From positions 1-49,843 of the forward strand of contig NZ_JALEGT010000040.1 in assembly GCF_022763305.1 (NCBI RefSeq): DNA of 49,843 bases, written 5' to 3'. Below are positions 1 through 49,843 of this stretch, piece after piece. A program made the position numbers and the translations under genes. Source of the stretch: Marivita sp. Lineage in GTDB: Bacteria; Pseudomonadota; Alphaproteobacteria; Rhodobacterales; Rhodobacteraceae. The notes under the pieces are model-generated. The model was not told the origin of the DNA. It made no database searches and worked only from the letters and a program-made list of their open reading frames with translations. Numbering within the stretch: the first letter of the stretch is position 1; every line of letters starts with the position of its first letter.

Positions 1-141
1 CCAGTCCAGACGCTGCGCCTGCTCCGCCCAGAACCCCTCGGGATCCGACACCGACCGCGCATACATCTCCTCATACCGCCCTGCATCAACATGGGCGTTT
101 TCGACCATCTCCTTGGACGGGGGATAGGTTGTCTCAGTCAT
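1..141 (-). CDS. acs: Acetyl-CoA synthetase, N-terminal fragment cut by window edge
   Basis: Only the first 47 codons lie in the window; the gene continues beyond base 1. The start is ATG (139-141 on the complement), preceded by a strong GAGGAGGA ribosome site. The translation opens MTETTYPPSKEMVENAHVD and contains DPEGFWAEQAQRLDW, the typical N-terminus of AMP-forming acetate-CoA ligase (the ACAS_N region). The enzyme makes acetyl-CoA from acetate, ATP and CoA in the cytoplasm. It lies downstream of a LivFGMHK-type transporter and close to a CrbS-like sensor, a combination that recalls acs control by the CrbSR system of gammaproteobacteria. The catalytic part is not visible, so propionyl-CoA synthetase is a less likely alternative. 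Confidence 0.88.
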   Translation of the reverse strand, partial: MTETTYPPSKEMVENAHVDAGRYEEMYARSVSDPEGFWAEQAQRLDW

Positions 142-161
142 GGGTGTCCTCCTCTTTGGTC

Positions 162-198
162 AAACAAAACCGCCCCCGCCGGGAAATGGCAAGGGCGG
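162..198 (-). terminator. Hairpin plus U-tract between livF and acs
   Basis: Read on the minus strand, CCGCCC (198-193) can pair with GGGCGG (175-170), followed at once by TTTTGTTTG. It lies in the 86-base gap between the livF stop and the acs start. It may terminate part of the transporter transcript or attenuate read-through into acs. The loop is long (17 nt), so strength is uncertain. Confidence 0.5.
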
Positions 199-227
199 CA
201 AAAGTCGCAGAGCATGGGCAATGCCCG

Positions 228-983
228 TCAGATTGCGAGGTATTCCGCGCGCAGCTGGCTGTTTTCCAGAACTTCGGCCGCCGACCCGTCGAACACGATA
301 GACCCCGTGTCGAGGATGATGGCCCGGTCGGCCAGTTGCAGGGCGCGCACGGCATTCTGTTCCACAAGGATGGTCGTCATCCCCTGTTCCTTGATCACTC
401 GCAGGGTCTTTTCGATCTCGTCCACGATCACCGGCGCCAGACCTTCGTAGGGTTCGTCCAGCAGAAGCACCTTGATGTCCCGCGCCAGCGCACGGGCAAT
501 CGACAGCATCTGCTGTTCGCCGCCCGACAGGGTCACGCCTTCCTGGTTGCGACGTTCGCCAAGACGGGGGAACAGGTCGTACAGGCGTTCGATCGACCAG
601 CCGATGGGCGGGGCGATCTGAGCCAGTTGCAGGTTTTCCTCGACCGTGAGGCCGGGAATGATGCGGCGGTCTTCAGGGACAAGGCCCAAACCCACCGATG
701 CCGCCTCATAAGAGGTCATCTTGTGCAGCGGCTGGTGGTCCAGCCAGATCTCGCCGTGGTTCACCTGCGGGCTGTCCATCCGCGCGATGGAGCGCAGCGT
801 TGTCGTCTTGCCGGCCCCGTTCCGCCCGAGAAGGGCGAGAATCTCGCCTTCGTGCACGTTGAACGAGATCCCCTGCACGATGTAGCTCTCGCCGTAATAG
901 GAATGCATGTCCCAGACCGACAGAAAGGCGGGTGCCGTTTCGGCCTGGTTGGCGTTCTTCGAAAAATCTGGTCTGACGTTCAT
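228..983 (-). CDS. livF: Branched-chain-type ABC transporter ATPase (LivF family)
   Basis: This is a 251-residue cytoplasmic ATPase that powers a LivHM-type permease. The Walker A motif GRNGAGKT is at about residues 53-60, the signature LSGGEQQ at 152-158 and Walker B LLLDEP at 173-178. I chose the ATG at 983 (MNVRPDF) because the frame extends upstream only to a TTG with no clear ribosome site. It is the last gene of a five-gene transporter operon running right to left. The family transports branched-chain amino acids, urea, amides and other small polar solutes. With acs downstream and a short-chain-acyl-type regulator upstream, the solute here is probably not an amino acid (inference). Confidence 0.88.
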   Translation of the reverse strand: MNVRPDFSKNANQAETAPAFLSVWDMHSYYGESYIVQGISFNVHEGEILALLGRNGAGKTTTLRSIARMDSPQVNHGEIWLDHQPLHKMTSYEAASVGLGLVPEDRRIIPGLTVEENLQLAQIAPPIGWSIERLYDLFPRLGERRNQEGVTLSGGEQQMLSIARALARDIKVLLLDEPYEGLAPVIVDEIEKTLRVIKEQGMTTILVEQNAVRALQLADRAIILDTGSIVFDGSAAEVLENSQLRAEYLAI

Positions 984-1031
984 GTCTGTGTCCTCGCTGT
1001 GGGAGGGGCGGGCAGCGCCCGCCAAATGGGG

Positions 1032-1787
1032 TTACGCGGCTTCGCCGAGATAGGCTTCCTTGACCTTCGGATGGCCCTTGATGTTCTCGGGCGTGTCCTC
1101 GACCAGGGGCGTGCCCTGCGCCAGAACGGTGATCCGTTCGGCCAGAGAGAACACCACATGCATGTCATGCTCGATGATCGCGATGGTGATGTTGCGCTTT
1201 TCCTTGATCTCTTTGAGCAGGTCGATGGTGTTGTTGGTGTCGGCCCGCGCCATGCCCGCTGTCGGCTCGTCCAGCAGCAGAAGCTTGGGGTTCTGAACAA
1301 GGCACATCGCCATCTCGAGGCGGCGTTTGTCCCCGCGCGACATGGAGGCGGAATGCATGTTCCGCTTGTCGAGCATGTTCACCTCGTCCAGCATGTGTTC
1401 GGCCTGATCGCGCAGCTCGGCTTCGCTCATCACAGACCGGATGCCGTGCAGGGCGAAGGACCCATCCCGCTTGGCAAAGCAGGGGATGAGCATGTTTTCC
1501 ATCACCGTCAGATCGCCGAAGATCTCGGGGGTCTGGAACACGCGGGAAATGCCCATCTGGTTGATTTCGAACGGAGTCCGGCCCAACACGCTCTGCCCGT
1601 CGAACATGACCGATCCGGTGTCCGGGATCAGCTTGCCGACAAGGCAGTTGAGCAGAGTGGACTTGCCTGCGCCGTTCGGGCCGATGATGGCGTGGCAGGT
1701 GTTTTCCGCCACGCTGAGGTTGACCTTGCCCAGGGCCTGAAGGCCACCGAACCGCTTGTTGACGTCTTTGACTTCGAGAATACCCAT
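1032..1787 (-). CDS. livG: Branched-chain-type ABC transporter ATPase (LivG family)
   Basis: The product is the 251-residue partner ATPase of the LivF-like protein. Walker A GPNGAGKST is at residues 36-44 and Walker B LLLLDEP at about 169-175. The ABC signature reads MSRGDKRRLEM (149-159) rather than LSGGQ; a divergent signature is usual for LivG/UrtD proteins. The start ATG follows AGGAGACGGAC on the minus strand. The livM stop lies 12 bases upstream, so the two genes are surely co-transcribed. Substrate cannot be read from the ATPase. Confidence 0.88.
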   Translation of the reverse strand: MGILEVKDVNKRFGGLQALGKVNLSVAENTCHAIIGPNGAGKSTLLNCLVGKLIPDTGSVMFDGQSVLGRTPFEINQMGISRVFQTPEIFGDLTVMENMLIPCFAKRDGSFALHGIRSVMSEAELRDQAEHMLDEVNMLDKRNMHSASMSRGDKRRLEMAMCLVQNPKLLLLDEPTAGMARADTNNTIDLLKEIKEKRNITIAIIEHDMHVVFSLAERITVLAQGTPLVEDTPENIKGHPKVKEAYLGEAA

Positions 1788-1799
1788 CTGTCCGTCTCC

Positions 1800-2999
1800 T
1801 TATTCCGCAGGCTCGGTGGTTGCGTTCTTGGGCTGGGACGCCTTCTTGCGGCCGAACAGCCCGGCGAGTTTCTGGCCACCTTGAACGAGGCCACCCGGCA
1901 GGAAGATCACGACGAGCATGAACACGATGCCCAGCGTGAGGTGCCAGCCCTTGCCGATGAACGGATAAATCATCGTGACCACGAGGTCTTCAAGCCCATC
2001 GGGCAGGAAGGCGAACCAGGTGTGCAGGATGTCGGCGTTGATCTTGGAAATGATGTTTTCCATGTACTTGATCAGACCAGCCCCCAGGACCGGGCCAATG
2101 AGCGTGCCCACGCCCCCGAGGATGGTCATGAGAACCACTTCGCCCGACGCCGTCCAGAACATGCGTTCGGCACCGGCAAGCGGGTCCATCGAGGCCATCA
2201 GACCTCCGGCCAGACCGGCATACATGCCCGAGATCACGAAGGCCGCCAGCGTGTAGGGACGCGGGTTCAGGCCGGTGTAGTTCAGGCGCTGCTGGTTCGA
2301 CTTGATGGCCCGCAGCATCATCCCGAAAGGCGAACGGAAGATGCGGATCGACAGGTAGAACGCTGCCAGCATGATGATGGCGGCGAAGTAGTAGCCGACA
2401 TTGAAGGTGAACACCCAATTGCCCAGCACCAGCTCGGTGCTGTCGCGCATTTCCAGACCAAAGAAGCCCGGTACGGGAATGTTGCCTTCGGCCGTGGTGG
2501 AGCTGCCGAAGATGCGCGGGTCGTCCAGGGCCAGCTGAAGGCCCGTTTCGCCGCCGGTGATCGGCGTCAGAACCGAATAGGCCAGCGCAAAGGACATCTG
2601 CGCAAAGGCAAGTGTCAGGATCGAGAAGTAGATGCCCGACCGACGCAGGCTCACATAGCCGATGATCAGCGCGAAGATGCCTGCGGTGATGACCGCAAGG
2701 ATGATCGCCGGAAGCACGTTCATGCTGAGCAGCTTGAACATCCAGACGGCGGCGTAGGACCCCACTCCGAGGAAGGCGGCGTGACCGAAGCTGAGATAGC
2801 CGGTCAGGCCGAAGAGGATGTTGAAGCCGATGGCGAAGATCCCGAAGATCACGAAGCGCTGCATCAGGTCCGGATAGCCTGCGTTGAACTGCGCCATCGC
2901 CGAGCCTTCGGGGAAGGGGTTGAGCAGGAAGGGCGCGAAGGCCACCAGCACTGCCACGATCAGCAGGAGGGATGCGTCTTTTTTGTCCAGTCCGAACAT
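1800..2999 (-). CDS. livM: Branched-chain-type ABC transporter permease (LivM family)
   Basis: This 399-residue inner-membrane permease opens [19 protein letters not shown] and has about ten hydrophobic helices. LivM hallmarks include [20 protein letters not shown] and a late [20 protein letters not shown] segment. It pairs with the LivH-like permease encoded three bases upstream to form the solute channel. A periplasmic loop between the central helices (about residues 150-190, with [17 protein letters not shown]) is longer than in amino-acid LivM proteins. The C-terminus ends in a basic, alanine-rich cytoplasmic tail. Confidence 0.87.
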
Positions 3000-3002
3000 G
3001 GA

Positions 3003-4034
3003 TCAGTCCTCCATCACGCCCTTGCGACCCATCAGGCCACGCGGACGCGTCAACAGAATAATGATGGCGACAAGGTAGATGACCACCTGGTTGATGCCGG
3101 GAATGATGTCGATCACTTCGCGCATCGACGCAAAGCTTTCGAGGATGCCCAGCAGGAACCCGGCCAGAACGGCGCCGGGCAGGGAGCCCATGCCGCCGAC
3201 CACCACCACGACGAAGCTCAGGACAAGAAAGTCCATGCCCATGTGGTAGTTGGGCGAGTTGATCGGGGTATACATCACACCGGCCAGACCTGCGACCGCA
3301 GCAGCCAGACCGAACATGATGGTGAACCGTTTGTCGATGTTGATGCCCAGCAGGCCCACGGTTTCACGGTCTGCCATACCGGCACGGACGACCATCCCGA
3401 AGGTGGTGAACTGCAGGAAGGCGAAGACGGCACCGATGATGATGGCGGCGAAGGCAAAGTATACAAGGCGCCAGTATGGGTAGATGATCTGGCCGGCCTC
3501 GAACCCGATCAGCGCACCGAAATCGAACGATCCGACAAAGGCCTCGGGGGCCGGTGTCGGGATCGGGTTGGCCCCATAGTAGTACTTGATGATTTCCTGA
3601 AGCACGATCGCCAAGCCGAAGGTCACGAGGATCTGGTCGGCATGCGGGCGCTTGTAGAAGTGCTTGATCAGGCCACGTTCCATGATCACGCCGATCAGGA
3701 TCATCACCGGGATGGCGAAGAAGATCGACAGCGGAACGGCCCAGTCGATGATCGCATCACCGGTTGTCTGACCGAACACGTCGTACACATACGGCACCTC
3801 GACCTTGAGCGGATTGCCCAGAAAGTCGGTGCGTGTCTCGTCGATGACGGTATGGCTGAGTGTCAGCAGCTTGCTGAGGGTCACGGCGCAGAAGGCACCG
3901 ATCATGAACAGCGCGCCGTGCGCGAAGTTCACAACGCCCAGCGTGCCGAAGATGAGTGTCAGGCCCAGCGCGATCAGCGCATAGGCCGAGCCCTTGTCGA
4001 GCCCGTTGAGAATTTGCAGGATTATGGCGTCCAT
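3003..4034 (-). CDS. livH: Branched-chain-type ABC transporter permease (LivH family)
   Basis: This 343-residue permease opens MDAIILQILNGLDKGSAYAL and contains the LivH motif GLTLIFGTLGVVNFAHGALFM near residues 24-44. It also has VVVVGGMGSLPGAVLAGFLLG near the end. It is first of the membrane genes and sits three bases before livM. A 108-base spacer holding two stem-loops separates it from the binding-protein gene upstream. The extra periplasmic segment near residues 60-95 (DETRTDFLGNPLKVEVPYVYD) is seen in roseobacter transporters of this subtype, not in E. coli LivH; that comparison is from memory. Confidence 0.87.
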   Translation of the reverse strand: MDAIILQILNGLDKGSAYALIALGLTLIFGTLGVVNFAHGALFMIGAFCAVTLSKLLTLSHTVIDETRTDFLGNPLKVEVPYVYDVFGQTTGDAIIDWAVPLSIFFAIPVMILIGVIMERGLIKHFYKRPHADQILVTFGLAIVLQEIIKYYYGANPIPTPAPEAFVGSFDFGALIGFEAGQIIYPYWRLVYFAFAAIIIGAVFAFLQFTTFGMVVRAGMADRETVGLLGINIDKRFTIMFGLAAAVAGLAGVMYTPINSPNYHMGMDFLVLSFVVVVVGGMGSLPGAVLAGFLLGILESFASMREVIDIIPGINQVVIYLVAIIILLTRPRGLMGRKGVMED

Positions 4035-4073
4035 TGCCCCACCCTTTGCGGTCAGAAGTGTGGAAGTACAGAC

Positions 4074-4124
4074 AGCCCGTCACGCAACGGGCTGGAGAAG
4101 GGATGAGGCGGGCCCTTGCGGCCC
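4074..4124 (-). other. Two stem-loops between binding-protein gene and livH
   Basis: Two perfect inverted repeats lie in the 108-base spacer: AGCCCGT (4074-4080) with ACGGGCT (4087-4093), loop 6; and GGGCC (4110-4114) with GGCCC (4120-4124), loop 5. Neither has a U-tract, so mRNA stabilisation or processing seems likelier than full termination. This would favour expression of the binding protein over the permeases. Confidence 0.55.
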
Positions 4125-4142
4125 ACCTCGAAGAACAAGGGC

Positions 4143-5486
4143 TTATGCGCCGTTGTTGCAGGTCCCCAGCGCACCACCGGCGAACTGCGGGTGATCCGGA
4201 GCATATGTGACCTGATCGACGGGGGTGACTTCCACGACTTCGAGAAGGTCGAACTCGGAGGTCGGGTTTTCTTTCCCGCGCACAACCAGAACGTCCTTGA
4301 AGCACTGGTGGTCTTCGGCACGGTAGAGGGTCGGACCGTTGCCCAAACCATCGAACTCGAACCCTTCGAGCGCTTCTGCCACGGCGCAGGGCGCGAACGA
4401 GCCAGCCCGTTCCACGGCATCTGCGTAGAGCATCATCTGGCAGTACACGGTGTGCGCCGCCTGCGACGGCGGGAACCCGTACTTGGTGCCGAAGGACTGG
4501 ACGAACGCCTTGGAGCCGTCATCCTGCAGCGACCAGTGCCAGTTCGTGGAGCCGAAGATGCCCTTCACGTTTGCGCCGGCACCCTTGGCCATCAGGCGCG
4601 AGTAGAGCGGAACGACGATTTCGAAGTTCTTGCCGTTGACGACACGGTCACGCAGGCCGAACTGCACCGCGTTGGTCAGCGAGTTCACCATGTTGCCGCC
4701 GTAGTGGTTCAGAACCAGAACGTCTGCATCGGACTGCAGAACCGGCGTGATGTAGGACGAGAAGTCGGTCTGCGTCAGCGGTGTCAGAACGGTGCCGACG
4801 GTTTCCCAGCCCATCGCCTCGGTCGAGGTGCGGACGGCTTCTTCGGTGGTGTAACCCCAGTTGTAGTCTGCGGTCAGGTGATAGGCCTTGCGGTCTGTGC
4901 CGTAGTTGGCGGCCAGCACCGGAGCGAGGGCTGCACCGGACATGTACGAGTTGAAGAAGTGACGGAAGCCGTTGGCCCGCTTGTCCTTGCCCGTGGTGTC
5001 GTTGGAGTGGGTCAGACCCGCCATGAAGATGACGCCTGCTTCCTGGCAGAGTGCCTGCACGGCCACGGCCACGCCCGAGGACGAGCCGCCTGTGATCATG
5101 ATGGCGCCGTCTTTTTCGATCATCGACTTGGCCGATGCGCGCGCGGCGTCGGATTTCGTCTGGGTGTCGCCGGTGACGTACTCGACCTTCTTGCCGAGGA
5201 TGCCGTTGCCCTGAAGCGCCTTCGACGAGAAGGTGTTCATCATGCCGCCATCGCCTTCACCGTTCAGGTGTTCGACAGCAAGCTCGTAGGCGCGCAGCTG
5301 ATCGGCGCCTTCGTCTGCGTAAGGGCCGGACTGGGGGACGTTGAACCCCAGAGTAACGGTTGAACCCGTCGGTGCGTTCGTAAAGCCGCTTTCCTGTGCG
5401 CGCAGATAGGTGGGCAGAACAAGACCTGCGCCTGCGACAGCACCTGTCTTGAGCACGCCGCGACGTGTCAGGTTGCCTTTGGACAT
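4143..5486 (-). CDS. Periplasmic binding protein of LivK/urea-amide type ABC transporter
   Basis: The 447-residue product begins MSKGNLTRRGVLKTGAVAGAG, a twin-arginine (Tat) signal with TRRGVLK at 7-13 and likely cleavage near residue 30. The mature part carries the Peripla_BP_6 fold pattern: VTLGFNVPQSGPYADEGADQ, then a GGSSSGVAVAVQALCQEAGV segment. It is longer than LivK (about 370). Tat export is unusual for LivK-type proteins but common in roseobacters. The ribosome site GGGAGGATTAT precedes the ATG. The gene is first in the operon and carries the promoter region at 5542-5589. The ligand is unknown; linkage to acs suggests a short-chain carboxylate or a precursor (inference). Confidence 0.85.
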   Translation of the reverse strand: MSKGNLTRRGVLKTGAVAGAGLVLPTYLRAQESGFTNAPTGSTVTLGFNVPQSGPYADEGADQLRAYELAVEHLNGEGDGGMMNTFSSKALQGNGILGKKVEYVTGDTQTKSDAARASAKSMIEKDGAIMITGGSSSGVAVAVQALCQEAGVIFMAGLTHSNDTTGKDKRANGFRHFFNSYMSGAALAPVLAANYGTDRKAYHLTADYNWGYTTEEAVRTSTEAMGWETVGTVLTPLTQTDFSSYITPVLQSDADVLVLNHYGGNMVNSLTNAVQFGLRDRVVNGKNFEIVVPLYSRLMAKGAGANVKGIFGSTNWHWSLQDDGSKAFVQSFGTKYGFPPSQAAHTVYCQMMLYADAVERAGSFAPCAVAEALEGFEFDGLGNGPTLYRAEDHQCFKDVLVVRGKENPTSEFDLLEVVEVTPVDQVTYAPDHPQFAGGALGTCNNGA

Positions 5487-5541
5487 ATAATCCTCCCAAT
5501 GTCTTTAAGGGTTCGGCGGGGTTCCTCCATCCGCCAAGACC

Positions 5542-5589
5542 GCACATATGTGCAAAACGATTATCGGCTATGCGTGGAAAACATGGCAA
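5542..5589 (-). promoter_or_regulatory. Candidate promoter and 12-bp palindrome for the liv-acs operon
   Basis: On the minus strand TTGCCA (5589-5584) is followed after 18 nt by GATAAT (5565-5560), a plausible sigma-70 promoter. Directly downstream, around the predicted start of transcription, lies a perfect palindrome GCACATATGTGC (5553-5542). A protein bound there would block initiation. The adjacent ScfR-like regulator is the obvious candidate binder, but this is inferred. Confidence 0.5.
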
Positions 5590-5639
5590 TAAGCGCTTTG
5601 CGTTAAACGTTTTTTCTGTCAAAAAATGAACAGTGCATT

Positions 5640-5668
5640 GCAGAAATATGTAAATTTCTTTTTTCTGC
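5640..5668. promoter_or_regulatory. Nested inverted repeats before the ScfR-like gene
   Basis: GCAGAAA (5640-5646) is inverted as TTTCTGC (5662-5668). Inside it is a second, nested inverted repeat GAAAT-6-ATTTC (5643-5658). The element ends 37 bases before the chosen ATG of the transcription factor and is AT-rich in a GC-rich genome. It is a candidate autoregulatory operator. Confidence 0.4.
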
Positions 5669-5705
5669 GGTGCGGAAACGGATTGATTCAGCACGGGAAA
5701 TTTGC

Positions 5706-7022
5706 ATGCCCCGCGACACTCTGACAGGCAGCCGGATCCGGGAGCGCCGCGTGATGGCGGGGCTCAAGCAGTCCGAACTGGCCAAACGTGCGGATATTTC
5801 GCCTTCCTACCTCAATCTGATCGAGCACAATCGTCGAAGAATCGGCGGGAAGTTGCTGGTCGATATCGCCCATGCTCTCGGGGTGGAACCGGCGTTGCTG
5901 ACCGAAGGGGCGGAGACTACGCTTCTTGCCACCCTGCGCGAAGCGGCGAGCGCTGCCGACATGCAGGAAGCGGAATTCGTGCGAGTCGAGGAATTTGCCG
6001 GCCGCTTTCCCGGCTGGGCTGCCCTTCTGGCCGAAACCCAGAACAAGGTCGAAACGCTCCAGCGCAGCGTCGAGGCCCTGACCGACCGCCTGACCCATGA
6101 TCCGCATCTTGCGGCATCCCTGCACGAGATGCTGTCCACCGTGACAGCAATCCGCTCGGCTGCGTCGATCCTCGCCGAACCGGGCGATATCGAACCGGAA
6201 TGGCAGCGGCGCTTCAATCGCAACATCTATGAGGACAGCGCACGCCTCGCCGACACCAGCCGCAGTCTTGCACAATATCTTGAAGAGGCGGACTCGGAAG
6301 CCTCCGAGACCAATGCGCCGCAGGACGAATTGGATGGCGTGTTTCAGAAGTCGGGCTTTCACCTCCCGGCCCTTGAGATCGCGTCGGCCCGTGTCGAAGA
6401 CGTTGCCGACGAGTTGGGGCAGGGACTGTCTCATGCGGCGCGCTGGCTTCTTCTTCGTGTTCTGGCGCGCTATCGCACCGATGCCGAGCGGATGCCTCTG
6501 GCCGGCTGCGCAGATGTTGTTGCCGCCTCGGGCAGCGATCCGTTTGCCCTGTCCGCACGCTTCGGCACCGACCTTGCGAGCGCGATGCGACGGCTTGCGC
6601 ATCTGCCCGAAGAGATCCTGCCCGATCCCGTGGGCCTCGCCATCTGCGATGGGTCCGGTGTGACGACCTTTCGCAAGCCGCTTCCCGAATTTCCGCTGCC
6701 GCGTCTTGGGGCGGGATGTGCGTTCTGGCCGCTCTACCGCGCGCTGGCGCGGCCGATGATGGTGCATGTCGAGGTGATGGAACAATCCGCACGCGCTGCG
6801 GCGCGTCATCGCGCCTATGCCATCTCTCAGCCCACAGGGCCTGCCCGCCCGGGCGAAGACGTGCTCTTCGAAAGCCACATGCTGATCGTTCCCGAACCCA
6901 AACGGGACGGGTCCGAAAAGGTCCGCGAGGTGGGCCTCACCTGCCGGATTTGCCCGCACCCGTCCTGCGAGGCGCGACGTGAACCATCGATCATGGTGGC
7001 CTCGGCCCCGCGGAAGCTTTGA
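5706..7022 (+). CDS. ScfR-like HTH transcription factor with a DHp-like central segment
   Basis: The 438-residue protein has an XRE-type HTH at about residues 7-62 (LKQSELAKRADISPSYLNLI) followed by a coiled region. Residues about 136-192 contain HEMLSTVTAIR and EDSARL, resembling a histidine-kinase DHp hairpin. The C-terminal region ends with a Cys cluster CRICPHPSCEARREPS (about 413-428), as in ScfR/PccR/RamB regulators of short-chain acyl metabolism. No HEXXH peptidase motif is seen. I chose ATG 5706 (MPRDTLTGSRIRERR) over the upstream GTG at 5670 because it matches how the family begins. It is divergent from the liv-acs operon and leads the signalling cluster, so it probably controls both. 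Confidence 0.82.
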   Translation: MPRDTLTGSRIRERRVMAGLKQSELAKRADISPSYLNLIEHNRRRIGGKLLVDIAHALGVEPALLTEGAETTLLATLREAASAADMQEAEFVRVEEFAGRFPGWAALLAETQNKVETLQRSVEALTDRLTHDPHLAASLHEMLSTVTAIRSAASILAEPGDIEPEWQRRFNRNIYEDSARLADTSRSLAQYLEEADSEASETNAPQDELDGVFQKSGFHLPALEIASARVEDVADELGQGLSHAARWLLLRVLARYRTDAERMPLAGCADVVAASGSDPFALSARFGTDLASAMRRLAHLPEEILPDPVGLAICDGSGVTTFRKPLPEFPLPRLGAGCAFWPLYRALARPMMVHVEVMEQSARAAARHRAYAISQPTGPARPGEDVLFESHMLIVPEPKRDGSEKVREVGLTCRICPHPSCEARREPSIMVASAPRKL

Positions 7023-7114
7023 CACATTGCACGCAACTCGTAATAGTTTATCCAAGCTGGCCTAAAATAACGGCAAAAGCCGATCGGCCAGATGCGGCAC
7101 GGGGGAGGGCACGC

Positions 7115-7483
7115 ATGTCCGGACAGGTTCTGTTGATTGAAGACGAACCCAATATCATCGAAGCGATCAGCTTCATCCTGTCTCGGGACGGATGGACGGT
7201 CAAAACACACTCGAACGGCGCCGATGCGGTCGAGATGGTCAAGGCCCGCAAGCCGGATGTCCTGATCCTCGACGTGATGCTGCCGGGCAAAAGCGGGTAT
7301 GACATCCTGCGCGAGTTGCGCGAAGACCCCGAGATCAACGGTCTGCCCGTCCTGATGCTCACCGCGCGCGGCCAAAGCAAGGACCGCGAGATTGCAGAGC
7401 GTGCGGGCTGTGATGCCTTCATGACCAAACCTTTCTCGAATGCGGACGTGCTCGAAACCGTGAGAGCGCTTGCCGCAAAATGA
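7115..7483 (+). CDS. Single-domain response regulator (CheY-like receiver)
   Basis: The 122-residue protein is a receiver domain and nothing else. The acidic pocket is ED at residues 9-11, the phospho-acceptor is D53 in LILDVMLPG, the switch threonine is T83 and the conserved lysine is K105 in FMTKPF. The start is ATG 7115 after GGGGGAGGG; an upstream TTG frame extension is not convincing. The stop overlaps the next gene by ATGA. With no DNA-binding domain it must act through another protein. Candidates in the cluster are the ScfR-like factor with a DHp-like segment and the FliM-like protein. The sensor kinase two genes downstream is the likely phosphodonor. Confidence 0.92.
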   Translation: MSGQVLLIEDEPNIIEAISFILSRDGWTVKTHSNGADAVEMVKARKPDVLILDVMLPGKSGYDILRELREDPEINGLPVLMLTARGQSKDREIAERAGCDAFMTKPFSNADVLETVRALAAK

Positions 7484-7761
7484 GCGACCGTGCCGACAGG
7501 CCCGGTGCGCCAACCGTCTTTCATGAACGGCGTACCTATCGTCGCCGCCGTGTCATGGACGCGGCGCGGGTTGCCCCGATCCTTGCGCTGATCCTGTGGA
7601 CGATCCCGCTGATCTGGCCGCAATCGGGTGAAGGCACCGTCAGCAGCGCCACCGCCCTCATCTACATCTTTCTTGTCTGGGCGGGGATCATCTTGCTGAC
7701 AGGGGCCCTGTCCCATCTTCTGGCCGACGAGGTGGACGAGCCGCCGGATCCGGAGCCATGA
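7480..7761 (+). CDS. Small two-helix membrane protein of unknown function
   Basis: The 93-residue protein has a charged N-terminus (FHERRTYRRRRVMDAARV), two hydrophobic helices at about residues 30-46 and 60-80, and an acidic tail (DEVDEPPDPEP). It overlaps the response regulator upstream and the sensor kinase downstream by ATGA at both ends, so it is translationally coupled to both. I do not recognise a family. Small membrane proteins are often co-encoded with SLC5-type symporters, so an accessory subunit of the sensor is possible (inference). Confidence 0.75.
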   Translation: MSDRADRPGAPTVFHERRTYRRRRVMDAARVAPILALILWTIPLIWPQSGEGTVSSATALIYIFLVWAGIILLTGALSHLLADEVDEPPDPEP

Positions 7762-10445
7762 GCACGCTCAATCTGCTGGTCGCGGTTTGTACGGCCTATG
7801 TGTGCTTTCTGTTCCTTGTGGCCTTCGTCGCTGATCGCCTTGCCATGCAGGGCAAGAAAGCCTGGCTGAGATCGCCGCTTATCTACACATTGTCCCTGTC
7901 AATCTATTGCACCGCTTGGACATTCTACGGGGCAGTCGGTTCGGCTGCTCGCAACGGGTTTGAATACCTGACCATCTATCTGGGTCCGACCATTGTGATG
8001 GTCAGCTGGTGGTGGCTTCTGCGCAAGCTGATCCGCATCGGGCGGACCCAGAAGATCACCTCAATCGCCGACCTGATCTCGTCGCGCTATGGCAAGTCCA
8101 GCCTGTTGGCCGCCGGTGTCACGATCCTCGCGGTGATCGGCACAACACCCTATATCGCGCTGCAGCTTCAGTCCGTAACCCTGTCCTTCTCGGTCTTCGC
8201 GGCGCAATCGGACGGACTGGCCGGTCAGGATCAGGCCCGCGTGGCCTTGTGGCTTTCGCTGGGACTGGCCCTTTTTACCGTCCTATTCGGCACCCGCAAT
8301 CTCGACGCCAAAGAGCGGCATGACGGGGTCGTGATGGCCATCGCCGTCGAGGCAGTGGTCAAGCTGGTCGCCCTTCTGTCGGTGGGCATCTTCGTGGTCT
8401 GGGGTGTCTCGGGTGGCCTGACGGATGCACTGAACCAGATCGACGCATCCGAATTCGGCGAATGGCACACGGATCGAAGCCGCTGGGCCGGGTTGATCTT
8501 CCTGTCTGCGGCCGCCTTTCTCTGCCTGCCGCGCACATTCCAGGTGCTCGTGGTGGAAAATGACGACGAGAGCCATCTGCGCACCGCAAGCTGGGCTTTC
8601 CCGCTGTATCTCTGTCTCATCAGCCTTTTTGTCGTTCCCATCGCTGTTGTCGGGCTCGACATCATGCCGGAAGGATCGAACCCGGATCTCTTTGTTCTGA
8701 CAGTCCCTCTGGCGCTGGGGGAAGACGGATTGGCGATGCTCTCCTTTCTCGGCGGGTTCAGCTCGGCCACGTCGATGGTGATCGTGGCTGCGATTGCCTT
8801 GTCCACGATGGTGTCCAACCACATCGTCATGCCGATCTGGCTGCAACTGCGTCCCAGCGGCGCCAGTGTCTCGGGCGATGTGCGGGCTGCTGTTCTGACG
8901 GCGCGGCGCATTTCGATCGTCGGGGTCGTGATGCTGGGCTATCTCTATTTCCGTCTCTCCAGCGGTGGCGAAGCGCTGGCGTCGATTGGCCTTGTGGCCT
9001 TCTGCGGTCTGGCGCAGGTCTTGCCGGCGATGCTGGGGGGCATGTTCTGGCGCGGCGCAACGCGCATGGGGGCCTTTGCCGGGCTGACCGCCGGATTCGC
9101 CATCTGGCTTTACACGCTGTATCTGCCGAGCTTTGGCGTGGGCACGATCCTGCCGGTGTCTATCGTCGAAAATGGCCTCTTCGGCATGGCGTGGCTCAAA
9201 CCCGATGCGCTTTTCGGGATCTCCGGGATGGACCAGCTCATGCATGCCCTGCTCTGGAGCATGCTTCTGAACGTTGTCGCTTTTGTGGGGGTGTCGCTTG
9301 TGACGTTCCCGTCCCCGCTCGAACGGCTGCAGGCGGCGCAGTTCGTCAACATCTTCGAACACTCCACCAATGCACGCAGCTGGTCGGGCGGTACGGCGCA
9401 AACCGAGGATCTGATGGTCATGGCGCAACGCATTCTGGGAGCGGGCGAAGCGCAGGCGCTGTTCCTGCGCCATGCCCGTCGGCAGGGGGCACGCGGCAAT
9501 CTGCCCGCACCGACGCCGGATTTCCTCGAAGCGCTTGAACGCGAACTGGGCAGTTCGGTGGGTGCCGCAACCGCGCATGCCATGGTGGGCCAGATCACCG
9601 GCGGTATGGCGATCTCTGTCGAGGACCTGATGGCTGTGGCGGACGAAACCGCGCAGATGCTTGAATATTCCGCGCGGCTCAAGGAACAGTCCGAGGAACT
9701 CAGCCGCACCGCGCTTGAATTGCGCAACGCGAACCAGAAGCTCACACGGCTGTCGATCCAGAAAGACGCCTTCCTCAGCCAGATCAGCCACGAATTGCGC
9801 ACGCCGATGACGTCGATCCGCGCCTTTTCGGAAATCCTGCGTGACACGGACCAGATGAGTCCGGACGAACAGTCGCGTTATGCGTCCATCATCCATGACG
9901 AGGCGCAGCGGCTGACGCGGCTGCTGGACGACCTTCTGGATCTGAGCGTTGTCGAGAACGGGCAGGTCAACCTCAACCTGCGCGACGGCACTCTTCGGGA
10001 CGCGCTGGACCGTGCGGTCTCAGCTGCCGCGATCGGGGATGACGGGGTACAGCTCATGATCGAGCGGGACACGTCGCGGGAAGACATCGTTCTGCACACC
10101 GATCTGGACCGCCTGAGCCAAGTGTTCATCAACCTGATCGCCAATGCACGCAAGTATTGCGATTCCAAGACCCCGCGTCTCGTGATCCGCGTCATGAAGG
10201 AAACCGACCGCGTGGTCATTGATTTTCAGGACAACGGGTCTGGCATCGCGCCCGACGCGGTCGACATGATCTTCGAGAAATTCGCGCGGGTCAGTGATCA
10301 GAAGGCAGGTGGCGCCGGGTTGGGCCTTGCCATCTGTCGCCAGGTGATGACGCGCCTGGGAGGCTCGGTCGACTACATCCCGGCCTTGCGCGGGGCGAAT
10401 TTCCGTGTGGTTCTGCCCTATCGCACCGCGATGGCGGCGCAATGA
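7758..10445 (+). CDS. SLC5-transporter/histidine-kinase sensor (CrbS/CbrA-like)
   Basis: The 895-residue membrane sensor has an N-terminal sodium/solute symporter (SLC5) module of about 13 helices (residues 1-520). A STAC-like linker (about 535-625) and a coiled coil (635-665) follow, then a histidine-kinase core. The H-box is SHELRTPMTSI with phospho-acceptor H678, the N-box NLIANARKY (N796) and the G1 box DNGSGIA (D825), followed by a glycine-rich G2 box GGAGLGLA. There is no receiver of its own. Known relatives are CrbS, which controls acs in Vibrio and Pseudomonas, and CbrA, a histidine sensor. The acs gene in the same cluster favours a CrbS-type acetate response. All kinase boxes are intact. 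Confidence 0.88.
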   Translation: MSTLNLLVAVCTAYVCFLFLVAFVADRLAMQGKKAWLRSPLIYTLSLSIYCTAWTFYGAVGSAARNGFEYLTIYLGPTIVMVSWWWLLRKLIRIGRTQKITSIADLISSRYGKSSLLAAGVTILAVIGTTPYIALQLQSVTLSFSVFAAQSDGLAGQDQARVALWLSLGLALFTVLFGTRNLDAKERHDGVVMAIAVEAVVKLVALLSVGIFVVWGVSGGLTDALNQIDASEFGEWHTDRSRWAGLIFLSAAAFLCLPRTFQVLVVENDDESHLRTASWAFPLYLCLISLFVVPIAVVGLDIMPEGSNPDLFVLTVPLALGEDGLAMLSFLGGFSSATSMVIVAAIALSTMVSNHIVMPIWLQLRPSGASVSGDVRAAVLTARRISIVGVVMLGYLYFRLSSGGEALASIGLVAFCGLAQVLPAMLGGMFWRGATRMGAFAGLTAGFAIWLYTLYLPSFGVGTILPVSIVENGLFGMAWLKPDALFGISGMDQLMHALLWSMLLNVVAFVGVSLVTFPSPLERLQAAQFVNIFEHSTNARSWSGGTAQTEDLMVMAQRILGAGEAQALFLRHARRQGARGNLPAPTPDFLEALERELGSSVGAATAHAMVGQITGGMAISVEDLMAVADETAQMLEYSARLKEQSEELSRTALELRNANQKLTRLSIQKDAFLSQISHELRTPMTSIRAFSEILRDTDQMSPDEQSRYASIIHDEAQRLTRLLDDLLDLSVVENGQVNLNLRDGTLRDALDRAVSAAAIGDDGVQLMIERDTSREDIVLHTDLDRLSQVFINLIANARKYCDSKTPRLVIRVMKETDRVVIDFQDNGSGIAPDAVDMIFEKFARVSDQKAGGAGLGLAICRQVMTRLGGSVDYIPALRGANFRVVLPYRTAMAAQ

Positions 10446-10522
10446 TCGCCGGGACACGGTTCTGGTAAACCCTTGGTAACGAATTCAGGCGATAACCGTG
10501 CACAAGAGCACGGGGGCGCTGC

Positions 10523-11539
10523 GTGAACATGGCCGAGGACAACATTGAAACGGTATTGCTGCGCAAGGCCCAGGCGCAGCGCCGGGCGCAGGGCGATGGC
10601 GCGTGGTCCTTGCCCAGGGCTTTGGGACGGGCGCTTTCCATCGCCGCCGACGCGCTTTGGGGGCTGACATTGGTGGCACGCACCTCCGGCGACGAAACCC
10701 TGTCCGTCCATCGCGCTAGTGCACGCCTCGACGCCGACGCTCTGCTTGTCGTGCTGGAGCATGACAGCGGTCCCTGCGCGCTTGTGGCGCTGGACCGCGA
10801 AATCGTGACCGGCTTGATCGACATGCAGACGCTGGGCCGCGTCACGCGTTTTCCCTCCGACGCGCGCGCCTATACGCCGACAGATGCGGCGATGGTCGCG
10901 CCGCTGTTGGACGCTGCCCTGCCGCGCTTTGCGTCGATTCTGGCCGCACAGCCTGACATGGCACACTTGCAGACCTATCGCTTCGGCGCGCTGGTCGAGG
11001 ATGAGGCCGCTGCAGTCCTTGCGCTCGACGCGGAAACCTATCACCTCACCGAGTTCGAAGTCAGTCTGGCACAGGACATGCGCGCGGGTCACATCCTGTT
11101 CCTGTTTCCCGAACCGCTGCGCGCGACGGGTCAGGACAGGCCAAGCCAACCCGGCAAACACGAACACGTGCTCAAGCTGGCGCCGGTGCGCATGCAGGCG
11201 GTCCTGACTCGGATCCATCTTTCGCTGGATCGGGCTCGGGCGCTGCGTCCCGGTGACGTGCTCACGATTGCGCCACGCGCTGCCACCTCAGCGACGCTTG
11301 TCCTGTCCGGAGGGCATGTGGTGGCGCGCGGCAGATTGGGGCAGATGAACGGATTTCGCGCAATCCGCATCGGCGCGGCCGAGAGCACCTTGCACAAACC
11401 CGATCCAGGTCCTGCGCCCGAGGCGTCAACGGTGCTGGTGCCTGTTACGGCACCGGCTGCAGTGTCAATGACTTCCGAAGAGTGGGAGGTCGCGCTGACC
11501 GATCTGGCCACCGATGCTCCGCCCGCCAGCGATCCGTGA
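10523..11539 (+). CDS. Orphan FliM/FliN-family (SpoA domain) protein
   Basis: The 338-residue protein has a FliM-like middle region and a C-terminal SpoA domain at about residues 215-280 (DRARALRPGDVLTIAPRAAT, then RGRLGQMNGFRAIRIG). A proline/alanine-rich tail ends it. No flagellar genes are nearby. The N-terminus (AEDNIETVLLRKAQAQRR) lacks the LSQ-type CheY-binding motif of true FliM. The start is GTG 10523 after GGGGGCG; ATG 10529 is an alternative. It follows the kinase gene by 77 bases. FliM and its CheC-like relatives bind or dephosphorylate CheY, so an interaction with the lone receiver encoded upstream is possible but unproven. It could also be a diverged motor protein. Confidence 0.72.
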   Translation: MNMAEDNIETVLLRKAQAQRRAQGDGAWSLPRALGRALSIAADALWGLTLVARTSGDETLSVHRASARLDADALLVVLEHDSGPCALVALDREIVTGLIDMQTLGRVTRFPSDARAYTPTDAAMVAPLLDAALPRFASILAAQPDMAHLQTYRFGALVEDEAAAVLALDAETYHLTEFEVSLAQDMRAGHILFLFPEPLRATGQDRPSQPGKHEHVLKLAPVRMQAVLTRIHLSLDRARALRPGDVLTIAPRAATSATLVLSGGHVVARGRLGQMNGFRAIRIGAAESTLHKPDPGPAPEASTVLVPVTAPAAVSMTSEEWEVALTDLATDAPPASDP

Positions 11540-11544
11540 CGTGA

Positions 11545-11976
11545 TCAGCGCTGTGCTTCTGCAATCGCCTCAAGGGTGGGGCGAAGACCCGACAGGTCAT
11601 ATCCCGCCCGCGCCACCGTATGAAGAATCTTATCGGCGCTCTGTTCGCCAGCCTGGCTCAGCGCCCAAAGGATCGAACACCGCGTGCCCGAGGCGCAATA
11701 GGCCAGAACCGGACCGTCGGAGGATGCAACCAGATCAGCCTGCTGCGCAACGCGGTCCGGGGTCATCGTCTGATGCGTGATCGGCAACACTTCAAAGCGC
11801 AGACCGGCTGCCTCCATCGCGATCCGCATCGTATCTGATTGATGCGATGGCGGAACTTCGGCATCCGGGCGGTTGCAGATCACGGTCGTGATGCCCGCCG
11901 CCTTGATGGCGGCGGCGTCTTCTGGGTCGATCTGCGGGGACACGTTGTAACGGTCCGTGATGGGGCGAATATCCAT
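11545..11976 (-). CDS. DUF442/TIGR01244 sulfur transferase-phosphatase domain protein
   Basis: This 143-residue protein opens MDIRPITDRYNVSPQIDPEDA, typical of the Blh-type DUF442 domain. The active loop is YCASGTRCS, a CX4R rhodanese/phosphatase-like signature, near residue 92. In other bacteria this domain is fused to the N-terminus of the persulfide-dioxygenase-like Blh protein; here it is a separate gene at the end of the same operon. It probably handles persulfide sulfur during sulfide detoxification. It faces the FliM-like gene tail to tail, five bases apart. Confidence 0.85.
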   Translation of the reverse strand: MDIRPITDRYNVSPQIDPEDAAAIKAAGITTVICNRPDAEVPPSHQSDTMRIAMEAAGLRFEVLPITHQTMTPDRVAQQADLVASSDGPVLAYCASGTRCSILWALSQAGEQSADKILHTVARAGYDLSGLRPTLEAIAEAQR

Positions 11977-11985
11977 GACCGAGAT

Positions 11986-12420
11986 TTACTGCGCCGTCGC
12001 GGGCCTGTCCAGCCAAGACCGCAGGCTGGGCATCGCGCTCATCCCGGCAACCATGGCACCCAGGAACACCAGCCCTTCGATCCCGCCATAGCTCAGCGAA
12101 GCGATTGCCGGACCGGGGCAGAGACCGACCAGCCCCCAGCCCATGCCGAACAGGACCGATCCCATCACAAGGTTGCGGCCCAGCTTGGGGTCGGGGCGCG
12201 GCGGCATGGCATCGCCGGTCAACGCAAAGCGCCGCTTTTCGGCCACGCGCCATGCGATCGCCATCGGGATAATCGCGCCCCCCATGACAAAGGCCAGCGT
12301 CGGATCCCAATTGCCGAAGATATCGAGCCAGCCCTGCACCTTGCGGGTGTCGGTCATCCCCGAAACGAAAAGGCCGGCACCGAACAGGCTTCCGGCGAGA
12401 AAGGCAAAGAGGTTGCGCAT
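11986..12420 (-). CDS. YeeE/YedE (DUF6691-type) sulfur transporter, second half
   Basis: The 144-residue membrane protein begins MRNLFAFLAGSLFGAGLFVSGM and has four helices. Conserved motifs are GNWDPTLAFVMGGA and GLCPGPAIASLSYGG; the cysteine in GLCPGP is the sort of residue that relays sulfur in TsuA/YeeE proteins. It overlaps the other half by one base (TGATG). The pair corresponds to one full-length YeeE that imports thiosulfate or related sulfur species. The start is fixed by the overlap; the much longer reading frame upstream is a shadow. Confidence 0.87.
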   Translation of the reverse strand: MRNLFAFLAGSLFGAGLFVSGMTDTRKVQGWLDIFGNWDPTLAFVMGGAIIPMAIAWRVAEKRRFALTGDAMPPRPDPKLGRNLVMGSVLFGMGWGLVGLCPGPAIASLSYGGIEGLVFLGAMVAGMSAMPSLRSWLDRPATAQ

Positions 12421-12845
12421 CAGATGACCCCCAACAGATGGCGGAAAAGGACGACGGTCAGACCGCCGGCAAGAATGTAGAACACGGTGGCCACGATCCC
12501 GCGCAGCGACAGCCGGGAGATGCCACAGACCCCGTGTCCCGAGGTGCAGCCATTGGCAAGACGCGTTCCGACGCCCACCAGAAGGCCTGCCGCGATCAAG
12601 AGGGCGAAGTTGCTTGTGGCGTGGGTGTCCTTCGGCCCTATCGCCATCAAGAGCAGGAAGGGCACAAGTGCCAACCCCGCGAGGAAGCTGACACGCTCCC
12701 ACAGGGTGCTGCGTCCGCTGCCATCGACAAGCCCGCCGATGATGCCGCTCGCACCCATGATGCGCCCATTGGCGAGCAGATAGACCGCGCCGCCTGTGCC
12801 GATCAGCATGCCGCCGACCAGCCCGTAAATCCAATCCGGGTTCAT
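12420..12845 (-). CDS. YeeE/YedE sulfur transporter, first half
   Basis: The 141-residue membrane protein begins MNPDWIYGLVGGMLIGTGGA, with about four helices. The family motif ANGCTSGHGVCGISRLSLR is at about residues 95-113 and supplies two cysteines. The blh stop is four bases upstream of its start, and it overlaps the second half by one base. Together these halves form a predicted inner-membrane sulfur-compound channel, working with the Blh enzyme to manage sulfide, persulfide or thiosulfate. Confidence 0.87.
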   Translation of the reverse strand: MNPDWIYGLVGGMLIGTGGAVYLLANGRIMGASGIIGGLVDGSGRSTLWERVSFLAGLALVPFLLLMAIGPKDTHATSNFALLIAAGLLVGVGTRLANGCTSGHGVCGISRLSLRGIVATVFYILAGGLTVVLFRHLLGVI

Positions 12846-12849
12846 TTCT

Positions 12850-13713
12850 TTACAATCCGTTCACAGGAACCTTGAGGAAGACCTTGCCGTCCTTGTCCGC
12901 AGGCGGCATTTGCCCGGCGCGCATGTTCACCTGCAGCGACGGGATGATCAGTTTCGGCATGGCCAGTGTCGCGTCCCGCGCATCGCGCATCTCGACAAAG
13001 CGTTCTTTGGTGGCATCGCCACCGACATGCACGTTCTTGGCCCTCTGTTCGCCCACCGTGGTTTCCCACGCGTAGGTGTCGCGGCCCGGGGCCTTGTAGT
13101 CGTGGCCCACGAAAATGCGGGTTTCGTCCGGCAGGGCGAGGATTTTCTGCACCGAGTCGTAAAGCTGTTCGGAAGAGCCGCCCGGAAAGTCGCAGCGCGC
13201 TGTGCCGAAATCCGGCATGAAAAGCGTATCACCAACAAAGGCCGCGTCCCCGACCACATATGTCAGGCAGGCGGGTGTATGGCCCGGCGTATGCAGCACG
13301 TCGGCGCGCATCTGCCCGATGTGAAAGCTGTCACCCTCGACGAACAACTTGTCGAACTGGCTGCCGTCGCGCTGGAACTCGGTGCCTTCGTTGAACACCT
13401 TGCCGAACGTGTCCTGCACGACCTGAATGCGGTCCCCGATCCCGATCTTGCCGCCAAGCGCCTGCTGCAGATAGGGCGCGGCACTCAGGTGATCGGCATG
13501 CACATGGGTTTCCAGAAGCCATTGCACGTCAAGGTCGTTTTCCTTGACGAAGGCGATGACGGCATCGGCAGATTTGGTGTCCGTGCGACCCGAGGAATAA
13601 TCGAAGTCAAGTACACTGTCGACAATCGCGCAGGCGCTGCCCTGCGGGTCCTGCACCACGTAGGAAATGGTGTTGGTGGCGTCGTCGAAAAAACCTGTGA
13701 CTTTGGGTGTCAT
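12850..13713 (-). CDS. blh: Blh/ETHE1-like persulfide dioxygenase-type metallo-hydrolase
   Basis: This 287-residue metallo-beta-lactamase-fold protein has metal motif THVHADHLSAAPYL near residue 69, then HTPGHTPACL, VGDTLFMPDFGTARCDFPGG and VGHDYKAPGR. These match the ETHE1/Blh group, mononuclear-iron persulfide dioxygenases. It lacks the N-terminal DUF442 domain found in Agrobacterium and Xylella Blh; that domain is encoded three genes downstream. It is first in its operon, with AGGAGGGATC before the ATG. In relatives the operon is repressed by an ArsR-type sensor (BigR/SqrR); none is encoded next to it here. Confidence 0.88.
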   Translation of the reverse strand: MTPKVTGFFDDATNTISYVVQDPQGSACAIVDSVLDFDYSSGRTDTKSADAVIAFVKENDLDVQWLLETHVHADHLSAAPYLQQALGGKIGIGDRIQVVQDTFGKVFNEGTEFQRDGSQFDKLFVEGDSFHIGQMRADVLHTPGHTPACLTYVVGDAAFVGDTLFMPDFGTARCDFPGGSSEQLYDSVQKILALPDETRIFVGHDYKAPGRDTYAWETTVGEQRAKNVHVGGDATKERFVEMRDARDATLAMPKLIIPSLQVNMRAGQMPPADKDGKVFLKVPVNGL

Positions 13714-13738
13714 GTCTGATCCCTCCTTGCGTGAACAA

Positions 13739-13766
13739 CATATAAAGAAAATTGAATACGTTGCAA
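13739..13766 (-). promoter_or_regulatory. Promoter of the blh sulfur operon with AT-rich spacer
   Basis: On the minus strand TTGCAA (13766-13761), a 16-nt spacer and TATATG (13744-13739) form a good sigma-70 promoter, 25 bases before the blh ATG. The spacer reads CGTATTCAATTTTCTT and begins with an ATTC half-site. SqrR in Rhodobacter is reported (from memory) to bind ATTC-N8-GAAT; only one half is perfect here, so operator assignment is weak. Confidence 0.5.
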
Positions 13767-13817
13767 GAGGGCTGTCGAAAAAAGTGCATGGCGCGCGCAG
13801 CTTTTGCCGGTGTCGGC

Positions 13818-14870
13818 CTATTTTGCGCTCGAGGCTCCCGCTCCGGTCGGATCCGACAGATAAGCAAGCACATCATTCTTTCCGATTACGCCGATCGGCG
13901 TCATGCCTTCCGTCACCGTCAGGTCCGTTTCGCAGCTGACGAGCGTCGTCATCACCTCTTGCACCCGCGCATCGGCATCAACCGTCGGGGCCTGTGGTTC
14001 CGGCGTGCCCACGCGCATCACATCGCAGGCGCGCAGCACGCCCAACGGGTTCATATGTTTGACGAAATCGGCCACATATTCATTCGACGGGTTTCGGAAG
14101 ATCTCTTGAGGCGTCCCGCATTGCACAATGCGCCCACCTTCCATGATGGCGATCCGGTTTCCGATCTTGAACGCTTCGTCCAGATCGTGGCTGACAAAGA
14201 TGATCGTGCGTTTCAGCCGTTGCTGCAACTCCAGCAACTCGTCCTGCAACTTGGTGCGGATCAGCGGATCAAGTGCCGAGAACGGTTCGTCCATCAGCAG
14301 GATCGGCGCGTCCGTTGCAAAGGCGCGGGCCAGACCGACGCGCTGCTGCATCCCGCCGGACAGTTCCGCCACCTTGCGGTCCGCCCAGTCGGTCAGACCC
14401 ACCAGCGCCAGCTGCTTGTCCACCTGCGCATTGCGTTCGGCCTTCGCTTGGCCGCCCAGTTCGAGTCCAAGCCCCACGTTTTCACGCACACTGCGCCAGG
14501 GAAGAAGCCCGAACTGCTGAAACACCATGGCCACATGTCGGAGCCGGATCGTCCGCAGCGTCTCGGCACTGGCATGTGTCACATCGACAAGCCTTTCGCC
14601 GTCATGCACCCGAACGCATCCGCGCACGACCGGGTTGAGCCCGTTGACCGCCCGCAACAAGGTGGATTTGCCCGATCCCGAGAGCCCCATCAGTACGAGG
14701 ATCTCGCCCTCTGCCACGCTGAGCGAACAATCATGCACGCCCAGAACCTGGCCGGTTTCGCGCTGGATCTGCCCGCGATCCTGCCCGGCATCCATCAGCG
14801 GAAGGGCAGCCTGTGGTTTGTCCCCGAACACGATGGACACATTGTCGAATTCTACGCGCGATCTGTTCAT
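13818..14870 (-). CDS. choV: Choline ABC transporter ATP-binding protein
   Basis: This 350-residue ATPase belongs to the ChoV/ProV/OpuAA family. Walker A GLSGSGKST is at residues 62-70, followed by signature LSGGMQQRVGLARAF and Walker B LLMDEPFSALDPL. The C-terminal region (VDADARVQEVMTTLVSCETD) is a reduced CBS-like module. The start ATG (14870-14868) lies inside the choW stop region with a 4-base overlap, so the longer upstream frame is ignored. It energises choline import with ChoW and ChoX and is the last gene of the choXWV operon. Confidence 0.9.
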   Translation of the reverse strand: MNRSRVEFDNVSIVFGDKPQAALPLMDAGQDRGQIQRETGQVLGVHDCSLSVAEGEILVLMGLSGSGKSTLLRAVNGLNPVVRGCVRVHDGERLVDVTHASAETLRTIRLRHVAMVFQQFGLLPWRSVRENVGLGLELGGQAKAERNAQVDKQLALVGLTDWADRKVAELSGGMQQRVGLARAFATDAPILLMDEPFSALDPLIRTKLQDELLELQQRLKRTIIFVSHDLDEAFKIGNRIAIMEGGRIVQCGTPQEIFRNPSNEYVADFVKHMNPLGVLRACDVMRVGTPEPQAPTVDADARVQEVMTTLVSCETDLTVTEGMTPIGVIGKNDVLAYLSDPTGAGASSAK

Positions 14871-15703
14871 TTCCTGCGCTCCATCCGCAGCATCCGATCG
14901 AGGATGATTGCCACCACGACAATCACGAAGCCACTTTCGAACCCGCGCGCGGTATTGACCTGGTTCAGGGCGCGCACGACCGGAACCCCCAAACCATCCG
15001 CACCGACCAGTGCCGCGATCACCACCATCGACAGCGACAGCATGATGGTCTGGTTCAAGCCGGCCATGATCTGTGGCAAGGCCGATGGCAGTTCGACCTT
15101 CCACAAGAGCTGGGATTTCGTCGCGCCAAATGCCTCGGCCGCCTCGATCAGGGGCAGGGGGGTGGAGCTTACCCCCAGATGGGTCAGCCGGATCGGTGCG
15201 GGCAGCACGAATATCACCGTCGCGATCAGGCCAGGCACCATGCCGATGCCGAAAAACACAATGGCCGGAATAAGATAGACGAATGTGGGAAGCGTCTGCA
15301 TGAGGTCCAGAACAGGGCGCATCCAGGCATAAAGCCGGGGGCGGTGGGCCACTGCGATGCCGATGGGCACACCCACACCCATGCACACAACACACGCCGA
15401 AAGGACAAGCGTCAGGCTTTCGGTCGTTTCCTCCCAATAGCCCTGGTTGATGATGAACAGGAACCCAAGCGCCACGAACAGCGCCACCTTCCAGCTGCGC
15501 TGCAGATACCATGTGAGCGCCACGAAGAGCGCGACGATCACCAGCGGATGCGGCGACTGCAGCAACCACAGAAAGCCGTCGATCATCGCTTCGAGCGCAT
15601 CTGACAGCGCGTCGAAGAAGAATGCGCCATTGCGTTCCAGCCAGTCGAAGGCCGTCCCGGCGACTTGCCCCACCGGGATCTTGTTCTCGGTCAACCAGTC
15701 CAT
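14867..15703 (-). CDS. choW: Choline ABC transporter permease
   Basis: The 278-residue permease is of the ProW/OpuAB type. It has about six helices and the binding-protein-dependent permease loop EAAEAFGATKSQLLWKVELP (EAA motif), which contacts the ATPase. The segment MQTLPTFVYLIPAIVFFGIG is a strong family hallmark. It overlaps choV by four bases. A 54-base spacer with a strong hairpin separates it from choX. With choX and choV it imports choline for the divergent betBA pathway. Confidence 0.92.
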   Translation of the reverse strand: MDWLTENKIPVGQVAGTAFDWLERNGAFFFDALSDALEAMIDGFLWLLQSPHPLVIVALFVALTWYLQRSWKVALFVALGFLFIINQGYWEETTESLTLVLSACVVCMGVGVPIGIAVAHRPRLYAWMRPVLDLMQTLPTFVYLIPAIVFFGIGMVPGLIATVIFVLPAPIRLTHLGVSSTPLPLIEAAEAFGATKSQLLWKVELPSALPQIMAGLNQTIMLSLSMVVIAALVGADGLGVPVVRALNQVNTARGFESGFVIVVVAIILDRMLRMERRK

Positions 15704-15730
15704 CGCAGGTCCCTATCGGTCATGAAAGAA

Positions 15731-15749
15731 GGGCGGCCCGAAGCCGCCC
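15731..15749 (-). terminator. Stem-loop after choX with pyrimidine tract
   Basis: A perfect 7-bp stem, GGGCGGC (15731-15737) and GCCGCCC (15743-15749), has a 5-nt loop. On the minus strand the loop reads TTCGG and the stem is followed by TTCTTTC. It lies eight bases after the choX stop and is probably a partial terminator that lowers choWV relative to choX. Confidence 0.6.
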
Positions 15750-15757
15750 CGCCGTGT

Positions 15758-16675
15758 TTACTGAAGCGCGGCCTTCACCGCAGCAACGGCATCGCCACCA
15801 TCCTTGGTCGTCACGCCATCGAGCCACCCGAGATAGGCGTCGGGATTTGCCTGCAGCCAGGCGGTCGCCGCGTCGCGCGCCTCGGCCCCGTCATTCAGGA
15901 TCGCGCCCATGATCTCGTTTTCCATGGCCAGCGTGAACTCGAGATTGGTCAGCAGCTTGCCGACATTCGGGCACGCCTCGACATAGCCTGCGGTCGTGTT
16001 TGTATACACGGTCGCACCACCAAGGTTCGGGCCGAACCAGTCATCGCCGCCTTCGAGATATGTCATCTCGAAATTCGCGTTCATCGGGTGCGGTTCCCAG
16101 CCGAGGAACACAACCGGTTCACCGCGGTCATCGGCACGGGCCACCTGTGCCAGCATCCCCTGTTCCGAGCTTTCGACAACCTCGAACCCTTCAAGGTCAA
16201 AGGCATTGGCCGCGATCATGTCCATGATCAGGCGGTTGCCGTCATTGCCCGGCTCGATCCCGTAGATTTCCCCGTCCAGTGCATCGCGCTGTGCGGCGAT
16301 GGCCGCAAAACTGGTGATCCCCAGATCGGCACCGGCCTTGTTCGTGGCCAGCGTATATTTCGCGCCTTCAAGGTTGGCGCGCACGGTGTCGACCGTGCCT
16401 GCGTCGCGGTAGGGCGCGATGTCCGCTTCCATCGTGGGCATCCAGTTGCCAAGGAAAACATCTACATCGCCTTCGGCCAGCGCCGTATAGGTCACGGGGA
16501 CGGACAGGACCTTGATGTCGGTCTCGTATCCCAGCGCGTCCAGCACAACCGTGGTCGCAGCGGTCGTCGCGGTGATGTCGGTCCAGCCCACATCCGAAAA
16601 GGTGACGGTGTCGCAATCGGCAGACACGGCACCGGCGGCACAGATTGCCAGCACGGAAAGTGAAGATTTCATCAT
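15758..16675 (-). CDS. choX: Periplasmic choline-binding protein
   Basis: This 305-residue OpuAC-family protein has signal peptide MMKSSLSVLAICAAGAVSA and then DCDTVTFSDVGWTDITATTA, typical of ChoX. The segments VFLGNWMPTMEADIAPYRDAG and VVFLGWEPHPMNANFEMTYL hold the aromatic residues that form the choline cation-pi box. I start at 16675, after a GGGAGACTT ribosome site; two ATGs are adjacent and either may serve. The longer frame would run through the BetI operator and is rejected. The gene leads choXWV and is transcribed away from betI. Confidence 0.92.
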   Translation of the reverse strand: MMKSSLSVLAICAAGAVSADCDTVTFSDVGWTDITATTAATTVVLDALGYETDIKVLSVPVTYTALAEGDVDVFLGNWMPTMEADIAPYRDAGTVDTVRANLEGAKYTLATNKAGADLGITSFAAIAAQRDALDGEIYGIEPGNDGNRLIMDMIAANAFDLEGFEVVESSEQGMLAQVARADDRGEPVVFLGWEPHPMNANFEMTYLEGGDDWFGPNLGGATVYTNTTAGYVEACPNVGKLLTNLEFTLAMENEIMGAILNDGAEARDAATAWLQANPDAYLGWLDGVTTKDGGDAVAAVKAALQ

Positions 16676-16708
16676 GATCAAAGTCTCCCTGACAGAGGTT
16701 GGTTTTTT

Positions 16709-16730
16709 GTTGATTGACGAGTCAATTAAA
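16709..16730. promoter_or_regulatory. BetI operator between choX and betI
   Basis: TTGATTGACGAGTCAATTAA (16710-16729) contains a perfect inverted repeat ATTGAC-GA-GTCAAT. It resembles the E. coli and Vibrio BetI box (TTGATTGGACGTTCAATA-like, from memory). It lies 35 bases upstream of choX and 50 bases upstream of betI, so one site can control both divergent operons and be relieved by choline. Confidence 0.75.
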
Positions 16731-16779
16731 AACGCCATACGCTCCCGGACGTCAAACCCTAATTGTTTCGAGGTCGAAC

Positions 16780-17376
16780 GTGCCGAAGCTCGGGATGGAG
16801 CCTATACGCCGCGAGGCGCTGGTAAAAGCGACGATTGCCGAGATCGGGCAGGCGGGGTCTCTTGACGTGACGGTTGCGCAGATTGCGCGGCGCGCCGGGA
16901 TGTCATCGGCCCTGGCGCATCATTATTTCGGTGGCAAGGACCAGATCTTTCTTGCTGCCATGCGCCATACGCTCAGTCTCTACGCCGCAGAGGTGCGCGG
17001 CGCGTTGGCGATGGCCGATGGTCCCCGCGCGCGGACCGAGGCCATCATTCGCGCGGGCTTCACCCGATCGAACTTCCGGCGCGAAGTTGTTGCCGCCTGG
17101 CTCAATTTCTATGTTCTGGCGCAGTCTGACGATCAGGCGCGCCGCCTTCTGGCCGTTTACCAGAAACGTCTCCATTCAAACCTTGTCTACAACCTGCGCC
17201 CCCTCATCGGCGCCACATCGGACGGCGTCGCGTTGCGGCTCGCAGGCCTGATCGACGGTTTGTACCTGCGTGAAGCGCTGGGCAGGGGCGTGCCATCTGG
17301 TGAAGACGCCACACGACAGGTTTTGACGTTGCTCGATCACGAAATCTCACACGCGCAGGAAACGCCGACATCATGA
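16780..17376 (+). CDS. betI: TetR-family repressor of choline-betaine genes
   Basis: The 198-residue protein starts [19 protein letters not shown] from a GTG, matching the conserved BetI N-terminus MPKLGMxPIRR. The HTH is [20 protein letters not shown] at about residues 32-51. The C-terminal domain binds choline in known BetI proteins. The frame extends upstream to 16714, but that would translate the operator and gives poor coding sequence. The stop overlaps betB by ATGA. It should repress betIBA and choXWV when choline is absent. Confidence 0.93.
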
Positions 17377-18830
17377 GTTACGACACCCAGCCCAAAGCCA
17401 GCCATTTCATTGATGGTGAATATGTCGAAGACACGAGCGGCACGCCAATTCCGGTGATCTACCCGGCGACCGGCGCGCAGATTGCCACCGTCTATGCAGC
17501 CACGTCCGCGATTGTCGACCGCGCCCTTGCCGCCGCGCACCGCGCGCAAAAGACCTGGGCGGCGCTGTCCGGAACCGAGAGAGGACGCATCCTGCGCCGG
17601 GCTGCCGATCTGATGCGCGCGCGCAACCACGATCTTTCTGTTCTCGAGACCTTCGATACCGGGAAACCCTATCAGGAAACCATTGCGGTGGACGCCACCA
17701 GCGGTGCTGACGCGCTGGAATATTTCGGTGGCCTGGCGGGCAGCCTGACAGGTGAGCACATCCAGTTGGGCGAAAACTGGGTGTATACCCGTCGTGAACC
17801 ATTGGGTGTTTGCGTCGGCATCGGTGCGTGGAACTACCCCACGCAGATCGCATGCTGGAAAGGCGCGCCTGCATTGGCTTGCGGGAACGCGATGGTGTTC
17901 AAACCATCTGAAACGACACCGCTTTGTGCGTTGAAAGTGGCCGAGATCCTGCACGAGGTAGGGCTGCCGGCGGGCGCCTACAACGTGATTCAAGGGCTTG
18001 GTGACGTCGGTGCATCCCTTGTCACTGACCCGCGTGTCGCAAAGGTTTCCCTCACCGGGTCGGTGCCCACGGGCAAGAAGGTCTACGCCGCTGCTGCCGC
18101 TCAGATGAAGCATGTGACCATGGAACTGGGGGGCAAATCACCGCTTCTGATCTTCGACGATGCCGATGTCGAAAACGCGGTCGGCGGGGCGATCCTGGGC
18201 AATTTCTATTCCTCCGGTCAGGTCTGTTCGAACGGGACACGGGTATTTGTGCAGAAAGGCATTAAGGAAGCGTTTCTGACTCGCCTTTCGGAACGACTGT
18301 CGACCGCCGTGATCGGAGATCCGCTCGACGAGGCGACGAACTTCGGGCCGATGGTGTCCGAAAAGCAAATGAACATTGTCCTCGACTACATTGAAAAGGG
18401 GCAGAAAGAAGGGGCTCGGCTTGTCACGGGCGGCGCGCGGCTCGATCGCGAGGGTTTCTACCTGCAACCGACTGTTTTTGCGGACGTTACCGACGGGATG
18501 ACCATCGCGCGCGAGGAGATTTTTGGCCCGGTGATGGCCGTGCTTGATTTCGAGACGGAAGAAGAGGCAATAACCCGCGCGAATGCCACGGAGTTCGGCC
18601 TGTCGGCAGGTGTCTTCACCAAAGACCTGTCGCGCGGGCATCGAGTGATCGCGCAGCTCGAAGCCGGCAGTTGTTTCATCAATTCCTATAACGATGCGCC
18701 TGTCGAAGCGCCCTTTGGCGGCACGAAGATGTCCGGCGTTGGCCGCGAGAACTCCAAGGCCGCGATCAACCACTATAGCGAGCTCAAGTCCGTTTTCGTC
18801 CGCATGGGTGATGTCGAGGCTCCTTACTAA
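17373..18830 (+). CDS. betB: Betaine aldehyde dehydrogenase
   Basis: The 485-residue aldehyde dehydrogenase has the full family length. Motifs are [32 protein letters not shown] (general-base Glu) and [14 protein letters not shown] (catalytic Cys), with the late substrate segment [16 protein letters not shown]. It oxidises betaine aldehyde to glycine betaine with NAD(P)+ in the cytoplasm. It overlaps betI by four bases and is followed nine bases later by betA. No choline sulfatase (betC) gene is present in the operon. Confidence 0.94.
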
Positions 18831-18839
18831 GGCACTGAA

Positions 18840-20498
18840 ATGAAATCCGAATATGTGATCGTCGGCGCAGGCTCAGCAGGCTGTGCCCTGGCTTACCGCT
18901 TGTCCGAAGCTGGGAAGTCCGTGACCGTCATCGAACATGGTGGTACGGATGCGGGGCCGTTCATCCAGATGCCCGGCGCACTCAGCTATCCGATGAACAT
19001 GAAGCGCTATGACTGGGGCTTTCGGACAGAGCCGGAACCCCATCTTGGCGGGCGGCGATTGGCCTGCCCGCGTGGCAAGGTCATCGGCGGATCATCTTCG
19101 ATCAACGGAATGATCTATGTGCGCGGGCACGCACGGGACTATGATCACTGGCGCGATCAGGGTGCGGCCGGTTGGGGATACTCAGATGTTTTGCCGTATT
19201 TTCATCGGCTTGAGAGCTGGAATTCGGGTGGACACGGTGGTGATCCCGAATGGCGCGGCAAGAATGGTCCTTTGCATGTCACCCGTGGCGCCCGTACCAA
19301 TCCCCTGACGCGGGCCTTTGTCGAGGCCGGTGCACAGGCCGGGTATGGGGTGACGGGCGACTACAATGGTCACCGGCAAGAGGGCGTTGGCCCGTTTGAC
19401 ATGACCGTCTGGCAGGGCGAACGCTGGTCGGCTGCGAAGGCCTATCTTCGGCCTGCCTTGAAGCGCGAGAATTGCAACCTTGTCAGAGGGTTCGCGCGGA
19501 AAGTTGTCATCCGCGACGAGCGCGCCAGAGGCGTGGAAATCGAACAGGGTGGCAGGGTCCGCGTGATCGAGGCCGAGGCCGAGGTTATTGTCGCAGCGTC
19601 GGCCATCAACTCCCCGAAATTATTGATGCTTTCCGGGATTGGCCCCGCTGATCACCTTAAAAGCATGGGTATCGAAATCGTGGCGGACAGGCCCGGTGTC
19701 GGGAAGAACCTGCAGGACCATCTTGAGGTCTATGTTCAGGCGGCGGCGAAGCAGAAGGTCAGCCTTTACACATATTGGAACCTTCTCGGCAAAGCCTATG
19801 TGGGCGCGCGTTGGCTTCTTACGAAATCCGGTCCCGGGGCGTCCAACCAGTTTGAAAGTGCAGGATTTATTCGGTCGCGCGCCGGGGTGGACTATCCGGA
19901 TTTGCAGATCCATTTCCTGCCCATTGCGGTGCGCTACGACGGGCAGGCGTCGGCCGAAGGTCACGGCTTCCAGGCGCATGTGGGGCCGATGCGCTCTCCG
20001 TCGCGCGGCGAGATTACGTTGCGGTCCGCCGATCCGAAAGAGGATCCCAGGATTTTCTTCAATTATATGAGCCATGTAGAGGATTGGGTCGATTTCCGTC
20101 AGGGGATCCGGCTGGTTCGTGACATCTTTGGGCAGGACGCGTTCAAGCCCTATCTCAAACACGAGATCCAGCCGGGGGATGCCGCGCAGAGCGATGAGGC
20201 TCTTGATGATTTCATCAGAGAGCACGCCGAAAGCGCATATCATCCCTGCGGCACCTGCAAGATGGGGTCGCGTGACGATCCAATGGCTGTGGTCGACCCG
20301 GAAACGCGGGTAATTGGCGTTCAAAATCTGAGGGTTGCGGACAGTTCCATCTTTCCGCGCATCACCAATGGGAACCTCAATGCGCCGTCGATTCTCGTTG
20401 GCGAAAAGGCGTCCGACCACATTCTCGGGAAGGCGCCTTTGCCTGCGGACAACAGGGAGCCGTGGATCCATCCGGAGTGGCGCACGAAACAGCGCTGA
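18840..20498 (+). CDS. betA: Choline dehydrogenase (GMC oxidoreductase)
   Basis: This 552-residue FAD enzyme converts choline to betaine aldehyde. The FAD-binding loop [19 protein letters not shown] is at residues 6-24. The GMC signatures are [15 protein letters not shown] and [17 protein letters not shown], and the active-site region is [14 protein letters not shown] with the catalytic His. The C-terminus [19 protein letters not shown] is typical. It starts at ATG 18840, nine bases after betB, and ends the betIBA operon. Membrane association is usual for the family. Confidence 0.94.
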
Positions 20499-20772
20499 AC
20501 CGTACAGATCACCGCGTCGAACCGTCCGGTTGCATACAGGGTTGGAACGATGGCTTTCGTTCGATAAATAAGATCGATTGTGATGATTGGTTCTGATTTC
20601 TGTATGCATCCAAGTCTCTGTCTTAACGTTTTCCCGACATTCGACGCGCCGCAGCATCCCAACCTCGGCCCCGTGCTAAAACTGATCGCACGCTCATTAA
20701 CTGATCACGGAGGTGGGAACCAAAGCCGTGATGCGGCGTTGAAGGGGCATCCTTCTGTTACCTTTCCTTGGG
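20499..20772. other. Intergenic region betA-pqiA with distant inverted repeat
   Basis: No gene is seen in these 274 bases. TGCATACAG (20531-20539) is repeated inverted as CTGTATGCA (20600-20608), 60 bases apart; AACCG-TC-CGGTT (20519-20530) is a small hairpin after betA. An AACTGATC direct repeat occurs near 20684 and 20699. No strong terminator or promoter could be assigned. Confidence 0.5.
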
Positions 20773-21414
20773 ATGGCGTATCACAGCCGCATGACCGACT
20801 CGCTTTCAGACCTGATCGCCTGCCCGAAATGCGATGCCCTGCACCGCGTGCCGCAGGTGGAAACGGGTGCACAGGCGCGATGCGTGCGGTGTGGCACGGT
20901 TCTGATGGCGCCGCGCGAAGGGGCGATGACGCGCATCGTGATGCTGTCGCTGACCGCGCTGATCCTGATGATCGCTGCGGTGTTCTTTCCGTTCCTGGAA
21001 CTCAGTACCCATGGGTTGGGAAGAAAAAGTTCGGTTTTCGACGCGGTGCTGGCCTTTTCGGACGGGCTCATGCTGCCCTTGTCCTTTGCGGTCGCCGCTC
21101 TGATCGTGGTGCTGCCGATCGCGCGGTTCCTCGCGCTGATTTATGTCTTCGCGCCCATGGCGCTGGGCTGGGCCCCGGCGCGCCATGCGCGGGCGGTATT
21201 CAAGATTGCCGAGCATATCCGTCCCTGGGCGATGGCGGAGGTGTTCATCATCGGTGTGGCCGTGGCTCTGGTGAAAGTGGCAGGGCTGGCGCAAGTGACG
21301 CTGGGTCCGGCCTTCTGGGCCTTCGTGGGCCTCGTGATCATCACGGTTCTTAAAGATAACTTCATGTGTCGGGTGACGGTATGGCAAACGCTGAACGCGC
21401 GCAGCCCGTCCTGA
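20773..21414 (+). CDS. pqiA: PqiA-family membrane protein, first half
   Basis: The 213-residue protein has a zinc-ribbon start, CPKC then CVRCG (about residues 17-41), followed by four helices of one PqiA domain (FFPFLELSTHGLG, then AMAEVFIIGVAVALVKVAGL). E. coli PqiA carries two such domains in one chain; here they are two overlapping genes. The family works with PqiB and PqiC to move lipids between inner and outer membranes. ATG 20773 or ATG 20791 could be the start; neither has a strong ribosome site. Confidence 0.85.
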   Translation: MAYHSRMTDSLSDLIACPKCDALHRVPQVETGAQARCVRCGTVLMAPREGAMTRIVMLSLTALILMIAAVFFPFLELSTHGLGRKSSVFDAVLAFSDGLMLPLSFAVAALIVVLPIARFLALIYVFAPMALGWAPARHARAVFKIAEHIRPWAMAEVFIIGVAVALVKVAGLAQVTLGPAFWAFVGLVIITVLKDNFMCRVTVWQTLNARSPS

Positions 21415-22013
21415 CGGCGCGCGCCGCCGGGCTGGTGGGCTGTGCGGAATGCGGGCATGTGCATCCGCTGGGCACGGAAACCTGCGATGTCTGCGGCTCG
21501 CAGCTGGTCAGCCGCGACATGGCGAGCCTGCAGCGGGTCTGGGCGTGGCTGTTTGCCGGAATGGTCGTCTATATCCCGGCCAATGTGTACCCGATGTTGC
21601 GCACCACCACCTTTGGCAACACGCAGGAAAGCACCATCGTGGGCGGCGTCTTCGAGTTGATGGACCACGGGTCCTACGGCGTGGCGATGATCGTGTTCTT
21701 TGCATCGGTCATCATTCCGGTGAGCAAATTCATCGCCATCGCCTATCTCGCGCTTCGGGTGCAGCGTGGACAACCGGGCACGGCGAGCCATTTTCACCTT
21801 TACGAAGTGGTCGAATTCATCGGCCGCTGGTCGATGATCGACGTGTTTGTCGTGGCCATCCTGTCGGCGCTGGTGCAGCTGAATTTCGTGGCTTCGATCC
21901 ATCCCGGAATCGCCGCGGTCAGTTTTGCGCTTTCGGTTGCATTCACCATGATTTCGGCCAATAGCTTCGACCCCAGACTGATCTGGGACGCGCCAGAAGG
22001 AAAACAGGTTTGA
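21381..22013 (+). CDS. pqiA: PqiA-family membrane protein, second half
   Basis: This 210-residue protein opens MANAERAQPVLTARAAGLVG, with a second zinc ribbon CAECG...CDVCGS and four helices. Conserved parts include IPANVYPMLRTTTFG and VVEFIGRWSMIDVFVVAIL, the PqiA hallmark. I chose ATG 21381; a GTG at 21366 is also in frame. It overlaps the first half by 34 bases and runs into pqiB at a TTGA overlap. Both halves probably assemble into the equivalent of one two-domain PqiA. Confidence 0.87.
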   Translation: MANAERAQPVLTARAAGLVGCAECGHVHPLGTETCDVCGSQLVSRDMASLQRVWAWLFAGMVVYIPANVYPMLRTTTFGNTQESTIVGGVFELMDHGSYGVAMIVFFASVIIPVSKFIAIAYLALRVQRGQPGTASHFHLYEVVEFIGRWSMIDVFVVAILSALVQLNFVASIHPGIAAVSFALSVAFTMISANSFDPRLIWDAPEGKQV

Positions 22014-24463
22014 GCGATCCGACCCCCGCAGACATGACCGTCTCCCCGCCTCGCAAGTCATTGTGGCGGAACCTGTCTTTTGTCTGGCTGGTGCCGCTTC
22101 TGGCGCTGGGCGTGTCACTGGGCATCGCGTGGCAGAGCTTTGCCGATCGCGGCACGCTGATCGAGATCGCATTCGGCAATGCCTCGGGCGTTGTGGCCGG
22201 CGAAACCACGCTGCGCTATCGCGATGTGGTCGTGGGCACGGTCGAGGACGTCCGTTTCACCACCGATCTGGGTCAGGTGCTTGTCTACGTGCGCGTGGAC
22301 AACGAGGTGGCGCCGTTCATCGACGACGAGGCAGCGTTCTGGGTGGTGCGGCCCGAGGTGTCGGCGCGGGGGATCAGCGGACTGTCGACAGTGCTGTCGG
22401 GCGTTTATATCGAGGGCGCGTGGGACACGACACTGGGTCCGGTCACGCAGCAGTTCCGGGGATCGGATACGCCGCCATTGAACCAGCCGGGGCGTCCGGG
22501 GCGGCGCATCACACTGGCGACGGATGATGGCACGACGATCTCGAACGGGTCGCCCGTGCTGTATCGCGGGGTCGAAGTCGGACGGTTGGAAACGCCGCGC
22601 CTGTCGGCGGACGGGCGCACGGTGCTGGTGGATGCGTTCATCGACGCGCCCCATGACGCGCGGCTGACCCAGGCGACACGGTTCTGGGACACTTCCGGGT
22701 TTGAGCTGTCCTTCGGCACATCGGGCTTTTCGGTGGATTTCGACAGTCTTGCTTCGCTTGTGACAGGCGGTGTGGCTTTCGACGATGTGTACGAAAATGG
22801 CGAGCCGCTGCCGCCGGGATATGTTTTCACGCTGTACGAGGCCGAAGAGGACGCGCGGCGCAACACGCTGGTGCGGGGCCCCGCGCGTGGCGTTCCCTTT
22901 GCGATCCAGTTTGCGGAATCGGTAAACGGGCTCGAAGCGGGGGACGATGTCACCTACCAGGGGCTCGAGGTCGGGGTGGTGACGGAGCTGCGTTCGCGGG
23001 TGATCGAAACGGCGTTCGGGCCGGAGCTGTCTCTGCTGGTCAACATCTCGATCGACCCGCAGCGTATGGGCTTGCCCGCGGGAACCAGCGATGAGGAAAC
23101 CGTCGATTTCTTCCGCTTTGCGGTGGAGACGGGCATGCGGGCACGGCTTGCGACGGAGAGCCTTCTGTCGAGTGATCTGCGGATCGAGCTAGTGGTGCTG
23201 GATGACGCGCCGGCGGCGCGTCTGCGCGAGGTGGACGGAGAGCCGCCACGCCTTCCCAGCATCGAGTCGAACCTGTCGGATTTCACCGCAACCGCCGAAG
23301 GCGTGCTGGAGCGGATCAACGCGCTGCCCATCGAGGAGGTGATGCAGCAGGCCATCCGGACGATGGAGTCGTTCGAGCAGCTGGCGCGGAACGAGGATTT
23401 GCAGCGCGTGCCGGGATCGGCGGTGGCGCTGCTTGACGATACGCGGGCGCTTGTGGGCAATGAAGCGATCCAGGCGATCCCGGCCCAGATCGAGGCGGCG
23501 GTGAACGACCTGACGGCGCTTGTGGCCGAAGTGCGTGAGGGGGGCGCGGTGGCGTCGCTCAACAGTGCGCTGGCGAGCCTGGACGAGGCGATGGTCGGCA
23601 TCAACGCGGCTTCGCAATCGGCACCGGCGCTTGCGGAAAACCTGGCGCGACTGACCGAAAAGGACATTCCCGCCGTGCTGGCCGAATTGCAGGGCGTGGC
23701 GCAGACCGCGCAGGAGCTGAAGCTTGACGAGCTGGTGGCCAGCGCGACGGCCACGCTGAACCGGGTCGATGCGCTGATCGCGCAAGAGGCGGTGCAGGGC
23801 ATTCCCGCGGCTGTGACGGCGGCCATAGACGATGTGCGCGGCGTGGTGGCGGATGTGCGGGCCGAAGGGGCGGTGCAGGCGCTGGGATCGAGCCTGCGCA
23901 ATCTCGACCGGGCGATGGCGGACCTTAGTGTGGCGTCACAGGACGCACCTGCGCTGACCGCCAACCTGCGCGAGATCACGGAAACCGACATTCCCGACCT
24001 GCTGACCGAGATCGAATCCGTGGCAACGATGGCCAAGGACCTCGAGTTGCAGGGGCTGGTGGACAGCGCGACCAGCACGCTCAACCGCGTTGATGCGCTG
24101 GTCGGGTCGCAGGACACGCTCGAATTGCCGGGCACGTTGAACGATGCTCTGACCGAGCTGCGGCTCGCCCTGGCCGAACTGCGCGAGGGTGGCGTGGTCG
24201 AGAACCTGAACGCGACGCTGCAATCGGCGTCGGATGCGGCCGGATCGGTGGCCGAGTCGGTGGAGGACCTGCCGCAGCTGACGGCCCGGCTGGAACGGCT
24301 GGTGGCCGAGACCGAGGCGGTGGTGCAGTCTTATGGCGCGCGGTCGGATTTCAACACGCAGACGCTGTCGACGCTGCGCGAGGTGCAGAACGCGGCGCGG
24401 GCGATTTCCGATCTCGCGCGCGAGATTGAACGCAGCCCGAATTCGCTGATTTTCGGGCGCTGA
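22010..24463 (+). CDS. pqiB: PqiB: three MCE domains plus long repeated helical needle
   Basis: The 817-residue protein has an N-terminal anchor (residues about 22-44, FVWLVPLLALGVSLGIAW) and three MCE domains, at about 48-140, 165-260 and 290-390. Each has the pattern of a loop then YRxxxVGxV (LRYRDVVVGTV, LYRGVEVGRL, YQGLEVGVV). The remaining roughly 400 residues are predicted helical and contain two full repeats of about 108 residues and a partial third. E. coli PqiB is about 546 residues, so the needle is much longer here. It should form a periplasm-spanning hexameric tunnel for lipids. The start is TTG 22010, coupled to pqiA; ATG 22034 is possible. Confidence 0.88.
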   Translation: MSDPTPADMTVSPPRKSLWRNLSFVWLVPLLALGVSLGIAWQSFADRGTLIEIAFGNASGVVAGETTLRYRDVVVGTVEDVRFTTDLGQVLVYVRVDNEVAPFIDDEAAFWVVRPEVSARGISGLSTVLSGVYIEGAWDTTLGPVTQQFRGSDTPPLNQPGRPGRRITLATDDGTTISNGSPVLYRGVEVGRLETPRLSADGRTVLVDAFIDAPHDARLTQATRFWDTSGFELSFGTSGFSVDFDSLASLVTGGVAFDDVYENGEPLPPGYVFTLYEAEEDARRNTLVRGPARGVPFAIQFAESVNGLEAGDDVTYQGLEVGVVTELRSRVIETAFGPELSLLVNISIDPQRMGLPAGTSDEETVDFFRFAVETGMRARLATESLLSSDLRIELVVLDDAPAARLREVDGEPPRLPSIESNLSDFTATAEGVLERINALPIEEVMQQAIRTMESFEQLARNEDLQRVPGSAVALLDDTRALVGNEAIQAIPAQIEAAVNDLTALVAEVREGGAVASLNSALASLDEAMVGINAASQSAPALAENLARLTEKDIPAVLAELQGVAQTAQELKLDELVASATATLNRVDALIAQEAVQGIPAAVTAAIDDVRGVVADVRAEGAVQALGSSLRNLDRAMADLSVASQDAPALTANLREITETDIPDLLTEIESVATMAKDLELQGLVDSATSTLNRVDALVGSQDTLELPGTLNDALTELRLALAELREGGVVENLNATLQSASDAAGSVAESVEDLPQLTARLERLVAETEAVVQSYGARSDFNTQTLSTLREVQNAARAISDLAREIERSPNSLIFGR

Positions 24464-24478
24464 GGAAGGACGGACAGG

Positions 24479-25051
24479 ATGACCCCACTGATGATGCGCA
24501 AACTGGTATTCGTGATCGCGCTGCCTTTGGCGGCCTGCGGATCGGCGGACAGCGCGCGCTATCTGATCGACGCGCCGCAGGCGACGGCCGCCGGTGCGCG
24601 CGTGTCCGTGCAAAGCATCGAGCTGCGCGATGTGTCCCTGCCCAGCCATGCCTCCGGGACGTCGATTCTTGTCCGGGGCGAAGACGGCGCGCTGCGGCCG
24701 CTGGGGGATGCGGAGTGGGCCGACGATCCGCAGCGCGCGGTGACGGGCACGTTGGCGCAGTTGCTGGATGACCGCAGCACCGCGACGGTTGCGGCCGAAC
24801 CCTGGCCCTTGCTGGATGGGCCCTCGGCCCGGCTCGATGTACGTATCGACAGGATGCTGGCCAGCGCCACGGGTGTGTTCGAGATCACCGGACAGGCGGC
24901 CGTGAGCGCCGTGGACGGACGCCCGCGCGAACGCGTTGAACGCTTTGCCATCGCGGTGCCGGTCACCGAGATCACGGCCGCCGCGGTGACAGACGCGCAG
25001 GGCCGGGCGCTCGTGGCCCTGTCGGACGAATTGATCGGGCTTTTGCGTTAG
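24479..25051 (+). CDS. pqiC: PqiC/YmbA-like outer-membrane lipoprotein
   Basis: This 190-residue lipoprotein has signal MRKLVFVIALPLAAC with lipobox LAAC, cysteine at residue 20 of the ORF. The rest fits the ABC-transport auxiliary (DUF330) fold: SARYLIDAP, VSVQSIELRDVSLPSH, and ARLDVRIDRMLA. PqiC forms an outer-membrane ring docking PqiB. It follows pqiB by 15 bases, completing a pqiA-pqiA-pqiB-pqiC operon. The start may be either the first or the third Met-containing codon (MTPLMMRK). Confidence 0.85.
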   Translation: MTPLMMRKLVFVIALPLAACGSADSARYLIDAPQATAAGARVSVQSIELRDVSLPSHASGTSILVRGEDGALRPLGDAEWADDPQRAVTGTLAQLLDDRSTATVAAEPWPLLDGPSARLDVRIDRMLASATGVFEITGQAAVSAVDGRPRERVERFAIAVPVTEITAAAVTDAQGRALVALSDELIGLLR

Positions 25052-25056
25052 GTGCC

Positions 25057-26112
25057 ATGGCGCTGATCCCTGCGACGCTGCCCGATCTGCTGGATCACGG
25101 TTTTGACACCGTGATCGACGTGCGCAGCCCTGCCGAATTCGCCGAGGACCATGTTCCGGGCGCGATCAACCTGCCGGTTCTCGACAACGAGGAGCGCGCG
25201 CGGGTGGGGACGATCTACAAGCAGGTGAGCCCGTTCGATGCGCGCAAGATCGGTGCTGCCTTGGTGTTCCGCAATGCTGCTAACCATATAGAAAGGTCTT
25301 TGTCGCATCATGACGGAGCGTGGCGTCCCCTGGTCTATTGCTGGCGCGGTGGGCAAAGATCCGGGTCGTTCGCGTGGCTGTTGAAGGAAATCGGCTGGCG
25401 GTCGGATGTGGTTCAGGGCGGGTACAAGACCTATCGTCGGCTTGTCGCGGACATGCTGCACCATCAGCCGTTGCCGTTCCGCTTCGTTCAGTTGGGCGGC
25501 TATACGGGCACGGCCAAGACAGAGCTTTTGCCGCTGCTGGCGGCACGTGGCATACAGGTGATCGATCTGGAAGGTCTGGCCAACCATCGGGGATCGCTTC
25601 TGGGGTCGATGGGTGAACAGCCATCGCAAAAGGCGTTCGAAAGCGCGCTTGCGGGAGTGCTGTGCCGCCTTGATCCGGCGCGGCCCGTGCTGGTCGAGGC
25701 GGAGAGCAGCAAGATCGGGCAGATTCTCGTGCCGCCCTCGCTCTGGGACGGGATGAAGGTGGCGCCGTGGATCGAGCTTCTGGCCCCGCTCGAGGCGCGG
25801 ACAGACTATCTACTGAGGGCCTATGACGACATTCTGTCCGACCGCGAAACATTGCAGGCGCGTTTGGCGCCGCTCAGGGCGCATCGGGGCGAGGCGCTTG
25901 TGGCGGAGTGGACCCGGCTGAGCGCTGCGGGGGACAAACGGGCGCTTACGCGGTCGTTGATGGAAGACCATTACGACCTCGCCTACGCGAAGTCGATGAA
26001 GGCGATGGCCCCTCAGGTGATGGCACGGATCACGGCAGAGGGGCTGAAGCCGTCAGATTTGGAACAGGTCGCAGGAGAGGTTGCAGCGGCGCTTCAGGCG
26101 ATGGAGATCTGA
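25057..26112 (+). CDS. mnmH: tRNA 2-selenouridine synthase (SelU)
   Basis: The 351-residue protein has an N-terminal rhodanese domain with active loop YCWRGGQRSG (Cys near residue 94). A P-loop domain follows whose motif reads GGYTGTAKTELL (about 147-158), a slightly altered Walker A. It replaces sulfur by selenium in 2-thiouridine at the wobble position of some tRNAs, using selenophosphate. It starts five bases after pqiC. Its 3' end overlaps the convergent selD gene by 19 bases, and SelD makes its selenium donor. Confidence 0.93.
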   Translation: MALIPATLPDLLDHGFDTVIDVRSPAEFAEDHVPGAINLPVLDNEERARVGTIYKQVSPFDARKIGAALVFRNAANHIERSLSHHDGAWRPLVYCWRGGQRSGSFAWLLKEIGWRSDVVQGGYKTYRRLVADMLHHQPLPFRFVQLGGYTGTAKTELLPLLAARGIQVIDLEGLANHRGSLLGSMGEQPSQKAFESALAGVLCRLDPARPVLVEAESSKIGQILVPPSLWDGMKVAPWIELLAPLEARTDYLLRAYDDILSDRETLQARLAPLRAHRGEALVAEWTRLSAAGDKRALTRSLMEDHYDLAYAKSMKAMAPQVMARITAEGLKPSDLEQVAGEVAAALQAMEI

Positions 26113-28262
26113 CCAATCGGTCCGCGATGAAGATGGCCGATGATCGCGCTGCCCGGATGCCCGTTCCGGCGCAGCGTGTCGATCAAGTCCTGGGCCTGCC
26201 GTGCTGGGACCGCCGCCAGCAGCCCGCCGCCGGTTTGCGGATCAAAAAGCAGCCGTGTCTGCGGCGTATCCGGGATGTCCGGAAATCCCGCGCGATTGGC
26301 GGGGTAGAGCGAGGAATGCTCGCCGCGCTCTGACAGTGCGAGTGCCCCCGGCAGAAGCGGGATCGCCTCCAGCGCCAGGGTCGCCGCAAGCCCGGAGGCT
26401 GTGCAGAGGTTCTGGCAATGCCCGGCAAGGCCGAACCCGGTAAGATCGGTCATGGCCTGGGCCTTGCTGCCCAGGACCTGCGCTGCGGTTTTCTGGCCCT
26501 GCTGCATGGCCTCCAGCGCTGCAGCAACATCTTCGCCGCGCACCTTGCCGGACATCAGCGCGGCCATGATCACGCCGGTGCCGACCGGTTTGGTCAGGAT
26601 CAGCGCAGCACCGTCCTTCGCGCCGGACAGGGTGATGGGATCGCGGTCAGAGAGCCCCGTGATGGCCAGACCGATGGTCAGCTCGTCGCCCATAGTGCTG
26701 TGCCCACCCACAATGTCTGCGCCCGCATCCTGCAGGATGGTTTGCGCCGCGCCGAGGACCTCGGTCAGGGTGCGTTCGGCCAGTTCTTCGGACAGACGCG
26801 GCAGGGTGATCGACAGGGTCGCGGCCTGCGGGCTCGCTCCCATGGCCCAGATGTCCCCCAGCGCGTGATGCGTGGCGATCCGCGCCATGACGGCCGGGTC
26901 GGGCCAGAAACTGCGCAGGTGATCTGTTGTGAAGACCTGCCGCATCCCGCCCGTGTGCAACAGCGCCGCATCGTCGCCGGGCAGAGGCGTGATGTCTGTG
27001 CGCTGCATGGGGTTCAGGGTGGCAAGCGACCGGGACAGCGCATCGCGGCCCAGTTTCGCACCGCACCCGCCACAGAGCGGTTTCGGGCCCATCGCCTTTT
27101 GCACGCCCTTGGCACGAGGATACGGCAGGGGCGGTACGGGCATTCTTGGCAGATCATCGAACTGCTCCATGAACCTGCGGTCGATCCGGTCCTTCCAGGT
27201 CCAGACCCAGGGGCCGGTAAAGGTCAGTCCGAACCTGTCGCCCAAGGCGGCTTTTTTTCCCAGCGAAATAAGCTTCAGGTAATCTTTTTGTGGGACATAC
27301 GACTTCAGCGGCCCGCCAGACAGGGAGGAGATCAGGTTATGATATAGAACGGGGGCTTGCCGCACGGCGTAGACGCCTGCCTTGGGCCGGGGGGCGTGGG
27401 ACATGTGCGCGCAATCGCCGACAGCAAAGATGCGGGGATCGCTCGTTTGCAGGCGGTCGTTGACGCTGAGAAACCCGTCTTTGGTGGCGAGCCCGCTGGC
27501 TTCCAGCCACGGGTAGGGACGTGCGCCCGCAGCACCTGTGATGAAATCGGCCTCGATCAGGGTGCCGTCCTGCAGGTGCACGGCATTGTCTGCCAGATGC
27601 GTGATCGACGCCTCTTCATGCAGAGTGACGCCCAGGTCATGAAGGGCGCCGCGCAGAGCCGATGCGCTTTTGGCCGGCAGGGCGGACAGCGCTTTGGACG
27701 CATCGATCAGATGGATCGTCGCGGCGCGGCTACGCTGTGCCAGAGCATGGGCCATCGCCATGGCGAGCTCGGCCCCAGCCACGCCGCCCCCGATAATGGC
27801 GACGCGCGCTGGGCCGGTCTCATTGCGGAACGCGTCCCATCGGGCGGCGAACGGCCCGAGCGGTTTGGCGGGGATCGCAGTCTCTGCAAAGCCCTGCAGG
27901 TCCGGCATATCGGAGGTGATGCCGACATCCACGGAGGCGACATCGAACCCCACTGGCGGGTGGTTGTCGATGTGAAGCGTGGCGCTGGCCGGGTCGATCG
28001 CGGTCACGGACCCCATGATGAGCCGGGCGTTGGCGACTTGGGCGAGGCGAACGAGGTCTATGTCGAGCTGCTCGCGGCTGTAATGCCCTGCGACGAAACC
28101 GGGCAGCATCCCGGAATAGGGCGCTGTCGGGCCCGGATTGATCAGCGTGACGCGTGCTCCGGGCAACGGTTTCATGGCCCATTTGCGCAGCACCAATGCA
28201 TGGGTGTGCCCACCTCCGACGAGAACGAGGTCCTGTGTGAGCGGCAGAGGTGGTTGCTGCAT
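26094..28262 (-). CDS. selD: FAD/NAD oxidoreductase-SelD fusion (selenophosphate synthase)
   Basis: The 722-residue protein is two enzymes. Residues 1 to about 375 are an NADH-dehydrogenase-II-like flavoprotein (LVLVGGGHTHALVLRKWAM at 12-30; FAVGDCAHM). Residues about 385-722 are selenide, water dikinase. The SelD active site reads CGGCGAKLG: the last Cys and Lys align with C17 and K20 of E. coli SelD. Further motifs are PGDDAALL, GDIWAMGA and TDLTGFGLAGH. The start MQQPPLPLTQ is preceded by in-frame non-family sequence, which I exclude. Such fusions are known in bacteria. Next to mnmH, its role is supplying selenophosphate for tRNA selenouridine. Confidence 0.92.
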   Translation of the reverse strand: MQQPPLPLTQDLVLVGGGHTHALVLRKWAMKPLPGARVTLINPGPTAPYSGMLPGFVAGHYSREQLDIDLVRLAQVANARLIMGSVTAIDPASATLHIDNHPPVGFDVASVDVGITSDMPDLQGFAETAIPAKPLGPFAARWDAFRNETGPARVAIIGGGVAGAELAMAMAHALAQRSRAATIHLIDASKALSALPAKSASALRGALHDLGVTLHEEASITHLADNAVHLQDGTLIEADFITGAAGARPYPWLEASGLATKDGFLSVNDRLQTSDPRIFAVGDCAHMSHAPRPKAGVYAVRQAPVLYHNLISSLSGGPLKSYVPQKDYLKLISLGKKAALGDRFGLTFTGPWVWTWKDRIDRRFMEQFDDLPRMPVPPLPYPRAKGVQKAMGPKPLCGGCGAKLGRDALSRSLATLNPMQRTDITPLPGDDAALLHTGGMRQVFTTDHLRSFWPDPAVMARIATHHALGDIWAMGASPQAATLSITLPRLSEELAERTLTEVLGAAQTILQDAGADIVGGHSTMGDELTIGLAITGLSDRDPITLSGAKDGAALILTKPVGTGVIMAALMSGKVRGEDVAAALEAMQQGQKTAAQVLGSKAQAMTDLTGFGLAGHCQNLCTASGLAATLALEAIPLLPGALALSERGEHSSLYPANRAGFPDIPDTPQTRLLFDPQTGGGLLAAVPARQAQDLIDTLRRNGHPGSAIIGHLHRGPIGQISIA

Positions 28263-28691
28263 GGGCGTGTCCTTTGATCCTTTCGGTCGGCTTAGCATGG
28301 GCCACGCCGCAGTCCCATGCGACGGGCGGTCAGTCTTGCGTGTCCATTCCAGATGTGCGGGCACGGGTGGCGGGTGGTCCGGACCGGCAGGGCGCGTGGA
28401 TCGGGCGATTGGGGCGCAGCAGGCAGAAATTTCTTCAATGCAGAAGTGAGTCGTTACGGTTTGCGTCCTAGTCCGAGGTCCGCGGCTGCAATGTGTCCCG
28501 CCTTGCTTCCGGTCGGGCTGGTCCTTTGGCAGGCGTGCAGAACCGTAGCAATTTGCCCATGGTTACGTGGGCGCAGACAGAGAGGAGTTATGCCAAGACA
28601 GCGGTCATCTCTTGCGGGTGGTCAGTGCCACAACCGCCAGTCCCTCCGGTTTCGGATTGGGCGATGGGTCGCCATCATGCTGCTCGTCCGA
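28263..28691. other. Intergenic region selD-scfR, no confident gene
   Basis: These 429 bases probably hold the selD promoter (minus strand) and the 3' end of the scfR transcript. A perfect palindrome AGAAATTTCT (28425-28434) lies between two GCAGAA direct repeats (28423-28428 and 28440-28445). An ATG at 28590 after AGAGGAG opens a plus-strand frame, but it runs antisense into scfR and does not look like protein. I find no tRNA. Confidence 0.5.
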
Positions 28692-30098
28692 TCAGCTTTC
28701 GTAACGGGTCTGACCGCGGCGATAGGCGTCTACCGGCAAGGTTACGTGCAGGGGCTGATGCGCGCGTTGCGGACAGGCGGTGCGCGGGCAGACATGACAG
28801 CTGGTCCCGATCTGGGCAAACAGGGTCCGGTCCTCCATGTTGAAGCGCTGCGCGTACCCGATCCGATGCGCCTGGTCGATGTCACAGCCGATGGCAACCA
28901 CAAGTCGGCGATCCTGATAGCGCTGGCCGACATTCGGCCGGTCCGATGTCCGCGAGACAGTGAAGAACCGCCCGCCATCGGGCATTTCGACGAATTGCGG
29001 AAGCAGTTGGCCGGGAACCTGAAAGGCACCGTGGATGTCCCAGACCGGACAGGCACCGCCTTCTTCGGCCAGCGTGATCGTGGTGGCATTGAACCGTTTC
29101 GACACGTTGCCAGCCCGGTCGACACGCAGGAAAAAGAACGGGATGCCGCGCTGCCCATCGCGCTGCAGCGTCGTCAGCCGCTGACACACCATTTCGAAAC
29201 TGACACCGAAGCCCGAGATAATCCGGTCGATATCGTACCGCGTGGCCTCGGCGATTGTCAGGAATTCGGTGTAGGGCATGAGAAGCGACGCGGCGAAATA
29301 ATTCGTCAGTTCCACGGTCAGCCGCGCGCGGCCCGCATCGGACGTTATGCCAGAGGCTGCGACATAGCTCTGCACGGTGTCACGGGCTTCGAGCAGGCCG
29401 ATCACATGGGCGAGCTGAAACACCCGATTGGGATGATCCAGCGCCTCGGACAGGTGCACGATGCCGTCCGTTTCTCGGAAATGGCGCAGTGCACCGGGCA
29501 TGTCCGAGAGTTTCTGCACGGTGCAGGTGACAGTGTGTTCAAGTCGCAGGTGACGCTTGAGCAAGGCATACATGTCGTCATGCGACCCACCCAGCCTTGC
29601 GCGCAGGTCTTCGGCCTGTCGTTCCAATGGGTCGAAATGATTCTCGTGTGCGCGGAACACGTCGTGGATCGCGGTCTCGGGTGTCTTGAACCGCAGGTCG
29701 CTGCCGCCAGTCTGCCCGGCGAGCCTGCGGAACTGGTCGGCCATCGACCGGTGTGCCTGATGCAGGTGCAGAAACCGTTCGACCAATGTCGGGGCATGAT
29801 CGAGCGCCGCGCGCAATTCCGTCAGGTCAGGTGGGTCATCGCCAAAGATCGGATCGCGCACCGCAGCCCGCAGGTCGGCAAGACGGGTTGCTTCGGTATT
29901 GGTGACAAGGCTGCGCATGTCCACGCCATAGGCTTCGGTCAGCGCGACAAGAACCTGCACCGACAGGCTGCGCTGGTTGTTTTCCAACAGGTTGACATAG
30001 GCGGCGGAAATGCCCAGCCGCTGGGCCATTTCGGCCTGCGTGTGCTTCATCTGGCGGCGCAACTGCCGCAATTGTGGGCCAACAAAGGTCTTGCTCAT
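28692..30098 (-). CDS. ScfR/PccR-type short-chain acyl-CoA regulator
   Basis: This 468-residue XRE-family regulator has an HTH at residues 8-62 (KHTQAEMAQRLGISAAYVNL). A central IrrE/DUF955-like region has lost the zinc motif (LAHVIGLLE where HEXXH would be; ELTNYFAASLLMP keeps the second helix). The DUF2083-type C-terminus carries CHVCPRTACPQRA. Family members such as PccR in Rhodobacter and RamB in Corynebacterium sense short-chain acyl-CoAs and control carboxylate metabolism. It is divergent from tctCBA and a downstream acyl-CoA synthetase gene, its likely targets. Compared with the 5706 homologue, it lacks the DHp-like segment. Confidence 0.88.
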   Translation of the reverse strand: MSKTFVGPQLRQLRRQMKHTQAEMAQRLGISAAYVNLLENNQRSLSVQVLVALTEAYGVDMRSLVTNTEATRLADLRAAVRDPIFGDDPPDLTELRAALDHAPTLVERFLHLHQAHRSMADQFRRLAGQTGGSDLRFKTPETAIHDVFRAHENHFDPLERQAEDLRARLGGSHDDMYALLKRHLRLEHTVTCTVQKLSDMPGALRHFRETDGIVHLSEALDHPNRVFQLAHVIGLLEARDTVQSYVAASGITSDAGRARLTVELTNYFAASLLMPYTEFLTIAEATRYDIDRIISGFGVSFEMVCQRLTTLQRDGQRGIPFFFLRVDRAGNVSKRFNATTITLAEEGGACPVWDIHGAFQVPGQLLPQFVEMPDGGRFFTVSRTSDRPNVGQRYQDRRLVVAIGCDIDQAHRIGYAQRFNMEDRTLFAQIGTSCHVCPRTACPQRAHQPLHVTLPVDAYRRGQTRYES

Positions 30099-30264
30099 GT
30101 TTACAACCTTACAAAAACAAAACTTGTTGTGGCAAGAATTAACATCACGACCGCATTAAGGGTGAAATTATATTTCGTCACGATATCTATCCTCTCAAGT
30201 CCGATAGAGGAGAGGTTGCAATCGCGGCTGACGGGAGCGGACTTTTTGATCGGGAGGATATTAC
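30099..30264. promoter_or_regulatory. Divergent control region scfR-tctC
   Basis: For scfR (minus) a -35-like TTGCCA (30135-30130) is followed by an AT-rich spacer containing the palindrome ACAA-AAC-TTGT (30117-30127), a candidate operator inside the promoter. Near tctC, CCTCTC (30191-30196) and GAGAGG (30210-30215) form an inverted repeat that would lie in the leader. The tctC ribosome site is GGGAGGA (30250-30256). Confidence 0.45.
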
Positions 30265-31254
30265 ATGATCTACAAAATGACACGTCGTGCGGCACTGGCA
30301 GGTGTTGCGTCCATCGCGATGATCGCAGCGGGAGCCACGTCGGCGCTGGCAGAAGGCTGGAAGCCGCAGAAACCCATCGAAATGGTGATCATGGCCGGTC
30401 AGGGTGGTGGCGCAGACCGTCTGGCGCGTCTGTTCCAGTCGATCATCCAGAAGGAAGGGTTGGCGTCCATGCCGATCCTGCCGGTCAACAAGGGTGGTGG
30501 CTCGGGCGCCGAAGCGTTGCGGTATCTCAAGGACAACGAGGGCGACGCGCACAAGATCATGGCGACGCTGAACAGCTATTTCACCACGCCTCTGCGCACG
30601 GATATCGGGGTCGATATCGAGGAGTTTACGCCGATTGCGCGCATGGCGGTCGACACTTTCGTGCTGTGGGTGAACGCGGACAGCGACATTCAGACCCTCG
30701 ACGACTATGTGGCGGCGGTGAAAGCGGCTGGCGGATCATGGAAGATGGGTGGCACCGGAACCGGTCAGGAAGACAGCCTGCTCACAGCGATGCTGGAAAA
30801 GGAATTCGGCATTGAAGTGACTTATGTTCCCTTCGACGGCGGCGGCGACGTGGCCAAGAATCTGGTCGGGGGCCATATCGACAGCACCGTCAACAACCCC
30901 TCCGAACAGATGGGTTTCTGGAAGGCGGGCAAATCGCGTCCGATCGCGGCCTTCACCACCGAGCGCATCGAAGCCTTCCCGGATGTGCCGACCGCACGCG
31001 AACTTGGGCACGACATCGTCTACACGATGCAGCGCTCGTTCGTGGCACCCAAAGGCATGCCGGCTGAGGCGGTGGCCTACTACACCGAGATGTTCCGCCA
31101 GCTGAGCGAAACCGAGGAATGGAAGAAATACACAGCCGATGAGGCGCTGGATCCCGACTTCCTGTCCGGCGATGCGCTGCAGGCTTACTTCCTCGAGGAG
31201 CGCGAGAAGCATGCGGCCATTCTGGCCGACATGGAAGCTGACAGCTCGTCCTGA
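30265..31254 (+). CDS. tctC: TTT-family periplasmic solute-binding protein (TctC type)
   Basis: The 329-residue protein has an export signal MIYKMTRRAALAGVASIAMI with possible Tat motif TRRAAL and cleavage after ALA near residue 29. The mature sequence KPIEMVIMAGQGGGADRLARL and PFDGGGDVAKNLVGGHIDSTV fit the Bug/TctC receptor family. It delivers a carboxylate to TctAB. An ideal 10-bp terminator hairpin follows the gene. The ligand is not identifiable; the linked CoA ligase suggests a small carboxylate that is activated after entry. Confidence 0.88.
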   Translation: MIYKMTRRAALAGVASIAMIAAGATSALAEGWKPQKPIEMVIMAGQGGGADRLARLFQSIIQKEGLASMPILPVNKGGGSGAEALRYLKDNEGDAHKIMATLNSYFTTPLRTDIGVDIEEFTPIARMAVDTFVLWVNADSDIQTLDDYVAAVKAAGGSWKMGGTGTGQEDSLLTAMLEKEFGIEVTYVPFDGGGDVAKNLVGGHIDSTVNNPSEQMGFWKAGKSRPIAAFTTERIEAFPDVPTARELGHDIVYTMQRSFVAPKGMPAEAVAYYTEMFRQLSETEEWKKYTADEALDPDFLSGDALQAYFLEEREKHAAILADMEADSSS

Positions 31255-31288
31255 GCCAAGACGATCGATCGCCAGATTTCTGGCGTCG

Positions 31289-31318
31289 GGCCGGGGTGAT
31301 CTCCACCCCGGCCTGTTT
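31289..31318 (+). terminator. Intra-operon terminator/attenuator after tctC
   Basis: A perfect 10-bp stem GGCCGGGGTG (31289-31298) pairs with CACCCCGGCC (31304-31313), with a 5-nt loop, followed by TGTTTT. It stands 34 bases after the tctC stop and 57 bases before tctB. It should stop most transcripts after the abundant binding protein. Confidence 0.75.
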
Positions 31319-31374
31319 TGACGACCGGGCAGGGGTGCCCGGACCAGACCAACCAGACGACCGGGGAGAACAGG

Positions 31375-31863
31375 ATGCTTGTCGCAGACAGAGTCATCGC
31401 CATCGCCATCATGGCACTATCCGCCTATTTCATGTGGCACGCCACCGCCTTGCCTATCGGGTGGAACGGAATGACCGGCGGGCCAGGGGGTGGGGCTTTC
31501 CCGTTCTGGCTTTCGCTGCTCATGCTTCTGTCTGCTGCGGGCGTTCTTGTGCGCAGCCTGACGCAGGCGCCGTCCTCGCAGCATTTCTTCGACAGCCACA
31601 TGCTGCGCAACGTGATCATGGTGGTGCTGTCTCTCTTCGTGACCATTGCGCTGATCCCTGTGGTGGGCGCCTATGTGGCGCTGCCGTTGTTCCTCTTCTG
31701 GTACCTGCGGATCTATGGCGGACACGGATGGGTGCTCACCGGCATCCTGACCTTCGCGACGCCGGTCTTCGTGTTCTTCTTTTTCGAGGTGACGCTGAAG
31801 ATCCTGTTGCCCAAAGGGGTGACTGAGCCGCTTTTCTTCCCGCTTTACGCAATGTTCTTCTGA
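31375..31863 (+). CDS. tctB: TTT-family small membrane subunit (TctB type)
   Basis: This 162-residue protein starts MLVADRVIAIAIMALSAYFM after GGGGAGAACAGG. It has four hydrophobic helices and the TctB hallmark segment GGPGGGAFPFWLSLLMLL near residues 35-52. It is the small membrane subunit partnering TctA. The longer frame upstream (from 31318) begins just past the terminator and is not used. It is followed by tctA after 15 bases. Confidence 0.88.
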   Translation: MLVADRVIAIAIMALSAYFMWHATALPIGWNGMTGGPGGGAFPFWLSLLMLLSAAGVLVRSLTQAPSSQHFFDSHMLRNVIMVVLSLFVTIALIPVVGAYVALPLFLFWYLRIYGGHGWVLTGILTFATPVFVFFFFEVTLKILLPKGVTEPLFFPLYAMFF

Positions 31864-31878
31864 TCGGGGGCCGGAACC

Positions 31879-33396
31879 ATGGATACGCTTGCACTTCTCG
31901 CGGACGGCTTTGCCACGTCCCTGTCGCCGCTCAATATCATGATCGTCCTCCTGGGCGTGACAGCGGGGCTTTTCATCGGCGCGATGCCGGGGCTGGGTTC
32001 GGTGAACGGGGTGGCCATCGTGCTGCCGCTGACCTTTATCGTGCCGCCGAGTTCGGCGATCATTCTTCTCTGTGCCATCTATTATGGCGCGATGTATGGC
32101 GGGGCGATTTCGTCGATCCTGTTGGGGATACCCGGCGCGTCAACGGCGGTGGCCACGACATTCGACGGGCGGCCCATGGCGCAACAGGGCAAGGCGGGTC
32201 TGGCGCTGATCGCCGCTGCGGTGGCGTCTTTCGTCGGGGGCACGATCTCGGTTCTGCTCTTCACGCTGTTCGCGGTGCCTCTGGCGGATCTGGCGCTGGC
32301 CTTCGGTCCGGCTGAGGAGTTCGCGCTGGTGCTTCTGGCGTTCACCACATTCGTGGGGCTGGGCGGAGACGACAAGTTGAAGACGATCATCATGATCTGT
32401 CTCGGGCTGGTGCTGAGCACGGTTGGTCTCGATCTGATCTCGGGTCAGCCGCGCCTGATCTTCGGCGATTTGCCGGGCTTTTATGCCGGGATCAGCTTTC
32501 TCGTGCTGGCGATCGGGGTCTACGGGATCGGCGAGATTCTCTATACCATCGAAACCTCGCGCACCGCGCCGCAGGTGACCCCGGCAAAGATTTCGCTGCG
32601 TGATTTGGGCGATGGCATCCGGACCATGAACCGGATGTGGCGCACCATGAGCCTTGGGTCGTTCCTTGGGTTTTTTGTGGGCATGCTGCCCGCGGCAGGG
32701 GCCACGCCGGCTGCCCTGATGGCGTATGGCATTGCGCGGTCCACGTCGAAGAATCCCAAGAGCTTTGGCAAGGGCAATATCGAAGGTGTGGCCGCACCGG
32801 AGACGGCGAACAATGCCGCCTCGACCGGGTCGCTGCTGCCGATGCTGACGCTGGGCATTCCCGGATCGCCGACCACCGCGCTGTTGCTGGGTGGGATGGT
32901 GATGTGGGGTCTGATGCCGGGGCCGATGCTGTTCATCGAGCAGCCGGATTTCGTCTGGGGCCTGATCTCGTCGCTCTACACGGCGAACTTTGCCGCCGTG
33001 GCGATCAATATCGCGCTGATCCCGCTGTTTGTCTGGGCGCTGCGGATGCCGTTTACCGTGCTCTGTGCGCTGGTGATCGTGCTCTGCATCGTGGGCGGGT
33101 TCGCTCCGAGCCAGAAGATGCACGATGTCTGGCTGATCGCGGGCTTCGGTGTGGCGGGCTATCTGCTGCGCAAGGCGGATTACCCGCTGGCGCCGCTGGT
33201 TCTGGCGCTTGTGCTGGGCCCGTTGATGGAGAAAAGCTTCCGTCAGACGCTGATTTCCGAGCAGGGCAACATCCTGGCATTTGTCGAAAGACCGCTGTCG
33301 GGGACATTTATTGCCATCGCCGTGCTTTTCTTTGTGCTCCCACTTGTTAAGTATCTGCGCAAGGGTGGCGCCCGGAGCATCGCTCCGGCGGAATGA
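31879..33396 (+). CDS. tctA: TTT-family large membrane subunit (TctA type)
   Basis: This 505-residue transporter has about 11-12 helices. The duplicated TctA motifs are GLFIGAMPGLGSVNGVA (about 31-47) and, in the second half, LGFFVGMLPAAGATPAALMAYG and TLGIPGSPTTALLLGGM. It catalyses solute uptake driven by an ion gradient, with TctC as receptor. The next gene, an acyl-CoA synthetase, starts 34 bases later and is probably in the same transcript. Confidence 0.92.
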   Translation: MDTLALLADGFATSLSPLNIMIVLLGVTAGLFIGAMPGLGSVNGVAIVLPLTFIVPPSSAIILLCAIYYGAMYGGAISSILLGIPGASTAVATTFDGRPMAQQGKAGLALIAAAVASFVGGTISVLLFTLFAVPLADLALAFGPAEEFALVLLAFTTFVGLGGDDKLKTIIMICLGLVLSTVGLDLISGQPRLIFGDLPGFYAGISFLVLAIGVYGIGEILYTIETSRTAPQVTPAKISLRDLGDGIRTMNRMWRTMSLGSFLGFFVGMLPAAGATPAALMAYGIARSTSKNPKSFGKGNIEGVAAPETANNAASTGSLLPMLTLGIPGSPTTALLLGGMVMWGLMPGPMLFIEQPDFVWGLISSLYTANFAAVAINIALIPLFVWALRMPFTVLCALVIVLCIVGGFAPSQKMHDVWLIAGFGVAGYLLRKADYPLAPLVLALVLGPLMEKSFRQTLISEQGNILAFVERPLSGTFIAIAVLFFVLPLVKYLRKGGARSIAPAE

Positions 33397-33430
33397 ACTG
33401 ACTACAACTGACTGAAGAAGGGACAGGGCA

Positions 33431-34960
33431 ATGGCAACAAACGTCAAGGCACTGCTGGAGGGACACGCGTCGAATGCAAAGGCATTGGGCGCACCGGGAC
33501 GGGACTGGCTCAGCTATGGCGGGCTGCGGGATTTGTCGGCAGACGTGAGCGCATCCTTGCGCGGCTTCGGGATCGGGCCAAGCGACCGGGTGGCGATCGT
33601 GCTGCCCAACGGGCCGGAAATGGCGGCGGCCTTCGTGACCATCGCGCAGGCGGCGACAACCGCGCCTTTGAACCCGGCCTACCGCGAGGATGAATACGCG
33701 TTCTACCTCGAAGACCTGGGTGCCAAGGCGATTGTGCTGGCCGATGGCTATGACGGACCGGCCCTTGCTGCGGCGAAGACGCTGGGTCTGATGGTGCTGC
33801 GGACCGTTGTGGCCGAGGGCGCGCCTGCCGGGCAGTTCACCCTGTCCGCGGATGGCGCAACCGGGGCGGCGGTGCCTGCGAGTGATCCGGCGGACGGCGA
33901 TGTGGCTTTGATCCTGCACACATCCGGCACCACGTCGCGACCGAAGATCGTGCCGCTGTTGCAGTCGAACGTGGCGGCGTCGGCGCATAACATCGCGGCG
34001 TCCTTGAACCTGACGTCTGACGACCGATGCCTGAACGTGATGCCTCTGTTCCACATTCATGGGTTGATTGCGGCGGTGTCGGCATCTTTGTCGGTGGGGG
34101 CGTCGATCTGGTGCGCGCCGGGCTTTGACGCGCTGCGCTTCTTTGGCTGGATGCGCGATGCGACGCCCACATGGTACACCGCCGTGCCGACCATGCATCA
34201 GGCCATCCTGACCCGCGCGGGACGCAATGCGGATGTGATCGCAGAGGTGCCGTTGCGCTTCCTGCGCTCGTCTTCGGCGTCCTTGCCCGCTCAGGTGATG
34301 GAGCAACTCCGCGAGACCTTCAACGCGCCGGTGATCGAGGCATATGGCATGACCGAAGCCGCGCATCAGATGTGCTGCAACCCGTTCGACCGGCAGAAGC
34401 CCGGTGCGGTGGGTGTGGCCGCTGGTCCCGAAGTGCGCGTGGCGCATGAGACCGAGAACCGGTTGATCGACGGGACAGGCGAGGTGGTGATCTCTGGTCC
34501 GAACGTGACACCCGGCTACGAGAGCAACCCCGACGCCAACGCCAAGAACTTCTTCGAAGCGGATGGCAAGCGCTGGTTCCGCACCGGCGATCAGGGGGCG
34601 TTCGATGCGGATGGGTTCCTGCATCTCACCGGGCGATTGAAGGAAATCATCAATCGCGGCGGCGAGAAGGTCTCGCCGCTCGAGGTGGATGGCGTGCTTC
34701 TGGACCACCCGGCGATTGCGCAGGTGGTGACCTTTGCCCTGCCGCACCCCAAGCTGGGTGAGGAAGTGGCAGCGGCTGTTGTGCTGAAGGATGGCACCGA
34801 GACGACCGAGCGCGAGATCCGGGATTTCGCGGCCAGCCGCATGGCGGATTTCAAGGTGCCGCGCAAGGTGATCATTCTGGACGAGATCCCGAAAGGGGCC
34901 ACCGGCAAGATGCAGCGGATCGGTCTGGCGGAAAAGCTGGGGCTGGTCGAGCCTGCGTGA
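33431..34960 (+). CDS. Acyl-CoA synthetase, oxalate-CoA-ligase-like (AAE3/Pcs60 group)
   Basis: The 509-residue ANL-superfamily enzyme has the AMP-binding loop LILHTSGTTSRPKIVPL (about 158-174). Other motifs are MPLFHIHGLIAAVSASL, TWYTAVPTMHQAIL, EAYGMTEAAHQM and GRLKEIINRGGEKVSP; the catalytic lysine is in PKGATGKMQR. The pattern WYTAVPTxHQ with LRFLRSSSASLP closely recalls yeast Pcs60 and plant AAE3 oxalyl-CoA synthetases. It activates a carboxylate to its CoA ester. Encoded behind a TTT transporter and a divergent ScfR regulator, it likely activates the imported acid. Oxalate is a candidate; no oxalyl-CoA decarboxylase gene is in the window. Confidence 0.85.
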   Translation: MATNVKALLEGHASNAKALGAPGRDWLSYGGLRDLSADVSASLRGFGIGPSDRVAIVLPNGPEMAAAFVTIAQAATTAPLNPAYREDEYAFYLEDLGAKAIVLADGYDGPALAAAKTLGLMVLRTVVAEGAPAGQFTLSADGATGAAVPASDPADGDVALILHTSGTTSRPKIVPLLQSNVAASAHNIAASLNLTSDDRCLNVMPLFHIHGLIAAVSASLSVGASIWCAPGFDALRFFGWMRDATPTWYTAVPTMHQAILTRAGRNADVIAEVPLRFLRSSSASLPAQVMEQLRETFNAPVIEAYGMTEAAHQMCCNPFDRQKPGAVGVAAGPEVRVAHETENRLIDGTGEVVISGPNVTPGYESNPDANAKNFFEADGKRWFRTGDQGAFDADGFLHLTGRLKEIINRGGEKVSPLEVDGVLLDHPAIAQVVTFALPHPKLGEEVAAAVVLKDGTETTEREIRDFAASRMADFKVPRKVIILDEIPKGATGKMQRIGLAEKLGLVEPA

Positions 34961-34965
34961 GAGGC

Positions 34966-34985
34966 GGCCGGGCAGATGCCCGGCC
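34966..34985 (+). terminator. GC-rich hairpin after the CoA ligase gene
   Basis: GGCCGGGC (34966-34973) and GCCCGGCC (34978-34985) form a perfect 8-bp stem with loop AGAT, five bases after the stop codon. It is followed by TGCGCCTTTG, a weak U-tract. It probably ends or protects the tctCBA-ligase transcript. Confidence 0.55.
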
Positions 34986-35037
34986 TGCGCCTTTGATCGG
35001 CGGTCGTGTCGGATGGATCGTGAGGGAGCCTCCGGCG

Positions 35038-35060
35038 GGAGTTTATTTGGCAAGATGAAG
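35038..35060 (+). repeat. Intergenic repeat copy 1 (23-bp core)
   Basis: The stretch from GGAG at 35038 to GATGAAG at 35060 is identical over 23 bases to 38337-38359. It is preceded by CTCCGGCGGGAG, which can form a short hairpin. It stands 45 bases before the next gene. This type of sequence recurs between genes in Rhodobacteraceae (from memory); its function is unknown. Confidence 0.7.
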
Positions 35061-35105
35061 GAGGAGCGGTTCGCAGACCATCGGCGGATCGTTTTGGGGT
35101 GAGCG

Positions 35106-36086
35106 ATGAAGATTTGCGTATTCGGAGCGGGCGCCATCGGCGGCTATATGGGTGTGAAGCTGGCGCAGGCCGGGGCGGATGTGAGCCTTGTGGCGCGCGG
35201 GCCGCATCTGGCGGCGATGCAGGCCAACGGGCTGAAGCTGATCGAAGAGGGCGGGGAAGAGACCGTTGTGTCCGTGACCGCCTCGGACAATCCGGCGGAT
35301 CTGGGGGTTCAGGATTACATCATCGTGACCCTGAAGGCGCATTCGGTGCCTCCGATCGTCGAGAAGATGCAGCCGCTCATCGGGCCGAACACGACGATCG
35401 TGTCGGGTGTGAACGGGGTGCCGTGGTGGTATTTCCACAAGATCGGCGGAGAACATGAAGGCACACGTTTGGAGAGCGTGGACCCGGGCAATGCGCAATG
35501 GGACGGGTTCGGGCCGGACCGGGTGCTGGGCTGTGTCGTCTATCCGGCGGCGGAGGTGATCGAGCCCGGCGTGGTCAAGCATATCGAGGGGAACCGGTTC
35601 TCTTTGGGTGAGCCGGACGGGTCGAAGTCGGAGCGCGCCACGGCGCTGTCGCAGGCGCTGTCTTCGGCGGGGCTCAAGGCGCCGGTGCGGCCCCGGTTGC
35701 GGGATGAGATCTGGGTGAAGCTTTGGGGCAACCTGTCTTTCAACCCGATCTCGGCTTTGACCCATGCGACGCTCGACGTACTTTGCACCGATCCGGGTAC
35801 GCGGGCGGTGGCCAAGGGCATGATGCTCGAGGCGCAGGAGATTGCTGAGGCGCTGGGGGTGAAGTTCCCGATTGATGTGGAACGGCGCATTGATGGCGGG
35901 GCGGCTGTCGGCGCGCACCGGACGTCGATGCTGCAGGATCTGGATCAGGGCCGTCCGATGGAGATCGACGCGCTGGTCGGATCGGTGCAGGAGCTGGGCC
36001 GCGTGGTGGGTGTGCCAACACCGACAATCGACACGGTGCTGGCGCTGGTGCAGCTTCGGGCGCGGACCGCCGGGCTTTATTCGTAA
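35106..36086 (+). CDS. Ketopantoate reductase family oxidoreductase
   Basis: The 326-residue protein opens [20 protein letters not shown] with the NADP Rossmann loop GAGAIGG. The C-terminal ApbA_C domain contains [20 protein letters not shown] (catalytic Lys region) and [19 protein letters not shown], with the Glu that binds the hydroxyl of substrate in PanE. It is slightly longer than PanE (about 303), and a pantothenate gene context is absent. It may reduce ketopantoate or another 2-oxo acid in a catabolic role. Its 3' end overlaps the convergent ridA gene by ten bases. Confidence 0.83.
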
Positions 36087-36418
36087 GCGGCGGTCACGAT
36101 CACTTCGACCTTGAGCTCGGGGCGGGCCAGCTTGGCCTCCCCGCAGGCGCGTGCGGGGGCGTGGCCTTCGGGCACCCAGGCATCCCAGACGGCGTTCATT
36201 TCGGCGAAATCGGCCATGTCGGACAGCCAGATGATCGCCTGCAGCATCTGTTCGCGCGAGGATCCGGCCTGTTTCAGCAGCGCATCGACGCGGGCGAGGC
36301 AGTCCTGCGTCTGTTCGGTCACGGTGTCGCCTGCGCCCACCTGACCGCAGAGGTAGACGGTGCCGTTGTGTTTGACGATCTTGCTCATCCGCGTGCCGAT
36401 CTCCTGGCGTTCGATCAT
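36077..36418 (-). CDS. RidA-family enamine/imine deaminase-like protein
   Basis: The 113-residue protein opens [28 protein letters not shown] and belongs to the RidA/YjgF family. It keeps the late motif [19 protein letters not shown] with the Arg that binds the substrate carboxylate in RidA. The start ATG follows AGGAGATACCCC; the long frame upstream crosses the divergent xylD gene and is ignored. This subgroup may hydrolyse reactive enamines or serve in a catabolic side step. The target is not identifiable. Confidence 0.83.
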
Positions 36419-36470
36419 GGGGTATCTCCTGTTCAATGTTTGCGCTGACACTTGCTGTTGGCGCGCGGAT

Positions 36471-36490
36471 TGTCCAGAACGACTGGGACA
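36471..36490. promoter_or_regulatory. Inverted repeat before the xylonate-dehydratase-like gene
   Basis: TGTCC (36471-36475) is inverted as GGACA (36486-36490), ten bases apart, in the 90-base divergent region between ridA and the dehydratase gene. It ends 18 bases before the dehydratase ATG. It is a candidate operator; the half-sites are short, so chance is possible. Confidence 0.35.
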
Positions 36491-36508
36491 GATGAGGGGA
36501 GAGATCAG

Positions 36509-38290
36509 ATGTCCGACACGCGCGCGCGCAAACGGTTCCGGTCGCAGGAATGGTTCGACAATCCCAACAATCCGGGCATGACCGCGCTCTATCTGGAGCG
36601 CTATCAGAACCAGTCCTTCACCCAAGGGGAATTGCAGGCGGAAAAGCCGATCATCGGCATCGCCAATACCGGGTCGGATCTCGCGCCCTGCAACAAGATC
36701 CATGTGTTCCTGATGGACCGGATCAAGGCGGGGATTCGCGATGGCGGGGGTATTCCGATGGAGTTTCCTGTGCATCCAATTCAGGAGACCGGCAAGCGCC
36801 CGACGGCGGCGCTGGACCGGAACCTGGCGTATCTGAGCCTTGTTGAGGTGCTGCATGGCTATCCCATCGACGGGGTGGTGCTGACCACGGGCTGTGACAA
36901 GACCACGCCGGCGCAGCTCATGGGGGCGGCGACGGTGGACATTCCGGCGATTGCGCTCAATGGCGGGCCGATGCTGGATGGCTGGTACAAGGGCAAGCGC
37001 GCAGGGTCGGGCACGACGATCTGGGAAGGGCGGCGTCTGATGGCGCGGGGCGAGATCGGCTATGAGGAGTTCATGGAACTGGCCTGTGCCTCGTCGCCAT
37101 CCTTGGGGCATTGCAACACGATGGGGACGGCCTCGACGATGAACGCGATGGCCGAGGCGCTGGGCATGTCCTTGCCCGGCAATTCGGCGATCCCGGCGCC
37201 GTTCCGCGAGCGGATGGCGATGGCCTATGAGACGGGCAAGCGCTGTGTGCAGATGGTGCTCGACGATCTGAAACCTTCGGACATCCTGACGCGCGAGGCG
37301 TTCGAAAATGCGATTGTGGTCAATGCCGCCATTGGCGGGTCGACCAACGCCCCGCCCCATCTGCAGGCGATCGCGCGCCATGCGGGGGTTGAGCTGGACG
37401 TGACCGATTGGGAGAAGATCGGCTTCGACGTTCCCTTGATGGTGAACATGCAGCCGGCGGGCGAATATCTGGGCGAGAGCTTCTACCGCGCGGGTGGGGT
37501 GCCTGCGGTGATGGGGGAATTGCGCAAAGCCGGGCGGTTGCATGAGGGGGTGATGACCGCCTCGGGGCAGCGGGTGGGCGATGTGCTGGCGTCTTGGGAA
37601 AGTCTGGACCGGGACGTGATCACGACCTATGACGCGCCGCTACGCGACAAGGCGGGGTTCAAGGTGCTTTCGGGGAACCTGTTTGACAGCGCCCTGATGA
37701 AGACCAGCGTGATTTCCGCCGATTTCCGCAAGCGGTTCCTGTCGACACCCGGCGCGGAAGGTGTGTTCGAGGCGCGGGCGATCGTGTTCGAGGGGCCTGA
37801 GGATTACCACGACCGGATCAATGATCCCGCGCTGGCGATTGACGAGGAATGCATCCTCTTCATCCGCAACGTGGGCTGTGTCGGCTATCCCGGATCGGCT
37901 GAGGTGGTGAACATGCAGCCGCCGGATGCGCTGGTGAAGGCGGGGATCAATCACCTGCCGACGGTGGGGGATGGGCGCCAGTCGGGGACGTCGGAAAGCC
38001 CGTCGATCCTGAACGCCTCGCCCGAGGCGGTTGTGGGGGGCGGATTGGCCTATTTGCAGACCGGGGACCGGGTGCGGCTGGATCTGAACGCGTCGACCCT
38101 GAACGCCTTGGTGGATGACGCCGAATGGGCGGCGCGCAAGGCGGCGTGGCAGGCACCGGAGATCGTCAGCCAGACGCCGTGGCAGGAGATCTATCGTCGC
38201 CATGTCGGGCAATTGGCGGATGGTGGATGCCTTGAGTTGGCGACGGCGTATCAGCGGATTGCCAAGGATTTGCCGCGGGACAATCACTGA
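36509..38290 (+). CDS. xylD: IlvD/Edd-family sugar-acid dehydratase, D-xylonate type
   Basis: The 593-residue enzyme closely resembles Caulobacter XylD by eye along its whole length: [62 protein letters not shown], and the C-terminus LPRDNH versus LPRHNH. The iron-sulfur cluster cysteines are C61, C129 and C202. It dehydrates D-xylonate (or a similar aldonate) to 2-keto-3-deoxy acid. The start [15 protein letters not shown] follows GGGGAGAG. It shares its strand with an SDR dehydrogenase gene and a TRAP transporter, suggesting uptake and breakdown of a sugar acid. XylX and XylA are not in the window. Confidence 0.85.
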
Positions 38291-38297
38291 TCGGGTA

Positions 38298-38359
38298 GGG
38301 GGCGCTGCCCCCGTCCGCCTTTGGCGGACTCCCCCCGGAGTTTATTTGGCAAGATGAAG
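38298..38359 (+). repeat. Intergenic repeat copy 2 with double hairpin
   Basis: Two hairpins stand in tandem: GGGGGC-GCT-GCCCCC (38298-38312) and GTCCGCC-TTT-GGCGGAC (38313-38329). After them comes the 23-bp core (38337-38359) identical to the copy at 35038-35060. The element fills the gap between the dehydratase and SDR genes. The hairpins could serve as a terminator. The core ends at the SDR gene's upstream ATG (38361). Confidence 0.7.
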
Positions 38360-38372
38360 CATGGGAGGGGGC

Positions 38373-39104
38373 ATGGGACAGACGATCATCATCACGGGGG
38401 CTGGCAGCGGGATTGGCCGCGCCTGTGCCGAGGCGTTTCTGGGCGCGGGTTGGCGCGTCGGGCTGATCGGGCGACGGGCGGCACCGCTCGAAGAGATTGC
38501 GGCGGGGTCGGAGGCGGCGCTGGCGCTGCCCTGCGATGTGACCGACGCGGCGGCGGTGGAGGCGGCCTTTGCGCAGGTTGTGGAGCGTTGGGGGCGGCTT
38601 GATGCGCTGTTCAACAATGCAGGCACCGGCGTGTTCGGGGCGACCATTGACGAGATTCCGCTGAAGGATTGGCAGCGCTGCATCGATGTGAACCTGACGG
38701 GCAGCTTCCTTTGTGCGCGGGCGGCTTTTGCGCAGATGCGGCGGCAGGACCCGCAGGGCGGGCGGATCATCAACAACGGGTCGATCTCGGCCCATGTGCC
38801 GCGCTGGGGATCGGTGCCCTACACGGCGTCAAAACATGCGATCACAGGACTTACGCGGACGCTGTCTCTGGATGGGCGGGCGTTCAACATCGCCTGCGGG
38901 CAGATCGACATCGGCAATGCGGAGACCGAGATCGTGCACGGGTTGCGGGCACAGGCGATCGACGCGGGCAAACCGGTGGAGCCGGTGATGGATGTGTCAC
39001 ATGTGGCGTCGTCGGTTCTGCACATGGCCAGCCTGCCGCTCGATGCCAATGTGCAGTTCATGACGGTGATGGCGACGACCATGCCCTATATCGGGCGCGG
39101 CTAG
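38373..39104 (+). CDS. SDR-family NAD(P)-dependent oxidoreductase
   Basis: The 243-residue short-chain dehydrogenase has cofactor loop [15 protein letters not shown] (about 8-22), NNAG, the catalytic serine in [10 protein letters not shown] and [10 protein letters not shown] (catalytic Tyr and Lys). I start at ATG 38373, behind GGGAGGGG; ATG 38361 is also in frame. It lies downstream of a xylonate-dehydratase-like gene and upstream of a TRAP transporter, so a sugar or sugar-acid substrate is likely. XylB of Caulobacter is also an SDR, but I cannot assign xylose dehydrogenase. Confidence 0.86.
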
Positions 39105-39169
39105 ATTTCCCTTGGATTCGGGCAGAGCTTCGTGCGTTTATGCCGTCAGACAATTGGGAGGAGATTACC

Positions 39170-40204
39170 ATGATCAAGCGCGCATTTCTCAGGCTCGCTG
39201 GAACCACGGCCCTGGCGCTGACGCTGGGCACAGGCGCCTTTGCGCAGGAGGTGACGCTGCGGATGCACCAGTTCCTGCCGGCGCAGGCCAATGTGCCGAA
39301 GAACGTGCTGGTGCCCTGGGCGGAGCGGGTGATGGACGCGTCCGGTGGCCGGATCGAGATCCAGCATTTCCCGTCGATGCAGCTGGGGGGCACGCCGCCG
39401 CAGCTGATCGATCAGGCGATTGATGGCGTGGCCGACATCATCTGGACGGTGGCGGGGTATACGCCGGGCCGCTTCCCGCGCGCCGAGGTGTTCGAACTGC
39501 CCTTCACCATGACCGATGCGGGCGACATGTCGGCCGCCTATTGGGAATTGGCCGAAGAGCAGATGATGGATCAGGACTTTGCCGATTTCAAAGTGCTGGG
39601 GGTCTGGGTGCATGGCCCCGGCGTGATCCATTCCGCCGATCCGATCACCACGCCCGGTGATCTGAATGGCGTAAAGCTGCGTGCGCCGACCCGGGTGACG
39701 AACAAGCTGTTCACCAATCTGGGGGCAACCACCGTGGGCATGCCGGTGCCAGCCATCCCCGAGGCGCTGTCCAAGGGGGTTGTGGATGCGACCGTGATCC
39801 CGTGGGAAGTGACGGGCGCCTTGAAGGTGGCGGAACTGGTCGAGAACCACACCGAGTTCGAGGGGCCGGCGATCTATACCACCACCTTCATCTTTGCGAT
39901 GAACAAGGCCAAGTACGAGAGCCTGCCAGATGATCTCAAGGCGGCCATCGATTCCCAATCGGGGGCCGAGTTCAGCCGCATGGCCGGAGCGCAGATGCAG
40001 GCGGATGACACGCCGTCGCGGGAGGCGGCGCTCGATATGGGCAACAATCTGATCACGATTTCCGAAGCGGATGCCGGTCCGTGGCGCGAAGCTGCCGCTT
40101 CCACGACAGCCGAGTGGATTTCCGAGATGGATGAGAAGGGCATTGACGGAAATGCTCTGATCGCGCGGGCGAAAGAGCTTTTGGACAAGCACAACACGCA
40201 GTAA
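39170..40204 (+). CDS. dctP: TRAP transporter solute-binding protein (DctP type)
   Basis: The 344-residue periplasmic protein has a signal peptide MIKRAFLRLAGTTALALTLG with cleavage after AFA. The mature part shows VTLRMHQFLPAQANVPKNVL, FELPFTM, and LNGVKLRAPTRVTNKLFTNL. The latter holds the conserved Arg that binds the substrate carboxylate in TRAP receptors. The ATG at 39170 follows GGGAGGAG; the upstream frame is the SDR gene in another phase. It is the receptor of the DctQM transporter downstream, probably for a sugar acid or other organic acid. Confidence 0.9.
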   Translation: MIKRAFLRLAGTTALALTLGTGAFAQEVTLRMHQFLPAQANVPKNVLVPWAERVMDASGGRIEIQHFPSMQLGGTPPQLIDQAIDGVADIIWTVAGYTPGRFPRAEVFELPFTMTDAGDMSAAYWELAEEQMMDQDFADFKVLGVWVHGPGVIHSADPITTPGDLNGVKLRAPTRVTNKLFTNLGATTVGMPVPAIPEALSKGVVDATVIPWEVTGALKVAELVENHTEFEGPAIYTTTFIFAMNKAKYESLPDDLKAAIDSQSGAEFSRMAGAQMQADDTPSREAALDMGNNLITISEADAGPWREAAASTTAEWISEMDEKGIDGNALIARAKELLDKHNTQ

Positions 40205-40212
40205 AGCGTGCG

Positions 40213-40242
40213 GCGTCGCCCGGGCAGGGACTTGGGCGGCGC
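40213..40242 (+). other. Stem-loop between dctP and dctQ
   Basis: GCGTCGCCC (40213-40221) pairs with GGGCGGCGC (40234-40242), nine pairs with one G-U, loop 12. It begins eight bases after the dctP stop. There is no U-tract. It probably stabilises or attenuates the message after the receptor gene. Confidence 0.5.
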
Positions 40243-40267
40243 GCAGAACGGCGAGGGGCGGTGCGGC

Positions 40268-40852
40268 ATGAAGACGGCGATTGAGCGCCTCGCTCGGGGC
40301 ATGGCGATCCTTGGCGGTGTGGTCCTTGTGGCGCTGGTGCTGCTGACCTGCGTGTCGGTGCTGGGCCGCGGGCTGAATTCCATGGGACATTCGGGATGGC
40401 TCACGGCGCTGTCGCAGGGCTTTGCCGATGGGCTGATCGCCAGCGGGGTCGGGCCGGTGACGGGCGATTTCGAACTGGTCGAGGCGGGGATCGCATTCTC
40501 GATCTTTGCGTTCCTGCCGATCTGCCAGCTGTATGCAGGCCATGCGACGGTGGATGTGTTCACGTCACGGCTGTCGGGCAAGGCCAATGCGTGGCTGATC
40601 GCGTTCTGGGACGTGGTTCTGACGCTGGTGATCTGGCTGATCACATGGCGTCTGTTCGCCGGGCTTCTCGACAAGCTCGGCAATGGCGAGACCTCGTTTC
40701 TGCTGCAATTCCCGGTCTGGTGGGCCTATGCGGCCAGTTTCGTGGCCGCTTTGGTGGCCTCGGTGACGGCGCTTTACTGTTCGGTCGGCCGCGTGACCTA
40801 TGCCGCAACGGGCCGGTCGGTTCTTCCGGCATCAGGAGCGGATGCGGCATGA
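40268..40852 (+). CDS. dctQ: TRAP transporter small membrane subunit (DctQ type)
   Basis: The 194-residue protein begins MKTAIERLARGMAILGGVVL after GAGGGGCGG and has four helices. The segment FELVEAGIAFSIFAFLPICQ with LYAGHATVDVF is typical of DctQ. It is somewhat longer than usual because of the GLNSMGHSGWLTALSQGFAD insertion between helices one and two. It overlaps dctM by ATGA. Confidence 0.88.
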   Translation: MKTAIERLARGMAILGGVVLVALVLLTCVSVLGRGLNSMGHSGWLTALSQGFADGLIASGVGPVTGDFELVEAGIAFSIFAFLPICQLYAGHATVDVFTSRLSGKANAWLIAFWDVVLTLVIWLITWRLFAGLLDKLGNGETSFLLQFPVWWAYAASFVAALVASVTALYCSVGRVTYAATGRSVLPASGADAA

Positions 40853-42345
40853 GCATGCTGGAGCTTGGCATCTGGTCCTTTCCGGTCCTGCTTGCGCTGA
40901 TTTTCCTGCGCGCGCCCATTGGGCTTGCGATGATGCTCTGCGGGATCGGCGGGTTGTGGCTGGCGCTTGGCAGTCCGGACGTGGTGCTGGCACGGCTCAA
41001 GTCCGAGACCTATTCGACCTTTTCCAGCTATTCGCTGTCGATCATTCCGATCTTCCTGCTGATGGGCCAGTTTGCGACCCTTTCGGGCATGTCGCAGGCT
41101 TTGTTCAAGGCGGCGGAATCGTGGCTGGGGCATCGCAAGGGCGGGGTGGCGATGGCGTCGGTCGGAGCCTGTGCGGGCTTTGGCGCGATCTGTGGATCGT
41201 CGCTGGCCACCGCGGCGACGATGAGCCGGGTGGCCTTGCCGGAGTTGCGGCGCAACGGCTATTCGGGCGGGTTTTCCACGGCAACGCTGGCGGCAGGGGG
41301 CACGCTGGGCATCCTGATCCCGCCCTCGGTGATCCTTGTGATCTATGCGATCCTGACGGAACAGAACATCGCCAAGCTGTTTCTGGCGGCGTTCATTCCC
41401 GGCGTTCTGGCCGCCATCGGCTACATGATCACCATTTCAATCTATGTGCGGCGGTACCCCGAAGCGGCGGGGCATCGCGACCCGGTCCCCTATGGCGAAC
41501 GGGTGCGGGCGCTGATCGATGTCTGGCCAGTGCTGCTTGTCTTCGGGCTGGTGGTCGGCGGCATTTACCTGGGGTGGTTCACACCAACGGAAGGCGCGGC
41601 TGTGGGCGCGGCGGGCACCGGGTTGATCGCGCTCGTGTCGGGCAATCTGACATGGGAGGTGTTCAAGCAGAGCATCATCCAGACGGCGGTCAGCACCGCG
41701 ATGATCTTTTTCATCGTGCTGGGGGCGGCGTTCTACAACGGGTTTCTGGCGCTGACGCAAGTGCCGCAGGAATTGTCGAACTGGGTGGTCGAGATGGGCC
41801 TCAGCCCGTTCATGGTGCTGTCGCTGATCCTGCTCTTCTACCTTGTGTTCGGCTGCCTGATGGACAGCCTGTCGATGATCCTGCTGACCATCCCGATCTT
41901 TTTCCCGGTCATTTCCGTCATGGATTTCGGCTTTGTCGATCTGGCGGTGATGCAGGCCGATGCGGCGCGCGAGGTGCTCGCGGCGGGTATCCCGGAAGGG
42001 ATGACGCAGGAAATGCTGGCCTCGATCCAGTCGGCGATGGCGGCTGGGATGGAACTGACGCGCGAGCAGATGCAGGCGCTGGACATTCGTGTGACCCAAG
42101 GCATGGCGAACCGGATCGAGGCCGAATGGGTGGCGATCTGGTTCGGCATCCTCGTGCTGATCGTGGTCGAGGTGGGGCTGATCACGCCGCCGGTGGGGAT
42201 GAACCTGTTCATCATCAATTCGATGGATCGGAACACGCCGATGATGGAGACCTACAAGGCGGTGATCTGGTTCGTTGCGTCCGATCTGGTGAGGGTGATC
42301 CTGCTGGTGTTGTTCCCAGCGATTACGCTGTTCTGGCTCTATTGA
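40849..42345 (+). CDS. dctM: TRAP transporter large membrane subunit (DctM type) with insertion
   Basis: The 498-residue transporter has about 12 helices. Motifs are RAPIGLAMMLCGIGGL, GGTLGILIPPSVILVIYAILT and the late VEVGLITPPVGMNLF, all DctM hallmarks. A typical DctM is 425-440 residues. The excess is a hydrophilic segment at about residues 358-425 (Met/Ala/Glu-rich, EGMTQEMLASIQSAMAAGM) placed before the last conserved helices. It uses the sodium gradient to import the solute delivered by DctP. The start is fixed by the ATGA overlap with dctQ. Confidence 0.92.
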   Translation: MSMLELGIWSFPVLLALIFLRAPIGLAMMLCGIGGLWLALGSPDVVLARLKSETYSTFSSYSLSIIPIFLLMGQFATLSGMSQALFKAAESWLGHRKGGVAMASVGACAGFGAICGSSLATAATMSRVALPELRRNGYSGGFSTATLAAGGTLGILIPPSVILVIYAILTEQNIAKLFLAAFIPGVLAAIGYMITISIYVRRYPEAAGHRDPVPYGERVRALIDVWPVLLVFGLVVGGIYLGWFTPTEGAAVGAAGTGLIALVSGNLTWEVFKQSIIQTAVSTAMIFFIVLGAAFYNGFLALTQVPQELSNWVVEMGLSPFMVLSLILLFYLVFGCLMDSLSMILLTIPIFFPVISVMDFGFVDLAVMQADAAREVLAAGIPEGMTQEMLASIQSAMAAGMELTREQMQALDIRVTQGMANRIEAEWVAIWFGILVLIVVEVGLITPPVGMNLFIINSMDRNTPMMETYKAVIWFVASDLVRVILLVLFPAITLFWLY

Positions 42346-42353
42346 CCCGGTTT

Positions 42354-42381
42354 CTGTGCGCATGTGCACAGGGCGTTTTCT
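42354..42381 (+). terminator. Terminator after the TRAP operon
   Basis: CTGTGC (42354-42359) and GCACAG (42366-42371) form a 6-bp stem with a 6-nt loop, followed by GGCGTTTTCTT. It begins nine bases after the dctM stop and is the likely end of the dehydratase-SDR-TRAP transcript. Confidence 0.6.
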
Positions 42382-42406
42382 TCACAGATGGAAATTGGCT
42401 CTGGAA

Positions 42407-42428
42407 AACTGAACTAATCAGTTTAGTT
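42407..42428. promoter_or_regulatory. Overlapping palindromes upstream of RND efflux genes
   Basis: Two perfect inverted repeats overlap: AACTGA (42407-42412) with TCAGTT (42418-42423), and AACTAA (42412-42417) with TTAGTT (42423-42428). The AT-rich element is 79 bases before the adaptor ATG. It resembles a TetR-family operator, but no tetR gene is adjacent. Confidence 0.6.
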
Positions 42429-42506
42429 AGTGCGGAAGATTTGCGGGAACGTCACAGGACATAGATCGTTCCCGTGTTAGCCTCGCGCAACATTCGGAGT
42501 TCTGTC

Positions 42507-43538
42507 ATGGGCCGCCTGATTACCGTTCTTTTCCTCGTTCTCAGCCCGGTCGCGGCGCTGGCCCAAGACATGAGACTGGCCAAGATCATCGAGGTCCAAT
42601 CGGGCGACAGTGCCGTGACGCGTCAGTTTTTTGGTCATGTCGTGGCCAAGGAAACGGTGGATCTCGCGTTTCAGGTTGGCGGGCAGATCGTCAATCTGCC
42701 GGTGATCGAAGGCGCACGCATCGCCAAGGGCACGCAGGTGGCGCAGCTTGATCTGGAGCCGTTCGAACTGGCGCTGGATCAGGCCCGGGTGCAGAGGGAT
42801 CAGGCGGAGCGGACCTTGGAACGGCTGCAGAAGCTGGAAGGCAGCACGGTCAGCCAGGTGTCGGTGGACGATGCGCAAACCTCTTTGCAGTTGGCCGAGA
42901 TCGCGGTGCGCAATGCCCGGCGCGAATTGGACAATGCCACGCTGCACGCGCCCTTTGACGCGCTGGTGGCCTCGCGCAACGTGGCGAATTTCGCGACCAT
43001 CTCGCCGGGCACGCCGATTGCGCGACTGCACGACATGTCGGACCTGCGGATCGAAATCGACGTACCCGAAGTGCTGTTCCAGCGCGCCGGGACCGACCCC
43101 GATATCGAGTTGTGGGCGCAGTTTCCGACAAACGACACACGATACCCGGTCACGCCGCGCGAATTCAACGCGGAAACCTCGCAGGTGGGGCAAACATACC
43201 AGATCACCCTGGGCATGGCGCCGCCCGAGGATCAGACGATCCTGCCGGGCTCTTCGGTCACGGTCTATGCGACGCTGAACGGCGGGGCGCAGGACATCGT
43301 GATCCCGGCCTCTGCGGTGAGCACGACCAATGATGGCAGCCCGACCGTGATGGTCTTTACTCCAACGGGCGCGGACGAGGGCACGGTTGCCCGCCGTACC
43401 GTGTCGGTGGAGCCGACGATCCGGGGCGATGTGCGTGTGACCGACGGGCTGGAGCCGGGCGAAGAGATCGTGGCGAGCGGGGCAAGCCAGCTGGCGGATG
43501 GTGATCGCGTCAAGCGTTTTGCCGGCTTCTCGAACTGA
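42507..43538 (+). CDS. RND efflux periplasmic adaptor (membrane fusion protein)
   Basis: The 343-residue adaptor has a signal peptide (ATG 42507, MGRLITVLFLVLSPVAALA|QD). A split lipoyl domain (VDLAFQVGGQIVNLPVIEGARIAKG...; LHAPFDALVASRNVA) flanks a helical hairpin, and beta-barrel and membrane-proximal domains follow. It is co-transcribed with the pump gene starting ten bases later. An outer-membrane channel gene is not next to it, so a shared TolC is probable. The GTG at 42474 is in frame but lacks a ribosome site. Confidence 0.9.
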   Translation: MGRLITVLFLVLSPVAALAQDMRLAKIIEVQSGDSAVTRQFFGHVVAKETVDLAFQVGGQIVNLPVIEGARIAKGTQVAQLDLEPFELALDQARVQRDQAERTLERLQKLEGSTVSQVSVDDAQTSLQLAEIAVRNARRELDNATLHAPFDALVASRNVANFATISPGTPIARLHDMSDLRIEIDVPEVLFQRAGTDPDIELWAQFPTNDTRYPVTPREFNAETSQVGQTYQITLGMAPPEDQTILPGSSVTVYATLNGGAQDIVIPASAVSTTNDGSPTVMVFTPTGADEGTVARRTVSVEPTIRGDVRVTDGLEPGEEIVASGASQLADGDRVKRFAGFSN

Positions 43539-43548
43539 GTGGCGCGCC

Positions 43549-46500
43549 ATGAATATCGCAAAAGCGTCCATCGACCGTCCCATCGTCACATGGCTGATCA
43601 TGCTTGCGGCCCTGATCGGAGGGATCTGGGGATTCTTCACGCTGGGGCGGCTGGAGGACCCGGCCTTTACCATCAAGACCGCCGTGGTGATCACGGAATA
43701 TCCCGGAGCCAGCGCAGCGCAGGTCGCGCGCGAGGTGACGGAGCCTCTGGAATCCGAGATCCAGAAGATGTCAGAGGTCAAGGAAGTGCGATCGGTCAAC
43801 CAGCCGGGCCTGTCGCGCATCAGCGTGGACATGAAGGACACCTATGACGGCGAGGAACTGCCCGAGATCTGGACCAAGCTGCGCAATCGGGTGAATGCGG
43901 CGCGCCTGCCGTCGGGAACGGGCCGGCCCTTTGTGAATGATGGGTTCGGGGATGTCTTCGGCATGTATTATGCCGTCACTGCTCCCGGCTTTACCGATGC
44001 CGAGATTTACGAGCTGTCCACCTTCCTGCGCCGTGAATTGCTTACGGTGGATGGTGTGGCCGATGTCACCCTGTCTGGCGTTCCGAACGAGGTGGTCTAT
44101 GTTGAGCCGAACCTCGTTCTGAGCACCAATCTCAACATTCCGCCAGCCGCCATACAGGGGGCGCTGGCCACGGCCAACTCGGTGGTGGATGGTGGGTCGA
44201 TCCAGACTGTGGACGGGCGCACCCTGATCCAGGGGCCGGATGGGTATGACACGGTCCAGGAAATCGCCGGTCTGACCGTTGGCGTCGGGGGAGAGGTGCT
44301 CAACCTCTTTGACTTTGCCGAGGTGCGCCGTGCGCGCGAGGACACGCCGGAGCTGATCATCCGGCACAACGGGGTCGAGGCGTTCACGCTGGGCATTGCC
44401 GGGATCGGCTCCGAAAACATCGTCGATGTGGGGCATCGCGCCGATGCAAAGCTGGCAGAACTTGCACCGCAGATCCCGTTGGGGGTCGAGTTGCACCCGA
44501 TCTACCAGCAGCATGTCGTCGTCGAAGACGCCTCGAACGCGTTTCTGATCAACCTTGCCATGTCGGTGAGCATCGTGGTGATCGTGCTGGCGCTGTTCAT
44601 GGGATGGCGTGCGGCGGTGGTTGTCGGGGTGACGCTGCTGCTCACGGTGGTCGGGACGCTGTTTTTCATGGCGATCTTTTCCATCGAGATGGAACGCATT
44701 TCCCTGGGCGCGCTAATCATTGCCATGGGCATGCTGGTGGACAATGCCATCGTGGTGGCCGAGGGCATGCAGATCGCCATGCGGCGCGGCAAGGACTCGC
44801 GCGCGGCGGCGGACGAGGCGGCGAGCAAGACGCAGATTCCCCTGTTGGGCGCGACGGTGATCGGGATCATGGCCTTTGCCGGAATTGGCCTCAGCCCCGA
44901 CGCAACCGGGGAATTCCTGTTCTCTTTGTTTGCCGTGATCGGCATTTCGCTGCTGTTGTCCTGGGTGCTGGCACTGACGGCGACGCCCTTGCTCGGGCAC
45001 TACTTTTTCAAGCGCGGTGCCGAAGGGGCCGAAGACGACGCCTATGGCGGGGTGCTTTTCCGGATGTACGGGGCCACGCTGCGTGGTGCGCTGAAGGCAT
45101 GGTGGCTGGTGATCATCGGGCTGGTTGGCATCACGGTCGTGTGCTTCATGCTGTTCGGTCAGATCAAGCAGCAGTTTTTTCCCGACAGCAACACACCTCT
45201 GTTCTTCGTGCACTACAAGCTGGAGCAGGGCGCGTCGATCCACGAGACCTCGCGCGATCTGACGGTGTTCGAAGACTGGCTGGCCGGGCAGGACGACGTG
45301 GTCGCGGCCACCGCCTTTGTCGGACGGGGGGCGGACCGCTTCATGCTGACCTATCAGGCTGAGGACCCGAACCCGAGCTATGGCCATATCATTGTTCGGA
45401 CGGAAACCATCGACCAGATCGCGCCGCTGATTGCCGAACTCGAGACCTTTGCAGCCCAGACCCTGCCGCAGGGCGAGTTCCGCGCCAAGCGGCTGGCCTT
45501 CGGTCCTGGTGGCGGTGATCCGATTCAGGTGCGGTTCTCGGGGCCGGATGCCACGGTGCTGCGCGATCTGGCGGACGAGGCGATGGCGCGTTTTGTTGCA
45601 GCGTCTGACAACATCGTCGCCCCACGCATCGACTGGCGCGAGCAGGAACTCGTGCTCAAGCCGGTCTACGCCACCGACCGAGCGCAGGAGGCGGGGATCA
45701 CCCGCGACGACATCACCGCGATCCTGCGGTTCGCCACGACGGGGCTCGAGTCCGCGGTCTATCGCGAAGGCGACCGTCAGATTCCCATCGTGTTGCGCGC
45801 CGATCCCGAGGCGGACCTCGCCCTGACCGATCACGTGGTCTATTCGGAGAACGCGCGGGCCTTCCTGCCGCTCGAGCAGGTGACGGACGGGCTGACCTTC
45901 GAAGCGCAGAACACGCTGCTGATGCGGCGGGACCGGTTGCTGACCATCACCGTGGGTGCGGATATCGTCAAAGGGTTGACGGCAGCGCAGGTGCAGACCG
46001 AAGTGACGGACACCATCGAAGCAATGGAGCTGCCGCCCGGCTACAAGATGGAATGGGGTGGCGAGCTGGAAAGCTCGTCTGATGCGCAGGCGAGCCTTGG
46101 GCGGCAGCTGCCGATGAGCCTGATCATCATGGTGGTGATCTCGGTCCTGCTGTTCAATGCGCTGCGTCAGCCGCTGATCATCTGGCTTCTCGTGCCGATG
46201 TCGGTCAACGGGGTCAGTCTGGCACTGCTGGGCACCGGGTTCCCGTTCACCTTCACCGCGCTGTTGGGCCTGCTGTCGCTGTCGGGGATGCTGATCAAGA
46301 ACGGGATCGTTCTGGTGGAAGAGATCGACATCGTGCGCGCGGAAAAGCCGGATCAGGACTTGAAGGCTTCCATCGTCGAGGCGTCGACCTCGCGTCTGCG
46401 GCCCGTGGTGCTGGCTGCGGCGACGACCATCCTCGGCATGCTGCCGCTGATCTGGGATGCCTTCTTCCGGTCGATGGCGGTGACGATCATGGGCGGGTTG

Positions 46501-46593
46501 GCCTTTGCGTCGGTCCTGACGCTCGTGGCGGCACCGGTGTTCTACTATGCGTTCTTCAAGCGGAGTGACGGAAAGGCGACGGCGGCGGCTTAG
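43549..46593 (+). CDS. RND-family efflux pump, AcrB-like
   Basis: This 1014-residue inner-membrane transporter opens MNIAKASIDRPIVTWLIML. The proton-relay helix reads GMLVDNAIVVAEG: the first Asp is kept (D398), while the second position is Asn (N399), where AcrB has DD. The helix-10 lysine is present (K917 in SGMLIKNGIVLVEE). The porter-domain sequences (RSVNQPGLSRISVDM) fit the hydrophobe/amphiphile group. It exports toxic compounds with the adaptor encoded just upstream. Substrates are unknown; the operon is probably induced through the palindromes at 42407-42428. Confidence 0.92.
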   Translation: MNIAKASIDRPIVTWLIMLAALIGGIWGFFTLGRLEDPAFTIKTAVVITEYPGASAAQVAREVTEPLESEIQKMSEVKEVRSVNQPGLSRISVDMKDTYDGEELPEIWTKLRNRVNAARLPSGTGRPFVNDGFGDVFGMYYAVTAPGFTDAEIYELSTFLRRELLTVDGVADVTLSGVPNEVVYVEPNLVLSTNLNIPPAAIQGALATANSVVDGGSIQTVDGRTLIQGPDGYDTVQEIAGLTVGVGGEVLNLFDFAEVRRAREDTPELIIRHNGVEAFTLGIAGIGSENIVDVGHRADAKLAELAPQIPLGVELHPIYQQHVVVEDASNAFLINLAMSVSIVVIVLALFMGWRAAVVVGVTLLLTVVGTLFFMAIFSIEMERISLGALIIAMGMLVDNAIVVAEGMQIAMRRGKDSRAAADEAASKTQIPLLGATVIGIMAFAGIGLSPDATGEFLFSLFAVIGISLLLSWVLALTATPLLGHYFFKRGAEGAEDDAYGGVLFRMYGATLRGALKAWWLVIIGLVGITVVCFMLFGQIKQQFFPDSNTPLFFVHYKLEQGASIHETSRDLTVFEDWLAGQDDVVAATAFVGRGADRFMLTYQAEDPNPSYGHIIVRTETIDQIAPLIAELETFAAQTLPQGEFRAKRLAFGPGGGDPIQVRFSGPDATVLRDLADEAMARFVAASDNIVAPRIDWREQELVLKPVYATDRAQEAGITRDDITAILRFATTGLESAVYREGDRQIPIVLRADPEADLALTDHVVYSENARAFLPLEQVTDGLTFEAQNTLLMRRDRLLTITVGADIVKGLTAAQVQTEVTDTIEAMELPPGYKMEWGGELESSSDAQASLGRQLPMSLIIMVVISVLLFNALRQPLIIWLLVPMSVNGVSLALLGTGFPFTFTALLGLLSLSGMLIKNGIVLVEEIDIVRAEKPDQDLKASIVEASTSRLRPVVLAAATTILGMLPLIWDAFFRSMAVTIMGGLAFASVLTLVAAPVFYYAFFKRSDGKATAAA

Positions 46594-46610
46594 GTTAGGG
46601 CGGGGCTTGT

Positions 46611-46626
46611 ATCGATCATGATAAAT
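46611..46626. promoter_or_regulatory. GntR operator copy 1, before gntR
   Basis: ATCGATCATGATAAAT (46611-46626) matches the perfect palindrome at 48190-48205 at 14 of 16 positions, and its core ATCATGAT is fully symmetric. It overlaps a -10-like GATAAA. Autoregulation of the gntR gene is the simple reading. Confidence 0.65.
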
Positions 46627-46681
46627 TGATTGCATGGCACGGCTGGCGGGACTGGCCCCGCCCGCGCCATGCGAGACCATC

Positions 46682-47452
46682 ATGACTCCGGAAAAGATCA
46701 CCGATCCCGCCCCGAAACCGCCCCGCAGGTCACGCCCGGTGCGCGTCGCCGAGGCGATCAAGGACTGGGTGGTGGAGCAGGGTCTCACCCCGGGCGACAG
46801 GCTGCCCGGCGAGGCCGAACTGATCGACCGTTTCCAGATGTCCAAGGGCACGATCCGCGAGGCGATGCGCATTCTGCAGGCGCAGGGGCTGGTGGAGACC
46901 AAGACCGGCCCCGGTGGCGGCAGTTTCGTCGGAAAGGTGTCGCGGGATCGGGCGCATGCGTTGCTGGCGAATTACTTCTATTTCCAAAACATCACGATTG
47001 CGGACATCTACGCGGTCCGTCAGGCGTTGGAACCTGCCATGGCCGCATCGCTTGCGGGCAGGCTGACCGACGCGCAATTGGCTGAACTCGAAGCGATCAT
47101 GGAACACTACGCCGCCCCCGCCAAGGATGCGCGCGAGGAGCGGTTGCAGCACGTCGCCTCGCTTCGGTTTCATGCGCGGCTGTCGGATTTCGGGGAGAAC
47201 GCGCTTCTGAGCTTCTTCATCGGGTTCATGGCGCAGATTCTGACCGATCTGACGGTCTACAAGCGGCTCTACGCCGCTCCAAACCATGATCTGTGGAAGC
47301 GGGGTCGGGATCACCAACTCGATCTGATCGCGGCGCTGCGCTCGGGCGATGCCGACAGTGCGCGCCGGATCATGGCGAGCCATATGGAAATGGCGGCAGC
47401 GCTGATGGAGGATCAGCAGGCCGAAGTGCTTAAGCGCTTCATTGCGGAGTGA
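46682..47452 (+). CDS. GntR regulator, FadR subfamily
   Basis: The 256-residue regulator has a winged HTH (VRVAEAIKDWVVEQGLTPGD, then LPGEAELIDRFQMSKGTIRE) and a C-terminal FCD ligand domain (VRQALEPAMAASLAGRLTDA; HARLSDFGENALLSFFIGFM; SHMEMAAALM). I prefer ATG 46682 (MTPEKITDPAPK) because ATG 46634 lies just behind the operator and -10, and its extra residues look non-coding. It probably controls the DUF1028 and dipeptide-type binding-protein genes through the shared 16-bp palindrome. The ligand is unknown. Confidence 0.85.
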   Translation: MTPEKITDPAPKPPRRSRPVRVAEAIKDWVVEQGLTPGDRLPGEAELIDRFQMSKGTIREAMRILQAQGLVETKTGPGGGSFVGKVSRDRAHALLANYFYFQNITIADIYAVRQALEPAMAASLAGRLTDAQLAELEAIMEHYAAPAKDAREERLQHVASLRFHARLSDFGENALLSFFIGFMAQILTDLTVYKRLYAAPNHDLWKRGRDHQLDLIAALRSGDADSARRIMASHMEMAAALMEDQQAEVLKRFIAE

Positions 47453-48134
47453 TCGGGTCCTGCGTTGCCTCGAAGGGCACGGCGCGATGCGGATCCTCCA
47501 GCGTGGGAACATGGCGCACCCAATCGCCATAGAGTCCGGTCCGGGCGCGGGTGTGAAGCGCGCGAAGATCCCGGAGCGGCGTTTCCGAATAATCGACGCG
47601 CAGGGTCAGCGGGGGCCGGGACCGGCTGACCACCAGAAGCGCGGCCGAGAGCAGGCCACGGCTGTCGCCGCCGGCCTCTGACGCGGCATCGAGCGCGGCC
47701 AGAAGGCGCAGGTCCAGCGGACCATCGGCGGTTTCGAACCCCGACAGACACGCATCCAGAACGTCCGGCGCCGCGAGAAGATTGCCGGTGACGACCACGT
47801 TGGGTGCGATGCGGGCCTCGGCCACGGGGATGCTGTTGTCGCCGGTAAAGTGTCCTGTGCCGCCCGTCGGATCGAGCGCGGCCAGCTGCCGTTCAGCGCG
47901 ACCCGGATCGGCAGAGGTGACGGTGGCGACCGCATCGGCGGCGCTGCTGCCATCCCGCATCAGGGTCAGAACGTCTGTGCCCCACATGGTGCTGGGCAGC
48001 GACCCCTGGGAGGCCGACATCCCCGATTCGGCATCCCCGCGCAGCACCCATCCGCCCACACACAGGCTGCCGGTGGTGGCCGCGCCGCCATAAGCGCCCG
48101 TTTTTTCATCGAAAGCCAGAATGGACAGGGTCAT
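47439..48134 (-). CDS. DUF1028 family protein
   Basis: The 231-residue protein begins MTLSILAFDEKTGAYGGAAT, with GVAV-like and ESGMSASQGSLPSTMWGTD segments typical of DUF1028, a family with an Ntn-hydrolase-like fold (from memory). Relatives often sit beside peptide or amino-acid transporter genes, as here. A hydrolase or amidase acting on an imported peptide-like compound is possible but unproven. The start ATG (48134) follows GGAG; the upstream frame runs over the operator. Its 3' end overlaps gntR by 14 bases. Confidence 0.83.
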   Translation of the reverse strand: MTLSILAFDEKTGAYGGAATTGSLCVGGWVLRGDAESGMSASQGSLPSTMWGTDVLTLMRDGSSAADAVATVTSADPGRAERQLAALDPTGGTGHFTGDNSIPVAEARIAPNVVVTGNLLAAPDVLDACLSGFETADGPLDLRLLAALDAASEAGGDSRGLLSAALLVVSRSRPPLTLRVDYSETPLRDLRALHTRARTGLYGDWVRHVPTLEDPHRAVPFEATQDPITPQ

Positions 48135-48161
48135 GAGCGGCTCCGTTGTCAGTGGACTTGA

Positions 48162-48205
48162 ATTTATCATGAAAATTTGGCCTGATGCAATTTATCATGA
48201 TAAAT
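48162..48205. promoter_or_regulatory. GntR operator copies 2 and 3
   Basis: ATTTATCATGATAAAT (48190-48205) is a perfect 16-bp palindrome. ATTTATCATGAAAATT (48162-48177) matches it at 14 of 16 positions. The two centres are 28 bases apart in the divergent region between DUF1028 and the binding-protein gene, so both promoters can be covered. Confidence 0.75.
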
Positions 48206-48236
48206 AAAAATGGATCTTCAGGAGAGGAACTCACCC

Positions 48237-49814
48237 ATGTCGCTTTTCAATGTCACTCGCCGCAGCCTTCTGGCCGCGGGCACCGCACTGGCGTTGACCC
48301 TGGGCGGGGTCGCGCCGGCCATGGCCCAGACACCCCCGGGCGTGCTGATCGTCGGGCAGATCGCAGAGCCGAAGGCGCTTGATCCGGCCGCGGTGACGGC
48401 GGTCAACGATTTCCGCATCCTGATGAACGTCTATGACGGGCTGGTGCGCTACAAGGACGGCACTCTGGAGGTCGAACCCGCGCTGGCGACCGATTGGGAG
48501 ATCAGCGAGGACGGCACGGTCTATACTTTCACCCTGCGCGAGGGCGTGACCTTCCATGATGGCAGCCCGTTCAACGCCGAGGCGGTGAAGTTCAATTTCG
48601 ACCGGATGCTGGACGAAAACCACCCGTATCACGACACCGGCCCGTTCCCGCTCGCCTTCTTCTTCTCGGCGGTCGAGACTGTCGAGGCCGTTGATGATCT
48701 GACAGTGCGGTTCACGCTGAACGGGCCTTACGCGCCGTTCCTGTCGAACCTCGCCTATCCGACGGGTCTGATCGTCTCGCCCGCTGCCGTCGAAGAGCAC
48801 GGTGCGGAGTTCGGCCGCAACCCGTCGGGCACCGGACCCTTCACCTTTGTCGAATGGCGGTCGAACGAAGCGGTCGTGGTCGAGTCCAACCCCGACTACT
48901 GGGACGGCGCGCCCGAATTGCAGGCTGTGGTGTTCCGTCCGATCACCGACGCCAACACCCGCACGGCGGAAATGCTGGCGGGCGGGATTGACCTGATGGT
49001 CGAGGTGCCGCCGGTGGCCCTGTCGGAATTCCAGGGCGATGCCTACACGGTCCACGAGCAGGCCGGACCGCATGTCTGGTTCCTGATCCTGAACGCCAAG
49101 GAGGGGCCGTTTGCCGACAAGCGCGTGCGTCAGGCGGCGAATTACGCAGTCAACAAGACGGCCCTTGTGCAAGAGGTGCTGGAGGGCACGGCCGAGGTTG
49201 CCGCAGGCCCGACGCCGCCCGCCTTTGCCTGGGCCTATAACGAGGATCTGGAGCCTTATCCCTACGATCCTGACCGCGCCCGCGAGCTGATTGCCGAGGC
49301 CGGGGCGGACGGTGCCGAGCTGACCTTCTTCGTGACCGAAGGCGGGTCGGGCATGCTGGACCCCGTCGCGATGGGCACGGCGATCCAGGCGGATCTGGAA
49401 GCGGTCGGCTTTGACGTGAGCATCGAGACCTATGAATGGAACACGTTCCTGGGCGAAGTGAACCCGGGGTTGGAGGGCAAGGCGGACATGGCCGAGATGG
49501 CGTGGATGACCAATGATCCCGACACGCTGCCTTTCCTTGCCTTGCGCACCGCCGCATGGCCGGATCAGGGGGGCTTCAACTCGGGCTACTATTCGAACCC
49601 CGAGGTGGACGAACTGCTCGAGGCGGCGCGGGTTGCGACCGATCAGGACGAGCGCGCGCGGCTTTACAAGGAGATGCAGGCCATCGTGCAGGAGGATGCG
49701 CCCTGGGTCTTCGTCGCGAACTGGAAACAGAACGCGGTGACGAACGAGCGGGTCGAGAATTTCTCGTTGCAGCCGTCCTTCTTTCTGCTGCTCGATGACG
49801 TCGTGAAGAACTGA
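48237..49814 (+). CDS. Dipeptide/oligopeptide-type ABC binding protein (SBP family 5)
   Basis: The 525-residue protein has a Tat-like signal MSLFNVTRRSLLAAGTALAL, cleaved after AMA. The family-5 core follows: EPALATDWEISEDGTVYTFT, LREGVTFHDGSPFNAEAVKF, NPSGTGPFTFVEW and FADKRVRQAANYAVNK. I start at ATG 48237, behind AGGAGAGG; ATG 48210 is in frame but lies next to the operator. It is the receptor for a DppBCDF-type importer whose remaining genes lie past the window edge. The ligand may be a peptide, glutathione or another compound. Confidence 0.9.
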   Translation: MSLFNVTRRSLLAAGTALALTLGGVAPAMAQTPPGVLIVGQIAEPKALDPAAVTAVNDFRILMNVYDGLVRYKDGTLEVEPALATDWEISEDGTVYTFTLREGVTFHDGSPFNAEAVKFNFDRMLDENHPYHDTGPFPLAFFFSAVETVEAVDDLTVRFTLNGPYAPFLSNLAYPTGLIVSPAAVEEHGAEFGRNPSGTGPFTFVEWRSNEAVVVESNPDYWDGAPELQAVVFRPITDANTRTAEMLAGGIDLMVEVPPVALSEFQGDAYTVHEQAGPHVWFLILNAKEGPFADKRVRQAANYAVNKTALVQEVLEGTAEVAAGPTPPAFAWAYNEDLEPYPYDPDRARELIAEAGADGAELTFFVTEGGSGMLDPVAMGTAIQADLEAVGFDVSIETYEWNTFLGEVNPGLEGKADMAEMAWMTNDPDTLPFLALRTAAWPDQGGFNSGYYSNPEVDELLEAARVATDQDERARLYKEMQAIVQEDAPWVFVANWKQNAVTNERVENFSLQPSFFLLLDDVVKN

Positions 49815-49821
49815 GTTTCGA

Positions 49822-49836
49822 ACGGGCTTCGCCCGT
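49822..49836 (+). other. Stem-loop after the dipeptide-type binding-protein gene
   Basis: ACGGGC (49822-49827) and GCCCGT (49831-49836) form a 6-bp stem with loop TTC, seven bases after the stop codon. The window ends seven bases later, so a U-tract cannot be judged. Confidence 0.5.
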
Positions 49837-49843
49837 CCGACAC

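Follow-up and report, generated by a model that had tools for sequence, protein, structure and literature searches.

How does a response regulator that consists of a receiver domain and nothing else act on genes? Many bare receivers exist, often with no known output, and an operon of Marivita sp., located in the 49,843-nucleotide stretch of DNA that we analyzed (hereafter the window), raises this question. All its genes lie on the forward strand. The open reading frame at 5706-7022 encodes P0001, an ScfR-type transcription factor (TF) of 438 amino acids. It is followed by the receiver P0002 (7115-7483; Response_reg E=5.5e-27), which carries D10, D53, T83 and K105 within 122 amino acids and, as the first-pass annotation had stated, has no output domain. 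P0003 (7480-7761) is a putative small membrane protein of 93 amino acids, its membrane character being judged from sequence, and is present in nearly all Rhodobacteraceae loci with a linked receiver. The sensor kinase P0004 (7758-10445, 895 amino acids) is composed of a symporter-type N-terminal part, a HisKA/DHp domain (9762-9959, the codon of H678 being at 9789-9791) and HATPase_c. Among the kinase homologues, L370 exceeds the cut-off for the SSF domain and L371 falls short of it; no SSF was detected in P0004, L369 or L373. We suggest that the answer could lie in the TF: the bare receiver may signal to genes by docking on P0001, and perhaps by phosphorylating it.

Both ends of P0001 are those of an ScfR protein. 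An HTH_3 domain spans residues 11-64, and the protein matches ScfRs (PF09856) with 33.2 bits for a cut-off of 24. HTH_3 and the ScfRs C-terminal domain are found in 71/71 members of our alignment A1 (E<=0.1), at least 90% of the A1 members share the core cysteines C338, C413, C416 and C421, and the top fold match is PrpR from Mycobacterium tuberculosis. The segment between them, residues ~102-201 (6009-6308), is homologous to the DHp domains of kinases. The first-pass annotation had aligned it by eye with the DHp domain of the kinase from the same operon, and the resemblance turned out to be stronger than noted. The pair H140-E141 opens the motif HEMLSTVTAIR, which faces HELRTPMTSIR at residues 678-688 of P0004, and EDSARL (176-181) faces DEAQRL (at 714), the spacing from His to the second motif being 36 in both proteins.

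The DHp similarity, for which profile searches had been proposed as a check, was found by several routes. The CreC kinase profile of NCBIfam matches residues 112-188 of P0001 with E=1.5e-5, a score far below the CreC model's own cut-off. When P0004 was used as a phmmer query against the open reading frames of 100 fetched loci, TF homologues were matched at the hairpin, the best of them being L131 (residues 105-201, E=2e-13). A profile built from TF hairpins only retrieved the DHp domain of the cognate kinase from the window's genome with E=4.4e-16 and 60.8 bits, versus 24.1 bits for the next kinase (a gap of ~37 bits). With Pfam HisKA, by contrast, a different kinase comes out on top. In the PDB, the best match of the TF hairpin profile is HK853 (E=8.6e-6), with the two His aligned. 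Pfam HisKA itself gives E<=1 in 34/53 TF hairpins (best 4.4e-11) and E=0.1 with the segment of P0001, so that Pfam alone would not call the domain from the P0001 sequence. In a class survey limited to 22 candidates scored per genome, the best non-TF match was a frame of ~890-1040 amino acids in 28/29 TF genomes, taken as the cognate kinase by its length and confirmed where loci were fetched. Two extra full-hairpin matches, in G407 and G511, were discarded as kinases, since the match to P0004 extends beyond the DHp domain.

The hairpin structure that had been expected was also obtained in AlphaFold monomer models, which predict an entry helix (102-131) and then helices alpha1 (133-157) and alpha2 (164-201) forming a two-helix DHp-type hairpin; pLDDT in 10-residue blocks is 85-96, except at 121-130 (76) and 191-200 (66). 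Foldseek gave weak matches with the hairpin (E 0.07 at best), other helical proteins appearing from rank 6 down. A search of P0001 for HATPase_c gave nothing at E<=1, and HATPase_c is not among the 25 families, out of 42, that were listed for A1. No degenerate CA domain was found after the TF hairpin, where the ScfR core stands instead.

As to the origin of the hairpin, the 33/33 TF hairpins form one clade with a support of 100 in a DHp tree of 80 hand-picked sequences. Their mean identity is 0.29 to the cognate kinases versus 0.18 to other kinases; the cognate kinases, however, resemble other kinases (0.30) no less than they do the TF hairpins, and the best clade uniting TFs and cognate kinases also includes 8 other kinases. 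Judged from these sequences, it is likely, although not proven, that the TF hairpin was derived from the cognate kinase.

The linkage of the TF, receiver and kinase genes is old. The three adjoin one another in Rhodobacteraceae and also in 17 families besides, and a homologue of P0001 is encoded in 283/292 of the Rhodobacteraceae genomes sampled, the hairpin being verified in fetched loci only. A Paracoccus homologue has been mentioned in the literature as adjoining a two-component system. The co-occurrence of TF and receiver that the first-pass annotation called for holds for 157 of the 174 hairpin TFs, which have a receiver gene within 6 kb; the other 17 keep the hairpin without this linkage. 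When 15 of these 17 genomes were examined whole (L329 and L351 being left out), each encoded the kinase and a receiver match elsewhere. The tail beyond the receiver match is at most 34 amino acids in 160 TF-linked receiver homologues and below 10 in 148. Among the nine genomes of the family that lack the TF, six also lack the kinase (threshold E<=1e-60). On the other hand, three TF-less genomes in the family and five outside keep the kinase and the bare receiver, and the TF is thus not the sole possible output. None of six pattern matches in viral contigs encodes a relative. That the TF belongs to the kinase-receiver system is supported.

We propose, with a probability of about 0.6, that this two-component system acts through a DNA-binding protein of its own, the TF, whose DHp domain is related to that of the kinase, the signal passing from the kinase to the bare receiver and from there to the TF DHp. 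The symporter-type kinase would phosphorylate the receiver at D53, and receiver~P would dock on the dimeric TF at its DHp bundle in the way it docks on a kinase, a step that we consider rather probable. H140 could then receive the phosphoryl group, as Spo0B does from Spo0F, and to this transfer we give slightly less than even chances. Docking, or H140~P, would alter how the TF binds DNA, both at its own operator and at the divergent ABC transporter, and the receiver input would be combined with the sensing of CoA esters, of the ScfR type, by the C-terminal core. In its fullest and more tentative form, this proposal would have a His-Asp-His relay end on a histidine of the TF itself, an output class new to two-component systems, with the receiver carrying the phosphoryl group from the kinase DHp to a daughter DHp in an ScfR regulator, where an outside signal and acyl-CoA would be joined on one DNA-binding protein. 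The operon may thereby reveal the output of a bare receiver, its partner carrying a copy of the surface that the receiver already recognises. If this is true, two-component systems can gain outputs without receiver-effector fusion, and a DNA-binding protein can be phosphorylated on histidine by a receiver.

The conservation of H140 (codon at 6123-6125), the phospho-acceptor position, bears on these readings. Where a receiver gene lies no more than 6 kb away, the TF always keeps the His (157/157 distinct TFs); F, Q or Y replaces it in 7 of the 17 others, so that the conservation to be surveyed stands for linked TFs and fails for part of the unlinked ones. The seven His-less TFs come from three families; the four with F have a receiver-kinase pair ~7.5 kb off and divergent, and are unlinked only under the 6 kb limit. 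That loss of the His means loss of the system is ruled out, as kinase and receiver match remain in these genomes. Five of the His-less TFs are excluded from alignments A1 and A2, and the invariance of H140 in A1 therefore partly reflects this choice of sequences. One could assume that the TF DHp only reads receiver~P, as DivL does for DivK~P, the His being kept for the interface. In line with this, DivL with Tyr at the His site binds DivK~P and the Y550H change is reported to have left binding unchanged (PMC4211667), and the seven His-less TFs keep the hairpin; by inspection, the residues of L126 and L133 are small or identical at +4, +8 and +11, with I at +15. Retention of the His in every receiver-linked TF would nevertheless point beyond docking, because the DivL precedent has Tyr there, and we regard docking without phosphotransfer as rather unlikely. 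It is very improbable that the hairpin, inherited from a kinase, serves dimerisation alone and that the His and the linkage are relics of its history: DHp domains do dimerise and the 17 unlinked TFs, including the His-less ones, could be so explained, but the linkage to bare receivers extends over the 17 families outside Rhodobacteraceae and conservation is not confined to the dimer core but includes the His and the side that meets the receiver. The receiver-facing side of TF helix 1 has a mean entropy of 0.55 versus 1.40 bits, the lowest of ten registers; 1.5% of all 5-subsets are equally low, and 4.9% of 4-subsets with the His omitted. These positions are HK853/RR468 specificity positions drawn from structure titles and placed by alignment to HK853, whose residue numbering we assumed.

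A reverse flow can also be envisaged, the TF DHp draining or dephosphorylating receiver~P and the CoA-ester state of the TF tuning the kinase pathway. E+1, P+5 and T+4 have roles in kinases. In TF hairpins the kinase-only residues E+1 and P+5 are relaxed, and S/T occupies +4 in 156/161, a position which we take to be that of the HisKA phosphatase residue; this and the ScfR fold of the core would suit such a drain. It would however leave the bare receiver without evident output in these operons and call for a further target, and we find it improbable. The receivers keep D10, D53 and K105 in 161/161 rows (153 distinct TFs). When TF and receiver columns were ranked by mutual information, the hairpin was joined to receiver helix 1 in 7 of the 50 best pairs, for 0.8 expected. 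We give this no weight, since columns of the core and the HTH reached similar scores, the kinase-receiver control missed canonical pairs and phylogeny confounds the result.

Which genes could the TF control? Two TGTnAAA-like boxes at 5614-5624 and 5647-5654 (forward strand), upstream of the TF, form a possible autoregulatory operator. They are imperfect copies of TTTGTAAA, a motif found in 90/160 upstream regions versus 3.4 expected from shuffles. A possible target is the divergent Liv/Urt-like ABC transporter operon, whose first gene (4143-5486, reverse strand) encodes the substrate-binding protein; synteny holds in 22/26 loci outside the family, and the matches to NCBIfam urea ABC models lie below their cut-offs. 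Beyond it, no recognisable acetate gene was found in 7 loci inspected, with genes judged from sequence.

Parallels can be drawn with several known systems. The TF shares the HTH_3 and ScfRs C-terminal domains with the ScfR family (PrpR, RamB, PccR, MccR), and its four conserved Cys are as for the [4Fe4S] cluster of PrpR, whose binding residues we take as their counterparts. Unlike P0001, the five ordinary ScfRs that we fetched (L135, L137-L140) pass from the HTH to the core without a hairpin. A DHp hairpin in an ScfR-type TF seemed new to the first-pass annotation; our literature search found no description of one, and DHp is not mentioned in the accessible portions of the ScfR family descriptions. 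Spo0B and ChpT are DHp-type His phosphotransfer proteins fed by a receiver; the phosphate goes on from them to another receiver, and their CA domain is degenerate. The TF hairpin, in which phosphotransfer would be analogous, is instead part of a DNA-binding protein, and no CA domain was found there. CrbS/CrbR, RpuS/RpuR and other SLC5-type kinase systems resemble P0004 (SSF in a homologue) in that a HisKA kinase bears a symporter-type N-terminal half. CrbR is reported to activate acs itself, whereas P0002 is a bare receiver and DNA binding falls to another protein, the ScfR-type TF. A further parallel is the Caulobacter pseudo-kinase DivL with the bare receiver DivK, DivL being a DHp-bearing reader of receiver~P, a role that the TF would share. 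The DivL structure 4q20 is among the PDB matches of the TF hairpin profile, with only E=0.28. DivL is described as having PAS and CA domains and a Tyr in place of the His (PMC4211667), whereas the TF keeps the His, has an HTH and no CA domain that we could find, and a non-phosphorylatable residue of the DivL type does not occur in TFs with a receiver within 6 kb.

The ScfR-type transcription factor of this contig (P0001, 438 residues, 5706-7022, plus strand) carries a segment whose likeness to the dimerisation/phospho-acceptor (DHp) hairpin of sensor kinases is real. The first-pass annotation had aligned its residues 136-192 by eye with the DHp of the symporter-type kinase of the same operon (P0004, 895 residues, 7758-10445, plus strand); both letters and coordinates were confirmed, and the similarity was found again in profile searches. 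Residues 112-188 of P0001 are matched by the NCBIfam CreC profile (E=1.5e-5), and a phmmer search with P0004 among the open frames of 100 fetched loci retrieved TF hairpins, best E-values being 2e-13 (L131), 1e-11 (L123) and 3e-11 (L130). The copy in the window is less kinase-like than some homologues from outside the family, for example that of L123 (STHELRTFLTSIRSFSEIL), and its hairpin alone reaches just E=0.1 against Pfam HisKA. At E<=1 this model matches 34 of 53 TF hairpins, with 4.4e-11 as the best value; when whole TFs are searched, 20 of 71 are matched at E<=0.1.

A profile built from these 53 hairpins had the kinase structure HK853 as its top match among PDB sequences (E=8.6e-6); the ten best rows comprise nine named kinases and one "ATP-binding protein", and the 20 rows with E up to 10 include three that are clearly other proteins. 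Run against the genome of the window, it gave 121.5 bits for the TF, 60.8 bits (E=4.4e-16) for the DHp of the cognate kinase and 24.1 bits for the kinase ranked next; Pfam HisKA ranks another kinase first, not the cognate one. The TF was present in 29 of the 240 genomes of a class survey. For 28 of them the best non-TF match of the hairpin profile, among at most 22 candidates scored per genome, was an open frame of about 890-1040 residues, i.e. of the cognate kinase type as judged by frame length; the exceptional genome is 68% complete.

AlphaFold predicts the expected helical hairpin, both in the whole TF and in the segment alone. The P0001 model, computed from a 71-row alignment (pLDDT 90.3), places helices at residues 102-131, 133-157 and 164-201, and the isolated segment is modelled as an entry helix followed by two long helices (pLDDT 83). 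With the hairpin as a Foldseek query, kinase structures including HK853 complexes took the first places, at E 0.07 or worse and with other helical proteins mixed in from rank 6 on. The receiver encoded next to the TF (P0002, 122 residues, 7115-7483, plus strand) matches RR468, the partner of HK853, across residues 1-119 of both. It is indeed bare, as first described, with at most 34 residues after the receiver in 160 homologues. A small membrane protein (7480-7761), encoded between receiver and kinase at nearly all receiver-linked in-family loci, matched no curated family at its cut-off in Pfam/NCBIfam-type searches.

Among 292 genomes sampled from the order, 283 have a P0001 homologue at E<=1e-20, the hairpin itself being read only in fetched loci; the genomes all belong to one family, which named relatives identify as Rhodobacteraceae. 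Of the nine family genomes in which the TF is missing, six are also devoid of the kinase, and three retain kinase and bare receiver. At E<=1e-12, 46 of 385 class genomes match P0001, five of them in-family and some others plain ScfRs. By our own count from two class surveys, hairpin TFs occur in 20 families beyond Rhodobacteraceae; receiver and kinase adjoin the TF in 17 (on the opposite strand in f8 and f64), the receiver alone in one, and neither in two (f41, f117). Both genes lie within 6 kb in 153 of 179 distinct TFs (duplicates removed by residues 60-260). An automatic linkage test was passed by 71 of 80 named loci; among the nine failures, five came solely from an upstream start called for the receiver frame, one had its receiver about 3 kb away, in one the kinase was encoded on the opposite strand, and two (L329, L351) had neither gene. 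One genome (G290) has two TF copies (L182, L270), one linked to receiver and kinase and the other alone.

H140, the acceptor position, is conserved in 157 of 157 TFs with a receiver gene within 6 kb, including one (L377) whose receiver belongs to a full-length regulator; these counts concern related sequences, not independent events. Among the 22 TFs without such a receiver, ten have His, seven have Phe (4), Gln (2) or Tyr (1), and five are ordinary ScfRs without hairpin. Since the seven come from three families, His was lost at least three times. The Phe cases (L258, L259, L261, L262; f41) count as unlinked under the 6 kb limit although a receiver-kinase pair lies about 7.5 kb off, divergent from the TF; their hairpin is kept, and we would read them as a natural docking-only or decoupled variant. 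Hairpin TFs with no receiver within 6 kb number 17; the genomes of 15 of these were searched and each holds a kinase and receiver match elsewhere, as do all 24 genomes covered by that search. In the 71-row alignment, every member has the same residue in five HTH columns, at H140, I155, F170 and L181 of the hairpin, and at two glycines; the five His-less TFs known at that stage had been left out of it, so that the invariance of H140 is partly a product of selection.

Across 161 linked rows (153 distinct TFs), the helix-1 positions 0, +4, +8, +11 and +15, which face the receiver in kinase complexes, have a mean entropy of 0.55 bits vs 1.40 for the rest. Entropy this low is reached by 1.5% of all 5-subsets, or by 4.9% of 4-subsets if the His is omitted, and register 0 has the lowest entropy of ten. 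Two residues that never vary in cognate-type kinases, E at +1 and P at +5, are relaxed in the TF, and no ATPase domain was found in P0001 or among the families listed for the alignment members. Conservation of this kind is what one would see in a DHp that remains in contact with the receiver and no longer serves an ATPase domain.

Upstream of the TF (5614-5654) and of homologues stand TTTGTAAA-type boxes, found in 90 of 160 TF upstream regions where 3.4 are expected. Their resemblance to an ScfR operator suggests autoregulation and control of a divergent Liv/Urt-like ABC transporter operon (228-5486, minus strand). This operon is syntenic across families, its substrate-binding gene being present at 22 of the 26 loci from outside the family and at 106 of the other 134; it matches urea transporter models below cut-off. 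Elsewhere in the window (29859-30089, minus strand), a further HTH stretch is related to residues 5-81 of P0001; the hairpin profile has no match there. In Rhodobacteraceae the TF core (residues 205-438 in P0001) is mostly shorter than in the outside-family homologues of 460-590 residues, and the M78/IrrE-like domain (PF06114) was detected in 27 of 71 alignment members; acyl-CoA sensing may therefore have changed in this family.

In searches of the open literature, and in the passages available from PMC10370305, PMC12632250, PMC4211667 and PMC6765138, no DHp was described in a ScfR or another separate DNA-binding protein. One paper mentions the Paracoccus homologue next to a two-component system; Pden_1785 would be the counterpart of P0001.

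A parallel can be seen in four genomes with kinase and bare receiver and no TF match. Between receiver and kinase lies a gene for a protein of about 700 residues (L370:9016-11151, L371:8936-11011, L372:3251-5338, L373:3582-5780). It contains a PAS-like part, a stretch that resembles HisKA and by inspection has no His, and a DEDDh-type (RNase_T/DnaQ) exonuclease domain. Pfam HisKA matches two of the four (E 5e-4 and 8e-3) and the hairpin profile all four (E 1e-5 to 2e-3). The protein is possibly a pseudo-kinase-controlled nuclease. In a fifth genome of this sort (L369), no PAS/HisKA-like/exonuclease gene lies between the two. DHp-like segments next to one kind of receiver, in two unlike proteins, suggest that docking is a general principle.

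We propose that the kinase would phosphorylate the bare receiver, which would then dock on the DHp of the TF, as the first-pass annotation had supposed; the TF's own promoter and the divergent ABC operon are possible targets. Docking alone could suffice, as for DivK~P on DivL, or the phosphoryl group could pass to H140, as in Spo0B and ChpT, which take it from receivers. DivL itself has no His, and its Y550H substitution left binding unchanged (PMC4211667). The His that DivL has lost is kept in the TF, and this comparison favours transfer over docking alone.
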